Shown here: positions 1 to 57,105 of the stretch, piece after piece
Layout of the letters: every line of letters begins with the position of its first letter
Position numbering within the stretch: position 1 is the first letter of the stretch
From: Candidatus Gastranaerophilales bacterium
Lineage (GTDB): Bacteria; Cyanobacteriota; Vampirovibrionia; Gastranaerophilales; Gastranaerophilaceae
NCBI GenBank assembly: GCA_944326525.1
Contig: CALVEG010000011.1
Coordinates: 1 to 57,105 of the forward strand
Direction: 5' to 3'
DNA length: 57,105 bases
Notes under the pieces: generated by a model
What the model was told of the DNA's origin: nothing
Database searches by the model: none
Seen by the model: the letters and a program-made list of their open reading frames with translations, nothing else
Made by a program: the position numbers and the translations under genes

Positions 1-383
1 AACATCGATTCAAATTGCGATGGTGCAACATAGATTCCATTACTCAACATATAATTGAAATAATCCGCAAATTTATTCACATCACAGGTTGAAACATCAT
101 TGTAGTTTGAAATTGGAATATCCGTAAAAAATACAGACAGAAGTGAGCCCACTCTTTTAGTTTGCAAACCTATTTGTTTATATGCATTTTCTAAAATCCC
201 AGGCCCCCAAGAACATACATAATCTATATATTTATTTCCATCAACATCATAAAGATATGCCCCTTGAGCTTTATCTACAAAAAATGGAGTCTTTTTTACT
301 GCATTAAATGCTCTTACAGGACTATTTACACCACCTGGCATTATATTTTGTGCTTTTTTAAATAATTCTTCTGATTTTATCAT
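1..383 (-). pseudogene. hemL: Glutamate-1-semialdehyde aminomutase, internally deleted, runs off window edge
   Basis: The intact enzyme converts glutamate-1-semialdehyde to 5-aminolevulinate in C5-pathway haem synthesis. The first ~60 residues match the HemL N-terminus ([31 protein letters not shown]). The frame then passes directly into the HemL C-terminal region ([10 protein letters not shown], then [10 protein letters not shown]). The central ~270 residues of the family, including the PLP-binding lysine region and most of the active site, are absent, yet the frame stays open. Start ATG at 383, with AAAGG about 8 nt upstream and 13 nt after the hemB fragment, as in a hemB-hemL operon. The product cannot be an active aminomutase. 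The 3' end lies outside the window. Identity is firm; whether the deletion is biological or an assembly artefact is open. Confidence 0.8.
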
Positions 384-396
384 ACAAACCTTTATT

Positions 397-747
<351 letters not shown>

Positions 748-942
748 AACTTCGTAATATAAATTATACAAACAGCATTTTCTATTTTTATGTATGCCTA
801 TCAAGTATAGTTGCAAATGCATTATAAGTATTTGCTATTTTATTTAACATCTGAGATAATAAATTTATAAATACTTTTAATATTTGAAAAATTGGTTGTG
901 ATGGTTTCGAAAATTTTTAACCTGAAAATTTGGAGGTAAAAA
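748..942. other. AT-rich intergenic region before the cupin fusion gene
   Basis: About 195 bp with no open frame. It separates the decayed haem region from the next plus-strand gene and must hold that gene's promoter. I could not choose a -35/-10 pair with confidence. The only clear signal is the GGAGG Shine-Dalgarno sequence at 931-935. Confidence 0.5.
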
Positions 943-1785
943 TTGTTAAAAAAAATATCAGTTTTGTTATTAGCATTATTTGTTTTTCAAAATAGCTTAG
1001 TTTTAGCAAAAAATTGTGAGGATAAAAATATGAAAAAAATAGTTCAAACAGCAGGCAGAGATCAACTTGGAGATTTTGCCCCTGAATTTGCACATTATAA
1101 CGATGATATATTGTTCGGCGAAAACTGGAACAATCAGGATATTGATACAAAAACTCGAAGTATTATAACTTTTGTCTCTTTGATATCACAGGGAATTACA
1201 GATTCTTCTTTAAAATATCATTTACAAAATGCTAAAAATCATGGAGTAACAAAAGAAGAAGCGGCTGCAATTATTACAAATACAGGTTTTTACGCAGGTT
1301 GGCCAAAGGCTTGGGCCGCTTTTAATTTAGCAAAAGAAGTCTGGAATGAACCGACAAAGGCTGTAAGCGAAAAAGATAAATACGCTTCAACAATAATGTT
1401 TCCGATAGGTGAACCCAATAACGCTTATGCAAAATATTTTATCGGTCAAAGCTATCTTGCCCCTATTTCTACATCTCAGGTAAAAATGTTCAATGTAACA
1501 TTTGAACCCAAGTGTCGCAACAATTGGCATATTCACCGTGCCAAAACCGGAGGAGGACAGATATTAATTGCTATTGGCGGACGTGGTTATTATCAGGAAT
1601 GGGGAAAAGAACCAATTGAAATGAAACCTGGTGATGTTATAAATATTCCTGCAAATGTTAAGCACTGGCATGGTGCTGCACCTGATAGCTGGTTTTCTCA
1701 TATTGCCGTTGAAATTGACGGTTTTGAAACTTCTAATGAATGGCTGGAACCGGTTAATGATGATGTTTATAACAAATTAAAATAA
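943..1785 (+). CDS. Secreted carboxymuconolactone decarboxylase-like / cupin fusion protein
   Basis: 280 residues. Residues 1-22 form a signal peptide ending near VLA. Residues ~45-130 resemble the carboxymuconolactone decarboxylase/AhpD fold (WNNQDIDTKTRSI, HGVTKEEAAAII, GWPKAWAAF). Residues ~165-270 are a cupin with HIHRAKTGGGQ and PGDVINIPANVKHWHG, whose histidines are the likely metal ligands. Such fusions occur in bacteria and are often annotated only as cupin or quinone/aldehyde-related enzymes; the substrate is unknown. The signal peptide puts it outside the cytoplasm, which is unusual for both folds. Start is TTG at 943, preceded by GGAGG at 931-935. A hairpin at 1798-1830 follows the gene. 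Domain calls are good; no function is proposed. Confidence 0.8.
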   Translation: MLKKISVLLLALFVFQNSLVLAKNCEDKNMKKIVQTAGRDQLGDFAPEFAHYNDDILFGENWNNQDIDTKTRSIITFVSLISQGITDSSLKYHLQNAKNHGVTKEEAAAIITNTGFYAGWPKAWAAFNLAKEVWNEPTKAVSEKDKYASTIMFPIGEPNNAYAKYFIGQSYLAPISTSQVKMFNVTFEPKCRNNWHIHRAKTGGGQILIAIGGRGYYQEWGKEPIEMKPGDVINIPANVKHWHGAAPDSWFSHIAVEIDGFETSNEWLEPVNDDVYNKLK

Positions 1786-1797
1786 TTAGAATTTTTA

Positions 1798-1830
1798 AGA
1801 AATTCCTCTATTTTATTTAGAGGAATTTCT
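1798..1830 (+). terminator. Hairpin after cupin fusion gene
   Basis: A 13-bp perfect inverted repeat (AGAAATTCCTCTA with TAGAGGAATTTCT, 7-nt loop) begins 13 nt after the stop codon. The following bases are AT-rich but not a clean T run, so termination strength is uncertain. Confidence 0.6.
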
Positions 1831-1940
1831 ATAAATGCTATGTCTTTTGAAATTCTAAATCTGCAGTTTTAAAACTATAATTTTTTATAATTTCTTCACC
1901 TTTTTTCGTTATGTTTAAAAGTGTTTCATTTTTATCACGT

Positions 1941-2414
1941 TTATAAATTAATATTTTCTATCCATTTTTTTATGTCAGCTATATTTGCTGATTTTTCGTA
2001 TGTTGTATAACCTTCCTTAAATTTAGCATTTTTTGCCAAATTTTGCATATCTGTATATGTAGAAGATGCTCCGCCACCTCCGTGAGTGCAAAACGGTACA
2101 ATTGTTTTGCCTGCAAAATTATTTTTGCTTAAAAATGTTTTTACAGGTGTTGCCATTGTATACCACCACACAGGCGTTCCTACAAAAATTATATCATAAT
2201 TTTCTACATTTCCATTGTCAACTAATTCAGGTATAATGTTATTTTGTTTTTCTTGTTGTGCTTGATTTACAACAATATTGTAATCTTTTGGATACTCTTT
2301 TACGGGTTTTATTTCAAATAAATCTCCGCCTGTAACTGATTGAATTTTTTCAGCTGCAGCCCTTGTGTTGCCTGAATATGAATAGTATGCAATAAGAATA
2401 TTTTTATTTGCCAT
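1941..2414 (-). CDS. Flavodoxin-like protein (possible membrane-anchored long form)
   Basis: A flavodoxin fold that carries FMN as an electron carrier or quinone reductase. The phosphate loop AYYSYSGNTRAAAEKI is near the N-terminus, and the flavin-stacking loops TPVWWYTMATPV and THGGGGASSTY follow. I chose ATG 2414 because AAGGAGG lies 6-7 nt upstream. The frame is open back to an ATG at 2507 that adds 31 residues with a hydrophobic segment (an N-terminal anchor or uncleaved signal) but only a weak ribosome site. Both forms may be made. Stands alone on the minus strand between a plus-strand gene and the surface-protein cluster. Confidence 0.85.
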   Translation of the reverse strand: MANKNILIAYYSYSGNTRAAAEKIQSVTGGDLFEIKPVKEYPKDYNIVVNQAQQEKQNNIIPELVDNGNVENYDIIFVGTPVWWYTMATPVKTFLSKNNFAGKTIVPFCTHGGGGASSTYTDMQNLAKNAKFKEGYTTYEKSANIADIKKWIENINL

Positions 2415-2558
2415 ATTAACCTCCTTGGGCGCAAATTTTGTAAAAATTGCGCATATTATCGAAACAAATATAATTGTTGCTAATAAAATAAATAAAAAAT
2501 TTTTCATATATTTTCTTTTTTATAATTTTACAACTTGATAGTCACTCTTAGTCAAGTA

Positions 2559-3358
2559 TTAAATTTTTTTAAATTTGTTTTTATATTTAAATCCAAGCCC
2601 TCCAAATGAAAATAATTCTCCTTTATAATTGTAGGTATTCATATCAATACTCAAATCGCCGTTGTAAGCTTTACCTTTTAAAACCACTTGAGTGTTGTTA
2701 TTAAAAAACATGTTTTTAGAAGTTCCGCTTACTAAATACTGAGAAACTGTATCACTCATTGTGTTGTTATTTAGTGTGATGGAGTCAAATTGAATTTTTT
2801 TATTTTTTTCCGGAGCAAGAATATTTTTATAAGCTTTTATTTTTTTTGTATTATCTTCTGTTTCATTATACTCAATTCCTCTAAGCAAAATTAAATCTCT
2901 TTTTGTATTTGCTGATACTGATAAATCATTTTTATCTGTTTTTAATTCTGCGCCAAAAATAATATTCAAATCTTTTGCATCACAATATATTTCATCTTTT
3001 ATTTCTTCCATTAGACCTTGTTTTTGGTAGTAATTTTTATTTGTAGATATTTTTTTGTTATCAAAAATGATATAATTAAATCCTACAATTCCTTTCTTAC
3101 CTTCATTAGTTTCAAATTCAATTTCTTTTGTAGAGTGATTAAGTTTTGTTTTTACTTCAAAAATTTCTGACAATTGCTTAAAAGGTAACAAATTTTTTTC
3201 ATCTTTTGTTAAAACAATTTCAACATCATAAAAAGCTTTTTCATTGAGGTTTATGTATGTAATAATATTTTCATTTTGCACTACAGCAAAAACAGGCTGA
3301 ATAAATATAATCAAACCTGTAAGCGCAGAAAGCAAAACTTTCTGTATTTTTTTCTCAC
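2559..3358 (-). CDS. Secreted protein with stalk-like repeats, possibly a truncated usher
   Basis: With a GTG start at 3358 the protein gains a proper signal peptide (MRKKIQKVLLSALTGLI, ending PVFA), so I prefer it to the later TTG. The mature part holds two related ~60-residue segments (NLNEKAFYDVEIVL, LPFKQLSEIF; and a second with EIYCDAKDLNIIFG) of the kind seen in copper-amine-oxidase-N 'stalk' domains and in the N-terminal part of some outer-membrane ushers. The final ~75 residues look like the start of a beta-barrel (FSFGGLGFKYK) and then stop. It starts 5 nt before the stop of the upstream gene, so it is translationally linked to it. Outer-membrane usher of a pilus, truncated, is a hypothesis only. 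Confidence 0.5.
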
Positions 3359-3362
3359 TTAT

Positions 3363-3945
3363 TTAAGGATTCCTATTTGCAGTCAGTGTAATTATTGCTT
3401 GATACGTTCCCGCTCTGTCATTTGAAATTGAATAGGTATTTGCTAAAGGAGATATTCCAAGCATTTGTCTTATATTGCCGTTTTGTGAATTCCCCATTTG
3501 AATTGAATAACATAACCCACGACCGGTATTACAATTTATCATCGAAGCTGATTCAATATTTGTTAGCATATTTGTAATCGGATATGCTATTGCATTTGGG
3601 TTTTCAGAACTGTTTGGAGTTCCGCTTTTTATGTTATTAATTGAGTTTGCAGCAGGAATATTTGATGATGAAATATTGCCTAAAATAATATATTCTCTGT
3701 TTGAATTTTTAAAGTAAGCATTTACATCTCCATTGTCAGAAGAATAAACTTTAGCTTGCATTGTATATGTGTAATTACAATCTTCTCCGTTTGTTTTTAT
3801 ATTGAAAGAAGCAGACGGAGATGATGAATTCCCCGTCTGCGGAGCAATTGAGCCTTTTGATAATGACTGATTTATTGCTGAAATATTCAAGCAATGTCGG
3901 TGTAACTTTTAATGCTGCAAAAGCTTCTGTAAAAAAACCTAACAT
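3363..3945 (-). pseudogene. Secreted surface protein, frameshifted near its start
   Basis: From 3890 down, a 175-residue frame reads as a secreted, Ser/Asn-rich beta protein (SLSKGSIAPQTGNSSSPS, then DCNYTYTMQAKVYSS). It has no signal peptide and begins with TTG. One base out of frame directly upstream lies a hydrophobic stretch ending GFFTEAFAALKVTPTLL, which looks like a signal-peptide end followed by mature sequence. Removing one C near 3891 joins them. The start is unresolved: ATG 3945 gives too short a signal peptide, and TTG 3954 or 4032 are alternatives. A single fused gene with the upstream 3948-4352 frame is also possible, because both lie in the same phase. Either a real pseudogene or a sequence error. 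Confidence 0.5.
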
Positions 3946-3947
3946 CG

Positions 3948-4352
3948 TTAATAACAATGATAAAAATATGTCCCCGGAGGTAATACTCCAATATTTTTGA
4001 TTATACAATTGTAATTTTTTGTATAACCCCAAAATTGTAATTCTGATAATGATAATAATGTAATTTCAGAATTCGGTTGCATTTGAAATTCATTTTCACC
4101 ATCATTTAAGTACAATTGATTAATTGGTATTTTATATTGAGGATTTGAACTATTTGATATAAATGGATCTAATGTTCTTACTTTAATTAAAAATCTAAGA
4201 CTTATAATTGAATCTTCAACTACTTGAATTTGTTTTGATATTTGATTAGGTGAAATTATTGTGTCACCCAAGTTTTTGACTGATACATTTGCAAGTACGG
4301 GTGTTTTAATTTGGAGTAATATAAATAGCAAAATAATAAATATTTTTTTCAT
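3948..4352 (-). CDS. Small secreted pilin-like protein
   Basis: 134 residues with a clear signal peptide (MKKIFIILLFILLQIKTPVLA). The rest is beta-rich with no cysteine pairing I can assign, ending LPPGTYFYHCY. The 'PPG-Y-alternating hydrophobic' ending resembles the last strand of fimbrial or adhesin beta-sandwiches and matches the end of the divergent protein at 4383-4979 in style. Start ATG 4352 has GAGG 6 nt upstream. Upstream member of the minus-strand unit 4352-2559. Function unknown; pilus or surface subunit is an inference from neighbours. Confidence 0.55.
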   Translation of the reverse strand: MKKIFIILLFILLQIKTPVLANVSVKNLGDTIISPNQISKQIQVVEDSIISLRFLIKVRTLDPFISNSSNPQYKIPINQLYLNDGENEFQMQPNSEITLLSLSELQFWGYTKNYNCIIKNIGVLPPGTYFYHCY

Positions 4353-4382
4353 AAAAACCTCGATATAAAAAATCTAGGATAT

Positions 4383-4979
4383 TTGAAAAAATATTTATAT
4401 TATCTAATCAGTTCAATTAAGAAGGTGATAAAAAAAATACCTACTTATGTAATTTCTATTATTAAATTTTTATTTGACATTATATTCACTATGAAAATTT
4501 TAAAGATAATAACTTTTTTAAGTGTAATTTTATTTCAAATTAATTCACAAGCGTTTTGTGCAAATCAGGCAACACAAGTTTTAAATATGGGACTTCCTGA
4601 GGTATTAGAGATTGAAAAAATAATTGTTGATGATATTGAACATGAAAAAAACGGAAATTTGAGCAATTTAAAAATTGAAAGTATTAATAAAGTCTTTCAA
4701 GATTACTATGTAGTTGCCTTAACTCCTGTCAGAGTAAAAATTCATACAAATTTATCTTCACCAATAATTGTTAATGCAGAATTTCCGGGATTAGAACATA
4801 TTGATAAAAGTTATGATTTTTCCAAATTTAATTTATCTATGTTTCCAACATCATATACCATATCAGAACCATTTGATCATGTTATTACAGAAGAATTTAC
4901 GCCTTTTGCAGTTATCCGACCGGGAGCTGTTTTGGGTGATTACAACGGAACTTTGTTATTTACATTAGGTGTATTATGA
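4383..4979 (+). CDS. Secreted beta-rich protein, pilin-like
   Basis: The mature domain (from LNMGLPEVLEIEKI) is beta-rich and ends with PGAVLGDYNGTLLFTL, typical of the final strands of secreted beta-sandwich subunits. Two starts are possible. TTG 4383 has AGGAT 4 nt upstream but gives a 36-residue basic/hydrophobic lead. ATG 4491 gives a textbook signal peptide (MKILKIITFLSVILFQ, ending AFC or CA) but has no ribosome site. The later start would also leave about 140 bp for promoters between this gene and the divergent 4352 gene. Overlaps the next gene by 4 bp (ATGA), so the two are translationally coupled. Confidence 0.55.
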   Translation: MKKYLYYLISSIKKVIKKIPTYVISIIKFLFDIIFTMKILKIITFLSVILFQINSQAFCANQATQVLNMGLPEVLEIEKIIVDDIEHEKNGNLSNLKIESINKVFQDYYVVALTPVRVKIHTNLSSPIIVNAEFPGLEHIDKSYDFSKFNLSMFPTSYTISEPFDHVITEEFTPFAVIRPGAVLGDYNGTLLFTLGVL

Positions 4980-5725
4980 AAAAATTTTTGGTTGTAATTT
5001 TATTCATTTTATTTTTATCGTCTTCAAATTTGTGTTGTTACAGCAACCAAAGCTTAAATACTTTTAGAATTAGTATTCAAGATATGCCACAAAGTGTTAA
5101 AAAAGATGACGGCTTAAGTGATGGAGTCGTAACTGCTATTGCATTAGGTTCAACCTTTGGTGGCTTAGGAATTCTTTCCGGAATTGGGTATTATTTTTAT
5201 AAAAATTCTAAAGAACTTCAAGCCGGACTTGTGTGCGGTCAAAAATGTCCTTATCAAACAATTGATTGCAAAACCTTTTTAGAACTGCTTGCAAAAAAGA
5301 AAAAATATACTTATCTTATGAAAGCTAGGGAAAAAAGTGTAATTAATTCTAATTATTTTTATTTAGTAATTCCTGATACCGAAATAAAAAATAAAACATT
5401 TAATACAATATTTTTTGAATTACCTAAAACAAACAATTCAAGTATTAATTTTAGAATTATCCAAGCATCAAAACCTTACAAAATAGATAAAAATCTTCCG
5501 GAACTTAATTCAAATATTTTTATTAATCCTAAAGATAAAAATGTTAAAAAAATTCCTACTTATACAAAAGAACTAAATTCCAATGAAGGTTATTTAATTA
5601 AAAACGGTACAATTCAAAATTCAAATAATAATATTGCATCGATTACAATAGAAAATTCAGCACACAAAAGTGGTCAAATTTATGCAATTATAGTTGAATT
5701 TTGGACAGATAGTAATTTTCAATAA
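4976..5725 (+). CDS. Secreted or membrane protein, unknown
   Basis: 249 residues. N-terminal signal peptide or anchor (MKKFLVVILFILFLSSSNLC; the C at 20-21 could make it a lipoprotein). A second hydrophobic segment lies near residues 52-72 (VTAIALGSTFGGLGILSGIGYYF). Then a C-x3-C-x6-C cluster (CGQKCPYQTIDCKTF) and an Asn/Lys-rich beta domain. Starts inside the stop of the upstream pilin-like gene. In position it could be a periplasmic partner (chaperone or assembly factor) of the neighbouring subunits, but I see no chaperone motif. Confidence 0.5.
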   Translation: MKKFLVVILFILFLSSSNLCCYSNQSLNTFRISIQDMPQSVKKDDGLSDGVVTAIALGSTFGGLGILSGIGYYFYKNSKELQAGLVCGQKCPYQTIDCKTFLELLAKKKKYTYLMKAREKSVINSNYFYLVIPDTEIKNKTFNTIFFELPKTNNSSINFRIIQASKPYKIDKNLPELNSNIFINPKDKNVKKIPTYTKELNSNEGYLIKNGTIQNSNNNIASITIENSAHKSGQIYAIIVEFWTDSNFQ

Positions 5726-5831
5726 ATTTATTTATTTTTTAATCAGGTTTAACTAAAATTTATATCTATATAAGTTAATAGTACAAAATATTTAATCATC
5801 AATTTCTATACACAATTTTTAAATTTCAAAA

Positions 5832-5893
5832 TATTAAGGAATATTAAAGCGTATTAAAAAATCATTTTACAAACCCTGTTTACTATTTAGAAT
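5832..5893 (+). promoter_or_regulatory. Promoter of the 5911-7402 operon with three phased TATTAA repeats
   Basis: TTTACA at 5866-5871 and TAGAAT at 5888-5893, separated by 16 bp, form a good sigma-70-type promoter just before the ribosome site GGTGA. Directly upstream, TATTAA occurs three times at exact 10-bp spacing (5832, 5842, 5852), so all copies lie on one face of the helix. This could be an UP-type element or a regulator site. Confidence 0.5.
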
Positions 5894-5910
5894 TAGAATG
5901 GTGATTTTAT

Positions 5911-6453
5911 ATGACTACCCCTTTTCAAAAAAAATTCAAAGATTTATGTATGTCGCTTGGGAAGAACAATAAAGCTCTTTATGGAGCTTTAACTATTGCG
6001 TTATCTAAAGGAATTTTACGACCGACATTCACAATGATGGACAAAAAACAAGAAAGAGAATCAAGGGTTTACACTGCATTCAGAGAAGGTTTAACAGGAG
6101 CTGTTGCATTTGTTTCCTATCTTGCAACAGACGCCGTTGTCGAAAAACTTGCCCATAAATTGGCTGAAAAAACAAATCATTTAAAAGAATTACCCAAAAT
6201 GCAATCAACCCTATCATTAATTACGGTTAGTTTAACGGCATTATTCATAATTCCGGGGATTTGTAACCTTACAACAAAACCTTTGTTAAATTTATTTACG
6301 GGGAAAAAAGATCAACCACTAAAAAAAACTTCCCTAACCACAGCTAAAAATTCTCAGCCAGTTAAGTCAGTAAATTTCGGAAATTATAAAACAATTAATC
6401 CATACCATTTCAGCAATTTTTATAATTCCGGCACAAAAATAGGAGGTGTGTAA
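5911..6453 (+). CDS. Unknown membrane-associated protein, MMDKK family, copy 1
   Basis: 180 residues, not matched to a family I know. It shares a block with the next gene: RP, five residues on MMDKK, then R-x-Y-x-A and EGL, followed by a hydrophobic stretch ending in Y. Hydrophobic segments lie at ~68-82 and ~102-120. The last ~50 residues are polar and contain SVNFGNYKT. Start ATG has GGTGA 7 nt upstream. The stop overlaps the next start (TAATG), so the two proteins are probably made in step. Confidence 0.7.
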   Translation: MTTPFQKKFKDLCMSLGKNNKALYGALTIALSKGILRPTFTMMDKKQERESRVYTAFREGLTGAVAFVSYLATDAVVEKLAHKLAEKTNHLKELPKMQSTLSLITVSLTALFIIPGICNLTTKPLLNLFTGKKDQPLKKTSLTTAKNSQPVKSVNFGNYKTINPYHFSNFYNSGTKIGGV

Positions 6454-7121
6454 TGCTTGACAAAATAGCTAACGTCCTTCTAAATCCACAGTTTGTAAAC
6501 TTTGCAAATAACACAAAATATACTGTCACAACAGAATCTTTCTTCAAAGCAACAGGAAGACCGGCTGCAATTATGATGGATAAAAAGGTTGATATAAACA
6601 CTAGAAAATATGCAGCTACAAAAGAAGGTTTATACCAAACTTTATGTGTTGCAATTTACCTTACTATGATTCCGTTTATATTTCAGAAATACGGATTTAA
6701 ATTTGCGCAAAAACTTCTGAAAGGTGATAAAGATTTCCCTAAATTTAAAGATGCAAACGAGTTTTTAAATTATACAAGACTTGCCAAAATGGATATCAAA
6801 GAGCGTAAAAATCATAAGCTGCTCTCCAAGATTTCCAACACATTAAAAGCAAATGAAGACGACAAATTAACATTAAAAGAGCATCTGTTAAATGATGAAA
6901 AACCGCCTCAATTTCCGCTTCCGAAAGGTGTTATAGAATTGAGCAATTTAGTCGGAACAGTAATCGGATTAGCTTGGATAGCGTCAGAACTCAGCAATCA
7001 TATTTTGCATCCGATAATGAGAAGCCTCGGTTTTGAACAAAATTCAAAAGTTGATTTAAAAAAGAAAAATAATTCCGACAAATTAGAAGTTAAGAATAAA
7101 AAATTGGAGGAAATAGCATGA
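6453..7121 (+). CDS. Unknown membrane-associated protein, MMDKK family, copy 2
   Basis: 222 residues. Residues ~28-70 repeat the block of copy 1 (RPAAIMMDKK, RKYAATKEGL, then a membrane-like stretch). A second hydrophobic segment lies at ~170-190 (VIELSNLVGTVIGLAWIASE), with a charged middle and a Lys-rich tail. AGGAGG stands 6-7 nt upstream and TAATG links it to copy 1. Overlaps the next gene by 4 bp. The duplication suggests the two proteins form a heteromer in the membrane; this is inference. Confidence 0.7.
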   Translation: MLDKIANVLLNPQFVNFANNTKYTVTTESFFKATGRPAAIMMDKKVDINTRKYAATKEGLYQTLCVAIYLTMIPFIFQKYGFKFAQKLLKGDKDFPKFKDANEFLNYTRLAKMDIKERKNHKLLSKISNTLKANEDDKLTLKEHLLNDEKPPQFPLPKGVIELSNLVGTVIGLAWIASELSNHILHPIMRSLGFEQNSKVDLKKKNNSDKLEVKNKKLEEIA

Positions 7122-7402
7122 GCATATTTGAAGCAGGAATGATGGTTTGTTTTGGAATAAGCTGGCCGATTGCAGCACTGAAAACTTATAAGAGCAAATG
7201 TGTCGGCGGCAAAAGTATTCATTTTTCATTTTTGATTTTACTGGGTTATATTTTCGGAATACTTCACAAAATTTTCAACAGTATGGACTGGGTATTTTGG
7301 CTTTATCTTTTAAATACCGCATTTTTACTGCTTGATATGGCACTATATTGGAAATACCGCAATAACAAAGTTCCGGCAGGCAAAATATATAAAATGAACT
7401 AA
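7118..7402 (+). CDS. Small multi-pass membrane protein, PQ-loop-like
   Basis: 94 residues with three or four hydrophobic helices. The pattern WPIAALKTYKSK, GGKSIHFSFL and GYIFGILHKI resembles one PQ-loop/SemiSWEET-type repeat (helix, short loop, 'K-S' turn, glycine-rich helix), but the canonical PQ is PI here, so the assignment is tentative. GGAGG lies 8 nt upstream, inside the previous gene. Last gene of the operon; its stop overlaps the stop of the convergent DUF2971 gene by 4 bp. Confidence 0.6.
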   Translation: MSIFEAGMMVCFGISWPIAALKTYKSKCVGGKSIHFSFLILLGYIFGILHKIFNSMDWVFWLYLLNTAFLLLDMALYWKYRNNKVPAGKIYKMN

Positions 7403-8316
7403 TATCTCAAAGGAATTTTAGACCGATTAATTGTTTTTTTGTCATATCCAAAATTCGACAACATACGGCAAGTGCTTGTGTAGAAAATATTTTCATCCAG
7501 AGTCGGCCCGATATTTATTGAATTTACTGTTTTTTTCAAGAATTTATATTCAATATAAGGAATAAAAAGCCCGTTTTTCTCAAAGATTTTCGTCTGCCTG
7601 TAAGAATTTGAACTGTAATTACTTATAAAAATAATACGATATTCTTTTTCATCTTTAAAATACGGATTTTTAAAGAACAAACTGACTATACTCAAAATAT
7701 CTGCAAGTTCAAAAAGAATATCCTGTTGTTTTTCGAGGATTTTCGGCGTAATTTTAGCGCAAGCTATTTTTTCAAATTCCTTATTCCATTTTTCAAAAAT
7801 AAGCTTCAAAATAGTCATCTGGGTTTCTTTAGAATAGATTACGTTGCCGTAGACAGAATGAAATCCTTGTTTTTCCATATCGGCAATAAGATCTTTTTTG
7901 CAAAATCCGATATTGTAGCCTGTGTAAGTCTGTCCTTTAGAATAATTGTTCCAAAGCGTCAGGTTATCACTTTCTGTCGAAAATGAAATTGTATAATATT
8001 CGGATTTGTTATTAAAATTGTCCTGACCGTCAATAATATTTTTGTATTTTTTATAAAAATGCTCTTTAATTTTTGAAAACAATTCTTTGTTAAGCTCAGG
8101 CATTTCGTCAATAAGATTTCCGATAAGCTTATACGAATACGTAACTTCCTCTTTGTCATTAAGATAAAGTGCATTAGAAAACCTTATTGTGCCTGATTCC
8201 AAAATACTCAAAAGCTTTTCAGGCTTTGTATAATGGTAAAGAATATGATTTGAACCATCGTCAAGCAGTTTTTTGACTTTCGGAATTTTTTTAAGCAAAC
8301 TGTCATAATCAAGCAT
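7399..8316 (-). CDS. DUF2971 family protein
   Basis: 305 residues. Begins with the family signature ILYHYTKPEKLLSILESG, IRFSNALYLNDKEE, then FSTESDNLTLWNNYSKG and, near the end, EYRIIFIS. DUF2971 proteins are soluble proteins of unknown biochemical role found patchily in bacteria. Start ATG 8316 has GGGAG 12 nt upstream. Transcribed alone, and convergent with the preceding operon with overlapping stops. Family call firm; function unknown. Confidence 0.85.
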   Translation of the reverse strand: MLDYDSLLKKIPKVKKLLDDGSNHILYHYTKPEKLLSILESGTIRFSNALYLNDKEEVTYSYKLIGNLIDEMPELNKELFSKIKEHFYKKYKNIIDGQDNFNNKSEYYTISFSTESDNLTLWNNYSKGQTYTGYNIGFCKKDLIADMEKQGFHSVYGNVIYSKETQMTILKLIFEKWNKEFEKIACAKITPKILEKQQDILFELADILSIVSLFFKNPYFKDEKEYRIIFISNYSSNSYRQTKIFEKNGLFIPYIEYKFLKKTVNSINIGPTLDENIFYTSTCRMLSNFGYDKKTINRSKIPLRY

Positions 8317-8386
8317 TTTTCATAACTCCCAATAACTCTATGCCTTTATTATAACATATTTTGAGCAAAAAAATAACATTAAAAAT

Positions 8387-8430
8387 AAAACACCATTTTG
8401 CTATTTATTTACAAAACGGTGTTTTTTTTA
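8387..8430 (-). terminator. Rho-independent terminator after pgi
   Basis: AAAACACC-A-TTTTG pairs with CAAAA-C-GGTGTTTT with one mismatch; T runs lie on both sides. It follows pgi on the minus strand and precedes the DUF2971 gene. Confidence 0.75.
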
Positions 8431-8498
8431 ATAAATTTCAAGCTATCAAATTTTACCTTTAGAAAACTTTCTATTCAGCAAAATCAAGAAAGCTTATA

Positions 8499-9809
8499 CT
8501 ATTTTGAAACTCTACCAGGAACAACAACTCCGCCTTTCAAATTCTTTTTGTAGAATTCAACGTGCGGCTGAAGAACACTGTCAAGCACTTCAGGGAAAGC
8601 GATTCCTTTAGTAATTTTTTCAACAATTTCCTGATAAACTGTAGCATACGCTCTTAATTGAGTCATAGCACCTGCAGCTTCAGGAGTTAAGCCCATTTTA
8701 AGTGTGTCAATATGTTCACAGAAGAATGCACCCGTAACTTCGTAAGATTTGCAAAGCGCGCCGATGTAGCTTTCTGCATTTTCTTTGCATTCGCCGTTGT
8801 CATTCGGAACAGTCAGAGCGAAAACAAGTTTGTTTGCAGGGTTAAAATGAGCTTCTGCACTGTGGTGCATTGCATCAGGAACTTTTGCAACTTGTTTTAA
8901 AGTATCTTTTACGGATTCATTCTGCATTTGAGCATGCCAGTAAACGGTGTTTTCAAAAATTGAACCCATATATTGATGAACTGATGCTTCAATTCCGCTC
9001 ATTTTTGCATCCGCCCAGAAAATACCTTCTTTTAATGCGATATTGTTTGCAAAATCATCAGAAAGTGAAATTTCAGAAACTTCTTGAGCTGCTGAAAGCA
9101 TTTTAACCATATCTTCTTTTTTCATGCCAGCATAAGCCAAAGTAAACAAAGCATGATCATCAAAAGCAGAAAATCTTCCGCCGACATCATCGTGGATGTA
9201 TAAATCACCCAACCAGCCATTTTCGTTAGAAGTTCTTCTCAATTCGCTTTTTTCTTTGTTAGCATCGGTAACTGCAATAAAATGTTTAGCTGCCAATTTT
9301 TCAGCCTCAACTTGGCTGTTACCTTGAGCTTTGTATTCATCAATTAACATTTGCTGTATTCTCAAAAATCCGTCTTTTGTTTCAAAAGTTGAACCTGATT
9401 TTGAAGCAATCATATAGTTTGATGAAGTAACCTTGTTGCCCATTCTATATAAAAATCTTTCAAAACTTGCAGAATCAACATCTGAATAAAAAGCAATTTT
9501 ATCTTGGCAAACATTCAAGCCGTTAATGCTCAACATATGTTCTACAGTATGCTTTGAACCACCGATACCCATAACGCTAAGTCTTTCGCAACCTGTTTGT
9601 GCTTTTAATTTTTCTGCAAGCGTATAAATTTCATCAACTCTTTTAATCTGTTCTTGCGGAAGATTTACCCAATTAAGAAACTGACCTTTTTGGTTTGCTC
9701 TTTTTGAAAATTCTCCAACAAATTTTGATACATTACCCTCGTATTTCGAAAAATCAAAACCGAAGAAATCACAGGTTAAACCTGATTTACAAATACATGC
9801 CTGAGCCAT
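8499..9809 (-). CDS. pgi: Glucose-6-phosphate isomerase
   Basis: Interconverts glucose-6-phosphate and fructose-6-phosphate in glycolysis and gluconeogenesis (cytoplasm). 436 residues, the short bacterial type. Visible signatures: VMGIGGSKHTVEH (sugar-phosphate region), SKSGSTFETKDGF (SIS-domain phosphate loop) and DVGGRFSAFDDHA (the family's GGRFS block). The Ala-Cys-rich first 12 residues are unusual, but ATG 9809 has GGAGAG 7 nt upstream and no better start exists. Together with enolase at 26012 it indicates an active glycolytic backbone. Confidence 0.93.
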   Translation of the reverse strand: MAQACICKSGLTCDFFGFDFSKYEGNVSKFVGEFSKRANQKGQFLNWVNLPQEQIKRVDEIYTLAEKLKAQTGCERLSVMGIGGSKHTVEHMLSINGLNVCQDKIAFYSDVDSASFERFLYRMGNKVTSSNYMIASKSGSTFETKDGFLRIQQMLIDEYKAQGNSQVEAEKLAAKHFIAVTDANKEKSELRRTSNENGWLGDLYIHDDVGGRFSAFDDHALFTLAYAGMKKEDMVKMLSAAQEVSEISLSDDFANNIALKEGIFWADAKMSGIEASVHQYMGSIFENTVYWHAQMQNESVKDTLKQVAKVPDAMHHSAEAHFNPANKLVFALTVPNDNGECKENAESYIGALCKSYEVTGAFFCEHIDTLKMGLTPEAAGAMTQLRAYATVYQEIVEKITKGIAFPEVLDSVLQPHVEFYKKNLKGGVVVPGRVSK

Positions 9810-9864
9810 TTTGTACTCTCCTTTTATTTTTATTTAGCCAATAATATATTAACATAAAAAGATT

Positions 9865-10767
9865 TTACACTAAGTGTCTTATATATCTTTTAATTTTTGA
9901 TTTTAAAGTCGAATTTTTTATTCCTTTTTTAACAGAAACCATCTGACAGTTTTCCGGCTGGGTAGCACGAGGATAATTCACATCCTTCGGTCCAAAAAGC
10001 ATTGCATATCCGACTTTGTAATTTTCAGGAATTTCAAGATGATCACAAAGTTCAGGGAAAATCCTTAAAACAGCATAAGCTAATCCGCACCAACAAGTCC
10101 CAATTCCCATACTCTGTGCATAAAGTTCAAAATATGAAAGTGCAATAACAGGATCTATCGCAGCACAAGGCGCATCAGCAGGAGTTGAAACTACAACCAT
10201 GTGAGGAGCACCTCTAAAAATTATATCTTCACCTTTCAAAAAAGCATCTTTATATCGCTCAAATTTTTTAGTCGCAAAATTGATTACAGGAGATGTAATT
10301 CCGTTTAAAATAATATTTCTTTTGTCGCAGCAAGAAAGAATTCTTAAGAGTTTTCCGTTTGCGTAATCCCTGAATTCATCCATAACCCCAACATCATCAA
10401 TAAATGAAAAATGAAGTCTGTGATCGTTTACGCCTGTCGGAACCCAATTAAGCATATTTTTTAATTTTTCTATTGTTTCTTTATCAAGATTTTCACGCTT
10501 GTAGTGCCTGTCACTTCTTCTGTTTTTAATCAAATTCAAAACCTTATCGCTTTCAGGCAAATTATTCGGCAAATCGGAATTTTCAGGATCCTTGCCCATA
10601 ATTGATAATGCCCCAACGGGACAAACTGCCATACAATGCTGACATTTTTTGCATTTGCTTTCATCCAAAACCGGAATTTTATTTTCATCAAATTTTAAAG
10701 CTTTACTAAGACAATCCTTCACACATTTTCCGCAGTGAATACATTTTTCATTTACACTAAATTCCAT
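9865..10767 (-). CDS. Ferredoxin-nitroreductase fusion protein
   Basis: Residues ~8-60 hold two 4Fe-4S motifs (CIHCGKCVKDC and CKKCQHCMAVCP). Residues ~80-300 are a nitroreductase-fold FMN domain (NRRSDRHYKRENLD, WVPTGVNDH, GIGTCWCGLAYAV). Proteins of this type are thought to pass electrons from iron-sulphur clusters to FMN for reduction of nitro compounds or other acceptors in anaerobes; the physiological substrate is unknown. I prefer ATG 10767 (AAGGTGG 5-6 nt upstream) to the GTG three codons earlier, which lies within the ribosome site. Divergent from the DUF4145 gene. Confidence 0.9.
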   Translation of the reverse strand: MEFSVNEKCIHCGKCVKDCLSKALKFDENKIPVLDESKCKKCQHCMAVCPVGALSIMGKDPENSDLPNNLPESDKVLNLIKNRRSDRHYKRENLDKETIEKLKNMLNWVPTGVNDHRLHFSFIDDVGVMDEFRDYANGKLLRILSCCDKRNIILNGITSPVINFATKKFERYKDAFLKGEDIIFRGAPHMVVVSTPADAPCAAIDPVIALSYFELYAQSMGIGTCWCGLAYAVLRIFPELCDHLEIPENYKVGYAMLFGPKDVNYPRATQPENCQMVSVKKGIKNSTLKSKIKRYIRHLV

Positions 10768-10881
10768 ATTTACCACCTTAAAATTACATTGTTACACAAC
10801 CATTTTGACCGTAAAAACAAAATAAAATCAATACTTGCCGCAAAAATATTTTTACGTGATAATAATTTTCGGAGATTGAGG

Positions 10882-11565
10882 ATGGCAACAAATTTTGATT
10901 TTCTAAAAAGCACTGATAAAAACCTTTTTGACATAATTACGGAAGCTGAAAAGCTTTATCGTGATGAATATTTTGAACAGTGCATGACACAAACAAGAAG
11001 GTTTGCCGAAAATGTCTGCAAAGATGTTCTTGGAAACAGAAGAACTTCTGAAGAAACTTTCGATGATATGCTTGCAACACTCAAAGACAAAGCCGAAGGT
11101 AATCCGCAAGAAAAAGAATTTTTGGATGATTTGTATTTTTTAAAAAGAAAAGGCAACAAATCCACCCACTCCTCAACAGTTAAAAAAGACGGTATAACAG
11201 CTTTAGAATGTCTTCAAAGAGCTTTTGAAGTTGCAATCAGCTATTCGGTTTACAAAAACGGCCCCAGTGACAAACTATTACGAATGCAATATGATACGGA
11301 GCTTCTTGTCACAGGTAAGAAAAATAAATCGCTTGCAGAAAGATACAACGAGAAAAAAATTCAATATAAAAAAACAAAAACCAAAGAACTTCCACAAAAA
11401 AAAGTTCAAACAACTAAAAAAAATCAAAAACAAAAATCAAAACCCGCAGCAAAATCCAAAACTAAGTCAAAAATTCCCGTATTCGGTATTGTAATGTTGA
11501 TAGCTTTTACGATATCTTTAACTATTATCGGATTTTTATTTTTAACATCATTAAGACCATATTAA
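10882..11565 (+). CDS. DUF4145 domain membrane-anchored protein
   Basis: 227 residues from ATG 10882 (GGAGATTGAGG directly upstream; the longer open frame upstream has no start signal). Residues ~5-120 match the DUF4145 pattern (YFEQCMTQTRRFAENVCK, LKRKGNKSTHSS, ALECLQRAFEVAISY), a helical domain found alone or with nucleases and helicases. A very Lys-rich linker (~150-200) follows, then a C-terminal transmembrane helix (VFGIVMLIAFTISLTIIGFL). The domain would face the cytoplasm on a basic tether. 15 nt before a TPR gene, so probably an operon. Confidence 0.75.
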   Translation: MATNFDFLKSTDKNLFDIITEAEKLYRDEYFEQCMTQTRRFAENVCKDVLGNRRTSEETFDDMLATLKDKAEGNPQEKEFLDDLYFLKRKGNKSTHSSTVKKDGITALECLQRAFEVAISYSVYKNGPSDKLLRMQYDTELLVTGKKNKSLAERYNEKKIQYKKTKTKELPQKKVQTTKKNQKQKSKPAAKSKTKSKIPVFGIVMLIAFTISLTIIGFLFLTSLRPY

Positions 11566-11580
11566 AACAAAGAGGAAAAC

Positions 11581-12069
11581 ATGGACGATTATAAAACTTA
11601 CCTTGATGAAGGGATTTCAGATATAAATAACGGCAAATTTTCAGATGCAATTGAAAAAATTAACAAATCAATAGAACTAAAAAATGATTGGGATATTTCA
11701 TATTTTTACAGAGCAGTCGCAAATCAGGCTTTGGAAAACTATAACGACGCAATGCTTGATTATACAAAAACCATACAACTTAACGAAAAAATGACAGATG
11801 CCTATTACAACCGCGCAAACATAATTCTTAGCCGTAAAGACATCGAAAATCCAAACATTGAAAATGCCGTTAAAGATTTGGAAAAAGCACTTGAACTTGA
11901 TCCCAAATTCATTGATGCTTTATTTGCAATGGCTGCTGCCCAAAAAAAACTTGGTGAATACCATAAAGCTCTTAAATATCTTGAAAAATTACTGGAAATT
12001 GAACCAAATGCAATTTATGCAAAAGCATTAAAAAAACTTCTTCTTGATAAATATATTGTAAAAAATTAA
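11581..12069 (+). CDS. TPR-repeat protein
   Basis: 162 residues made of about four tetratricopeptide repeats (for example YFYRAVANQALENYNDAM, AYYNRANIILS, ALFAMAAAQKKLGEYHKAL). TPRs bind partner proteins; no catalytic domain or export signal is present. AGAGGAAAAC precedes ATG. Follows the DUF4145 gene by 15 nt, so the pair may act together. Confidence 0.85.
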   Translation: MDDYKTYLDEGISDINNGKFSDAIEKINKSIELKNDWDISYFYRAVANQALENYNDAMLDYTKTIQLNEKMTDAYYNRANIILSRKDIENPNIENAVKDLEKALELDPKFIDALFAMAAAQKKLGEYHKALKYLEKLLEIEPNAIYAKALKKLLLDKYIVKN

Positions 12070-12151
12070 AATAATCTTTACATTTAGCACTTGAAATTTT
12101 TTTTTGTTTTTTAAAAAATGTACTTGGAAAAATTATAAGGATTTATAGAAT

Positions 12152-12907
12152 ATGCATTTAACCCGAATTGGAGCGCGTGTGCGCTATAGTAGAATGAGTT
12201 TGAAAAAATTCACTCCTCAAAAAATAATTAAAGAAAAAGTAAACAAAGCTGCAATTAAAAAAGTTGTTCCTGTAACCATGGTAGTAGCAGAATCTATTGC
12301 CCCAATCTCAGGACGTGCTCAAAGTCTTTTAAAAGCTGAACCGGAAATATTTAATTTATCTCGCTTTGAACTTCCAAAATTTGCAGGAGTTCCTCTTAAA
12401 ATTGAAGAAAATACGTATCCATATCCTCTTAGCAAATTGTCATTGGATCCGAAAAATAAATTCAACAAAAATTCTAAGTTTTTACGCACAGAATACCCCG
12501 GCACAGCAGAAGAACTTAATTATTTTATTGAAAAACTAATCCCCAAGAAGAACGGAACCAAAAAAGATAATCCCTTCTATGGAAAAGGACAAGCTTTCAT
12601 TGATGCCGGTAAAAAATATAATGTTAACCCTACATTTCTTGTCGCTATAGCTATGCAGGAATCAGGTAGAGGAACGTCACACGCTGCCGTTAAAAAGAAT
12701 AATATCGGCGGAATTATGTTAAATAGCGGACATAAACATTTTGACAGCGTCGAAAAATGTATCGACGATATGGCTAGAATAATTAATAGAAGAATTAATG
12801 AACATTTGACAACAGTTGATGCTATTGGCCACTCAGGCAAGTATTGCGCTAGATCTGCAAGTAGTCAATGGATCAAAAATGTTATGTTTTATGTAAATCA
12901 AATGTAA
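12152..12907 (+). CDS. GH73-type N-acetylglucosaminidase (peptidoglycan hydrolase)
   Basis: Residues ~145-250 form a glucosaminidase/lysozyme-like domain (YNVNPTFLVAIAMQESGRGT, KKNNIGGIM, FDSVEKCIDDMARII). The E in QESGRG is the expected general acid. The N-terminus is a long basic region (about 25 residues) followed by a hydrophobic stretch VVPVTMVVAESIAP ending SGRAQS, readable as a signal peptide with a long n-region. It would cleave glycan strands of the cell wall. Start ATG 12152 has AAGGA 10 nt upstream; ATG 12194 is an alternative that keeps the export region. Confidence 0.8.
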   Translation: MHLTRIGARVRYSRMSLKKFTPQKIIKEKVNKAAIKKVVPVTMVVAESIAPISGRAQSLLKAEPEIFNLSRFELPKFAGVPLKIEENTYPYPLSKLSLDPKNKFNKNSKFLRTEYPGTAEELNYFIEKLIPKKNGTKKDNPFYGKGQAFIDAGKKYNVNPTFLVAIAMQESGRGTSHAAVKKNNIGGIMLNSGHKHFDSVEKCIDDMARIINRRINEHLTTVDAIGHSGKYCARSASSQWIKNVMFYVNQM

Positions 12908-12915
12908 TAATGCTA

Positions 12916-14157
12916 TTAAATTAATTCTTTATTCAATTCTTCATATTGAGCAGTTTCTAAAGCATCATTTTCAAAATATTTTGTAAATTTGGGATTGTCA
13001 TTGTCTTTTGAAACTGCTTTTATTATATCCTTTACAAGTTCAAATTTTTCATCCGGACTCATTTGAGGATATTCTTTTACCAAAGCTTCTCGCAATTGTA
13101 ATTTTGCTTTTATCGGTTCTGCTCCGGAAGAAATCAGCTTGTTATGAGCATTCATTCTTGAAACATTTGTGTATTGACCAAATTCTGACAATCTTATTGC
13201 ATAATACAATGTATTATAATAGTTTTTGTTATTTATCAAATTTTTACCGTCACGAACTGATTCTATAAAATAAGCAAAATTTTTCGCAAATTCTTTAGTA
13301 ACACCATTTCCAGGTAATACTCTGGTTAAATTAATGTTAAAATACCCGCCTTTCAATGGATCGGTTTCATATTCCAACATATCCTTCATATAAGTCTTAA
13401 CACCATCTGCAAACCACAATTTGTTTGCTCTTTCATCCATTATGTCCAGACAATGATGAACCTGATCCATTGTGTATACTTCCGGAAAATTATCCGCTTT
13501 ATTCAAACTCAAAATTCTTTGATCTGTATTAAACCAAAAATTTCCTTTAAAATGATTTACTACTTCTGTGTCTGAAAGAGAAGATGCATTTCGTAAAACT
13601 ACAAAAGATTTATTTAATCCACTGCCAGGAAATGCTCTTCTTAATCCTACAGAACAAGTCGGATCATAGCCTGCTGCTATTATTTTTACTCCGCCTGCAA
13701 CTCTTTCAGCTGCCTGATAAACTCGTGTTACAAATTCATTTTCAATCCGCTCTGAAACAGCATTTAAATTTGGAAATCCTGTTACTTGTTCAAAATGTTC
13801 TACAAAACCCTTTTTCATCTCAGGGGTTAATTGCTCTAAAAATCCGAAATTCTTTGCTCGTATTACCTTATTTTCAGGATATTTAAAATCATCTAATGCT
13901 TCATAGTATGGCGCATATTTCAATTTTTCCCACTGTTTTATGGCATCATCCAATGATTTTATTGATACTTCCTGAAGTGCATGGGTTATGCCGGTAAATG
14001 ATATACTCTGTTTATTATCAACATTCGATTTTTTTTCAAATGTATCTTTATTTATTAAATTTTGATTGTTAATATATAAATTTGAATTTGGTTTTGTTGT
14101 GTTATTTATATTTCTGTATTTATTAAAGTAAATGTTATTTGTTAATGTAATATTCAT
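12916..14157 (-). CDS. Unknown protein with nucleotidyltransferase-like block
   Basis: 413 residues, no family recognised with certainty. Residues 1-55 are Asn-rich and end in QSISFTGI. Near residue 165 the block AAGYDPTCSVGL then AFPGSGLNKSFVVL has the layout of the nucleotidyltransferase loop (G, polar run, P-G-S-x-L-D-x-hydrophobics), but the usual catalytic Asp pair is replaced by Gly/Asn. If the fold is right it may be inactive. Starts 15 nt after the PHP gene stop with AGGTGG upstream, so the two form an operon. Confidence 0.5.
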   Translation of the reverse strand: MNITLTNNIYFNKYRNINNTTKPNSNLYINNQNLINKDTFEKKSNVDNKQSISFTGITHALQEVSIKSLDDAIKQWEKLKYAPYYEALDDFKYPENKVIRAKNFGFLEQLTPEMKKGFVEHFEQVTGFPNLNAVSERIENEFVTRVYQAAERVAGGVKIIAAGYDPTCSVGLRRAFPGSGLNKSFVVLRNASSLSDTEVVNHFKGNFWFNTDQRILSLNKADNFPEVYTMDQVHHCLDIMDERANKLWFADGVKTYMKDMLEYETDPLKGGYFNINLTRVLPGNGVTKEFAKNFAYFIESVRDGKNLINNKNYYNTLYYAIRLSEFGQYTNVSRMNAHNKLISSGAEPIKAKLQLREALVKEYPQMSPDEKFELVKDIIKAVSKDNDNPKFTKYFENDALETAQYEELNKELI

Positions 14158-14172
14158 TCTTCCACCTTATTT

Positions 14173-15537
14173 TTACATTGTTAATTTGAATAATTTCCCT
14201 TTGTGATTATCCTGCCCGCCAAGGTTTAATAGTCCGAGTTTTTCAGTCTGTGTTTGAAGTGATTCTATTATATCAGGACTTATTCTTTCATTATAAGCTT
14301 GATGAAACGATTCACTCGCTTTTATTAACCCTTTTGAATTTTCAATAAAATATTTAAAAGTTTCCGCAGGATTTTCAACTTTTTCTGCTAAATAAGCAGG
14401 ATGTGCAAATGCCATAAATATCCCTTGTTCATCCTTAAATGCTTCAATTACTTCTTCAAAAGTATTTTCACTCGGAGCTATAAGTTTACCGTTTTCAAAG
14501 TGCGGAGCGTATTTTTTGAATATAACCTGAAAATCTCTTGATTCTCCTATATCCGCTGGTAATTTACCTTTGTCATGTAAAATCCCAACTGATGCGCCTT
14601 TGGAATCTGACATTATTTGCTTGTATAAAGTTTCGGGATTTTGTCCGGTTCTTTGAGCATATTGCGTTACGGCATGCTTCGTCTGCAAATAATGATAAGC
14701 CTTCCAGTGAAGATTCATCATATTTCCATATTTTTCATATTCGTAATATTTAGAAAACTCCTCAATAGAAAATTTTGCTAGTGAATTTATATTTTTTGCT
14801 TCATTTATAAAATTATTTACCATATTTGATCTCTTTTGATGAATTTTATCTAGAAATTCATTTATCTTAGGAGAATAAGGATTTATACCATAAACAAGAA
14901 GTTCGGAAACTTCACATTCATTACCAGATTTTGGTGAACTATGTGCAAAACTTACTTCTATTGCAGGCACAAAATCAAGATTTTTGTATCTTACTGGATT
15001 GCCTGATATCACTGTCATTGCTTCCTTTAATCCTTTTACAGTATCGTGGTCGCTTAAGGCATATATAAATTTGTTTTTTGTTTTCAAATAAAGTAAATCT
15101 GCATAATCAGTCGCATCATCAAGAAGATTTTTTACTAATCCTACTCCGTCAGAATAATTTGAATGGCTATGCAAATCTGCCCTAAAAACACCTTGTTTCA
15201 TATTATCTGCAGTCGCTTCATAACTTGCTTTTTTTAATCTCGGAAGCATTTTCAATAATTCTTCTCCGCTCATTATGCAGGACAAACGGCTCGGATTAAC
15301 CTCTGTATCAGATAATTTGCTCATTGAACCTGCTATTGACTTTGCAAGTTTTGAAACCGGACGACCTTTAGAAGCATAAATTACTCCTAAGCCTGCTGCA
15401 AGTACAGCTGAAGAATATGTTATTGCTTTGTGTTCACTATAAAAAATTTCTGCTTTACTTGGCGGTAATATCACCCTGTGCTGTTGCATTGAAATACTGT
15501 TTCTGTTGTTGTTTAAATTAACTCCTGAGACCTTCAT
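14173..15537 (-). CDS. PHP-domain metal-dependent phosphoesterase
   Basis: The PHP domain has all its metal motifs: RADLHSHSNYSDG (~120), YALSDHDTVKG (~160), VPAIEVSF, AFAHPAYL (~385) and GGQDNHKG near the end. PHP enzymes hydrolyse phosphoesters (histidinol-phosphate phosphatase, nucleases, polymerase-linked domains); the substrate is unknown. Residues ~36-52 are a short hydrophobic segment (AITYSSAVLAAGLGVIYA) that may anchor it to a membrane. I prefer ATG 15537 to the GTG nine codons earlier; an AGGG sits about 12 nt upstream. First gene of a two-gene unit. Confidence 0.8.
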   Translation of the reverse strand: MKVSGVNLNNNRNSISMQQHRVILPPSKAEIFYSEHKAITYSSAVLAAGLGVIYASKGRPVSKLAKSIAGSMSKLSDTEVNPSRLSCIMSGEELLKMLPRLKKASYEATADNMKQGVFRADLHSHSNYSDGVGLVKNLLDDATDYADLLYLKTKNKFIYALSDHDTVKGLKEAMTVISGNPVRYKNLDFVPAIEVSFAHSSPKSGNECEVSELLVYGINPYSPKINEFLDKIHQKRSNMVNNFINEAKNINSLAKFSIEEFSKYYEYEKYGNMMNLHWKAYHYLQTKHAVTQYAQRTGQNPETLYKQIMSDSKGASVGILHDKGKLPADIGESRDFQVIFKKYAPHFENGKLIAPSENTFEEVIEAFKDEQGIFMAFAHPAYLAEKVENPAETFKYFIENSKGLIKASESFHQAYNERISPDIIESLQTQTEKLGLLNLGGQDNHKGKLFKLTM

Positions 15538-15564
15538 TTTCTTTACCCTAACACTTATTTCCAC

Positions 15565-16036
15565 ACTTTATTCTTATTTAAAACAAATATTTTGTTTTTA
15601 GCTATTCTACAACAAGACCTGTTTTTATTATATTTTTTTTCCAACAAAAAAACGCTTAAAATCTTAATTAATTTTAATATAAAAATGATAAAAATTAAAA
15701 TTATTTACATAAATTTATATTTTAATTTTTATATTTAAAATTAAACTAAAAATTTTTAAAATAATTACATAATAATTACATAAAAAATATTTTTTTTTAA
15801 ATTGTTTTTACCTTTGTAAAACTCTTGCAAATTAAGGTATTACAGAACATTTTGCTTTGAAAATTTATTAACTTTTTTTAAAAAATTTTCTTTTTAAAAA
15901 CTTAATGCTAAATTATCAATATAAATTCAAAAAATATAAAAAATTTTAATAAGAATAAAAAAACATTTATATAGAGGATGTTATTAGAAAAAAACTAAAT
16001 TATATTTAAATCACTTACTTAACAAGGAGGATAATT
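15565..16036. other. Very AT-rich intergenic region
   Basis: About 470 bp between divergent genes with no open frame, almost pure A/T between 15640 and 16010 with long A and T runs. It must contain promoters for the PHP unit and for the solenoid gene at 16037, but A/T runs make any -10 choice unreliable. AAGGAGG near 16025 is the ribosome site of the next gene. Confidence 0.6.
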
Positions 16037-16585
16037 ATGAAAAAAGATTACGAACAAATTCTTAGCAACTATAATGGCGGTGATTTAGACTTGTCAGGTT
16101 GCACAATCAAACATTTGGAACTTGGTAACATTGAAGGTAACCTAAACCTTTCAAAATGTGTTATCGACAAATTGACTATCGGCTGGGTTAGCCAAGAAAT
16201 CAATATGGCAGGCGCTGAAATCAAAAATTTTGCAACTCCTATTGATGCTGATCGTGTTAACATGGCTGGTGTAAAAGTTAAAAAATTACCTGAACACATT
16301 TACACTGGTTGGTTAAGTGTTGAAAAATCTAACATCGAAAAATTAAACACTGAAATCAGAACAAATGTATTCAACATTTCTGGTACTAAAATCGAACAAT
16401 TACCGAAAAATTTCCACGTAAATACTCTTATCGTTGATTCTAAAGTTGCTAAAAATCTTTCATTAACAACTTTAAATCAATGTAATGAACTTGTTATTGA
16501 CGGTCGCAGATATTATGAACAAAATGGTTCTGATTACAATTTCTGCAGCGTAAATTCTGAAAACAAAGAATTTGCTTGCGTATAG
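16037..16585 (+). CDS. Beta-solenoid (LRR/pentapeptide-like) repeat protein
   Basis: 182 residues made of about eight units of 19-21 residues with the pattern L-x-L-S/A-G-x-x-I-x-x-L (GGDLDLSGCTIKHLE, NLNLSKCVIDKLT, EINMAGAEIKNF, VFNISGTKIEQLP). This predicts a right-handed solenoid that binds other proteins. No signal peptide or membrane helix. Strong Shine-Dalgarno AAGGAGG, a long AT-rich upstream region and a strong terminator mark it as a single, probably well-expressed gene. Exact family not recognised. Confidence 0.65.
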   Translation: MKKDYEQILSNYNGGDLDLSGCTIKHLELGNIEGNLNLSKCVIDKLTIGWVSQEINMAGAEIKNFATPIDADRVNMAGVKVKKLPEHIYTGWLSVEKSNIEKLNTEIRTNVFNISGTKIEQLPKNFHVNTLIVDSKVAKNLSLTTLNQCNELVIDGRRYYEQNGSDYNFCSVNSENKEFACV

Positions 16586-16618
16586 TTAATAACTTACATT
16601 GATATTTATAAAATTTAA

Positions 16619-16648
16619 GACTTTGCAATTATTTGCAAAGTCTTTTTT
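16619..16648 (+). terminator. Strong Rho-independent terminator
   Basis: Ten-bp perfect stem (GACTTTGCAA with TTGCAAAGTC, 4-nt loop) followed by six T, just after the solenoid gene and before the convergent small membrane-protein gene. Confidence 0.9.
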
Positions 16649-16862
16649 ATCCGACTAAATTTTTTGATATTTTACTATTCTTTTTTGAATATTTTTCATA
16701 AAAATGAAAAGCTAAAAGATACAAAAACATTGGAATACTGGTAACACAAACAACACTTGCAGCTTCAAAAAAATCCTTTGTATTGGATTTAAATTTTTGT
16801 GTTGTAAAAGTTCTTCCTTTAAATGTATTTTTTTGTGACTGATTTACGGGATAAATTTTCAT
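16647..16862 (-). CDS. Small single-pass membrane protein with NTFKG N-terminal motif
   Basis: 71 residues from ATG 16862, chosen because GGAGAG lies 7 nt upstream; the open frame extends further but without a start signal. N-terminus MKIYPVNQSQKNTFKGRTF, then one hydrophobic helix (ASVVCVTSIPMFLYLLAFHF) and a basic tail. The N-terminal 'NTFKG' resembles SFTG in the 12916 protein. Function unknown. Confidence 0.6.
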   Translation of the reverse strand: MKIYPVNQSQKNTFKGRTFTTQKFKSNTKDFFEAASVVCVTSIPMFLYLLAFHFYEKYSKKNSKISKNLVG

Positions 16863-16986
16863 TTTTCTCTCTCCAAAATTATTTATAATAGTTATTTGCA
16901 GAAAAAACATTATACATACAGGTTATTCATCGGTTAAATTTTTCAAAATTTGACAAAATGAACTTTGATCATTAAAATAGTTAACC

Positions 16987-17520
16987 ATGAAGCAATTTTT
17001 GGTTATTTTATTTTTAACAATATTTATTTCATTTCCTGCTCATGCGGAAAAAGTTTTGACAGGCGGAGTTGAGTATACAACAGATCAAGCAAGAGGAGAA
17101 CTTTTAAAAGAAGAACTTCCGGAACCTGACGGCTTAACAATTCTGACACATATTGCAGATGAAAATTATAAAGAAAATAAAACTGCATTATTAAAAGCTA
17201 ATATTGAAATTAAAGATAGAGTTTTGGCTTTGTTTTCTGACGGATCTTATGCCGTTATGTATAAAGAATCCCCTCTAAATGTCTGGTATTATTCAGAAGA
17301 AGGAATATTAACTCATATTGAAGTTAAAAATCGGGCAGAATATCCTTTTAAAGCATACAAATATGACACGGAAGGAAAGCTTGTTAATATGAGTCTTAGA
17401 GTTTCAAAAGCAGAGACTTTTATTTTTAATCCCGCAGGAAAACTTATTGCACACTGGGTTAAAGAAAACGGTTATGACGAAAACGGCAAAGTTATTATGA
17501 AAAGAAAATACAAAGAATAA
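16987..17520 (+). CDS. Secreted protein, unknown
   Basis: 177 residues. Signal peptide MKQFLVILFLTIFISFPAHA. The mature part contains YD/RHS- or MORN-like beta hairpins (SDGSYAVMYKES, YSEEGILTHIEVK, YDTEGKLVNMSLR, NPAGKLIAHWV, YDENGKVIMK), a pattern found in envelope proteins. No Shine-Dalgarno; TAAAAT lies 8 nt before ATG, so the mRNA may have almost no leader. Function unknown. Confidence 0.6.
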   Translation: MKQFLVILFLTIFISFPAHAEKVLTGGVEYTTDQARGELLKEELPEPDGLTILTHIADENYKENKTALLKANIEIKDRVLALFSDGSYAVMYKESPLNVWYYSEEGILTHIEVKNRAEYPFKAYKYDTEGKLVNMSLRVSKAETFIFNPAGKLIAHWVKENGYDENGKVIMKRKYKE

Positions 17521-17551
17521 ATTTTTTATTCACTTATTGAATTTTATATTT

Positions 17552-17566
17552 TATAATAATTTTGTT
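17552..17566 (+). promoter_or_regulatory. -10 element giving a near-leaderless mRNA for gph
   Basis: TATAAT at 17552-17557 is followed by only 9 nt before ATG 17567, and there is no Shine-Dalgarno sequence. Transcription would start within about 3 nt of the start codon. Confidence 0.5.
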
Positions 17567-18217
17567 ATGGAAAAGGGTGCAATTTTTGATTTAGACGGAA
17601 CACTTTTATACACGCTTGAAGATTTAAAAGACAGCGTAAATTTTTCACTTGAAAAATTCGGATACCCCAAAAGAACTTTAGAAGAAGTCCGAGTCTTTGT
17701 CGGGAATGGCGTTCGGCTTTTAATGGAGCGTGCTATACCAAACGGTACTGAAAACAAGGATTTTGAAGACTGTTTAAAATGTTTCAAAGAACATTACGCA
17801 AAAAACATGTACAATAAAACAAAACCATTTGATGGGATTTTAGACATGCTTGATGAGCTAAAAATCCGAGGATACAAAATTGGAGTTGTTTCAAACAAAT
17901 TTGATTTGGCAGTAAAAGAATTGTGCAAAAATTATTTTAACGATAAAGTTGAACTTGCGATTGGAGAATCGGAAGCCGAAGGGATTAGAAAAAAACCTTA
18001 CCCTGACAGTGTTTTTAAAGCTATGGAAATTTTAAACTGTGACAAAAACAAAACTTTTTACCTTGGAGATTCTGAAGTTGACATTGAAACAGCACAAAAT
18101 AGCGGTTTGAAGTGCATAAGCGTCACTTGGGGATACAAAGATGAACAATTCCTCAAAGCCCACGGTGCAAAATTAATAGCACACAAACCTTCTGATATTC
18201 TTGAGTTTTTGAAATAA
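17567..18217 (+). CDS. gph: HAD-family phosphatase, phosphoglycolate phosphatase-like
   Basis: 216 residues from ATG 17567. HAD motifs are complete: FDLDGTLLYT (nucleophile Asp), VVSNKFD (motif II), RKKPYPD (motif III Lys region) and FYLGDSEVDIETAQNSG (motif IV). The helical cap between motifs I and II fits the Gph/PpaX/YjjG subgroup. Likely hydrolyses 2-phosphoglycolate, pyrophosphate or a similar small phosphate; the exact substrate cannot be read. The longer open frame (start 17537) lacks support. Confidence 0.85.
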   Translation: MEKGAIFDLDGTLLYTLEDLKDSVNFSLEKFGYPKRTLEEVRVFVGNGVRLLMERAIPNGTENKDFEDCLKCFKEHYAKNMYNKTKPFDGILDMLDELKIRGYKIGVVSNKFDLAVKELCKNYFNDKVELAIGESEAEGIRKKPYPDSVFKAMEILNCDKNKTFYLGDSEVDIETAQNSGLKCISVTWGYKDEQFLKAHGAKLIAHKPSDILEFLK

Positions 18218-18241
18218 CAAAATCCGACAGTATTTAAAGAT

Positions 18242-18817
18242 TTAAGCGTTCAATTTTTGAATTAACATAAGAATATTTTCACCAAGGTTTCTCATATTAG
18301 CCATAGCCTCAGCATCTTCGCTAATTTCACCTTTATTGCGCCCAAACCCAAAATTCCAATAGGTAGAACCGGGGATTATCATTTCAGACATAAGCATCAT
18401 TTCATGAATACTTGCCTGAATAAAACTTCCGCCCCCTCTTCTTTCGGCAATAACAGCAGCACCTACTTTATGTCTAAACAGTTTGCCGTTAGCAGAAGCC
18501 ACAATTCCTGCTCTATCAATAAGAGCTTTTAATTCAGGGGTCATATTGCTGTAATATGAAGGAGTCCCAAAAATTATTGCATCTGCGCTAAATAAATCTT
18601 CTAAAATCTCATTAACTATATCATCATTAAAAACACATTTTCTGTTTTGCGTTTTTCCGCAAGCCCAACAGCCACGGCATCCATGGATATTTTTTCCGCC
18701 TACCTGTATAATTTTTGTTTCAACTCCAGCTTCTCTTAATGGTTCTAATGCCGCATTTAGCATTATTTCAGTATTTCCGCCTTCTCTTGGACTTCCGTTT
18801 ATTGCAACAACTTTCAA
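18242..18817 (-). CDS. NADPH-dependent FMN reductase / iron-sulphur flavoprotein
   Basis: 191 residues, flavodoxin-like fold with the FMN loop INGSPREGGNTEIML and TPSYYSNMTPELKALIDR. The cysteine cluster GCRGCWACGKTQNRKC is that of the iron-sulphur flavoprotein family in anaerobes. Probable role: electron transfer or reduction of small oxidants. Start is TTG 18817 with GAGGAG 8 nt upstream. Last gene of a run (20057-18242) with gaps of 2 and 5 nt. Confidence 0.88.
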   Translation of the reverse strand: MKVVAINGSPREGGNTEIMLNAALEPLREAGVETKIIQVGGKNIHGCRGCWACGKTQNRKCVFNDDIVNEILEDLFSADAIIFGTPSYYSNMTPELKALIDRAGIVASANGKLFRHKVGAAVIAERRGGGSFIQASIHEMMLMSEMIIPGSTYWNFGFGRNKGEISEDAEAMANMRNLGENILMLIQKLNA

Positions 18818-18819
18818 TT

Positions 18820-19323
18820 TTAATTCTCCTCTTTGATTTCGTATTCCATTAAATAATCATCCATTTGGTAACCGTTTCCTATGTTCGTAACCATCGGATG
18901 AAGAATCTTAAATCCCCATTTTTCGTATATATGAATCGTTTGTATATTCTGCTTGTTTACTGTTAATTGTATTTTGGTCAAATCATTATTTAATGCAATT
19001 TTTTTAATTATTTCAAAAGCTATATGCCCATAACCTTTATTACGAGAATCTTTTGATATATATAATTTTGATAAAAATAAACAATTTTCTTGAGGCTCTA
19101 TTCCAAAATAACCTATTTTAACACCGTTTTCCTGTATAAAATAATACGAATAGTTTTCATGTTCAATTTGTTCATTAATAGCAATTTCTGACTGAAATTT
19201 ATTAACCATATAATATATTTGACCGAGTGTTAAAATCGAATTCCAATACTCAAACCAAATATCTTTTGCAAGTGCTGCAAGTTCTTTAACATCTTTTTTT
19301 TCAACTTTTACTATTGCTATCAT
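18820..19323 (-). CDS. GNAT-family N-acetyltransferase
   Basis: 167 residues, with the acetyl-CoA binding motif A as KDSRNKGYGHIAFEII, preceded by the beta strand CLFLSKLYIS and followed by VNKQNIQTIHIYEKWGF. Acceptor unknown. Sits between the acyl-ACP thioesterase (5 nt) and the flavoprotein (2 nt), hence co-transcribed. Confidence 0.85.
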   Translation of the reverse strand: MIAIVKVEKKDVKELAALAKDIWFEYWNSILTLGQIYYMVNKFQSEIAINEQIEHENYSYYFIQENGVKIGYFGIEPQENCLFLSKLYISKDSRNKGYGHIAFEIIKKIALNNDLTKIQLTVNKQNIQTIHIYEKWGFKILHPMVTNIGNGYQMDDYLMEYEIKEEN

Positions 19324-19328
19324 TTATT

Positions 19329-20057
19329 TTAACTCCAAACTATATTAATCAAACACAATTCTTCACCCGTATCAAAATTTTTCAATACATGTAAAGAATG
19401 GTTCTCATCAATTATTTCTATTTGCGACAAAACTTTACCACCGAATTTAATCTCTTTTTTAAATACTATATCCATTGTCTTTATATAATGAGAACTCCTA
19501 AAATCAAACCCCAATGGCTCTAAAGCCCAAATTATATAATTGCAGTTGTTTGCATGACAATTAACATCTATATCGTCGTATCTTATATCAAAAACTGACT
19601 CAACATCAATTCTACTTGGTACCGAAATTTTTTCAAAATCCAAATCAACGCTTTGTTTTTCATACGGAGGCATACCTGAATTATACTCAAGAGCTTCACC
19701 GATATTTGCCATTTTTCCTGAAACCGTATTAACTAAAGCCCAACAGCTGGACGCTCTTGCAAGTAATTCTTGCCCGTCACAGATTTCAAAATTACGAAAT
19801 GCGAAAATCTTATTATAACCTCTAGGCTGTGTTTTTAAGGTTAAATTACAGACCCCGACCGGATATTTCGCAAATTCTATCCTGTATTTAAGCAAAAACC
19901 AAGCTAGGCTTTTCTTTGTAATAAAAGAATAGCCAAAACCAAGATTTTCAGCATTTTCGCTTGCCATATCCTGAAAAAAATTTAATATTGCTGAAGGCTT
20001 CACTGCCTGCTTATAATCTATTTCAGAATATTTAACTTGAATCTTCTCTTCAAACAT
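19329..20057 (-). CDS. Acyl-ACP thioesterase
   Basis: 242 residues, double hot-dog architecture. First half: KYSEIDYKQAVKPSAILNFFQD and SLAWFLLKYRIEF. Second half: DIRYDDIDVNCHANNCNYIIWALE, matching the family's D-x-N-x-H-x-N catalytic block. Releases free fatty acids from acyl carrier protein, helping set chain length or supply fatty acids. No Shine-Dalgarno; a TGGTAAAAT element ends 6 nt before ATG, so a leaderless message is likely. First gene of the unit. Confidence 0.88.
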   Translation of the reverse strand: MFEEKIQVKYSEIDYKQAVKPSAILNFFQDMASENAENLGFGYSFITKKSLAWFLLKYRIEFAKYPVGVCNLTLKTQPRGYNKIFAFRNFEICDGQELLARASSCWALVNTVSGKMANIGEALEYNSGMPPYEKQSVDLDFEKISVPSRIDVESVFDIRYDDIDVNCHANNCNYIIWALEPLGFDFRSSHYIKTMDIVFKKEIKFGGKVLSQIEIIDENHSLHVLKNFDTGEELCLINIVWS

Positions 20058-20072
20058 GTACCTATTTTACCA
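20058..20072 (-). promoter_or_regulatory. Extended -10 giving a leaderless thioesterase mRNA
   Basis: On the minus strand TGG-TAAAAT is followed by 6 nt and ATG. This places the expected transcription start at or next to the A of the start codon; no Shine-Dalgarno sequence is present. Confidence 0.55.
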
Positions 20073-20124
20073 TAAAACAAACTTTACGGCTTCTGTTTAA
20101 AAAAAATTAAAACTTTAAATCCGC

Positions 20125-20748
20125 CTACATTTTCTCAAAAAACTCTTTACCTTTTTTGCAAATTGGACATACATAAGAATCAGGTTCTTTTGTAATATCG
20201 CCTTCATAAATATATCCGCATATTTTGCAGCGATACGCAAGCTTATGTTCAGTTTTGTCTTCTCTGTATGTTGGTGCATTTTTAGGGCTTAAACCTTTTT
20301 TGACAGCATGATAGTATGCATAAGTCATCGGAATATCATCCTTAAGCATTTTGGTATCAATAATTTTGCCTAAAAATACCGTATGGGTATCGGTTTCCAA
20401 TTTTCCGATTACCTGACAAACGATGTATCCGATTGTATCTTCAAGAATCGGAAGCCCGTCAACCGTTATATAATCAAAGTTTTGAAATTTATTAACATCT
20501 TTTCCTGACTGAAACCCAAAAACAGGAATAACATTCTCCTCTACATCAACTCCGAGAATTGATAAAGCAAATTTCCCAGAATCTTCAACACATTTATGCG
20601 TAAAATTAGAATGATGAATACTAATCGCAATAGTATCATAAGTAACCTGAATTGCACTGTTAACAATACATCCGACAGGTTTTTCACCGCACACTGACGA
20701 AACTATATAAACCCCATACGACATTTTGTTTAAAATTTGTGTATCCAT
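20125..20748 (-). CDS. Flavin reductase-rubredoxin fusion protein
   Basis: 207 residues. Residues 1-155 are a flavin-reductase-like FMN domain (KMSYGVYIVSS, GCIVNSAIQVT). Residues ~168-207 are a rubredoxin (YRCKICGYIYEG and YVCPICKKG, with the two C-x2-C iron ligands). This matches high-molecular-weight rubredoxins, which pass electrons from NAD(P)H via FMN to oxygen- or peroxide-detoxifying partners in anaerobes. GGGGG precedes ATG. Follows the LOG-family gene by 16 nt. Confidence 0.88.
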   Translation of the reverse strand: MDTQILNKMSYGVYIVSSVCGEKPVGCIVNSAIQVTYDTIAISIHHSNFTHKCVEDSGKFALSILGVDVEENVIPVFGFQSGKDVNKFQNFDYITVDGLPILEDTIGYIVCQVIGKLETDTHTVFLGKIIDTKMLKDDIPMTYAYYHAVKKGLSPKNAPTYREDKTEHKLAYRCKICGYIYEGDITKEPDSYVCPICKKGKEFFEKM

Positions 20749-20764
20749 ATAACCCCCATTAATA

Positions 20765-21403
20765 TTATTTAGTAATTTCGTTTACAATCTCTTGTTTTTC
20801 AGACAAAATCTTAAATATTTCATCATTTTTTTTACTTAAAAGCCCCATACGCGCCATATTTTCATACTGCTGTTTTAATCCGGCAAAAAATTCTTTTCCA
20901 ACAAGAATAATCTTTTTTAATCCGTTTTCAGCCGAATGAGCATTAAACCTGATAAGCGTAACAGCTTCCTGAAGCGTTGTTGTTCCACCGGGAAAAATAA
21001 CAAAATTATCTGCAACTTTTGTAAATTTAACAATCCTTTCGGATTCAGAACCGGCTTTTCCGATAATCAAACAATCTTCAAGATTTTCATCTCCCCAAAG
21101 CGGATTTACAACTATACTAAGGTTTTGAATAGGTTTACCCTCCAAATTTAAAGCCGAATTTTCTCTTGCCGCATTATAAGCCGCCCCCATAATCCCTCTT
21201 GTGCCGCAACCCGTTACAATATTGTATCCCTTATTTACCAAATCTTTTGTAGTTTTGGCACACAAATCCATATACTCCATCAACGGTTCCGTCGTTTTTG
21301 AACTTCCCAGCATAACCACCGCTTTTGCTCTCATTTCAGGCTGTGTGTAATATTTATTTAAAACAGGTATATTTCTTAATGCATCAACGGCCAAATTTTT
21401 CAT
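20765..21403 (-). CDS. LOG-family (lysine decarboxylase-like) protein
   Basis: 212 residues, Rossmann-like LOG/TIGR00730 fold. VVMLGSSK, GYNIVTGCGTRGIMGAAY and FVIFPGGTTTLQEAVTLI correspond to the P-GG-x-GT-x-x-E active-site block. LOG enzymes cleave cytokinin-type nucleoside monophosphates, and many bacterial members have unknown nucleotide substrates. The usual G before T is T (PGGTTT), a small deviation. Upstream gene of a two-gene unit with the rubredoxin fusion. Confidence 0.8.
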   Translation of the reverse strand: MKNLAVDALRNIPVLNKYYTQPEMRAKAVVMLGSSKTTEPLMEYMDLCAKTTKDLVNKGYNIVTGCGTRGIMGAAYNAARENSALNLEGKPIQNLSIVVNPLWGDENLEDCLIIGKAGSESERIVKFTKVADNFVIFPGGTTTLQEAVTLIRFNAHSAENGLKKIILVGKEFFAGLKQQYENMARMGLLSKKNDEIFKILSEKQEIVNEITK

Positions 21404-21563
21404 AATATTATAAATTACCTAAACTAACTATATAACAATATAATTTTATTCTAATCAACTTCAAATGTAAACAAATATTAAATTCAATAAAAAAAATATC
21501 AATCTTTTTTAAATGAAATACTTTATATATACATAGGGAATATCAAATATTTGGGAGTTAGAT

Positions 21564-24329
21564 ATGTCAGCTATAACAATAGTAAATCCAAATTATGGAC
21601 TATTGGGATTAGAAGAAACAAAGAAAGATAAAGAAGTTACATCAACAAAAGGGAAACCCGTTGTTTTTGCAACCTCTACTAACTCTCAAAAAACACAACC
21701 TACACCGACATTTTGGGATGAAAACACGAGAGCTATTTTATATAATATAACCCAAAACACAGGTATTGCGCCATATAAACCGACCGTATTAAAAGACGAT
21801 AATACCGCAATTCAGCACGCACAAAACCATCTTATTGACCTTTTAAAATACTATGAAGGCGACAAATACTATTATTATGAGGCAATAACAACACCTTATA
21901 AAGATACTTACGGCAATTGGACCTGCGGTTTTGGAGAACTTACCAACAAACCACGCACCCAGGAAACTGCATACAAGCACCTTGGCGAAACAATTGAACA
22001 ATATGCAGGAGAAGTAAAAAGACTTCTCAATGCAAGAATTGGCAAAAAAACTTACGAAAACCTTCCTAATTCAATCAAAGAAGGTTTAATTGATCTTTGC
22101 TACAACAAAGGACTTTCAAAGATTAGCCAGAACAAAACTCTTATGAATGCCTTAAAAAACAAGGATTATTCTACAGTTATAGACAATCTTGATTATGTAT
22201 ATTCAGGAAAAACAAACGCTGAAAAAGAAGAAAATGCAGGCTTATACAGACGCAGCTTTAACAGAATGATTCTTGCAACAAGAGACTTAAAAGGCAAAGA
22301 ACTTGAAGAAGCTAAAAAGGTTATAAATAAATTCTACCTAAAAGCCTTAAATTGCCACAAAAATAACCACATTCCGACAGTAGAACTTGACAAAATCAAT
22401 GAAAACTATAAAACAGGTAAAATCTCAATCGAACCTAAAAGTGCAGAATCTACAAAAATAAAAGTAACAAATAAATACAAAGGTAAAGGTTTATATTCAG
22501 TTGCACAAGATGCTTACAACAGCATAGAAGACAAAGGAAATATTACTTTCAAAGAATTTTACAAAGAATTTAAAAAAGCAAACCGTGAAACTGAAAGTAT
22601 AATTCTTGGGACAGAATTAAATGTTCCGTCTCTTAACAATTTAAAAGCACAAAAAGAAATTGCCCAAAAAATAGAAAACGGCGAAGATTTTATTCCGCTA
22701 TTATTAACAACAGCTCCCAAAACAACTCCCACAGCCGTATCTAAACCTTTATCACAAACAGATACAACTGTAAAAGCAAATGAAACAATGGTACTAAAAG
22801 CAGACACAAGTCTAAAAAACCAAGAAGAAACATCTGTTGAAAAAGAAGGAAATGAAGAACAAACAGAAAAAACAACCAATGGATTTTGGCAGAAATTAGG
22901 TAAAGCATTCCCTGGAATTTTGTTATCATTTGGTGCATTTATTTTCAGTTTCTTAAACTTATTTGCCGGATGCAGCAGAATAAAAGATACTAAAACGCTA
23001 TCAAATATGAGTGATGAAGACCAATCAAAATTACAAAAAATGCTTGATAGCAAAAATGTTAAGATTACCCAAGACGGGGATCTTTACATGATAACCGGAG
23101 AACATACCGTACAAAAAGGTGAAACTATTTGGAAAATTTCAAGACAATATGACATAGATGAGAACATCTTATGTGCAAACAACAACATAAAAAATAAAAA
23201 CCAAATTTCTGAAGGACAAACTTTAAACATTCAAAAACTTGGTTATAAAGTTCAAAAAGGTGAAAATTTATTCAGAATAGCTAAAAAATTCGGTTTAACC
23301 GTTGAAATTTTAAAAGACGTTAACAACATAGTAGATGCAGACAAGATCAATGCAGGTCAAATGCTTGAAATTCCTGGTTTTATTTACACAGTCCAACCTA
23401 AAGACACACTATTTGCAATCTCAAAACGTGTCGGAGTGAAGCTTGAAGACTTAATCAAGCTCAACAACCTTGATAAAAACGGTATAATTACACCCGGACA
23501 AAAAATAAAAGTTATTTACAACGATAGTGATTTTGCAATTTCGGCTGATAAAAAGAAAATTATAGTAGATAAAACAACTAACACAACCACTGAAATTGTT
23601 AATATGAGCGGAGTTGTAAAACTTGATAACAGAGATCTTCTAAAACAAAAACGCAAAATAAACGGAAAAGTAGTTGCGACAAGAGCCGAATTTAACCCGA
23701 CCAAATCAGGTCCGCTCAGTGGAAAAACAATCATAATCAATGCAGGCCACGGCTATTCACAAGGCGGTATTGATGCAGGAACCGTTGGTTTAAAAGGGCT
23801 TGAAGATGAATGGTTAATAAACTACGACAATTCAATGAGATTAAAAGATGAATTATGCGCAAAAGGAGCAAAAGTTATATTCTTACAAGGACACAGACGT
23901 TTAATTTTGTCAGAAATCAAAAAATCAAGTAATAAAGCTGATATGTTCATATCAGTACACGTAAATTCACACGACAAAGCAACACAAGACAGAACACAAG
24001 TGTATTATGCAAGACAAACTCAAAGTAAAAAATTAGCTCAAATTATGGAAAATAAATTTGACAAATGGATTCCTCAAAATGAAACAATAGCTGATAAAGA
24101 CAAATTCACCTTTGAAGGAAAACAAGATTATGCACAATCAAAACAAGCAAATTATGATGTCTTAAGAGCAATGGAAAAAAAACAAAATAAACCGAGTGTT
24201 TTATGGGAAGTAGCCTTTATGGTATCCCCTAAAGGCAGAGAAAGAATGAAAAATCCCGAATTAATGAAAGATTATGCACAATGTATGACCGATGCGGTTG
24301 TAGAATACTTTAAAAACAATAAAGCATAA
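21564..24329 (+). CDS. Three-module peptidoglycan hydrolase: GH24 lysozyme, three LysM, N-acetylmuramoyl-L-alanine amidase
   Basis: 921 residues. Residues ~90-235: GH24 muramidase (LLKYYEGDKYYYYEA, YKDTYGNWTCGFGEL, PNSIKEGLIDLCYNKG). Residues ~445-470: a hydrophobic segment (FPGILLSFGAFIFSFLNLFAGC). Residues ~512-650: three LysM repeats (HTVQKGETIWKIS, KVQKGENLFRIA, TVQPKDTLFAIS). Residues ~720-921: Amidase_3 with zinc ligands in INAGHG, GLEDEW and ISVHVNS, and the late Glu in LWEVAFM. It could cut both the glycan and the peptide bonds of the wall. No N-terminal signal peptide is visible, so export or topology is unclear; the middle helix may anchor it. GGGAG precedes ATG. Confidence 0.88.
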   Translation: MSAITIVNPNYGLLGLEETKKDKEVTSTKGKPVVFATSTNSQKTQPTPTFWDENTRAILYNITQNTGIAPYKPTVLKDDNTAIQHAQNHLIDLLKYYEGDKYYYYEAITTPYKDTYGNWTCGFGELTNKPRTQETAYKHLGETIEQYAGEVKRLLNARIGKKTYENLPNSIKEGLIDLCYNKGLSKISQNKTLMNALKNKDYSTVIDNLDYVYSGKTNAEKEENAGLYRRSFNRMILATRDLKGKELEEAKKVINKFYLKALNCHKNNHIPTVELDKINENYKTGKISIEPKSAESTKIKVTNKYKGKGLYSVAQDAYNSIEDKGNITFKEFYKEFKKANRETESIILGTELNVPSLNNLKAQKEIAQKIENGEDFIPLLLTTAPKTTPTAVSKPLSQTDTTVKANETMVLKADTSLKNQEETSVEKEGNEEQTEKTTNGFWQKLGKAFPGILLSFGAFIFSFLNLFAGCSRIKDTKTLSNMSDEDQSKLQKMLDSKNVKITQDGDLYMITGEHTVQKGETIWKISRQYDIDENILCANNNIKNKNQISEGQTLNIQKLGYKVQKGENLFRIAKKFGLTVEILKDVNNIVDADKINAGQMLEIPGFIYTVQPKDTLFAISKRVGVKLEDLIKLNNLDKNGIITPGQKIKVIYNDSDFAISADKKKIIVDKTTNTTTEIVNMSGVVKLDNRDLLKQKRKINGKVVATRAEFNPTKSGPLSGKTIIINAGHGYSQGGIDAGTVGLKGLEDEWLINYDNSMRLKDELCAKGAKVIFLQGHRRLILSEIKKSSNKADMFISVHVNSHDKATQDRTQVYYARQTQSKKLAQIMENKFDKWIPQNETIADKDKFTFEGKQDYAQSKQANYDVLRAMEKKQNKPSVLWEVAFMVSPKGRERMKNPELMKDYAQCMTDAVVEYFKNNKA

Positions 24330-24352
24330 ATATTTGGATTTACAAATTAAAA

Positions 24353-24390
24353 TAAAAAAGAGCTTCATTAATTTGAAACTCTTTTTTATA
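24353..24390. terminator. Bidirectional terminator between the hydrolase gene and tRNA-Met
   Basis: AAAAAAGAG and TTCA pair with TTGAA and CTCTTTTTT around a short loop. T runs occur in both directions, serving the plus-strand hydrolase gene and the minus-strand tRNA. Confidence 0.7.
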
Positions 24391-24391
24391 A

Positions 24392-24465
24392 TAGCTGGGG
24401 AGAGATTCGAACTCTCGACCTCACGGGTATGAGCCGTGCGCTCTCACCAACTGAGCTACCCAGCC
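24392..24465 (-). tRNA. tRNA-Met (CAT anticodon)
   Basis: 74 nt with a complete cloverleaf: acceptor GGCTGGG/CCCAGCT, D-arm GCTC...GAGC, anticodon stem CACGG/CCGTG around loop CTCATAC (anticodon at 24429-24431), T-arm GAGAG TTCGAAT CTCTC. Discriminator A, CCA not encoded. A G-T pair at 1-72 and the lack of three G-C pairs in the anticodon stem argue for elongator Met rather than initiator; a tRNA-Ile with lysidine-modified CAT is a remaining option. Confidence 0.93.
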
Positions 24466-24571
24466 ATATTTAATTTTCACTGACAGATTTTATTTTTGCA
24501 TAAAGAATTTTTATTTTCAAGTATTTTATTATATAATTTTGTAGTAAAAAGGTAAACACCGTTTAAATATT

Positions 24572-25960
24572 ATGATTAAAGATTTAACAAAAGGGCCTCC
24601 AATTAAACTTATTTTATTATTTTCGGTTCCGCTCTTAATCGGAAACATTTTTCAGCAGTTATATAATATTGCCGATATTGTAATTGTTGGAAGACTTTTG
24701 GGAGTTAAAGCTCTTGCTTCTGTCGGGGCTGTTGCACCTTTGTTTTTTCTTATTTTATTTGCTGTCGCAGGCATGACTAACGGGTTTGCAGTAATTACAG
24801 GACAAAAATTCGGAGCGGGAGACGTTTGCGGGGTTAGAAGATCTGTTGCCGTTTCTACTATTTTAAGTACTTTTTTCACAGTTTTCTTTTCAATTCTTTT
24901 TGCTGTTTTAATGAAGCCAATCTTATTTATGATGAATGTCCCGCAAGAAATCTTCAATGATGCATACTGGTACATCCAAATTTGCGTCGGGGGACTGTTT
25001 ACAGCGAATTTTTACAACCTGCTTGCCAGTATATTAAGAGCTTTAGGGGACAGCAAAACACCTTTGTATTTTTTAATTGTTGCCTCTGTTTTAAATGTTT
25101 TACTGGCATTTTTATTTATTCTTGAATTTCATATGGGAGTTCCAGGATCTGCTGTTGCTGTAATCATTTCACAAGCATTTTCCGTTATTCTTTGTTTGCT
25201 GTACATAAAAAAACGTTTTCCAATATTACATTTAACAAAAAACGATTGGTTATTCAAAAAAGAAAATTTTAAAGAAGATTTTAGTTTTATTAGAGAACAC
25301 TTAAATGTCGGACTTCCGATGGCATTACAATTTTCAGTATTAGGGATAAGCATTTTGATAATCCAAAGTGTCTGCAACACTTTTGGAGCAGATGTAATAG
25401 CAGCATTCACAGCAGCTTTACGAATTGAGCAAATTGCAACTCTTCCAATGATATCTTTCGGAGTTGCTGTTTCTGCATTTGTTGCGCAAAACTTTGGGGC
25501 TGGAAATACTAATCGTATCAGATACGGAGTTTTAAGAACCTCTATAATCAATCTTATTTTAAGTCTTTTGATGGCAGTTGTCATGAGATATTGGGGCACA
25601 AATATTGTCGGAATATTTATCGGAAACGACAAAACATCGGTAATTAAGATTGCACATGATTATCTTTTGATTAGCACTATATTTTATTTCTTCTTAGCAC
25701 AAATTTTCGTATTCAGAAACGCACTTCAAGGAATGGGAAAACCTCTTATTCCATTAATTTCTTCTTTCGCAGAATTAATGATAAGATCATTTGCAGCCGT
25801 TTATCTGGCTGTTAAATTCAATTATTTTGGAATTTTCTATGCCGGACCTATCGCTTGGGTTACGGCATCCGTTGTGGTATTTATCGGATACTTAATCAAT
25901 ATTAAAAAACTTATCTTTGCGCAAAAATTCAAACTAATAGAAAAATCACTTGAAGAATAA
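24572..25960 (+). CDS. MATE-family efflux transporter
   Basis: 462 residues with about 12 membrane helices in two similar halves. Typical MATE blocks: PLLIGNIFQQLYNIADIVIVG at the start, FGAGD, and in the second half FVAQNFGAGN. Cation-coupled export of drugs or metabolites across the inner membrane; substrate unknown. No strong Shine-Dalgarno. Ends 51 nt before enolase, which has its own ribosome site. Confidence 0.92.
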   Translation: MIKDLTKGPPIKLILLFSVPLLIGNIFQQLYNIADIVIVGRLLGVKALASVGAVAPLFFLILFAVAGMTNGFAVITGQKFGAGDVCGVRRSVAVSTILSTFFTVFFSILFAVLMKPILFMMNVPQEIFNDAYWYIQICVGGLFTANFYNLLASILRALGDSKTPLYFLIVASVLNVLLAFLFILEFHMGVPGSAVAVIISQAFSVILCLLYIKKRFPILHLTKNDWLFKKENFKEDFSFIREHLNVGLPMALQFSVLGISILIIQSVCNTFGADVIAAFTAALRIEQIATLPMISFGVAVSAFVAQNFGAGNTNRIRYGVLRTSIINLILSLLMAVVMRYWGTNIVGIFIGNDKTSVIKIAHDYLLISTIFYFFLAQIFVFRNALQGMGKPLIPLISSFAELMIRSFAAVYLAVKFNYFGIFYAGPIAWVTASVVVFIGYLINIKKLIFAQKFKLIEKSLEE

Positions 25961-25999
25961 CCGATTTTATGTCAAAATACAAGCAGGTCAAAAGTGTAA

Positions 26000-27298
<1,299 letters not shown>

Positions 27299-27327
27299 TT
27301 GAAAAATACAGTTTAATCCAAAATAAA

Positions 27328-27368
27328 AATACAACTTCTGCAATAAATGTCGGAAGTTGTATTTTTTA
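27328..27368 (+). terminator. Rho-independent terminator after eno
   Basis: AATACAACTTC pairs with GAAGTTGTATT (11 bp), followed by a T run. It lies between eno and the convergent HEAT-repeat gene. Confidence 0.88.
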
Positions 27369-27401
27369 TAATCAACCCCGTATAAATCTTTTTTTCAAAG
27401 C

Positions 27402-28574
27402 TTAAAGAGCACGAATAATAGATTTAATATTTTCGTCGGTAATCTTCAACAACGCAACCTGACGTGAAGTATCATCCAATTGATTGTGAGCTTTCAGAAT
27501 CTCAGCAGTTTTAACTATAATTGTTTGGTTGTTACATTTTAAAAGTTCTCTAACCGCGTACATATCCTGCGCAAAATCAAGTGCCGTAAATACAAATGGA
27601 CTATTCTCATTAAGTTCCTGATTTACAAAGCTAAGAAGTTCTTTTTTATTTATATGGCTCAAAAGTTTGTTAATATCCAAAATTTCTTTTTTGGTATCTT
27701 TATCTTCATCGTAAAGATATTCATCATTTTCAGTCAGAGTATCAAATTTTTCGTTTGCATTCAAAAGCACAACCGCAGTTTTGCTATCGTCTGCATGCAC
27801 CATTAGACGCTCAAAAATCTCGTACATCTCGTAATCAAACACGGAAGAAAGCGGAATAATTTCGCCAAAACCGTTAATAATATTATTTAAAATCAAAAGC
27901 CCGTTTTCAAGATCATTTTCAATTATTGTAAAAATATCTGTCAAATAAGGAATTTCAGCAGCAATATTTTCAGACATAGTAGATGTTTTCATCGCCTCAA
28001 TAATCGGATATAGTGCATCTTGATTTCCATAAGCCGTCAAAAACTTTACTGCCTTAATCTGTTCAAATTCATCTTCAGATTTAAGATTAAAAATAGCGTT
28101 ATTATAAGATTCTTCCTCTTTCATTGCCCCAAGCGCCGCAGCACAGTTGGCATTCAAAAAATCATCATCCGTTTTGGCGTTTTCTCTTAAAAGATCTATT
28201 GACAAAGGATCTTGGATATAAGTAAAAAACTTGGCACAGTAAGTTTTTTCAGAATTTGTACCACTTTCAAAAATATCAAGCATTTTGTCTGTCAAATCTT
28301 CATCAGCAAATTTGACAAGCGTTGAGATAATCACATCCTCATAAGACGGTGAATAATATTTTAAAAACGACAAAAGATTCTTGTAATTATTTTCATTAAG
28401 AACATTTGCAATTCTGTCAGCGACATTTTGTTTAACAAAATCGAACAAAAAATCGTCCTTTTCAACAAGAGCCTTAAACATTTCCTCATCAGCTTGATTA
28501 ACCAAATGAGCAGCAGCGGCTTCATATTCCTGTTTATTTTTGCCCGTAAGTTGTTTAATTAAATCGTCGACCAT
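27402..28574 (-). CDS. HEAT-repeat-like alpha-helical protein
   Basis: 390 residues from ATG 28574; the longer open frame (to 28676) lacks a start signal. All-helical acidic protein with repeated helix pairs typical of HEAT/armadillo folds (LANCAAALGAMKEEESYNNAI, QIKAVKFLTAYGNQDALYPI). Probably a protein-binding scaffold; no catalytic motif. TGTTATATT ends 7 nt before ATG with no Shine-Dalgarno sequence, so it is another candidate leaderless gene. Confidence 0.7.
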   Translation of the reverse strand: MVDDLIKQLTGKNKQEYEAAAAHLVNQADEEMFKALVEKDDFLFDFVKQNVADRIANVLNENNYKNLLSFLKYYSPSYEDVIISTLVKFADEDLTDKMLDIFESGTNSEKTYCAKFFTYIQDPLSIDLLRENAKTDDDFLNANCAAALGAMKEEESYNNAIFNLKSEDEFEQIKAVKFLTAYGNQDALYPIIEAMKTSTMSENIAAEIPYLTDIFTIIENDLENGLLILNNIINGFGEIIPLSSVFDYEMYEIFERLMVHADDSKTAVVLLNANEKFDTLTENDEYLYDEDKDTKKEILDINKLLSHINKKELLSFVNQELNENSPFVFTALDFAQDMYAVRELLKCNNQTIIVKTAEILKAHNQLDDTSRQVALLKITDENIKSIIRAL

Positions 28575-28590
28575 GGAATATAATATAACA
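28575..28590 (-). promoter_or_regulatory. Extended -10 close to the HEAT-protein start codon
   Basis: Minus-strand TGT-TATATT followed by 7 nt and ATG; no ribosome-binding site. Predicts a leaderless mRNA. Confidence 0.5.
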
Positions 28591-28714
28591 CAGAAAAAAC
28601 ATTTTATCAATTTGACAGTTATCCAATGCCACGTGTTTTGTTTTTTGCATAAAAGCAAACAATATTTAATAAACATACTCGAATCAGAACACTTTTGTAG
28701 AAAAAGTATTAGAA

Positions 28715-29325
28715 AAGTGCGTCGTTAAATGCACCATAAGTAAATTAATTAAGTCTTTGGTGAGTCTTGCGCAGACAGCGAAAAAGTAATCTATTTTAAA
28801 AAGTCCTCCGGACGGGGGCACTTTTTATGAAAAAAGTGCCTCAAAACCATCGACACGCTTCGTTCGCTAATAATAAGCAATGCTCAAAATTGAAGCCGTC
28901 AAACTCGCTATGCTCAAACAAAGACGGCTTTGTCATTCTTTCGCTTGCAATTATTGCTCACTCAGCTATCGTCGCATTTTTTATTTTTTGAATTGGTTTG
29001 TTTTTTATTGAAAGGTGCATCAAAATAACGCACCCTACTTTTTGTTGCATTGAATGACCACACTGCCTTTTTAAAATTATTAGAAAAAAATAATTTAAAA
29101 CTAATCGCCCTTCACGGAGTGAGCAATCATCGTTTTGTTTCACAGCTTCAAAAGCAAGCTTTGTTTGAGCGAAGCGAGTTTGCTTGCTTTAGGTGAAACA
29201 ATTACAAATGATTAGCGAACGAAGTTCAGGGCGTGGTTTGCGTCGCTTTTCCACAAAAGCGACCGACCTTCTAGCGTAAGACCTGCCGGAGGCTATAAAT
29301 TTAATGCGTCAAAATAACGCACCAA
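28715..29325. repeat. Islet of nested inverted repeats (MITE-like or structured RNA)
   Basis: Gene-free and built from hairpins. Edge motif G(G)TGCGT-N-(A)CGCACC occurs at 28717-28734, 29014-29035 and 29304-29323. Left module (~28800-28872): CCTCCGG, hairpin GGCACTTTTT/AAAAAGTGCC, AAACCA, then CTTCGTTCGCTAAT. Right module (~29212-29295) has the same order reversed and complemented, with hairpin GTCGCTTTT/AAAAGCGAC. Between them are a hairpin AAGCCGTC/GACGGCTT (28893-28930) and a long nested palindrome (29106-29233). Loops of the two inner hairpins are near-perfect reverse complements (TTTGTTTGAGC..GCGAGTTT). No transposase. Coding potential looks absent. Confidence 0.7.
29106..29233. repeat. 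Long nested palindrome inside the repeat islet
   Basis: Four stems nest around one centre: CGCCC/GGGCG, AATCAT/ATGATT, TGTTTCAC/GTGAAACA (29136-29143 with 29193-29200) and AAAGCAAGC/GCTTGCTTT (29151-29159 with 29182-29190), with the loop containing GAGCGAAGCGAG. It could fold as DNA cruciform or as RNA. Confidence 0.7.
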
Positions 29326-29327
29326 AA

Positions 29328-29549
29328 TTATAAATGAAAATCAACTAAATCTTTAACTTCAACACCAAGAGCTTCCGCAATCTTATATAATGTAAGGAAT
29401 TTCATGTTAGTTAAACCATTTTCAATCATGCTTATAGAGCGCATATTTATACCCGCACTCTCTGCAAGTTGTTCTTGTGAAAGATTTTTCTTTTTTCTCT
29501 CATAAATAATTTTTGAGGCAATTTTTAATAGTATCTCTTTTTCAATCAT
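29328..29549 (-). CDS. XRE-family HTH transcriptional regulator
   Basis: 73 residues, a single helix-turn-helix domain (IIYERKKKNLSQEQLAESAGI, SISMIENGLTNMKFLTLYKIA, EALGVEV). Its own start codon lies inside a perfect palindrome (29544-29560), so it probably represses itself. TATAAT lies 11 nt before ATG and there is no Shine-Dalgarno, giving a very short leader. Divergent from the 29653 gene across ~100 bp packed with three operators. Size and layout resemble phage or toxin-antitoxin regulators. Confidence 0.88.
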   Translation of the reverse strand: MIEKEILLKIASKIIYERKKKNLSQEQLAESAGINMRSISMIENGLTNMKFLTLYKIAEALGVEVKDLVDFHL

Positions 29550-29627
29550 AATCTATGATTATTATACTTGCTTGACAAAATATTTCTATGATTTATAATC
29601 ATAATATATGATGTTTAAATCATATAT
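29544..29627. promoter_or_regulatory. Three palindromic operators over divergent promoters
   Basis: O1 29544-29560: AATCATA-ATC-TATGATT, covering the regulator's start codon. O2 29587-29603: TATGATT-TAT-AATCATA. O3 29604-29627: ATATATGAT-GTTTAA-ATCATATAT. O2 overlaps the -10 (TATAAT 29594-29599) of a promoter whose -35 is TTGACA at 29572-29577 (16-bp spacer), reading towards 29653. O3 would cover the transcription start. The regulator at 29328-29549 is the obvious ligand. Confidence 0.75.
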
Positions 29628-29652
29628 TATAAAAGAAATTCGTGTTTAATTA

Positions 29653-30000
29653 ATGGAAATTTTTATGGAAGAAAACGTAACAAAAACAAGCTTTGAAATT
29701 TTGAAACAACAAAAGGAAATGATATTTCAAACAGATTATCTTAAATCAAAACCTTTCAAAAGTTTAATTAATGAAGTCCTTGAAACTTTTATACCCAAAT
29801 ACATAAAAATAAACCTTTTATTTGAACTAACCTCTCAAATAGCGGACAAAATAAGGACTACGCCTGAAATTTACAACAATTACACCAAAGATGACAAAAC
29901 AAATCTAAAATTTTTCCAAAAAAGAATAAAACACATTCTTCACCACATAAACAAAGCAAACGACAATTTGCTAAAAGTATGCGAATTTATAAATAAATAG
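29653..30000 (+). CDS. Small helical protein controlled by adjacent HTH regulator
   Basis: 115 residues, no known family. Charged and helical, without export signal or membrane segment. Start is ATG 29653 or ATG 29665 (the latter has GGA 7 nt upstream). It is the only gene downstream of the TTGACA/TATAAT promoter with the three operators. The pair (HTH plus small helical protein) could be a regulatory switch or a toxin-antitoxin-like pair, but no toxin motif is visible. Confidence 0.55.
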   Translation: MEIFMEENVTKTSFEILKQQKEMIFQTDYLKSKPFKSLINEVLETFIPKYIKINLLFELTSQIADKIRTTPEIYNNYTKDDKTNLKFFQKRIKHILHHINKANDNLLKVCEFINK

Positions 30001-30028
30001 CAAAATATTTTTATTATTAAAACCTAAA

Positions 30029-30622
30029 TTAATCCAAATAGAAAACAGTAATAACTTTATGACCTTCTTCAGCGTATTGAACTGCATTATGAAGTGTTTT
30101 ACTAGTATGAGAGAGGAAGCATATCAACTGATTGCAATCGTCGATAATCTCTCTATTGCAGACTCTTGAAGCATCAGCCAAAGTCATCATAGCGCGGTCA
30201 GCGTGTTCAATAATATTTGGAACTCCGATAAGCTGATCTTGCACGTCACTAGGCTGTTGTCCGATAGTTTGCGGAAGAATAACCTTTAATTTATCAGGAT
30301 TAGCTTTCATAGCCCCTCTAATAGCAGCAGCATTAGTACCAGAAGAACCTCCGGAAGTAATAATCGTATTACCCTGACGAACAAGAGCTGTTGCAAGGGT
30401 TTCGATCATTTGCTGATGAGTAATCGGAAGGTTACGGCTGCCGATAATAGCAATTTTTTTAGCAGATTGTCTTATTGTCGCAAGCTCCTGTGCTAATTCA
30501 TCAACGGTATTAGGAGAATCAACTTTTACAGTATCCATATCATCAATCGGAACCATAATTGAGGGTTGTTCATCGTTACCTTTATCGCCTGCGTCCAATA
30601 AAATTTCTTCTACATCTGCCAT
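30029..30622 (-). CDS. DprA/LOG-type Rossmann-fold protein
   Basis: 197 residues. After an acidic N-terminus (~55 residues) comes a DprA/SMF-like Rossmann core: KKIAIIGSRNLPITHQQ, NTIITSGGSSGTNAAAIRGA, VILPQTIG. DprA loads RecA onto single-stranded DNA in transformation; LOG relatives bind nucleotides. The C-terminal winged helix of DprA is absent, so a nucleotide-binding stand-alone domain is as likely. AGGTAGG precedes ATG. Divergent from pcrA. Confidence 0.65.
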   Translation of the reverse strand: MADVEEILLDAGDKGNDEQPSIMVPIDDMDTVKVDSPNTVDELAQELATIRQSAKKIAIIGSRNLPITHQQMIETLATALVRQGNTIITSGGSSGTNAAAIRGAMKANPDKLKVILPQTIGQQPSDVQDQLIGVPNIIEHADRAMMTLADASRVCNREIIDDCNQLICFLSHTSKTLHNAVQYAEEGHKVITVFYLD

Positions 30623-30719
30623 TTGTTCCTACCTTCTGTATAAAATCACAATTGCATTATATATTTTTTTCAAGTATGCTGATTATAACACAAAAATTTA
30701 ATTTTGGGAATAGGGGAGT

Positions 30720-33278
30720 ATGGAAAATCTACTTGAGAATCTTAACAAGGAGCAGAAAGAGGCTGTTCAAACGGTTAAAGGCCCACTTTTGATATTGGCA
30801 GGAGCCGGCAGCGGCAAGACAAAGGTTTTAACAACAAGGATTGCGTATCTGGTTCGCCAAGGTGTGCGTCCTAAGGACATTTTAGCCGTAACATTTACCA
30901 ACAAAGCCGCAAAAGAAATGAAAGAACGACTCGGGAATATTTTAGGCGAAAACACCGTAAAATATATGTGGGTTGGAACATTTCACGGGATTTGCGGAAG
31001 AATTTTGAGGGAAAACATAGACAATTACAATTTCCAATCTGGCAAAAGATTAGATAAAAACTTCTCTATTTATGACGAAACCGACAGTACGGCAGTAATT
31101 AAGCAGGCGATAAAAAAGCTTAATCTTGACGATAAAGTTTATGCGCCAAAACTTGTAAAAACAGTCATCTCAAACGCAAAGAACAAAATGCAAGATGCTT
31201 ACACTTATGCAACCTTTGCAAGAGATTTCAAATCACAAAAAATCGCATCAATTTATGAAGAATATGAAAATACCTTAAACAACAATAATGCAATAGATTT
31301 TGACGATATGCTTATGCTTACGGTAAAACTACTTGAACAAAACGCTCAGGTAAGAGAATATTACTTTAACAGATTTAAGCATATTCTTGTAGACGAGTAT
31401 CAGGATACAAACCTTGCGCAGTATAGATTAGTCAAAATGCTTTATACAAACAACCAAGCAGAAGTTCCGGAAGAACGCTCTTTATGCGTTGTAGGAGATG
31501 TTGACCAGTCTATTTACAGCTGGCGAGGAGCGGATTACACGATTATTTTGAATTTCCAAAAAGACTTCAAAAACACAAAAGTAATCAAGCTTGAACAAAA
31601 CTACCGTTCGACCGCAAATATTCTGAACGTAGCCAACGCAATAATTGAGAATAATACGGAACGTGTAGATAAAGTTCTGTATTCAAATAAAGGTGAAGGC
31701 GAAAAGATAGACTATTACGAAGCTCAAGACGAAGCAGACGAGGCAAACTTTATTGTAAGCAGAATTAAACAAGATGCAGGCGGGGATTACAACCGTTTTG
31801 CGATTTTATATAGGACTAACTCCCAATCCCGTGCCTTAGAAGAAGCCTGCATGGCAGCAGCAGTTCCTTACAGAATTTATGGCGGTTTAAAATTCTACGA
31901 TAGAAAAGAAATCAAAGATATTATTGCTTACTTAAAACTTATCTATAACACAGACGATAGCCAAAGTTTCAGAAGAATAGTGAACGTCCCAAAACGTGCA
32001 ATTGGCGAAACAACAGTAAAAAATCTTCAGGATTATGCCGATAAATTTGATATTTCACTATTTGAAGCAGGTGAAAGAATTGACGAAAATGAAGAAATTC
32101 CAACCCGCACCCGCACGAAATTAAAAGAATTTGCAGAATTAATTAAAAAATTCAAAGAAGTTCAAAAAGACTATACTTTGCAGGAATTTGTAACACTTGT
32201 AATTGAAAAAACAGGGTATCTTGCAGAACTTCAAGCCCAAAACACTCCCGAAAGCGAAGCTGATATTGAGAACTTGCAGGAATTAGTAAATGTTGCGGGA
32301 GAATTTGTACCGGAAGACAGCGAAAATATTTTAGGAGAATTTTTGCAGCAGGTAGCTCTTGTTTCAGATACGGATAACCTTGATAACATTTCAAATAACG
32401 TAACTTTGATGACATTACACTCAGCAAAAGGCTTGGAATTTCCGATAGTATTTCTTGCAGGATGTGATGAAGGGGTTTTCCCGCATCAAAGAACCTTTAA
32501 TATTCCGTCTGAAATGGAAGAAGAAAGACGACTTATGTACGTGGGTGTCACACGAGCAGAAGAAAAACTTTACCTGACATCTGCAAAACGCCGCCAAATG
32601 TGGGGTGAATATAAATACTACAACCCTTCAAGATTTATAGAAGAAATTCCGCGCCAATTACTTGAAACAACATCTTTTGAAGGCTCCTCAAGCGGTTCAT
32701 CAACTTTCCAGAATGCAGTTTCAAAAGCAAAAACAGGAAAATCAGATTTCAATTATTCAGCTGCTCAATCAGACAGCTACGGTTACGTAAAACCATCCAG
32801 CGGATTTGGTAAAGGTTTTGTCGCTCCGACAAAAGGGCTTGCCTCTGGCGGCAGAACTCACAACAATAATCAACAAAATTCAAATTATTCGCAAAAACAA
32901 TCTTACGGTTCATATAGCCAGCCTCAAAGAACTCCATCACGCACGATTCTTGTAAAAAATAAAGTTAACAAAGAGCGTGATGAAGAAAAAGTAAAAGAGT
33001 TTTTCAAAGATAATGCAATAAAAAGAATGCTTGAAGAACGTAACAAACAAATTGCGGAACAACAACAAAAAGAACAGGAAAAAATAGAAAAAGAACAAAA
33101 TACCCCTGTTGTAGAATACGTATTTAGCGAAGGCGAAAGAGTATTTCACGACAAACTTGGAATCGGACATATAAAAGAAGTTATACACGTTGGCGACAGC
33201 ATGATGTATACCATAGATTTCGGCAAACAAGGCGTCAAAGCTATGGATGCAGCTTACGCTAAATTAAAGAAATTTTAA
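30720..33278 (+). CDS. pcrA: UvrD/PcrA-type ATP-dependent DNA helicase
   Basis: 852 residues, superfamily 1A helicase, 3'-to-5'. Motifs in order: Walker A AGAGSGKTKVLTTR (~30), TFTNKAAKEMKER (Ia), DEYQDTN (II), GDVDQSIYSWRGA (III), EQNYRST (IV), MTLHSAKGLEFPIVFLAG (V) and VGVTRAEEKLYLT (VI). C-terminal ~150 residues: low-complexity Ser/Gln linker, coiled coil and a Tudor-like end (RVFHDKLGIGHI) as in PcrA. Acts in repair and replication-fork clearance. GGGGAG lies directly before ATG. Ends at a strong terminator. Confidence 0.93.
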   Translation: MENLLENLNKEQKEAVQTVKGPLLILAGAGSGKTKVLTTRIAYLVRQGVRPKDILAVTFTNKAAKEMKERLGNILGENTVKYMWVGTFHGICGRILRENIDNYNFQSGKRLDKNFSIYDETDSTAVIKQAIKKLNLDDKVYAPKLVKTVISNAKNKMQDAYTYATFARDFKSQKIASIYEEYENTLNNNNAIDFDDMLMLTVKLLEQNAQVREYYFNRFKHILVDEYQDTNLAQYRLVKMLYTNNQAEVPEERSLCVVGDVDQSIYSWRGADYTIILNFQKDFKNTKVIKLEQNYRSTANILNVANAIIENNTERVDKVLYSNKGEGEKIDYYEAQDEADEANFIVSRIKQDAGGDYNRFAILYRTNSQSRALEEACMAAAVPYRIYGGLKFYDRKEIKDIIAYLKLIYNTDDSQSFRRIVNVPKRAIGETTVKNLQDYADKFDISLFEAGERIDENEEIPTRTRTKLKEFAELIKKFKEVQKDYTLQEFVTLVIEKTGYLAELQAQNTPESEADIENLQELVNVAGEFVPEDSENILGEFLQQVALVSDTDNLDNISNNVTLMTLHSAKGLEFPIVFLAGCDEGVFPHQRTFNIPSEMEEERRLMYVGVTRAEEKLYLTSAKRRQMWGEYKYYNPSRFIEEIPRQLLETTSFEGSSSGSSTFQNAVSKAKTGKSDFNYSAAQSDSYGYVKPSSGFGKGFVAPTKGLASGGRTHNNNQQNSNYSQKQSYGSYSQPQRTPSRTILVKNKVNKERDEEKVKEFFKDNAIKRMLEERNKQIAEQQQKEQEKIEKEQNTPVVEYVFSEGERVFHDKLGIGHIKEVIHVGDSMMYTIDFGKQGVKAMDAAYAKLKKF

Positions 33279-33300
33279 AAATAAAAACAATTTATTTTAG

Positions 33301-33330
33301 AAAAACAGCCTAAAAAAAGGCTGTTTTTTT
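33301..33330 (+). terminator. Rho-independent terminator after pcrA
   Basis: AAAAACAGCCT pairs with AGGCTGTTTTT, followed by more T. Confidence 0.9.
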
Positions 33331-33458
33331 ATGTTTAATTTGATATCTGCTTTTAAACAAAAAGAAATTACCTTCCCGAATCACCGCAAACGGTAATGTT
33401 AGTTGCAGAAAGTAAAGTACATAATCAGGTATAAGTTTGTTTTTTAAAGAAACTTTTC

Positions 33459-33496
33459 GGGATTTTTCAAAGAAAAATCTCATAAACACAAGGAGG
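33459..33496 (+). promoter_or_regulatory. 5'-UTR hairpin and strong ribosome site of the SLH gene
   Basis: GATTTTTC (33461-33468) pairs with GAAAAATC (33472-33479) across a 3-nt loop, 10 nt before AAGGAGG (33490-33496). A hairpin just upstream of a perfect Shine-Dalgarno sequence is common in stable, highly translated envelope-protein messages. The leader is at least 100 nt long because no nearer promoter is evident. Confidence 0.5.
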
Positions 33497-33501
33497 TAAA
33501 A

Positions 33502-35547
33502 ATGACTATTAAAAAACTTACTGTGGCAGCTGCAATTGCCGTTGGAATAGCAACGTGTTCCTTGAATCAAGCAATGGCGGCTTGCCCATGCGAACAGCCA
33601 ATGCCAACAGTAACAGGCCCGGCTTGTCCGTGTGAAGAAGCTCTACCTGTTGTAACAGGTCCCGCTTGTCCATGTGAAGCACCAAAAACATGTCCGAAAT
33701 GCAAAAAAGCGCTTCCAGACTGCGAATGCCAAAAACAAGATCCATGTGCCGATCCATGTGATCCTTGCGAAAAGAAGAAATCAGATTGCGACTGCCCTGA
33801 TGAAATCAGTTGTGATGAACCGGCAGAACCTGCTTGCGCAGTTTGTCCCGGAACAGGGAAACCTGACAGAAAAGATATGAAACAGGTTTACGGTTATCCG
33901 AATGCAATTTACGGTACTAACAACTACGTAGGTCAACCTGCTAATTCAATCTTCTCAACAGACACCCCGCTTGCCGGAACCCCAAGAACACTTTCATCAA
34001 ACGTTAGCGGTGTAACAGTTGCAACAGATGGACAAATTACAGGTGCAGCTTCACAACTTCCGTGCCTAAATGAAGATCCGACAAGACACAACGGAATTCC
34101 GATTGACAGAAATGAACAACTTATGGACGGAAATAATTGCCCGATTGATATTCAAACAGAAAACTCAATTGAAGCAATAAGAAAAAGTTTTGTTCCTTAC
34201 GAAATTAAAGGTGAAGGAATAACAGGTGCAGCCGCTCCGGCTTCAAATACTTGCATGTTTCCTGATGTTCCAAACAACTACTGGGCATCATGTGACATCG
34301 ACAAATTAGCTATCAACGATGTTGTAGTCGGTTACCCTGACGGTTTATTCAAACCTAACAGAAACATTTCACGTGCAGAATTTGCAACAATGCTTGTTAA
34401 AGGTTTTAACCTTGACAGCTGCGGATTATCTCACGAAAAATTATTCTCAGATGTTCCGACAAACAACTGGGCTAATGCTGCTATCGCTAAAGCCGTTAAT
34501 GAAAAATTACTTGCAGGTTACCCGAACGGAAAATTTGAACCTAACCACCCTGTAACAAGAGCTGAAGCTTTAACTTCAATTTCAAAAGGTATGACTTGCG
34601 ATATGGATCAGTGCAAAGCTGACGAAATCTTAAGCCAATACGCAGACGGTGCAAGCGTTCCGAATTGGGCAAGAATTCCTATCGCTAAATCACTTCAAAA
34701 CGGTGCTTTAAAAGATATGCCTAACCCGAATATGATTATGCCGAACAAAGACGCAACCCGCGCCGAAATAGCTTCTATGATGCAAACAGTTCGTGTTGCA
34801 TTAGGCTACGATACAAACCCGAAAACCGCAAACAGTGTTTGTCCTGCTTGCCCTGTAAACAAAAACGCTTTTGTTGAACAGGAAGAAATAGTTAAAATCC
34901 CGACTTTAAAAATCAAAATGAGAGATCAATTAACCGCAAAATCTTCTCACGTAGGTCAATACTTCAGAGCTAACACTCTTGAAGATATTACAATCAACGG
35001 TGTAACCTATCCTTGCGGATCAACAGTTACAGGTCAGGTTGTAGAAGTTATAAGACCATCAGGATGCGATAAAGGTGCTCTTAAACTTGCATTCACATCA
35101 ATTAAAAACGGTGATTGCAAAACAAACTTGCCAAAACAAATCTTGAAAGCACAAGTTAACAAATCAAAACAGGTTAACCCTGTAGCAAGATTAGTTGAAA
35201 TGCCATTTACTCTTGCCGGCTCACTTGTTGGTATAACGGGCCGTACAGTCGGTGGTGTTGTAACAAACCTTGGTAACGCTGTTGAAAACGTTTCTAATGA
35301 CGCAGGTTACATGTTAGGACACGCATTCCAAGGCCAATTCGGTGCTGCTGCACGTAACTTAGGTGATGGTCTTTGGGAAACAGTTAAAGCTCCGATTGAC
35401 ATTACAAGAACTGCTTTATCAGGAACTATGGGCTTGTTCCAAACTACAGGCGACGAATTTGCTTACCTTGTTGACCCTCGCGGATATAAAATATCTGCCG
35501 TTAACCCGAGAGAACACGTTACTATCGCTTTTGGTTGCAGTGAATAA
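33502..35547 (+). CDS. SLH-domain envelope protein with cysteine-rich N-terminus
   Basis: 681 residues. Signal peptide 1-27 (ending AMA). Residues ~28-115 are cysteine-rich with a repeated TGPACPCE unit and CPKCKK / CDPCEKKK. Residues ~245-430 contain three S-layer homology repeats (FPDVPNNYWASCDIDKL, FSDVPTNNWANAAIAKA, VPNWARIPIAKS; each with G-Y-P-x-G and T/SRAE). The C-terminal ~230 residues start with a beta domain (LKIKMRDQLTAKSSHVGQYF) and end in a Gly/Ala-rich helical part. SLH domains bind peptidoglycan-linked polymers and anchor envelope proteins in Cyanobacteria. Strong Shine-Dalgarno, own terminator: probably abundant. Confidence 0.85.
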   Translation: MTIKKLTVAAAIAVGIATCSLNQAMAACPCEQPMPTVTGPACPCEEALPVVTGPACPCEAPKTCPKCKKALPDCECQKQDPCADPCDPCEKKKSDCDCPDEISCDEPAEPACAVCPGTGKPDRKDMKQVYGYPNAIYGTNNYVGQPANSIFSTDTPLAGTPRTLSSNVSGVTVATDGQITGAASQLPCLNEDPTRHNGIPIDRNEQLMDGNNCPIDIQTENSIEAIRKSFVPYEIKGEGITGAAAPASNTCMFPDVPNNYWASCDIDKLAINDVVVGYPDGLFKPNRNISRAEFATMLVKGFNLDSCGLSHEKLFSDVPTNNWANAAIAKAVNEKLLAGYPNGKFEPNHPVTRAEALTSISKGMTCDMDQCKADEILSQYADGASVPNWARIPIAKSLQNGALKDMPNPNMIMPNKDATRAEIASMMQTVRVALGYDTNPKTANSVCPACPVNKNAFVEQEEIVKIPTLKIKMRDQLTAKSSHVGQYFRANTLEDITINGVTYPCGSTVTGQVVEVIRPSGCDKGALKLAFTSIKNGDCKTNLPKQILKAQVNKSKQVNPVARLVEMPFTLAGSLVGITGRTVGGVVTNLGNAVENVSNDAGYMLGHAFQGQFGAAARNLGDGLWETVKAPIDITRTALSGTMGLFQTTGDEFAYLVDPRGYKISAVNPREHVTIAFGCSE

Positions 35548-35615
35548 TAAATATTTCATATTTAATTCTTTGCAATTCAAATCATAGCCAAACAGTAATT
35601 TTATTCGTTTGCCTG

Positions 35616-35652
35616 ACAAGAAACCGGTAAAATCTCCGGTTTCTTGTTTTAT
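35616..35652 (+). terminator. Rho-independent terminator after SLH gene
   Basis: ACAAGAAACCGG pairs with CCGGTTTCTTGT (12 bp) followed by TTTTATT. Confidence 0.92.
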
Positions 35653-35709
35653 TATTAATTTTTTTATGCTAATCTTAATACAAGAATTAAATAGCAAGGA
35701 GGAAAACAG

Positions 35710-36864
35710 ATGAAATCCACTAATATCAATACTTTAAAGATAGGGGGGGGGGCAGAATCCAGTAATAACAACGCTTTCAACCTTACACAAAAAGAACATT
35801 TTTATAATGTAGATTTTTTGAGATTTATTGGTGCTTGCATAATTTTTTTATTTCATTATTTAAGAAATTATAGATTAGGTACTATTGATAAAATTTTTAA
35901 TAATCTTATTTTTACAGATACTGGATATCTTTTTGTTTCGTATTTTTTTATTATTGCCGGATTCTTTCTTATTTATACCTTCAATAAAAATTTGTCTGTT
36001 ATGGATTTTATTAAAAAGAAAATTTGCAGACTTTGGCCTTTAATTGCCTTTGGTATTTTGTTATACGGTATTGCTGATATTTTGGGTTTTATAAAACATT
36101 TTGATTTGTATGGAAATATATTATCCCTTTTATTTCTTGAAAATGCTGGTGTTACTTTAAAATGGGGTACCAACGGACTTGATTGGTTTGTTTCTGTCTT
36201 ATTTTTTGTTTCTATCTTTTATTTTTATATTTTTAAGTATTTCAAAAAAACTTCTTATAATTTTTTTATTTCTATTTTAGTTCTTTTAGGTTATACTTTT
36301 TTAGTTCATTCTACTAAAGGTTCTATGGGGGCTGCTATTAAAACTTTAAACTATTTTTTTAATCATGGAATTATTAATGGCCTCACTGGTTTGGGAATGG
36401 GTTATCTCATACATGAATTTTATCAATATTTGAAATCTCAACCTTTTGTTAAATCTCTTAAATCTACTGTTATTTACACCTTTATTGAAGCTTACTTACT
36501 TTGTTTTGTTATCTATGAAACGGGTTTTCATAAAATTCATTTTGATAACAAAATAATCTTAATTGTTGCTTTTGTTGGTTTGTTTTTAACTTTCTTATTA
36601 AAAAGAGGTATCATTTCTAATTTATTAAACAACAAATTTTCAGCTATTTTGGGACAATATACATTTTCTCTATATATGACGCATGGAGCATTATGGGTTT
36701 ACCTTAAACAATTAATTCTTCTACATAAAAGTCTTTGTGTTGCGCATCCTTATTTGTGTCTTTTGGGATGTTTTATAACTTGTTTTATTTTTGCAATTTT
36801 AACTTATCACTTTGTAGAAGTGCCGGCTGGTAAATTTCTTAAAAAGAAATTTTTCCCGCAATAA
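35710..36864 (+). CDS. Acyltransferase-3 family membrane protein with G10 tract (candidate phase-variable gene)
   Basis: 384 residues, about ten membrane helices. The acyltransferase-3 signature begins at VDFLRFIGACIIFLFHY (~37), with WFVSVLFFVSIF and a late helix containing FSLYMTHGALWVYL. These enzymes acetylate or succinylate exported sugars (O-antigen, exopolysaccharide, lipid-linked glycans) at the inner membrane. Codons 11-14 hold ten consecutive G (35743-35752). With ten G the frame is open; nine G leads to TAG after ~25 codons and eleven G to TAA within a few codons. AAGGAGG precedes ATG. Codons are strongly T-ending compared with neighbours, suggesting acquisition from elsewhere. Confidence 0.88.
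   Translation: MKSTNINTLKIGGGAESSNNNAFNLTQKEHFYNVDFLRFIGACIIFLFHYLRNYRLGTIDKIFNNLIFTDTGYLFVSYFFIIAGFFLIYTFNKNLSVMDFIKKKICRLWPLIAFGILLYGIADILGFIKHFDLYGNILSLLFLENAGVTLKWGTNGLDWFVSVLFFVSIFYFYIFKYFKKTSYNFFISILVLLGYTFLVHSTKGSMGAAIKTLNYFFNHGIINGLTGLGMGYLIHEFYQYLKSQPFVKSLKSTVIYTFIEAYLLCFVIYETGFHKIHFDNKIILIVAFVGLFLTFLLKRGIISNLLNNKFSAILGQYTFSLYMTHGALWVYLKQLILLHKSLCVAHPYLCLLGCFITCFIFAILTYHFVEVPAGKFLKKKFFPQ
35743..35752 (+). repeat. Homopolymer G10 in coding sequence
   Basis: Ten G in a row inside the acyltransferase gene. It is by far the longest G or C run in this AT-rich window (others are five or fewer). Slippage here would switch the gene on and off. Confidence 0.9.
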
Positions 36865-36891
36865 GCGTAATTAAACTTTGTTTTATATATG

Positions 36892-36930
36892 AAAAAAGAT
36901 GTAACTGTTTGTTACATCTTTTTATTTTTA
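36892..36930 (+). terminator. Terminator between the acyltransferase gene and der
   Basis: AAAAAAGATGTAAC pairs with GTTACATCTTTTT (5-nt loop) and runs into T-rich sequence. The der promoter follows immediately. Confidence 0.88.
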
Positions 36931-36945
36931 TGCTACACTTGTCTT
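36931..36945 (+). promoter_or_regulatory. Extended -10 giving a leaderless der mRNA
   Basis: TGC-TACACT (36931-36939) is followed by 6 nt and ATG 36946; no Shine-Dalgarno. The start codon itself would be the 5' end of the message. Confidence 0.6.
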
Positions 36946-38271
36946 ATGGAAAGAAAACCAACAGTTGCAATAGTCGGAAGACCTAACGTCGGCAAATCCA
37001 CCTTTGTTAATCGTCTTTTGGGTTCAAGAAACTCTATCGTTGACGATCAACCCGGGGTTACTCGTGACAGGATTTATTTCGATGTTGAATGGCAAAATAA
37101 ACCTTTTACTGTCATTGATACAGGTGGTATTGTTCCTGGTGATGAAGATGAGATTATGATTTCTATTTTCGATCAGGCTAGAATTGCTTGCGATGAAGCT
37201 GATAAAATCATCTTTCTTGTCGACGGCAAAGATGGTGTTAATCCTGTTGATTATGACATCGCAAATATCCTAAGACAATCTGGAAAACCCGTTATCCTTG
37301 CTGTTAACAAGCTTGACAACCCTGAATCACTTTATATGATTAACGATTTTTACTCTCTTGCACTTGGTGATCCTGTCGGAATTTCAGCTCTCCACGGAAG
37401 CGGTGGTGTTGGTGATCTTCTTGATTTAGTTACCGAGGATTTTTCTGATGACATTGTTGAACAAGAAGATGATACTATCAGAATTGCAATTGTCGGAAGA
37501 CCTAATGCGGGTAAATCTTCCATCGTAAATAGTTTGCTAAATGAAAATAGAGTAATCGTTTCGGATGTTTCAGGAACAACCCGCGACAGCATTGACAGCC
37601 GTATAACTTACAAAGATAACGAATTTATTATTGTAGACACCGCAGGTATCAGAAAAAAAGCTAAAGTTGAATACGGAGTTGAAAAATTCGCCGTTGACCG
37701 CGCAATCCGCTCTATAAAAGATTGCAATGTAGCACTTCTTGTAATTGATGCTAAAGAAGGGATTTCCGATCAGGATAAAAAAATTGCCTCTATTATACTT
37801 GAAGCAGGAAAAGGTATTATTATCGCTGTCAACAAATGGGATTTAATCGAAGACAAAAAAGCAAATACTATGAACCAGTTCGACAAAAAATTGTCCGCAG
37901 AAATCCCATTCCTTGAATTTGCACCTAAAATTTATATCTCGGCTCTCACTCGCCAAAGATTACCGCAAATTTTTGAAAAAGCTCAGGAAGTTTATGCTCA
38001 ATGCACAAAACGTGTTTCAACAGGGCTTTTAAATAAAGTTATGAAGGAGCTTTATGCTCTTAATCCGCCGGCGACAGTTAAAGGCAAACGTTTGAAAATT
38101 TTATACACTACTCAATCAGGTGTTTGTCCGCCGACTTTTGTAATTTTTGCTAACAATGCGGATTTACTGAAAGATCACTACAAAAGATATATTGAAAATA
38201 AACTTAGAGAAGCCTTTGGATTTTTCGGTTCACCTATAAGAATTGCAGTTAGAGAAAGAAGCGAAAAATAA
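36946..38271 (+). CDS. der: Ribosome assembly GTPase Der
   Basis: 441 residues from ATG 36946 (the longer frame starts inside the upstream terminator hairpin). Two GTPase domains in tandem: GRPNVGKST with DTGG and NKLD, then GRPNAGKSS with DTAG and NKWD, followed by the KH-like C-terminal domain. Needed for 50S ribosomal subunit assembly. Preceded by a -10 element and no ribosome site. Followed by a GC-rich terminator. Confidence 0.96.
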   Translation: MERKPTVAIVGRPNVGKSTFVNRLLGSRNSIVDDQPGVTRDRIYFDVEWQNKPFTVIDTGGIVPGDEDEIMISIFDQARIACDEADKIIFLVDGKDGVNPVDYDIANILRQSGKPVILAVNKLDNPESLYMINDFYSLALGDPVGISALHGSGGVGDLLDLVTEDFSDDIVEQEDDTIRIAIVGRPNAGKSSIVNSLLNENRVIVSDVSGTTRDSIDSRITYKDNEFIIVDTAGIRKKAKVEYGVEKFAVDRAIRSIKDCNVALLVIDAKEGISDQDKKIASIILEAGKGIIIAVNKWDLIEDKKANTMNQFDKKLSAEIPFLEFAPKIYISALTRQRLPQIFEKAQEVYAQCTKRVSTGLLNKVMKELYALNPPATVKGKRLKILYTTQSGVCPPTFVIFANNADLLKDHYKRYIENKLREAFGFFGSPIRIAVRERSEK

Positions 38272-38281
38272 TTAAATTAAT

Positions 38282-38305
38282 AAAGCCCCGAAATTCGGGG
38301 CTTTT
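38282..38305. terminator. Terminator between der and convergent genes
   Basis: AAAGCCCCGAA pairs with TTCGGGGCTTT; works on the plus strand after der. Confidence 0.9.
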
Positions 38306-38378
38306 CATAATTTTCACGTTTTAATCTACTATGCTTTGGTTTTTGTCTTTTTTTCTTATTTCTTATTGTTAATTATTT

Positions 38379-38768
38379 TTATTCATCTTCCTGACGCTTA
38401 ATTAATCCAGCTGTAACAGCATACATTGCTGCTGAAATTTCGGCGGTTGAATTAAACGGGCCATAAGATTTAATAAACTTGGCTACATCAAATGTGTTCA
38501 AATATTGCTGTAATTGTGCTTTTGATGCTTCTGTCAAATTTGATGTATACAGAATATTTTGAATATAATTTTGAACTTTTTCTTCTACTTCAGATTCTGT
38601 ATATTCATCATCTTTTGAAGACAATTCTACTTTATCGCCTTCTTGTTTTTCTGTCTTTTTAGATTCTTCGGAAGCTTGTTCTTCTTTTGTTTTTTGTAGT
38701 TTTTCTTCATCTTCGACTGAGGCTGCCGCTGATGTATATGCGCTGCCTGATACTCCTGAAATTTCCAT
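38379..38768 (-). CDS. Small acidic protein, paralogue of the 38855 protein
   Basis: 129 residues. First ~65 are Ser/Ala/Glu/Lys-rich and probably disordered (SAYTSAAASVEDEEKLQ). The C-terminal ~60 residues form a helical module: EEKVQNYIQNIL, LQQYLNTFDVAKFIKSY, MYAVTAGLIK. The same module ends the 38855 protein. No signal peptide. AAGGACGG upstream. Function unknown. Confidence 0.6.
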   Translation of the reverse strand: MEISGVSGSAYTSAAASVEDEEKLQKTKEEQASEESKKTEKQEGDKVELSSKDDEYTESEVEEKVQNYIQNILYTSNLTEASKAQLQQYLNTFDVAKFIKSYGPFNSTAEISAAMYAVTAGLIKRQEDE

Positions 38769-38854
38769 ATCTTACCGTCCTTTCTAAAAATAGTACATGA
38801 CGATTGACGGATTTTCAGTCAAAAACTTTAGGATTTTTTAAGATTTGTTAAATC

Positions 38855-39220
38855 TTATTTTATTATCCCTTCTGTTTCATTGTACATTACCATATAAAAA
38901 TCAGGACTTGTCAGGTTTGGATTTCTCTTCATAAATTTCTCCAAATCAAACTTTTCCAAATATTTGTCCAATTTTTCAACTACTTTTTGTCTGTCTTCAT
39001 TTTCTGATTTTAATTTTGATATATAAGAATTAACCATTGCTTTAATTTCATCTTCTGTCAAAATCGGCATTCCGCCTAATCTTACTTCATCCGGTTCTTC
39101 TTCTTCCAGATATTTTTTTAATTCTTTTTTCGGATCTTCTTTTTGACGCTTTCCACCGCTGTCTGAGGATGTAGACGATGAAATAGCCCTATTAAACGGG
39201 TTATTAACTGAATTAAACAT
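38855..39220 (-). CDS. Small acidic protein, paralogue of the 38379 protein
   Basis: 121 residues: disordered basic/acidic N-terminus (SSTSSDSGGKRQKEDPKKEL), then EDEIKAMVNSYISKL, LDKYLEKFDLEKFMKRN and MYNETEGIIK, aligning with the C-terminal module of the next gene downstream. AGGAGA precedes ATG. Tandem duplication with divergent N-termini suggests the conserved helical module docks to one shared partner; function unknown. Confidence 0.6.
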   Translation of the reverse strand: MFNSVNNPFNRAISSSTSSDSGGKRQKEDPKKELKKYLEEEEPDEVRLGGMPILTEDEIKAMVNSYISKLKSENEDRQKVVEKLDKYLEKFDLEKFMKRNPNLTSPDFYMVMYNETEGIIK

Positions 39221-39304
39221 ATATTTTCTCCTATTTTTTGCTATCCTACGGCAAAATTTAAAGAAAACTTTAATTTTCTCACCCTTTTAACGTATGTTTA
39301 TTTG

Positions 39305-40147
39305 TTATTCCTTACAAACTCCGTATATTATGCGGTCTATTCCCGCAAGATCTTTTTGTATTTCTATTTTTGTAAATCCAACTTCTTGCATTATTCGTTT
39401 AACATCTTCCGATTGCCCGATTCCAAGCTCATACATCAAATATCCGCCTTTATTTAAGACCTTTATCGCTTCTTTGGTTATCTTTTCATAAAATTCCAAC
39501 CCTTTTTCATCTTTTGTAAAAAGCGCTATTTCTGGATCAAATTTTACTTCTTCCTGAATTTTTTCCTTTTCTACATGCGGAATGTATGGAGGGTTAGATA
39601 CAATCATATCAAAAGTTTCACCCTCTTTTACGTTTGAAAATATATCTGATTTTCTAAATATTGCACGGTTATTCAAATTTAACTTTGATGCGTTATCTAA
39701 TGCTGTTCTTAAAGCATCTGATGATATATCAAGCCCAATAACTTGAGAATCTGTACGTTTTGCTATCATACAAGCAATACACCCTGATCCTGTTCCTACA
39801 TCCAATATCATTTTAAAATTGTTTGTGTTTATTATATCAATCGCTTTTCTTACCAATATTTCAGTTTCATCCCGCGGAATTAAGACAGACGGGTTCACTA
39901 TAAATTTTTCACCCATAAAATCTGCCAAACCTATAATATGCTGAATCGGTTGATGTGTTCTTGCTCTTAATTCGGCCTTTTCTTTGACTATTTCAAGCTT
40001 TTCAGCGGTTAATTTCTTTCCCATTATTATTTCTTTGTAACCGTAATTTACAAAATGTTCTATTAATAATTTAACTTCTACATTTGCTTCATTCGGTTCT
40101 ATCCCACTGTCCGTCAATATTTTTACGATTTCATTTATTGTTGTCAT
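39305..40147 (-). CDS. prmC: Release factor glutamine methyltransferase
   Basis: 280 residues. SAM-binding DVGTGSGCIACMIAK and catalytic VSNPPYIP (the NPPY motif that binds the substrate Gln), with the N-terminal helical domain containing HQPIQHIIG. Methylates the GGQ glutamine of peptide-chain release factors. The start follows the DUF3137 gene stop by 1 nt, so it is translationally coupled to it. Confidence 0.93.
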   Translation of the reverse strand: MTTINEIVKILTDSGIEPNEANVEVKLLIEHFVNYGYKEIIMGKKLTAEKLEIVKEKAELRARTHQPIQHIIGLADFMGEKFIVNPSVLIPRDETEILVRKAIDIINTNNFKMILDVGTGSGCIACMIAKRTDSQVIGLDISSDALRTALDNASKLNLNNRAIFRKSDIFSNVKEGETFDMIVSNPPYIPHVEKEKIQEEVKFDPEIALFTKDEKGLEFYEKITKEAIKVLNKGGYLMYELGIGQSEDVKRIMQEVGFTKIEIQKDLAGIDRIIYGVCKE

Positions 40148-40148
40148 T

Positions 40149-41075
40149 TTACAACCCTATATTTTGGTTTAATTTCAATTCATCTACTATTGCAAGTATT
40201 GAAACAAATTCATCTAACATTTTTGTAAATTGTTTTGTGTCATTTACCGGTTTATATATGTCCCCTAACTTGAATAAATCCCTTGTTGTAGATATTGCTA
40301 TTATTATCTTGTTATCCTTTATTGATGCCTCCATCTGAGAAGCACTAAAAGCATTTTTTATATTCTTAAATCTTTCCATAAACGATGTTGTTAGGATATA
40401 TCTCGATTCTACCTGATCGCTTCCGTCTACAAAATACATCTTGCTAAATTCAGGATCTTCCAGCTTTACTTCTTCGTAAACTTTACTGTTTAATAATCCG
40501 CGTCTTCTGATTATGGTATGACCTTTGAAGTTCTTATTAAAATCTATTTGAGCTATTACACCTTGAAACGTTGTGTGCCTGCGACGACGCCCTTCTGAAT
40601 CTCTTGTTATATAATATAGCTCTGTTTCATTTATGTTTATCGCTAACCCCTTATATGTTCCGAAAAAGGAATCATCATCCCTTTTTTCATCAAAACGGCC
40701 GAAAAGTCTGGTTGCTTGAAGGGTGTAACTATCTATTACACTTGAATTTACCCATACAAAATTTCCGAAAGCTTTCATTATTATTGGCATTACGGTTTGT
40801 TTCAATGTTTTTTCAAATTTTTTGCAAAACCACTTTTTTAAAGAAAAACAAGTCATTATAGTAAATACTATTGACGTTGTACATTCTTGAGTAAACTTAA
40901 AGTTAAATATATACAAAATTATTGCTATAATAATAACTCCTACAATATAGACTATATTAACTTTCTTTTTTTGTTGTTCCTTTGTCTTTTCAAAAGCATC
41001 CAACTCAGGAGCAACAGAAGAATGGTATACATGTGTAAAATTTCTTCTAAAATCTTGTATTGTGTTAAATTCCAT
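40149..41075 (-). CDS. DUF3137 family membrane protein
   Basis: 308 residues. Two close hydrophobic helices at ~40-80 (IVYIVGVIIIAIILYIF and TSIVFTIMTCFSL), then a soluble domain with FGRFDEKRDDDSFFGTYKGL, ITRDSEGRRRRHTTFQGVI and FVDGSDQVESRYILT. These match DUF3137, whose function is unknown. Overlaps the upstream gene by 11 bp and the downstream prmC start by position, so the three are co-expressed. Confidence 0.75.
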   Translation of the reverse strand: MEFNTIQDFRRNFTHVYHSSVAPELDAFEKTKEQQKKKVNIVYIVGVIIIAIILYIFNFKFTQECTTSIVFTIMTCFSLKKWFCKKFEKTLKQTVMPIIMKAFGNFVWVNSSVIDSYTLQATRLFGRFDEKRDDDSFFGTYKGLAININETELYYITRDSEGRRRRHTTFQGVIAQIDFNKNFKGHTIIRRRGLLNSKVYEEVKLEDPEFSKMYFVDGSDQVESRYILTTSFMERFKNIKNAFSASQMEASIKDNKIIIAISTTRDLFKLGDIYKPVNDTKQFTKMLDEFVSILAIVDELKLNQNIGL

Positions 41076-41565
41076 ATAAATTCTCCTTCTCGTGCTCTTT
41101 TATTATTTTATCAATTTCATCTCGTGCTTCAAGTTTTGAAGAAAGTTCTTTTTTTTCAAGATTATACTTTTTGCAAAGCCTGTCATAATAATACAACTGC
41201 TTTTTTGTCGGCTGTTCATGGCTCATTTTAACCTCTTTTAAAAACTCACGTTTTTTCTTTTCGTAAGCTTTTTGCGCCTGAATCAATGGTTCTTGAGCCT
41301 TTTTATAATCATAATATTTACGGCATTCCCTCATAAAGCTTAACGCCTCACGCCTAAAATCGTCATCTTCCAAATAGTCTTCCATAAATTCAAAATGTGG
41401 ATTATTTATTTCTAAATAATATCTTTCATCCTCTAAAAAACTATCCAAAAGTTTCTCTATATCTATATCTGGGGACTTTTTCACATAAGCACGCAGAAAC
41501 CCGCATAAAGCAGACTTCTGTGTTTTTGTCATATTCATAAATATCTGATTTTTTATGTTATACAT
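41065..41565 (-). CDS. Unknown helical protein
   Basis: 166 residues, strongly charged and alpha-helical, with a coiled-coil-like section (~95-160: QAQKAYEKKKREFLKEVK). No family recognised. Start ATG 41565 lies 3 nt after the upstream 55-codon gene; ATG at codon 10 is an alternative. Overlaps DUF3137 by 11 bp. Part of the minus-strand unit that leads away from the candidate origin. Confidence 0.6.
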   Translation of the reverse strand: MYNIKNQIFMNMTKTQKSALCGFLRAYVKKSPDIDIEKLLDSFLEDERYYLEINNPHFEFMEDYLEDDDFRREALSFMRECRKYYDYKKAQEPLIQAQKAYEKKKREFLKEVKMSHEQPTKKQLYYYDRLCKKYNLEKKELSSKLEARDEIDKIIKEHEKENLYGI

Positions 41566-41568
41566 TAC

Positions 41569-41736
41569 CTACTTTTTAAATAAGTCTTTCACAGAGAAAG
41601 TTTCAGGCTTTTCTAAATGAAATCTCGCTAATTTTTTCACAATCGGATTTGTCTGAAGCTTTACCTTTTCTTCTTTTTTAGGCTCAACTTCTGTTTTTTG
41701 AGTATTTTCAATAACCGTCAACTCTCTTTTATCCAT
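41569..41736 (-). CDS. 55-residue basic protein, first gene of the prmC operon
   Basis: Short open frame MDKRELTVIENTQKTEVEP continuing with KKLARFHLEKPETF and ending DLFKK. Composition is protein-like, the stop lies 3 nt before the next start, and a TATAAT ends 6 nt before ATG with no Shine-Dalgarno sequence, which supports a leaderless message. No known family. It is the gene closest to the candidate origin on the left side. Confidence 0.55.
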   Translation of the reverse strand: MDKRELTVIENTQKTEVEPKKEEKVKLQTNPIVKKLARFHLEKPETFSVKDLFKK

Positions 41737-41748
41737 AAATATATTATA
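41737..41748 (-). promoter_or_regulatory. -10 element before the 55-codon gene
   Basis: Minus-strand TATAAT followed by six bases and ATG, as at der and purB. Confidence 0.5.
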
Positions 41749-42402
41749 CCTCTTTATATCTATATAAAAAAGATTGTTAAGAGATTATTGACCAAAAGAC
41801 ATATAAAAATTATATAATTTTACAATTCTTAACATGTTTTTACTTTTACATTGCATGCCATATAATAAAAAACTCAGAATTATTTTTAATACCTAAAAAT
41901 AGCCAAAAGGCTTGCTATATAGCGAAAAAGAAAGTCTCGTCGTATGACAAGACTTATAAATATACATTTACCCCACAATCTTTATAACATAAAAAACAAA
42001 CATTGTCAAGCTGATTAATATATACTGTTTGTTAAGACAATCTTTTCAAAAACCTGTAGAAAACTTCCATGTTTTTTGTAGAAAACTCATGGGTTTTCTA
42101 CAACAGATCCTCCAGATGGAGGATATTGAACTTTTTTGACATTTTATTGTATAGTTTTCTACAAAACTTTATACAATCCAAAAGCATTATGAATAGATAG
42201 TTTCCGTTAGTTTTCTACAAATATTTACAGCTTACTACTACAATTATTTATATTTATTATATTTATATAATTAATTATATATAATATAGATTGTATAAAA
42301 CTTTGAAACGTGAATTTTTGTTTTATTTTTCTTTGCCTGTTTAGTCTTTAAATTCTGTTTATTATATAATTTTATCAAGGGAGTATAGATAAGGAGTAAG
42401 GT
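41749..42402. other. Candidate replication origin (oriC) beside dnaN
   Basis: About 650 bp without a gene. Five copies of TTTTCTACA, a one-base variant of the cyanobacterial DnaA box TTTTCCACA: reverse at 42055-42063 and 42077-42085, forward at 42094-42102, 42155-42163 and 42211-42219. A perfect inverted repeat ATCCTCCA-GA-TGGAGGAT lies at ~42106-42123. ATTGTATA-type repeats occur near 42147, 42170 and 42290. An almost pure A/T stretch (42241-42290) could be the unwinding element. Genes diverge from here: prmC unit to the left, dnaN to the right. No dnaA in the window. AAGGAG before 42403 is dnaN's ribosome site. Confidence 0.6.
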
Positions 42403-43524
42403 ATGAAGTTCTATGTAAATAAAGAAGATTTATATAATGGGATTAAAATAGTTGAAAGAGCAACAAGTACAAAGGCTTTGCAGCCTGTTTTAATGAATAT
42501 TTTGATTGAAACTATTGATAAAGGTACAATAAAACTTGTTGCAACTGATCTTGATTTAACAGTTGTTGCTTTAGTTGATGCACAAGTAGAAGAAGAAGGA
42601 AGAATTACACTCCCTTCAAGAACGCTCAACGAGATAGTTTCCAAGCTTGGAGATAAACTTATTACATTTGAAATGTCAGAAGGCGAAAGTTCGGTTTCTA
42701 TAACCTGCCAGAACTCAAAGTTTGAAATAATCGGTATTTCAGCGAACGAATTTCCACCGGAAGTTTATAATGTTGATCTGAATGAAGAAAATAGTTTTGA
42801 AATTGCAGTAAAACCTTTGGCAAAAGCTGTTGGTCAAGCAGGTTTTGCAGCTGCCGGGTATGAAACTTCAAACCTTCTTTCCGGTATTGTTTGCGATATT
42901 TCAGGTGAAGTTCTTGAAATCGCTTCTACTGATGGAAACAGACTTGCCAGAGTTCGTGAAAAGATTGAAAATAAAGATGGAAGAACTTCTCAGCTTATTA
43001 TTCCGTCAAAAACCCTTAATGAATTTATTAAGATGAGTTCTTATATTGAAGAAGATAACGTAAAACTTTATACAGAAAGAACAAAATTAATAATAAAAAG
43101 TGACAGAACAATGACTGTTTCAAGACTTTTGGAAGGTCAATTCCCTAAATATAATCAGCTTATTCCGGATGAAAGCCCGAAAGAAGCTCTTGTTTCTGTT
43201 AATGATTTGAAATCTGCACTTGATAGGGTTTCTATTATGGTAAACGACAAAACAAGCATTGTTAAAATGTCGTTTACTCAAGGTAAACTCAAGCTTTCAG
43301 CTGACACTCCCGATAGCGGTAAATCTGAAGAAGAACTTGATATTGTCTACAACAGTGAAGATTTGGATATTGCTTTCAATTATAAATTCGTACTGGAAGC
43401 TTTGAAGAATATGGAATGCGACAATGTTAAGATAGGTTTAAATACAAGCCTTTCAGCGACTGTTTTAAGACCGGACAGCGAAGATGATTTTGTCTGCTTG
43501 ATTATGCCTGTTCAGATAAGATAA
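42403..43524 (+). CDS. dnaN: DNA polymerase III sliding clamp (beta subunit)
   Basis: 373 residues, three topologically similar clamp domains. Typical blocks: KALQPVLMNILIE, LPSRTLNEIVSKL, AAGYETSNLLSGIV, STDGNRLARV, RLLEGQFPKYNQLIP and the C-terminal LIMPVQIR. Forms a ring that tethers replicative polymerase to DNA. AAGGAG 8 nt upstream. Location next to the DnaA-box-like repeats fits the common oriC-dnaN arrangement. Confidence 0.96.
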   Translation: MKFYVNKEDLYNGIKIVERATSTKALQPVLMNILIETIDKGTIKLVATDLDLTVVALVDAQVEEEGRITLPSRTLNEIVSKLGDKLITFEMSEGESSVSITCQNSKFEIIGISANEFPPEVYNVDLNEENSFEIAVKPLAKAVGQAGFAAAGYETSNLLSGIVCDISGEVLEIASTDGNRLARVREKIENKDGRTSQLIIPSKTLNEFIKMSSYIEEDNVKLYTERTKLIIKSDRTMTVSRLLEGQFPKYNQLIPDESPKEALVSVNDLKSALDRVSIMVNDKTSIVKMSFTQGKLKLSADTPDSGKSEEELDIVYNSEDLDIAFNYKFVLEALKNMECDNVKIGLNTSLSATVLRPDSEDDFVCLIMPVQIR

Positions 43525-43575
43525 AATGTTAGTCGTGTGGTTTAAAACAAAGACCAAATTATAAAGGGATAAAAC

Positions 43576-43974
43576 ATGAAAGAAAAAGCATTAGATTATT
43601 ATATGAATGGCGGGTATTCTTGCAGTGAAAGCGTTATAAAAGCGGCGATTGATGAAGGTTTGTGCGATGAATCTTTGTTAGCAGTTGCAACATCATTTTC
43701 AGGCGGAATGTCATCGGGTTGTGTATGTGGAGCGGTTGCTGCGGCTCAAATTTTGTCAGGAACATATTTTGGACGCGGTAATAAGCTTGGAAATGATAAT
43801 ACAGCAAGAGAAAAGGCTGCTTTTATCGTAGAAGAATTTAAGAAAAGAAATAAAGTTACCTGTTGCCGTGTACTTTCAAAGGGTTTGCAGGGGGTAGAAA
43901 GAAAGCAAAATTGTTCAAAATATGTGGCTGATATATGTGATATAATTGAACAATTATTAAAGGTTAAGGTATAA
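43576..43974 (+). CDS. C_GCAxxG_C_C family redox protein
   Basis: 132 residues with the cysteine pattern of the family: GGYSCSESV, SGGMSSGCVCGAVAAA, then TCCRVLSKG and QNCSKYVADI. Thought to be redox-active, perhaps linked to metal or selenium handling in anaerobes; the biochemical role is not established. GGGA upstream. Its stop overlaps the crcB start (TAATG). Confidence 0.85.
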   Translation: MKEKALDYYMNGGYSCSESVIKAAIDEGLCDESLLAVATSFSGGMSSGCVCGAVAAAQILSGTYFGRGNKLGNDNTAREKAAFIVEEFKKRNKVTCCRVLSKGLQGVERKQNCSKYVADICDIIEQLLKVKV

Positions 43975-44348
43975 TGCAAAACGTAATCGCTGTTTTTTTA
44001 GGCGGAGGAATTGGTGCCGTTTTAAGGTATTTGACCGGAGTTTTTGCAGTTAGGTTTTTAAGCGTAAACTTGCCTGTTGCAACTTTTGCGGTTAATATTG
44101 TCGGGTGTTTTATTTTGGGTTTGTTATTTGCATTTTTTATTGACAGACCAGAGATTAATACATCCTTGAAACTTGCTCTAACTGCGGGTTTTTGCGGAGG
44201 GCTTACGACATTCAGCACATTTTCTCTTGAATTGTTTGAAATGCTTAAAAATGCGCAGTATATGCAAGTTTTGGTTTATTTGACATTAAGTTTAATAATT
44301 GGACTTTTGGCAGTCTGGGTTGGAGTTTGTTGTGCAAAACTTATATAA
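43974..44348 (+). CDS. crcB: Fluoride exporter CrcB/Fluc
   Basis: 124 residues, four membrane helices. Signatures GGGIGAVLRYL, NLPVATFAVNIVGCFILG and AGFCGGLTTFSTFSLE, the latter with the pore Phe/Thr/Ser residues. Dual-topology dimer that exports fluoride. Located inside an operon, so no fluoride riboswitch directly precedes it. Overlaps its neighbours at both ends. Confidence 0.93.
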   Translation: MQNVIAVFLGGGIGAVLRYLTGVFAVRFLSVNLPVATFAVNIVGCFILGLLFAFFIDRPEINTSLKLALTAGFCGGLTTFSTFSLELFEMLKNAQYMQVLVYLTLSLIIGLLAVWVGVCCAKLI

Positions 44349-45183
44349 ATTTGAAAAGTTGAATTTTTTGACAGCTGGAATGCCTTTGATTACAGGAAAA
44401 GGCGGTTATAGTAAGGCTTTTGAAATTCTGGAAGAAATGAATCTTGACGGAATGGAGCTTGAATTTGTACATGGTGTCAGAATGAATGATGATACAAGAG
44501 TGCTTGTTAATCAAATGAGAGAGGATAAAAAGCTTATTTTGACAGCACATGCTCCATTTTATGTAAATTTAAATGCAAGAGAAGCCGAAAAAATTGATGC
44601 AAGTGTTGCAAGAATTTTTGAAACAGCTGTTGCAGGCCGTGATACGGGGGCTTTTAGTATAACTTTCCATGCTGCATTTTATTTGGGGCAGGAAAAAGAT
44701 ATTGTTTTTAATCAGGTTAAAACACAGATTAAGCGAATTATTGACCTGATGGAAAAAGAGAATTTTAAAGTTTGGATAAGACCTGAAACTACCGGAAAAG
44801 CTACCCAGTGGGGAGATTTAGAAGAAATTGTGAATTTGTCAAAAGAGTTTGAAGGTTTTGTGTTACCTTGTGTTGATTTTTCTCATCTTCATGCAAGAAC
44901 AGGCGGAGAATACAATACTTATGACGAATTTTCTTCAATTCTTGACACAATCGGAAATAAAATCGGGAAATATGCGCTTGAAAACTTTCACGGGCATCTT
45001 GCGGGGATTGAATACACTGCAAAAGGCGAAAGACAGCATCTTAATTTGAAAGAATCCGATATGAATTATGTGGATTTGTTAAAGGTATTGAAAAAGTTTG
45101 ATGTAAAGGGTGCTTTGGTTTGCGAAAGCCCGAATATCGAAGGTGATGCAAAGTTATTAAAAGAAACTTATCTTTCTTTGTAA
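44332..45183 (+). CDS. Endonuclease IV-like TIM-barrel metalloenzyme
   Basis: 283 residues from GTG 44332, chosen for GGAG 6 nt upstream; it overlaps crcB by 17 bp. AP-endonuclease-2 fold with candidate metal ligands in LTAHAPFYVN, TFHAAF, RPETTGK, CVDFSHLHAR and ENFHGHL. These fit the His/Glu/Asp set of EndoIV, which nicks DNA at abasic sites; xylose-isomerase-like sugar enzymes share the fold. DNA repair is the likelier role given retention of the EndoIV-type order. Confidence 0.78.
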   Translation: MQNLYKFEKLNFLTAGMPLITGKGGYSKAFEILEEMNLDGMELEFVHGVRMNDDTRVLVNQMREDKKLILTAHAPFYVNLNAREAEKIDASVARIFETAVAGRDTGAFSITFHAAFYLGQEKDIVFNQVKTQIKRIIDLMEKENFKVWIRPETTGKATQWGDLEEIVNLSKEFEGFVLPCVDFSHLHARTGGEYNTYDEFSSILDTIGNKIGKYALENFHGHLAGIEYTAKGERQHLNLKESDMNYVDLLKVLKKFDVKGALVCESPNIEGDAKLLKETYLSL

Positions 45184-45197
45184 AGATTAAGGATTTA

Positions 45198-45212
45198 TGA
45201 TAGAATTAACTT
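45198..45212 (+). promoter_or_regulatory. Extended -10 giving a leaderless purB mRNA
   Basis: TGA-TAGAAT (45198-45206) followed by 6 nt and ATG 45213; no Shine-Dalgarno sequence. Same geometry as der. Confidence 0.6.
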
Positions 45213-46505
45213 ATGATTGATAGATATTCACGTGAAGAAATGAAAAAGATTTGGGAATTGAATTCCAAATTTGACTATTATTTGAGAGTAGAATTAGCTG
45301 TTTGTGAGGCTTACACAAAGACGGGCAAAATTCCGAAAAAAGATTTTGAAGAAATTAAAAAGCGTGCAAAGTTTAATATAGAGCGGATTGACGAAATTGA
45401 AAGAGAAGTCAGACATGATGTAATTGCGTTTTTAACTTGTGTTAATGAAAGTTTAGGAGAAGAACTTTCACGTCACATGCATATAGGAATGACAAGTTCT
45501 GACGTTATTGATACAGCTTTTGCGCTTCAAATTCAAGACAGCGGAAAAATTATTAAAAAAGATCTTGATGAAACTATTAAATCTTTAAAAGAGCTTGCTA
45601 AAAAGCATAAGAAAACAATTTGCATAGGCCGATCTCACGGAATAATCGCTGAAGTTATGACTTTCGGGGTTAAGCTTTGCAACTGGATTGATATTTTAGA
45701 ACGCCAAAGAGATAATTTTGAACATGCACTTGAGGAAATTCGAGTTGGTCAGATTTCAGGGCCTGTTGGAACTTACAGTAATATCTCTCCTGAAATTGAA
45801 AAAATAACTTGTAAAAATTTAGGGTTGAAGCCTGCAAAAGTTTCTACACAAATTATTGCAAGAGATTATCATGCTTATTTTATGCAGTCATTGGCTTTGA
45901 TAGCAAGCGTTTTAGAGCAGTTTGCAACAGAAATAAGACATCTTCAAAGGACAGAAGTTTTAGAGGCGGAAGAGGGGTTTGCAAAGGGACAAAAGGGTTC
46001 ATCTGCGATGCCTCATAAGAAAAACCCTGTTTTATCCGAAAATCTTTGCGGATTGGCTCGTGTGGTCAGATGCAATTCTCTTGCTGCAATGGAAAATATT
46101 ACACTTTGGCATGAAAGAGATATTTCTCACAGTTCAGCAGAAAGAATAATTTTTCCGGATAGCTTAATCCTTGTTGATTTTATGCTTAATCGCTTTAACG
46201 GGGTTGTTCAAAATCTTGTTGTACACGAGAAAAATATGCTAAAAAATGCAGATCGCTTTGGCGGAATTGTATTTTCTCAAAAAGTTTTGCTTGAATTAAC
46301 CGAAAAAGGCTTAACAAGAGAAGATGCATATAAAATTGTTCAAAGAAACGCGCTTGATGCTTTTGAAAATGACGGCAATTTTAAGGCTAATCTTTTAAAT
46401 GACGAAGAAGTTACAAAGCTTCTTTCAATAGAAGATATAGACAAAATATTTGATAAAGAAGCATATTTGAAAAATATAGAAGAAATTTACAAAAGAGTTT
46501 TATAA
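45213..46505 (+). CDS. purB: Adenylosuccinate lyase
   Basis: 430 residues. Fumarase/ASL superfamily: signature GSSAMPHKKNPV with the catalytic Ser loop, TSSDVIDTA, and the general-acid region GRSHGIIAE. Acts twice in purine synthesis (SAICAR to AICAR, adenylosuccinate to AMP). Own leaderless-type promoter 30 nt after the previous gene, strong terminator behind. Confidence 0.96.
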   Translation: MIDRYSREEMKKIWELNSKFDYYLRVELAVCEAYTKTGKIPKKDFEEIKKRAKFNIERIDEIEREVRHDVIAFLTCVNESLGEELSRHMHIGMTSSDVIDTAFALQIQDSGKIIKKDLDETIKSLKELAKKHKKTICIGRSHGIIAEVMTFGVKLCNWIDILERQRDNFEHALEEIRVGQISGPVGTYSNISPEIEKITCKNLGLKPAKVSTQIIARDYHAYFMQSLALIASVLEQFATEIRHLQRTEVLEAEEGFAKGQKGSSAMPHKKNPVLSENLCGLARVVRCNSLAAMENITLWHERDISHSSAERIIFPDSLILVDFMLNRFNGVVQNLVVHEKNMLKNADRFGGIVFSQKVLLELTEKGLTREDAYKIVQRNALDAFENDGNFKANLLNDEEVTKLLSIEDIDKIFDKEAYLKNIEEIYKRVL

Positions 46506-46511
46506 ATAACT

Positions 46512-46541
46512 AAAAAGCCGGTATTTAAACCGGCTTTTTTA
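46512..46541. terminator. Terminator between purB and gloA
   Basis: AAAAAGCCGGT pairs with ACCGGCTTTTT; bidirectional between the convergent genes. Confidence 0.9.
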
Positions 46542-46557
46542 TAGATTGTTATGCCTT

Positions 46558-46941
46558 TTACCAAACAACTTTTTCAATTAATTCGATTTCATATCCGTCA
46601 GGATCTTTGATAAAGGCAATTTTTGTACCTTTTCCGTTTAGGTCAAACGGTTCGTAAAGGTATTCGTAACCGAGTTTGTGAAGTTTTTCGGTAAATTTGT
46701 CAAGAGAATCAACCGAAAAAGCAAAATGTCCAAAACCTGTTCCAAGTTGGTAACCGTCTGAGGGTGTTTCGTCATTGTAGGTAAGTTCAATTTGGCAAAC
46801 ACCTTCTTCGTCTGTTAAAAAGATAAGTTCACAATCATCTAATCTTTTCTTTTTGTCTATTTTCATATTCAAAAGTTCTGTGTAGAATTTGATTGATTTT
46901 TCGGCATCTTTTACTCTTATCATTGTGTGTAAAAATTTCAT
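46558..46941 (-). CDS. gloA: Lactoylglutathione lyase (glyoxalase I)
   Basis: 127 residues from ATG 46941 (AAGGAGAG upstream; an earlier in-frame start is unsupported). Vicinal-oxygen-chelate fold: HTMIRVKDAEKSIKFY with first metal His, QIELTYN with Glu, GFGHFAFSVD with His and YEIELIE with Glu. Converts the methylglyoxal hemithioacetal to S-lactoyl-thiol in methylglyoxal detoxification. Thiol partner in this organism unknown. Confidence 0.9.
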   Translation of the reverse strand: MKFLHTMIRVKDAEKSIKFYTELLNMKIDKKKRLDDCELIFLTDEEGVCQIELTYNDETPSDGYQLGTGFGHFAFSVDSLDKFTEKLHKLGYEYLYEPFDLNGKGTKIAFIKDPDGYEIELIEKVVW

Positions 46942-46982
46942 AATACTCTCCTTATTTTTGCACACTTATTTTAGCATAAAAT

Positions 46983-47444
46983 TTACTTCATATCTTTTGC
47001 AATAACATCGGTTATATCTTCTCCGCCATAAAATACCATACTTTTGGGCAAAACAAGATTGTAATTAAGGTTTTTTGCTTTTTCAATTACTGCGGCTCGA
47101 ATTTCGGTGTCAATTTGGTTTAATTTGTCGTTGTAGTCCTTATCCAATGCCAGTTTTTGTTCATTTATTTGATTACGGTATTTTTCTTCAAGAGCAGTTA
47201 TTTTTGCAGGATCTTTTTCTTTTGAAATTTCGCTTTGTGCTTGTTGTATTGTTTTTTGCATTTCTCCAAGCTTTTTTTCCTGATCTGCTTTAAGCTGTTT
47301 TACTTGAGAAGAATTTGCAATAATTTGCTGAACATCTACAACTGCAATTTTTGGGGCTGTGTCTGATATTGCAATGTTGTTAATAGAATAACCAAGAGCA
47401 AATGCTGTTAAACAGATAAATAAAAACCCGAATTTTTTTGTCAT
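46983..47444 (-). CDS. OmpH/Skp-like periplasmic chaperone
   Basis: 153 residues. Signal peptide or anchor (FGFLFICLTAFALGYSI), then KIAVVDVQQIIANSS, a long charged coiled coil (~60-120) and a C-terminal beta part. Skp/OmpH proteins hold unfolded outer-membrane proteins in the periplasm, implying an outer membrane. AAAGGA upstream of ATG. Confidence 0.85.
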   Translation of the reverse strand: MTKKFGFLFICLTAFALGYSINNIAISDTAPKIAVVDVQQIIANSSQVKQLKADQEKKLGEMQKTIQQAQSEISKEKDPAKITALEEKYRNQINEQKLALDKDYNDKLNQIDTEIRAAVIEKAKNLNYNLVLPKSMVFYGGEDITDVIAKDMK

Positions 47445-47533
47445 AATATAAATCCTTTCTTCTTAACTACAAAATGATATTATTTAAAAAAAGGATACGA
47501 TAAATTAGTAAATCGGGTAATTTTAGCTAAAAA

Positions 47534-48787
47534 CTACTTATTTAAAGCCGTTGTAGAATCGGCATCTATCATTTGTTGGAGAATAGTTTTGGCTGTATCA
47601 AGCTGTTTGTCTTTTTTGTTGTTAATGTCGTCAAGAGTTAATTTTACTTCTATATCAGGGGATATTCCGATTTTATTTATATCAGAGCCGTTAGGAGTTA
47701 AGTATTTTGCAATTGTCAGGTTCAAGCCGGTTTCATTTGGAAGCGGCATAATCCTTTGAACCATACCTTTGCCGAATGTTGTAGTTCCTAAAAGTTTTGC
47801 TTTTTTGTAGTCTTTAAGTGCTCCTGAGAGTATTTCACTTGCACTTGCACTTGCACCGTCAATAAGTACGATTAATGGTTTGTTAATTGAAAATTCAGTA
47901 TTTTGCGCATATATATCATATTTATAATTGTTTCTGCCAACAATACTTACTATATTTCCGTCAGAAATGAACAGATTTGCTATGAATACAGCATTTGGAA
48001 GCAGACCTCCTGTATTTCCTCTTAAATCCAAAATAAGTCCGTCTGCATCTTTCGTTTTTTCAAGAGCCTCCATAAACTCATTTGGAGTTGAAGTTCCTAA
48101 AAAACTTGAAATTTGGATGTAGCCGATGTTTTTATCCATCGTGCTTTTTACTGTTTTTATTTTAATTTCTTTACGAACTATCTTTTTTATAAACTTATCT
48201 TTGTTACGTAAAATAGTCATTTGTACAAAAGTATTTTCAGGCCCTTTTACAAGTGCTGCAACATCGGAAAGGGGTAATCCGTTAACAGTTTTGCCGTCAA
48301 TTTCAAGGATAATATCTCCGGCTTGAAGATTGGCAGCTTGTGCCGGAGTTCCTTCCATCACGTTTATAATACTTATTTTGCCTGAATTAGATGCTATATT
48401 TACGCCAATTCCGGTAATTTTTGAATCAATAGAAGTATTTTGGTCATTGTATTCTCTCTTATCCATATATTTGGAATAAGGATCGTCAAGGCTTGCAAGC
48501 ATTGTATCTATTGCAACTTTAGCATCTTCATCGGTTTTTATTTTCCCGTGGTAATGCTCTTTCCATCTTGACCAGGATTGGTGATTCATTGAAGGATCAT
48601 AATAATTATTTTTAACTGTCTGCCAAACATTATCAAATAATTTTTGGCTAGATACATGTTCATGGTTAACAAGTTCGCTTGTATCCATAGAATAAAACAT
48701 GTTTTGGTTTACATTCATCACAAATTTGTTGAGTGCAAACAAAAAGGCTACAGTTATTAAAAATAATATTATCTGGGATTTCTTCAT
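47534..48787 (-). CDS. ctpA: Carboxyl-terminal processing protease (S41)
   Basis: 417 residues from ATG 48787. N-terminal membrane helix (IILFLITVAFLFALNKF), PDZ domain (~130-210: GIGVNIASNSGKI, LQAGDIILEIDGK) and S41 protease with catalytic Ser in DGASASASEIL and Lys in TFGKGMVQR. Trims or degrades envelope proteins from the C-terminus. The longer frame to 48805 begins with TTG/other codons lacking support. No clear Shine-Dalgarno; a weak TTAAAT lies 6 nt before ATG. Confidence 0.93.
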   Translation of the reverse strand: MKKSQIILFLITVAFLFALNKFVMNVNQNMFYSMDTSELVNHEHVSSQKLFDNVWQTVKNNYYDPSMNHQSWSRWKEHYHGKIKTDEDAKVAIDTMLASLDDPYSKYMDKREYNDQNTSIDSKITGIGVNIASNSGKISIINVMEGTPAQAANLQAGDIILEIDGKTVNGLPLSDVAALVKGPENTFVQMTILRNKDKFIKKIVRKEIKIKTVKSTMDKNIGYIQISSFLGTSTPNEFMEALEKTKDADGLILDLRGNTGGLLPNAVFIANLFISDGNIVSIVGRNNYKYDIYAQNTEFSINKPLIVLIDGASASASEILSGALKDYKKAKLLGTTTFGKGMVQRIMPLPNETGLNLTIAKYLTPNGSDINKIGISPDIEVKLTLDDINNKKDKQLDTAKTILQQMIDADSTTALNK

Positions 48788-48937
48788 ACGATTATTTAAC
48801 AACAATGCTATTTTTTAATCAATATACTTTATGATTAGTTAAAGAATACAAAATAAAAATTAATAACGATAAAAAAAGCTTGAAAATATTAAATAAATAT
48901 CCGATGATTAGAGTTGCAGAATAAATAAAAAACGAAA

Positions 48938-49870
48938 ATGACAAAAGTAATTGGCGGATATTTTGAATTAGAACTAACAGAACGGTATGATAATATCGGA
49001 AATGCTATTGCTTTAAATAGTGCAAGAAATTGTCTGCGATATATAATAAGAGCTTATGGCATAAAAGAGATCTTTTTACCTTATTACACTTGTCCGGTTG
49101 TTTGGCAGACGGTGAAAAAAGAAGATTGCAGGGTTAATTTTTATCATATAGATGAAAATTTTATGCCGGAAAAAGAATTTGAAAAAAATGATTATGTCCT
49201 TTATACAAACTATTTTGGCGTATGCGGAAAAAATGTTAAACAACTAGCAGAAAAATACGAAAACATAATTATAGATAATTCACAAGCCTTTTATATGCCA
49301 AAATACGGTATAGCTTCGTTTAATTCTATACGAAAATTCTTTGGAGTACCGGATGGCGCTCTTCTTTATTGTGACAAAACAACAGATGAAAAATTTGAAA
49401 AAAGTACATCTTATCAAAAATGTAATCATTTGCTGAAAAGGCTTGATGTATCAATGAATTTCGGTTATCAGGATTTTTGTTTTAACGAGGATTGTTTGCT
49501 GGATGAAGATATTAAAACTATTTCAAACCTAACAAAATCAATATTTAACACAATAAATATTGAAAAAGCGAAGGAAAAAAGGTTAGAAAATTATCAAACA
49601 TTATCTTATGAATTAGACAAATCAAATAAGTTGCAAATTAAACCGGATAAAGATGATATTCCGATGTATTATCCTTACATGAGTGAGAATTACGTTTTTT
49701 ACAGAAATCTTTTTGCAAAAAACAGTATTGAAATTCCGCTATATTGGAATAATTTGCCAGAAGATTTTCCGGAAAGTAATTTGAGAAACAAAATATTACT
49801 TCTTCCAATAGATCAAAGATATAACAAAAAGGATATGGAAAAAATCCTTGAAATATTAAATAAGAAATAA
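48938..49870 (+). CDS. DegT/DnrJ-like PLP enzyme
   Basis: 310 residues. Shape of fold-type I aminotransferases of the DegT/EryC1 type: LNSARNCLRYIIRAYG at the start, IFLPYYTCPVVWQTVK, IIIDNSQAF and SFNSIRKFFGVPDGALLYC, where the Lys in RKFFG is the likely PLP lysine. It is shorter than usual (about 370 residues), lacking some C-terminal parts. Such proteins often modify sugars for glycans; acceptor unknown. No clear ribosome site. Confidence 0.65.
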   Translation: MTKVIGGYFELELTERYDNIGNAIALNSARNCLRYIIRAYGIKEIFLPYYTCPVVWQTVKKEDCRVNFYHIDENFMPEKEFEKNDYVLYTNYFGVCGKNVKQLAEKYENIIIDNSQAFYMPKYGIASFNSIRKFFGVPDGALLYCDKTTDEKFEKSTSYQKCNHLLKRLDVSMNFGYQDFCFNEDCLLDEDIKTISNLTKSIFNTINIEKAKEKRLENYQTLSYELDKSNKLQIKPDKDDIPMYYPYMSENYVFYRNLFAKNSIEIPLYWNNLPEDFPESNLRNKILLLPIDQRYNKKDMEKILEILNKK

Positions 49871-49983
49871 TTTTGCTTTTAAATGTTACAAATATTAAAA
49901 TAAAACCGGAATTTTGGATAAATTAAGCATTTTACTCCCCCAAAAAAGACTTTATATATTTATAGGGGAAAATGGGGATATTA

Positions 49984-50371
49984 ATGCCAGATTCAAAAGT
50001 TATAGTAATAAAAGCAGACAATAAAATTAAACTGTTTACACCGCCTGATCTAAAGCCGGACTCGACAATTTGTGGTATGCGAAATGATACAACAAAAAAT
50101 GTCAGAAAAATATTGTTTGATGTTGTTGAAAAAGATTATCAGCTTAGTATAATTGCAAAAAAAATTATATGATGATGTGTACAAATTTTTTGCAGGTGAT
50201 ATGGATAAAAATATAAAAATGGTTAATAAAGATAATGTTTCACAAATTATCAATCATTATATGCTAATAACAGAAGGAACAACCTTAACAGAAGATATTT
50301 GTGATGAATGGATTACAAATGAAACGAAGAAGGAATATATAACACAAATAGAGCAAGCCCTAAAAAAGTGA
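49984..50371 (+). pseudogene. Unknown small gene split by a frameshift in an A8 run
   Basis: From ATG 49984 (GGGGA upstream) the frame reads MPDSKVIVIKADNK to SIIAKKII and stops at 50172. A second frame from 50153 continues DDVYKFFAGDMDK to IEQALKK. Deleting one A from the A8 run (50157-50164) joins them as ...IIAKKLYDDVYKFF..., about 128 residues. It can be a decayed gene, a slippage-expressed gene or a sequence error. No family recognised; neighbouring gene in the same direction follows after 9 nt. Confidence 0.55.
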
Positions 50372-50380
50372 GCAAAGGAC

Positions 50381-50761
50381 TTGAATATTGGAGTTGATGA
50401 CTTGGATAAAAAATATAAAGAATCTTTAACCGCTGCATTTCAAGCTTGGCCTGCCAAAATATTCGGATATATAAATAATTCAAATATAAAAAAAATAGAT
50501 GATGTTTTTAATGAATATTGTAGAAGAATTACGCAAAAAGAAGTTACGCAGAGGACAGGATTATTTAATAAACCCTTTACAGATAAGGAAGTAGAAAAGT
50601 TTTTAAATAATGATAATTACCCCAAATTTACGGATAATTATGAATATGACAGATATATAAAAGAGTTTTCAAATGACACGATCCTATCAAAAGGTATAGG
50701 GTTTACGGGAAAAATAGAATATCCGTCACTGCAGCAAGGCGGTTCTTGCGTAATGCATTAA
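50381..50761 (+). CDS. Unknown small protein
   Basis: 126 residues, mixed charged sequence with AFQAWPAKIFGYI, KPFTDKEVEKFL and the Gly/Cys-rich end QQGGSCVMH. Start is TTG 50381 (AAGGA directly adjacent) or TTG 50402 (GGAG 11 nt upstream). Probably co-transcribed with the frameshifted gene just upstream. Its stop overlaps the stop of the convergent ArsR gene. No family recognised. Confidence 0.5.
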   Translation: MNIGVDDLDKKYKESLTAAFQAWPAKIFGYINNSNIKKIDDVFNEYCRRITQKEVTQRTGLFNKPFTDKEVEKFLNNDNYPKFTDNYEYDRYIKEFSNDTILSKGIGFTGKIEYPSLQQGGSCVMH

Positions 50762-51040
50762 TCATCTTCAAGAATTTTATTTAAGCAATTGAAAAAATCT
50801 CCCATACAGCAGATTTTCAAAGAATAATAGACATTTAATCCTTCTTTTCTGTCTTTTATTAAACCTGCTTCTTTAAGCTTAATCAAACTTTTAGATATGT
50901 GAGGTTGTTCGTAGTTTAATTTTTCAACAATTTCACAAACACATTTTTCTCCATCAGCAAGAAAGTCTATTATCTTAAGCTTTACCGGAATAGATAAAGC
51001 TTTAAATATTTGTACTTTTTTTATAAATATTATTTTTCAT
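50758..51040 (-). pseudogene. ArsR-family HTH regulator, frameshifted at an A7 run
   Basis: Reading the minus strand from ATG 51040 (GGTGA upstream) gives MKNNIYKK and then a stop because of one extra A in a run of seven near 51016-51022. In the shifted frame the protein continues FKALSIPVKLKIIDFLADGEK, CVCEIVEKLNYEQPHISKSL, GLIKDRKEGLNVYYSLKICC, a textbook ArsR winged helix. CVC and the late CC could be metal-sensing cysteines. No canonical start codon exists in the shifted frame before the middle of the domain. Likely decayed or mis-sequenced by one base. Confidence 0.7.
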
Positions 51041-51151
51041 AAAATCACCAAATATATGGATTGTTTTGTTAATTATTATATTAAGAGCGGGTTAGTGTAA
51101 AGAAACTCCTTAAATGATTGCTTGTAAGACTAATTCTTCGTATTTTTCTTG

Positions 51152-52138
51152 TCAAGGTTCATCATTTGTTTGTTCTATTTCTCTTAAGTCATCAATACTT
51201 GATAAGCTTAATGCAAATTCATAGCAATCTTTGTCAATAAATTTGCTATTTAGCAATTCTTTTAAGATATTCTTATTAGTTTCAACTATATTATTTTCAA
51301 CATTGTTTAGAATAATTTGTTCATCAATTTCATCTTTCCAACCACCAGTAAGCGTTTGATAAATAACATAAGCAAATTTTTGAAAAATATTTTCATGATA
51401 TTTTTCAGGAATACGTGCTCTAACAATATCTCGTGCTTTATGATAAATCCATTCAGTTACAACTTGGATTAAATAAGTTCTTTTGTCATCATCAAGGTTA
51501 TTGTCTTTTTGTGCTCTCTCTCCGGTAATTAATGAATATTTTCTCATAATAGATAAAATATACTCAACATCAATTTCAAAAAATGTATCGTCTTTTTCAA
51601 GCATATTTTTAGCTTGATTAATTAAATTTTCTGTTAATTTTTTATAATCAAACTTTTCTGAAATTTCATTCTCCTGCTCATTTTTAGCTAAATTTATAAA
51701 ATAGTCTATTAATTCTTCTTTAGTAAATTCTCCGTATTCATAATTTTTGCCAAGTTCTTGCATATATTTCATTGCTATTTCAAACTCTTTTTCTCTACCT
51801 TGAATAATTGTTGGCATTTTTTCGAAAATTTTAATTTCGTCTTGCATTGCTGCTTCTTTATTTCCCAAATTTTCATAAATAGTTTTTCTTAGGATAAAAT
51901 GTTTTGCATTACTTGAATCAAGCTCGCAACTCTTATTACTAATTTTTAGTGCTTCATCAAATTTATTCAAAAAATTCAAAATAGAAGCTTTATAGTAATA
52001 AAGGAATGCGAGTTGTCTATTGTATTTTTCTTCTTTTAAATTCTCAACATACTCAATAAGGTATTCTAAACCACTAAGAGCTTCTTCAAATCTCTTATTA
52101 AGAAATAAATCATCAATTTTTTTTATTGCATTTTTCAT
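51152..52138 (-). CDS. TPR-containing protein with unknown C-terminal domain
   Basis: 328 residues. Residues ~10-110 contain TPR-like helices (RFEEALSGLEYLIEYV, AFLYYYKASILNFLNKFDEAL). Residues ~140-328 form an acidic helical domain without recognised family. Cytoplasmic, no signal peptide. Third gene behind two secreted repeat proteins (gap 35 nt), so possibly co-transcribed with them. Confidence 0.65.
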   Translation of the reverse strand: MKNAIKKIDDLFLNKRFEEALSGLEYLIEYVENLKEEKYNRQLAFLYYYKASILNFLNKFDEALKISNKSCELDSSNAKHFILRKTIYENLGNKEAAMQDEIKIFEKMPTIIQGREKEFEIAMKYMQELGKNYEYGEFTKEELIDYFINLAKNEQENEISEKFDYKKLTENLINQAKNMLEKDDTFFEIDVEYILSIMRKYSLITGERAQKDNNLDDDKRTYLIQVVTEWIYHKARDIVRARIPEKYHENIFQKFAYVIYQTLTGGWKDEIDEQIILNNVENNIVETNKNILKELLNSKFIDKDCYEFALSLSSIDDLREIEQTNDEP

Positions 52139-52173
52139 AAAAACTTCTTTTTTTATATTTTACAGTTTTTCAA

Positions 52174-52575
52174 CTATTTATATAAAACCTCATCGTTTCC
52201 TATTCTTATAATTTTATTCCCTTTATAAAACACTTCTTTTTCTCCAACCTTTAATATTTTTCCGCTAGTGGAGTAAGTTACAAAATCATTTCCAATTTTA
52301 AGGATTTCATTGTTGACCATTTTATATTCTACGACCTTATTTCCTATCCTTTCGATTTTTGCAGGATTCAATGTACTATAATAAACATCATCTGAACCAA
52401 TGCGATAAATTTTTTCTTCAATATTAGGGATTTTATTCATCTCTACAGAAGGTTTTCTAGAGCGTGTTGTTTCAAACATTATTTCATCCCAAACCTTGTT
52501 CCAAAACCCATTTGCTAAAGCAGGAAGCGAATTGAAAAATATGATTGATATAAGAAGTATTATTAATTTTTTCAT
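52174..52575 (-). CDS. Secreted protein of five short IGN-x-V-Y repeats
   Basis: 133 residues. Signal peptide (MKKLIILLISIIFFNSLPALA), then five units of 15-20 residues: YRIGSDDVYYS, ERIGNKVVEYK, LKIGNDFVTYS, LKVGEKEVFYK and IRIGNDEVLYK. Alternating hydrophobics predict a beta-meander or small solenoid outside the membrane. AAGG before ATG. Starts 17 nt after the 964-residue protein. Not recognised as a named family. Confidence 0.65.
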   Translation of the reverse strand: MKKLIILLISIIFFNSLPALANGFWNKVWDEIMFETTRSRKPSVEMNKIPNIEEKIYRIGSDDVYYSTLNPAKIERIGNKVVEYKMVNNEILKIGNDFVTYSTSGKILKVGEKEVFYKGNKIIRIGNDEVLYK

Positions 52576-52592
52576 ATAATAACCTTATTTGC

Positions 52593-55487
52593 TTAAATAT
52601 CTTTTATGCTCCAAGAAAAAATCATTGCCGGAATAATCCATATTGGGAAAGTAACAATTGCTAATATTTTTATAGGTAGTTTTTTTAGAAACTTTTTTGT
52701 TTTTACATTTTTTTCTGCTTGTTTTTGAGATTTTGATAGAATTGCATTTTTTTTGTCATAATCGTATTTTTCATCTTTTACAACTTTTATGGCTTTATCA
52801 ATTGAGACGTTATAATCACTATTGGGATAATTAGAAGTGTATTTTATGATTGTATTAATTTGTTTTCCTGTATAACCTAAATCATCATTCATATATTTAT
52901 AGATTTCTAATATACCTTTGCAATAGTTATCATCAAATTCATAATATGGAACAATTCCATTATCTATAGCTTCTATATATGATTCAGTTACTTTAGGATA
53001 TTCAGCTTTTTTATATTCTCTTTTTGCCAAAGCATAAGTAAAAATTGACCTGTCTTCAACCTTTATAATTGAGTCTTTTAAAACTATTTCTAATGCTTTA
53101 GAAAGATAAGGTATATATTGACTATCATTATAAATATATCGTTGAATGTCACTATCTTTAAAACCTTCTGTATTCTTTAATTTAACTAAAATTGCAATAT
53201 CTTCATCTTTGATTTTTTTAAAATCCCAATATTGTATTTTTTGGGGTTGAATATTATCAATATTAATTAATCCTATTTCAAAAAGTTTTTTTATAGAATC
53301 TTCTGAACCTGAATAAAAGCTTTTATCCTTTAATATCAATTGTTTTAGAATTTGGTTTGGATCATTTATTTCAGAAATACTTTTTATCCAGTCTTCTTCT
53401 GGACAACGGCTTATTGATTCTGTTATTGTTTTGATTTGAGTATCATTTAAACCTTTATTTTTTAACAAGTCGATTAATTCATTATACACCTTAGTGGAGT
53501 TATATTTTAACTCATACTCACTAACGAATTTTGGAACATAACCTTTTTCTATTAACAGAAATCCGTCATCTGAAACTATATCATAATTCCAACCATTTTT
53601 TATTTGATTTTCATTATATGCAAGATATTTTTCTTTGTACAAACGCCTTGCTATAATTTCTTCTTTATCTTTCATTAAGATTTTTTTATCATTCAAGACA
53701 TCTTGAACAATTTTGGTTGTTACACACAGTTCAGGAGCAATTGTAAAAATATCTCCTTCATAATCTTTAGCCCATTTCCAAAATTTATTTTGTATTAATA
53801 ATTTACTTGCTGATAGCACATCTTGTAATATTTTTTCATTTTTATAATATTCAATCGCATCATTATCATGAAAATATCTTGATAATATCCCCGTTTCTGC
53901 AATTTGATAAAGAATTTCCGGATAATTTTCCTTTTCTTTTTTTAAAGTTTCTTTTTTTATTTCTCCCAAGATTCTAAAAAACTTTTCTTCATCAGAAATA
54001 TTTTTTATGTCCAAAACTTTTTTTATTACTTCTTCTGTTTTACAACATCTTGTTGTATCAAAATTTAAAATTACCAAAAATTCATCATTCAAAGATGTTG
54101 GGTAAATCCCTTTTTTTACAATTTTAGGGTTTTGTTTAAGAAGTTTTATAGAATTTATAATATCTGTTTCTATATTAGGGTTATTGTGGTGTTTTGCATC
54201 CATTTTTGCATAGATATAATAAATTTTATCCTCTTGAGATATTGATTTATTATTGATTATAGATTCTATGTCAGAAATACTTATTGCTTCCGCATCTTTA
54301 AAATATCTATCCGAATAAAAATACATAAAGTTTTTTATATCATTTTCTGAAAAATTGTTTTTTACCATTAAATCATAGGTTGCAACAATTAAATTCATTA
54401 TAACTTCGTTATTACAAACAAAATATGTAGAAGGAAAATATTTAGGAATTATACCTTTTTCCAAGGCAATAAAATATGATTCAGGAGATTTTGGTGCTGA
54501 GGATAAAGACATTTTATCATCTTCCACTCCATTCTTTTGTTGCAAATTGTAAGCCCTCAAAATTAATGGTTCATTTTCAGCAGGTACGCCATAATAATCT
54601 CTTACGGCTTGATATAAATCCATATTAAAAGTAGTTGCTTTGTAGTTCAAATTAACATAGTTTTCATCGTCAATCTTTTTTATTTCAGCAACAGGTTCTG
54701 TTTTTACACTGTATTTTACTCCGGTTTTAACTGCGGCTTTAGGTTTATCAAAAATATTTGTAATATCTTTTATAAAATCAGGATTTTTAACTTTATTAGG
54801 TTTTAAGACTTGTATATCATCCTTTATTTTATACATTATAATTTCGCCATCTGAATCTAAAAGAAATGCAGCTTTTGAGTCTTTATAATAAATAAAAGTT
54901 GTAGTTAAAGGTACATCAAAATCATCCCATCCTAAAAATTCATGGCAAATATAGGTTTTATTTTTATACTTTAGTGCTACAAAGCCAGTCATATCTTTTC
55001 TTGAATCAAATTCTGCAGCATAATAGTAATCCTTTGCCATACCGGTATTCCAAACGATGTAATTTCCGTTGTACCAAGGAAGTTCAATCCTACCTTTTAT
55101 TTCATCCATTTCAATATCAAAGCTCAAAACGACACCATTATTTTGTGATGCTAAAAGAGAATTAATTTTAAGTTTATCAAGAGTTTTTACAGTACCTTCT
55201 ATATATTGTTTATTTTTTTCAATATATTGATTAAGTTCGGGATTTACTTGCTCTTCTATCATATTATTTTCCTCTTTATCTTGAGTTGTGATTTTAGTCT
55301 TGATATTTGTCGGAAAAACTATTTCCTCAGAAATCAGGGGTTGTACAACGGCTTTGGTTTCAGTTTTAACAGAAGCTTCAACAGTAAAATCTTCCTGCGG
55401 AATATTTGATTGTTGTGTTTTTTCAGCATAAACTATATTGGTCACAAATGTTGTTAACAAAAAACTAGCTAATAATTTCTTTATCAT
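52593..55487 (-). CDS. Large secreted protein with four internal EKGIIPKYF-type repeats
   Basis: 964 residues. Signal peptide 1-21 (ending VYA), Thr/Glu-rich linker (~22-75), a beta domain (~100-235: SFDIEMDEIKGRIELPWYNG, AAFLLDSDGEIIMY) and a helical body in which a motif recurs near residues 339 (ALEKGIIPKYF), 529 (IAETGILSRYF), 646 (LIEKGYVPKFV) and 837 (AIDNGIVPYYE), each followed by a similar helical stretch. The C-terminus has a membrane helix (ILAIVTFPIWIIPAMIFSW). It would sit in the envelope with both ends near the membrane. First gene of a three-gene unit. No family recognised. Confidence 0.65.
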   Translation of the reverse strand: MIKKLLASFLLTTFVTNIVYAEKTQQSNIPQEDFTVEASVKTETKAVVQPLISEEIVFPTNIKTKITTQDKEENNMIEEQVNPELNQYIEKNKQYIEGTVKTLDKLKINSLLASQNNGVVLSFDIEMDEIKGRIELPWYNGNYIVWNTGMAKDYYYAAEFDSRKDMTGFVALKYKNKTYICHEFLGWDDFDVPLTTTFIYYKDSKAAFLLDSDGEIIMYKIKDDIQVLKPNKVKNPDFIKDITNIFDKPKAAVKTGVKYSVKTEPVAEIKKIDDENYVNLNYKATTFNMDLYQAVRDYYGVPAENEPLILRAYNLQQKNGVEDDKMSLSSAPKSPESYFIALEKGIIPKYFPSTYFVCNNEVIMNLIVATYDLMVKNNFSENDIKNFMYFYSDRYFKDAEAISISDIESIINNKSISQEDKIYYIYAKMDAKHHNNPNIETDIINSIKLLKQNPKIVKKGIYPTSLNDEFLVILNFDTTRCCKTEEVIKKVLDIKNISDEEKFFRILGEIKKETLKKEKENYPEILYQIAETGILSRYFHDNDAIEYYKNEKILQDVLSASKLLIQNKFWKWAKDYEGDIFTIAPELCVTTKIVQDVLNDKKILMKDKEEIIARRLYKEKYLAYNENQIKNGWNYDIVSDDGFLLIEKGYVPKFVSEYELKYNSTKVYNELIDLLKNKGLNDTQIKTITESISRCPEEDWIKSISEINDPNQILKQLILKDKSFYSGSEDSIKKLFEIGLINIDNIQPQKIQYWDFKKIKDEDIAILVKLKNTEGFKDSDIQRYIYNDSQYIPYLSKALEIVLKDSIIKVEDRSIFTYALAKREYKKAEYPKVTESYIEAIDNGIVPYYEFDDNYCKGILEIYKYMNDDLGYTGKQINTIIKYTSNYPNSDYNVSIDKAIKVVKDEKYDYDKKNAILSKSQKQAEKNVKTKKFLKKLPIKILAIVTFPIWIIPAMIFSWSIKDI

Positions 55488-55547
55488 TCATTTCCTCAAG
55501 ATTTTCTTTTTTACTATTAATCGGTAATTTTAACTTATTATCTCTAT

Positions 55548-55862
55548 TCAAAAACTATACTCCTCAAAAGATAATGTGTTGAACATTTTTTTCCGAATTT
55601 CTTCAATATTTTTTTGTCAATTAAGTCATTAATATCTGAATTGGCAGTATCTTGTGATCAGTTATACATTCTTGCCCATTTTGTTATGTAAGATTACCCT
55701 CAAAGTTTGTCTTTTCCTGTATAACCTAATAAAAGCTACATAGACCCTAATTTTACCAAGTAAAAAGTCTTGAACTTTCTTTATTTCTCTAAAAAAGTTT
55801 TGTGTCTTATCTCCATTCCATTTAAAACAGTACCAATCAGTATTTTGATATATATTATTTTA
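55548..55862 (-). pseudogene. Fic-family protein remnant: both ends kept, Fic core lost
   Basis: Minus-strand reading from 55860 gives NIYQNTDWYCFKWNGDK and FFREIKKVQDFLLGKI, matching the DUF4172 start of Fic proteins (W-Q-x-P-D-W-P-x-F-x-W, Q-x-x-L-L-G-K). About 60 codons later, in another frame with in-frame stops, follows TKWARMYN-stop-SQDTANSDINDLIDKKILKK and CSTHYLL, matching the C-terminal winged helix (cS-x-DTA-x-RD-x-x-DL, then G-R-S-T-x-Y-x-L). The AMP-transferring core (HPFxxGNGR) is absent. Clear pseudogene by internal deletion plus point decay. Confidence 0.65.
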
Positions 55863-56374
55863 TTTTCGGATATTATACGGGTATTATAAACTTTTTCTCC
55901 GAAACTTTCAAGTAAAAATCATAGATTGTTAAATTAATTGAATCTATGCTAAAAAGCAATGAATATTTATTTTATAAATTATTCAGAAGGTAATATTCAA
56001 ATCATTCTAGAAATTTAAGGAAGAATCTTTCTATAACTTTTGCTCTTGCATGTTATAATATAGGTTTTAAATTCAAAAATTTAAGACAATTCTTGGGCAG
56101 TAATTAGACAATGATTACCAGTAAAAGACCGTTTTGTAATATGTAAAACGATTACTTCCGACCGCCAAAACTCAAACACGAAGCCAACTTTGCCGAATAA
56201 TCTTTTTATGCGTTCAGATAAAATGTCCCGTTAAATTACATTCTTGTAAAAGGACAGTCGGTTTGATTATTTAGAAAAGAGAGTTTGAGCCTTGTGTTAG
56301 CAGGTTTGGAAATCTTTGATTAGCGAAACATTATCAGGTGCGGTAAATCTTGATTTACCGAGAACCAAGCATTA
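55863..56374. other. Gene-free region with hairpins
   Basis: About 510 bp with no convincing open frame. It holds CGTTTT..AAAACG (near 56132) and a perfect CGGTAAATC-TT-GATTTACCG (~56341-56360) 15 nt beyond the stop of the minus-strand 56375 gene. The latter has no T run, so it is a weak terminator candidate at best. The rest looks like decayed sequence. Confidence 0.45.
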
Positions 56375-56890
56375 CTACCAGGAATTACTCCTTCTTTCAA
56401 TCTTCAGTTTTTCTTCATAAATACTTTTTACTTCGCGTATTTTATTCACCAAACTTGGCGTATATTTATAACGTTTCCCTTGTTCTTCAAGTTCATCAAG
56501 ATATTTTTTTATCTCATCCGAAGAAAAATACTCTAATGTGCTATTATAATATTTATTAACAATTGGAGAACATTGTTCCTTGAGACGTTTTTCATAAATA
56601 TCATTCACAATATCTACTCTATCACGAAGTGCAGATGGCGCAAACCAACTACTTCCTTTAATATTACAGTATCCGTCAAGAACTTTTTGTATATCACGCA
56701 TGTATGATTCTAAACTTGCAATTGATATGGTTTTAAGCTCAGAAACACTGTATTGATTTAAAACACTTTTACATGCATTTTCAAGATACTCGGTTGAGGA
56801 ACTAATACCCGATCCCATTGAAATGTTTTTGGATTTTTGATAAGAATTGTAATTATTAGCTGTACTAATTGGGTTTATAGTAATGTTCAT
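56375..56890 (-). CDS. Unknown small helical protein
   Basis: 171 residues. Asn/Ser-rich N-terminus (MNITINPISTANNYNSYQKS) ending in NISMGSG, then a charged helical domain with two similar halves (LRDRVDIVNDIYEKRLKEQ and LVNKIREVKSIYEEKLKIE). No signal peptide. AGGAGG 6-7 nt before ATG. The N-terminal style matches the 12916 protein (MNIT..., ending SFTG). Function unknown. Confidence 0.65.
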   Translation of the reverse strand: MNITINPISTANNYNSYQKSKNISMGSGISSSTEYLENACKSVLNQYSVSELKTISIASLESYMRDIQKVLDGYCNIKGSSWFAPSALRDRVDIVNDIYEKRLKEQCSPIVNKYYNSTLEYFSSDEIKKYLDELEEQGKRYKYTPSLVNKIREVKSIYEEKLKIERRSNSW

Positions 56891-57105
56891 TTTTACCTCC
56901 TATATATGGAGTTAAAAAGTGTAAATATAATTTTTTGCTAGTTGAGCCGGCTTGAAAAACCACAAAAAGCTCAAACTTCGCAATATTAAGAAAAACTACT
57001 CTTAATAATTTTTAATATAATTGTAAAGGAACACATGGTTTGATTATGGTGTACGGTTAGTATGATTATTTTGGTACAAATCTTAATTATTTTATACAAA
57101 AAGAG
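56891..57105. other. Intergenic end of window
   Basis: 215 bp with no open frame of note. Contains the upstream region of the minus-strand 56375 gene; no promoter chosen. Confidence 0.4.

Follow-up and report, generated by a model that had tools for sequence, protein, structure and literature searches.

A homopolymeric tract of ten G at positions 35743..35752 (+ strand) very probably serves as the slipped-strand phase-variation switch of an acyltransferase-3 (AT3) gene, and belongs to a clade-wide set of poly-G contingency genes that are chiefly prepilin-like. The tract lies in the window, by which we mean the whole 57,105-base stretch that was analysed, contig 11 of the 27-contig, 1.945 Mb genome of a Candidatus Gastranaerophilales bacterium. 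We favour a slippage switch because this genome holds seven such tracts against about 0.5 expected, because of their layout in front of long open reading frames (ORFs), because related genes differ in phase while their OFF alleles stay intact, and because of a recently exchanged block in two related genomes (G005 and G006). The window tract is thus a single member of a far larger, mainly prepilin-directed system.

In the proposed mechanism, the gain or loss of one G at replication would bring the ATG-initiated leader peptide, MKSTNINTLKI-GGG, into frame with the AT3 protein or take it out of frame. The enzyme would act at the inner membrane, so that some cells would acylate its substrate and others would not. 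As assembled, the window gene is ON, and the prepilin-like genes, as the main targets of the system, are usually OFF and one slip from ON. We infer both the switching within populations and its effect on surface structure.

The G10 tract and its acyltransferase gene

The ten G reported by the sequence-only reading are present, and they form the sole run of G or C longer than five bases in the window, where a first-order expectation gives 0.001 runs of G of at least ten. The tract occupies codons 12-15 (nucleotides 34-43) of an ORF at 35710..36864 (+ strand), not codons 11-14 as had been proposed, and a ribosome-binding site, AAGGAGG, is found at 35696..35702 (+ strand), 7 nucleotides 5' of the ATG. 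At ten G the frame is open for all 384 codons, as the earlier reading had it, and only lengths such as 7, 10 and 13 leave the gene open. Eleven G bring in a TAA stop at codon 19, again as predicted. Nine G do lead to the predicted TAG, but this stop falls 19 codons past the tract (codon 34) rather than after about 25 codons.

The assignment of the 384-residue product to the AT3 family was borne out by a match to PF01757 (E=2e-22, 80.2 bits; curated cut-off 31). AT3 proteins share an absolutely conserved R-X10-H motif and a second motif on the cytoplasmic face, RXXR, that is highly but not absolutely conserved (PMC9833829). The first is present in the first helix of the window protein (LRFIGACIIFLFH), its R and H columns being common to the aligned relatives; the RXXR position reads K-X-X-R (KICRLWP) in the alignment. 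The gene stands alone between two genes that lie outside the switch. Upstream is a gene for an SLH-domain protein (33502..35547, + strand; PF00395, E=9.8e-28) and downstream an ORF for a putative Der/EngA-like GTPase (36889..38271, + strand), so named from two GTPase repeats in its sequence and probably starting at 36946. No recognisable glycan locus was found around the acyltransferase gene among the ORFs of the window.

Homologs of the AT3 gene were found in genus-mates and in MAGs labelled Candidatus Gastranaerophilales or uncultured bacterium, and viral contigs yielded neither an AT3 relative nor the leader motif. Six AT3-family genes, the window's included, carry a tract right behind a short leader, with lengths of 9, 9, 10, 13, 13 and 14, and all six retain the downstream ORF and the first-helix motif. 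Together they span all three phases: the window gene (G10) and L077 (G13) are in frame, while two genes close together in G002 (L070; G9 and G14), L071 (G9, with a non-canonical SD) and L074 (G13) are out of frame, the downstream ORF being intact in 4/4 of these. A seventh gene (L076) holds an interrupted tract remnant, GGTGGGG, which should lock it in frame, and three others (L072, L073 and L075) are free of any tract. Two AT3-like genes have a tract in mid-gene: in G003 a G12 separates halves that are both open but out of frame with each other, this product falling under the PF01757 cut-off at 24.6 bits, and in G022 a G14 is in frame. Phase in the AT3 family looks free to vary from species to species. 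Comparison therefore gives good support to the proposal that a 5'-terminal tract would turn an AT3 gene on and off: six such genes carry the tract in the same place, in three phases and with intact ORFs, and genes with tracts occur widely in the genus and the family.

Poly-G tracts in the genome, genus and family

A search of the whole genome for other tracts, which the sequence-only reading had recommended, brought the total of G or C tracts of at least nine to seven, against 0.49 expected (Poisson p ~9e-7); none of exactly eight was found. Three of the seven (p=0.003) share a layout of SD, start codon, tract and long ORF. These are the AT3 gene (G10, ON), a 1396-residue ORF that is prepilin-like by sequence features, a Pfam scan of it having given no match (G11, ON), and a second prepilin-like gene (G11, OFF), which would be in frame at ten. 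The remaining four lie between genes, except for one that is antisense within the 3' end of a short ORF.

Tracts of at least nine are present in 13/14 genus-mates and in 159 of the 191 family genomes, where their number ranges from one to more than 100 per genome. A class-wide sample included one genome of the family with 176 tracts; most other families had few, with exceptions. Genomes with more N_methyl (PF07963) matches also have more tracts (Spearman 0.89). Tract surroundings were inspected in nine genomes (G002, G003, G005, G006, G010, G013, G034, G109 and G155). Many tracts of the window's genus (g1), as well as of G034, G109 and G155, lie just 3' of an SD and start codon and 5' of a prepilin-like ORF (..FTMAEVLITLGIIGIVAAMTLP..), and the N_methyl and IV_pilin_GFxxxE assignments of example genes were confirmed by Pfam and NCBIfam. 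The full layout was seen at 29/29 tracts in G010, 31/45 in G003, 17/32 in G013 and 11/19 in G006, as against ~5% of random positions; it was mostly absent from the tracts sampled in G026 and G111.

Genes other than prepilins also bear tracts, including a GT8 glycosyltransferase gene in G003 (E=2e-45) and DNA methyltransferase genes in G006. A GT8-family gene (PF01501) on the minus strand of L100 (G003:C4:171500-176500) has a G10 near its start and is in frame. The minus strand of L149 (G006:C8:21200-33300) encodes several DNA methyltransferases in an array, each gene with a G tract in its middle part. Of three related N6_N4_Mtase-type genes, those with G9 and G12 are out of frame and the one with G10 is in frame; a C5 methylase gene with G10 is out of frame. 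From its sequence this array is a candidate phase-variable methylation system. Many genes of G003 (L079-L114) have in-frame stretches between the tract and the prepilin domain (RHSGLDPESI.., DSGSEAGMT..) that resemble translated interspersed repeats. A G10 at L217 (G026:C9:31500-35600) is followed immediately by an open frame of 672 codons that has adhesin-like repeats (..NGGTTFSKNSAAVSGGAVYN..) and is out of frame relative to the nearest ATG.

The best direct evidence obtained for a fast-changing tract is a ~2.65 kb block carrying a tract-bearing prepilin gene in G006 (L155) and G005 (L156). The two copies differ by 4 substitutions amid strongly diverged surroundings and thus appear to have been recently exchanged between the two species, yet their tract region shows three indels, one copy being in frame at G12 and the other out of frame at G13: the tract region has changed faster than the rest. 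For orthologous prepilin-like genes found OFF both in G005 and in the genome of the window, dN/dS is 0.17 over 253 codons, so genes of this kind are in use rather than decaying. All such comparisons were made on draft assemblies, one genome per species, in which tract lengths may be off by one. In G109, two-base N gaps, one of them flanked by an extra base, lie inside the prepilin poly-G tracts of L204, L205, L207 and L209, which suggests that the assembler was unable to settle tract length; in G007, some 10 of the 37 tracts lie less than 400 bases from a contig start, which suggests that the tracts or their repeated flanks break the assembly. A loss of mismatch repair was rejected: both MutS and MutL turned up in every genus-mate and in nearly all relatives searched.

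Default phase, a possible translational lock and rival readings

Across a genus set of 104 loci, taken from seven genomes plus two AT3 loci from MAGs and related to one another, hence not independent, 85 have one G too many, 11 are in frame and 8 have one G too few. The bias toward one G too many is present at 11, 12 and 13 G alike; therefore it is the phase, not the length, that is conserved. In the shared out-of-frame phase a stop mostly follows 1-4 codons past the tract. Paralogs with similar flanks are usually equal in the distance from ATG to ORF, and length differences between them are rare. A shared OFF phase (85/104) combined with rare length differences is not what free, fast slippage alone predicts. 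The presence of MutS and MutL likewise weighs against the slippage reading. In G034, of another genus, 20/23 loci are one G short and 3, all of them G11, are in frame, the third phase being absent. Common to both genera, as read from the assembled sequences, are an OFF default one slip from ON and a stop soon past the tract. Selection against constitutive expression could explain both biases: tracts would accumulate next to the ON length, above or below it according to where the lineage started. A fixed mutational equilibrium length was rejected as the origin of the shared phase, which is kept at 11, 12 and 13 G; universal +1 frameshifting is disfavoured by the opposite phase in G034; and an alternative start in the ORF frame was rejected because at several loci no such codon stands between the tract and the last stop before it.

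A pentamer complementary to the SD, CTCCT, occurs no more than 45 nucleotides 3' of the tract in 82/124 prepilin loci, compared with 3% in shuffles. All three frames relative to the prepilin ORF are represented, and the pentamer is therefore seemingly kept as nucleotide sequence. At the neighbouring base, C-G pairs occur 51 times, A-T pairs 10 times and mismatches 17 times, and a permutation test found a modest covariation of SD and anti-SD (6.02 versus 5.78, p=0.0045). Folding of the groups of genus g1 with at least three prepilin loci predicted SD pairing of 0.33-0.79 versus 0.18-0.27 after shuffling; mean pairing of the SD with downstream sequence was 0.60-0.79 in G003, G005, G010 and G013, and 0.18-0.26 once the downstream sequence was shuffled. 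Folding of the G034 loci gave no support for SD/anti-SD pairing (0.22 versus 0.32 shuffled). In the window's own genome the motif is present at one of the two prepilin-like loci (SD pairing 0.96) and absent from the AT3 gene (SD pairing 0.11).

These observations prompt a tentative model, rather doubtful as it stands, in which each genome carries tens of prepilin-like genes, each behind a 5' module, with a default one slip from ON and a frame-dependent translational lock. The module would comprise an SD, a short leader and a tract of G9-G15, followed by a default-frame stop and, at most loci, the anti-SD. An SD/anti-SD hairpin would shut the ribosome site in the OFF frame, and ribosomes reading through in the ON frame would hold the hairpin open, coupling the lock to slippage. 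The window acyltransferase would be a simpler member, devoid of the lock.

The strongest competitor to slipped-strand switching, though an unlikely one, is programmed slippage, in which a ribosome or RNA polymerase slipping at the G run makes a fixed, small share of full-length product and tract length is not switched. It would accommodate the single out-of-frame phase of the 85/104 genus g1 loci at every length from 11 to 13, the stop that mostly stands 1-4 codons past the tract in that phase and the purifying selection on out-of-frame ORFs. A programmed signal is harder to reconcile with the opposite phase of G034, whose 20/23 loci are one G short and none one too many, with the occurrence of in-frame copies, or with AT3 genes in all three phases, the window's own being in frame.

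Less probable still is a tract that is inert or artefactual, a product of chance, hitch-hiking or assembly error that never switches: the N gaps inside the G109 tracts do make lengths uncertain, but the enrichment and position of tracts, their conservation from species to species and from one gene family to another, and the intactness of OFF alleles all speak against it. We give least credence, as very improbable, to a DNA-level signal, such as a G-quadruplex, for recombination or gene conversion by which 5' cassettes would pass between prepilin paralogs, with any effect on frame incidental. Near-identical leaders do stand on paralogs with differing mature parts, and the block recently exchanged between G005 and G006 encloses a tract. 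Yet tracts are placed directly behind start codons with an open frame kept into the ORF, they occur in the unrelated AT3, GT8 and DNA methyltransferase families, and AT3 genes, being single- or few-copy, offer no evident partner for conversion.

Relation to known contingency systems

Poly-G phase variation controls pilC, a pilus component of Neisseria. Neisseria haemoglobin receptors vary in phase through poly-G as well (PMC3786947), and the likeness lies in poly-G within the reading frames of surface proteins; here, by contrast, the pilin-like subunits are targeted directly, with tens of them in a genome and a separate tract for every one. Campylobacter and Helicobacter canadensis possess poly-G/C contingency genes (PMC6321876, PMC8355987, PMC2823697) that resemble the present set in their intragenic homopolymeric tracts, many genes per genome and ON/OFF frames; the differences are another phylum, prepilin-like genes as main targets, a shared default phase and the presence of both MutS and MutL. 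Phase-variable AT3 O-acetyltransferases are known as Haemophilus influenzae oafA and Salmonella oafB, oafB being under epigenetic control and the H. influenzae gene carrying tetranucleotide repeats (PMC9558356). The window gene is likewise an AT3 enzyme, but its phase variation, as seen from sequence alone, would be by a G tract.

Poly-G slippage and phase-variable AT3 genes are thus already known (PMC6321876, PMC8355987, PMC2823697, PMC9558356). What the present analysis adds is the lineage concerned, how large the prepilin set is, the default phase that its loci have in common, and the SD-complementary motif. The literature searched, most subscription journals being outside it, contained no report of phase variation in Gastranaerophilales; the one paper in it to mention both Melainabacteria and phase variation deals with flagellin diversity.

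Most known contingency loci driven by slippage come from pathogens. Dozens of them in a non-photosynthetic cyanobacterial lineage that inhabits animal guts suggest that its cells differ in their combinations of pilin-like proteins and envelope modifications. This would bear on phage resistance, on host adhesion and on strain-level metagenomics, the last because consensus MAGs will call many such genes broken.
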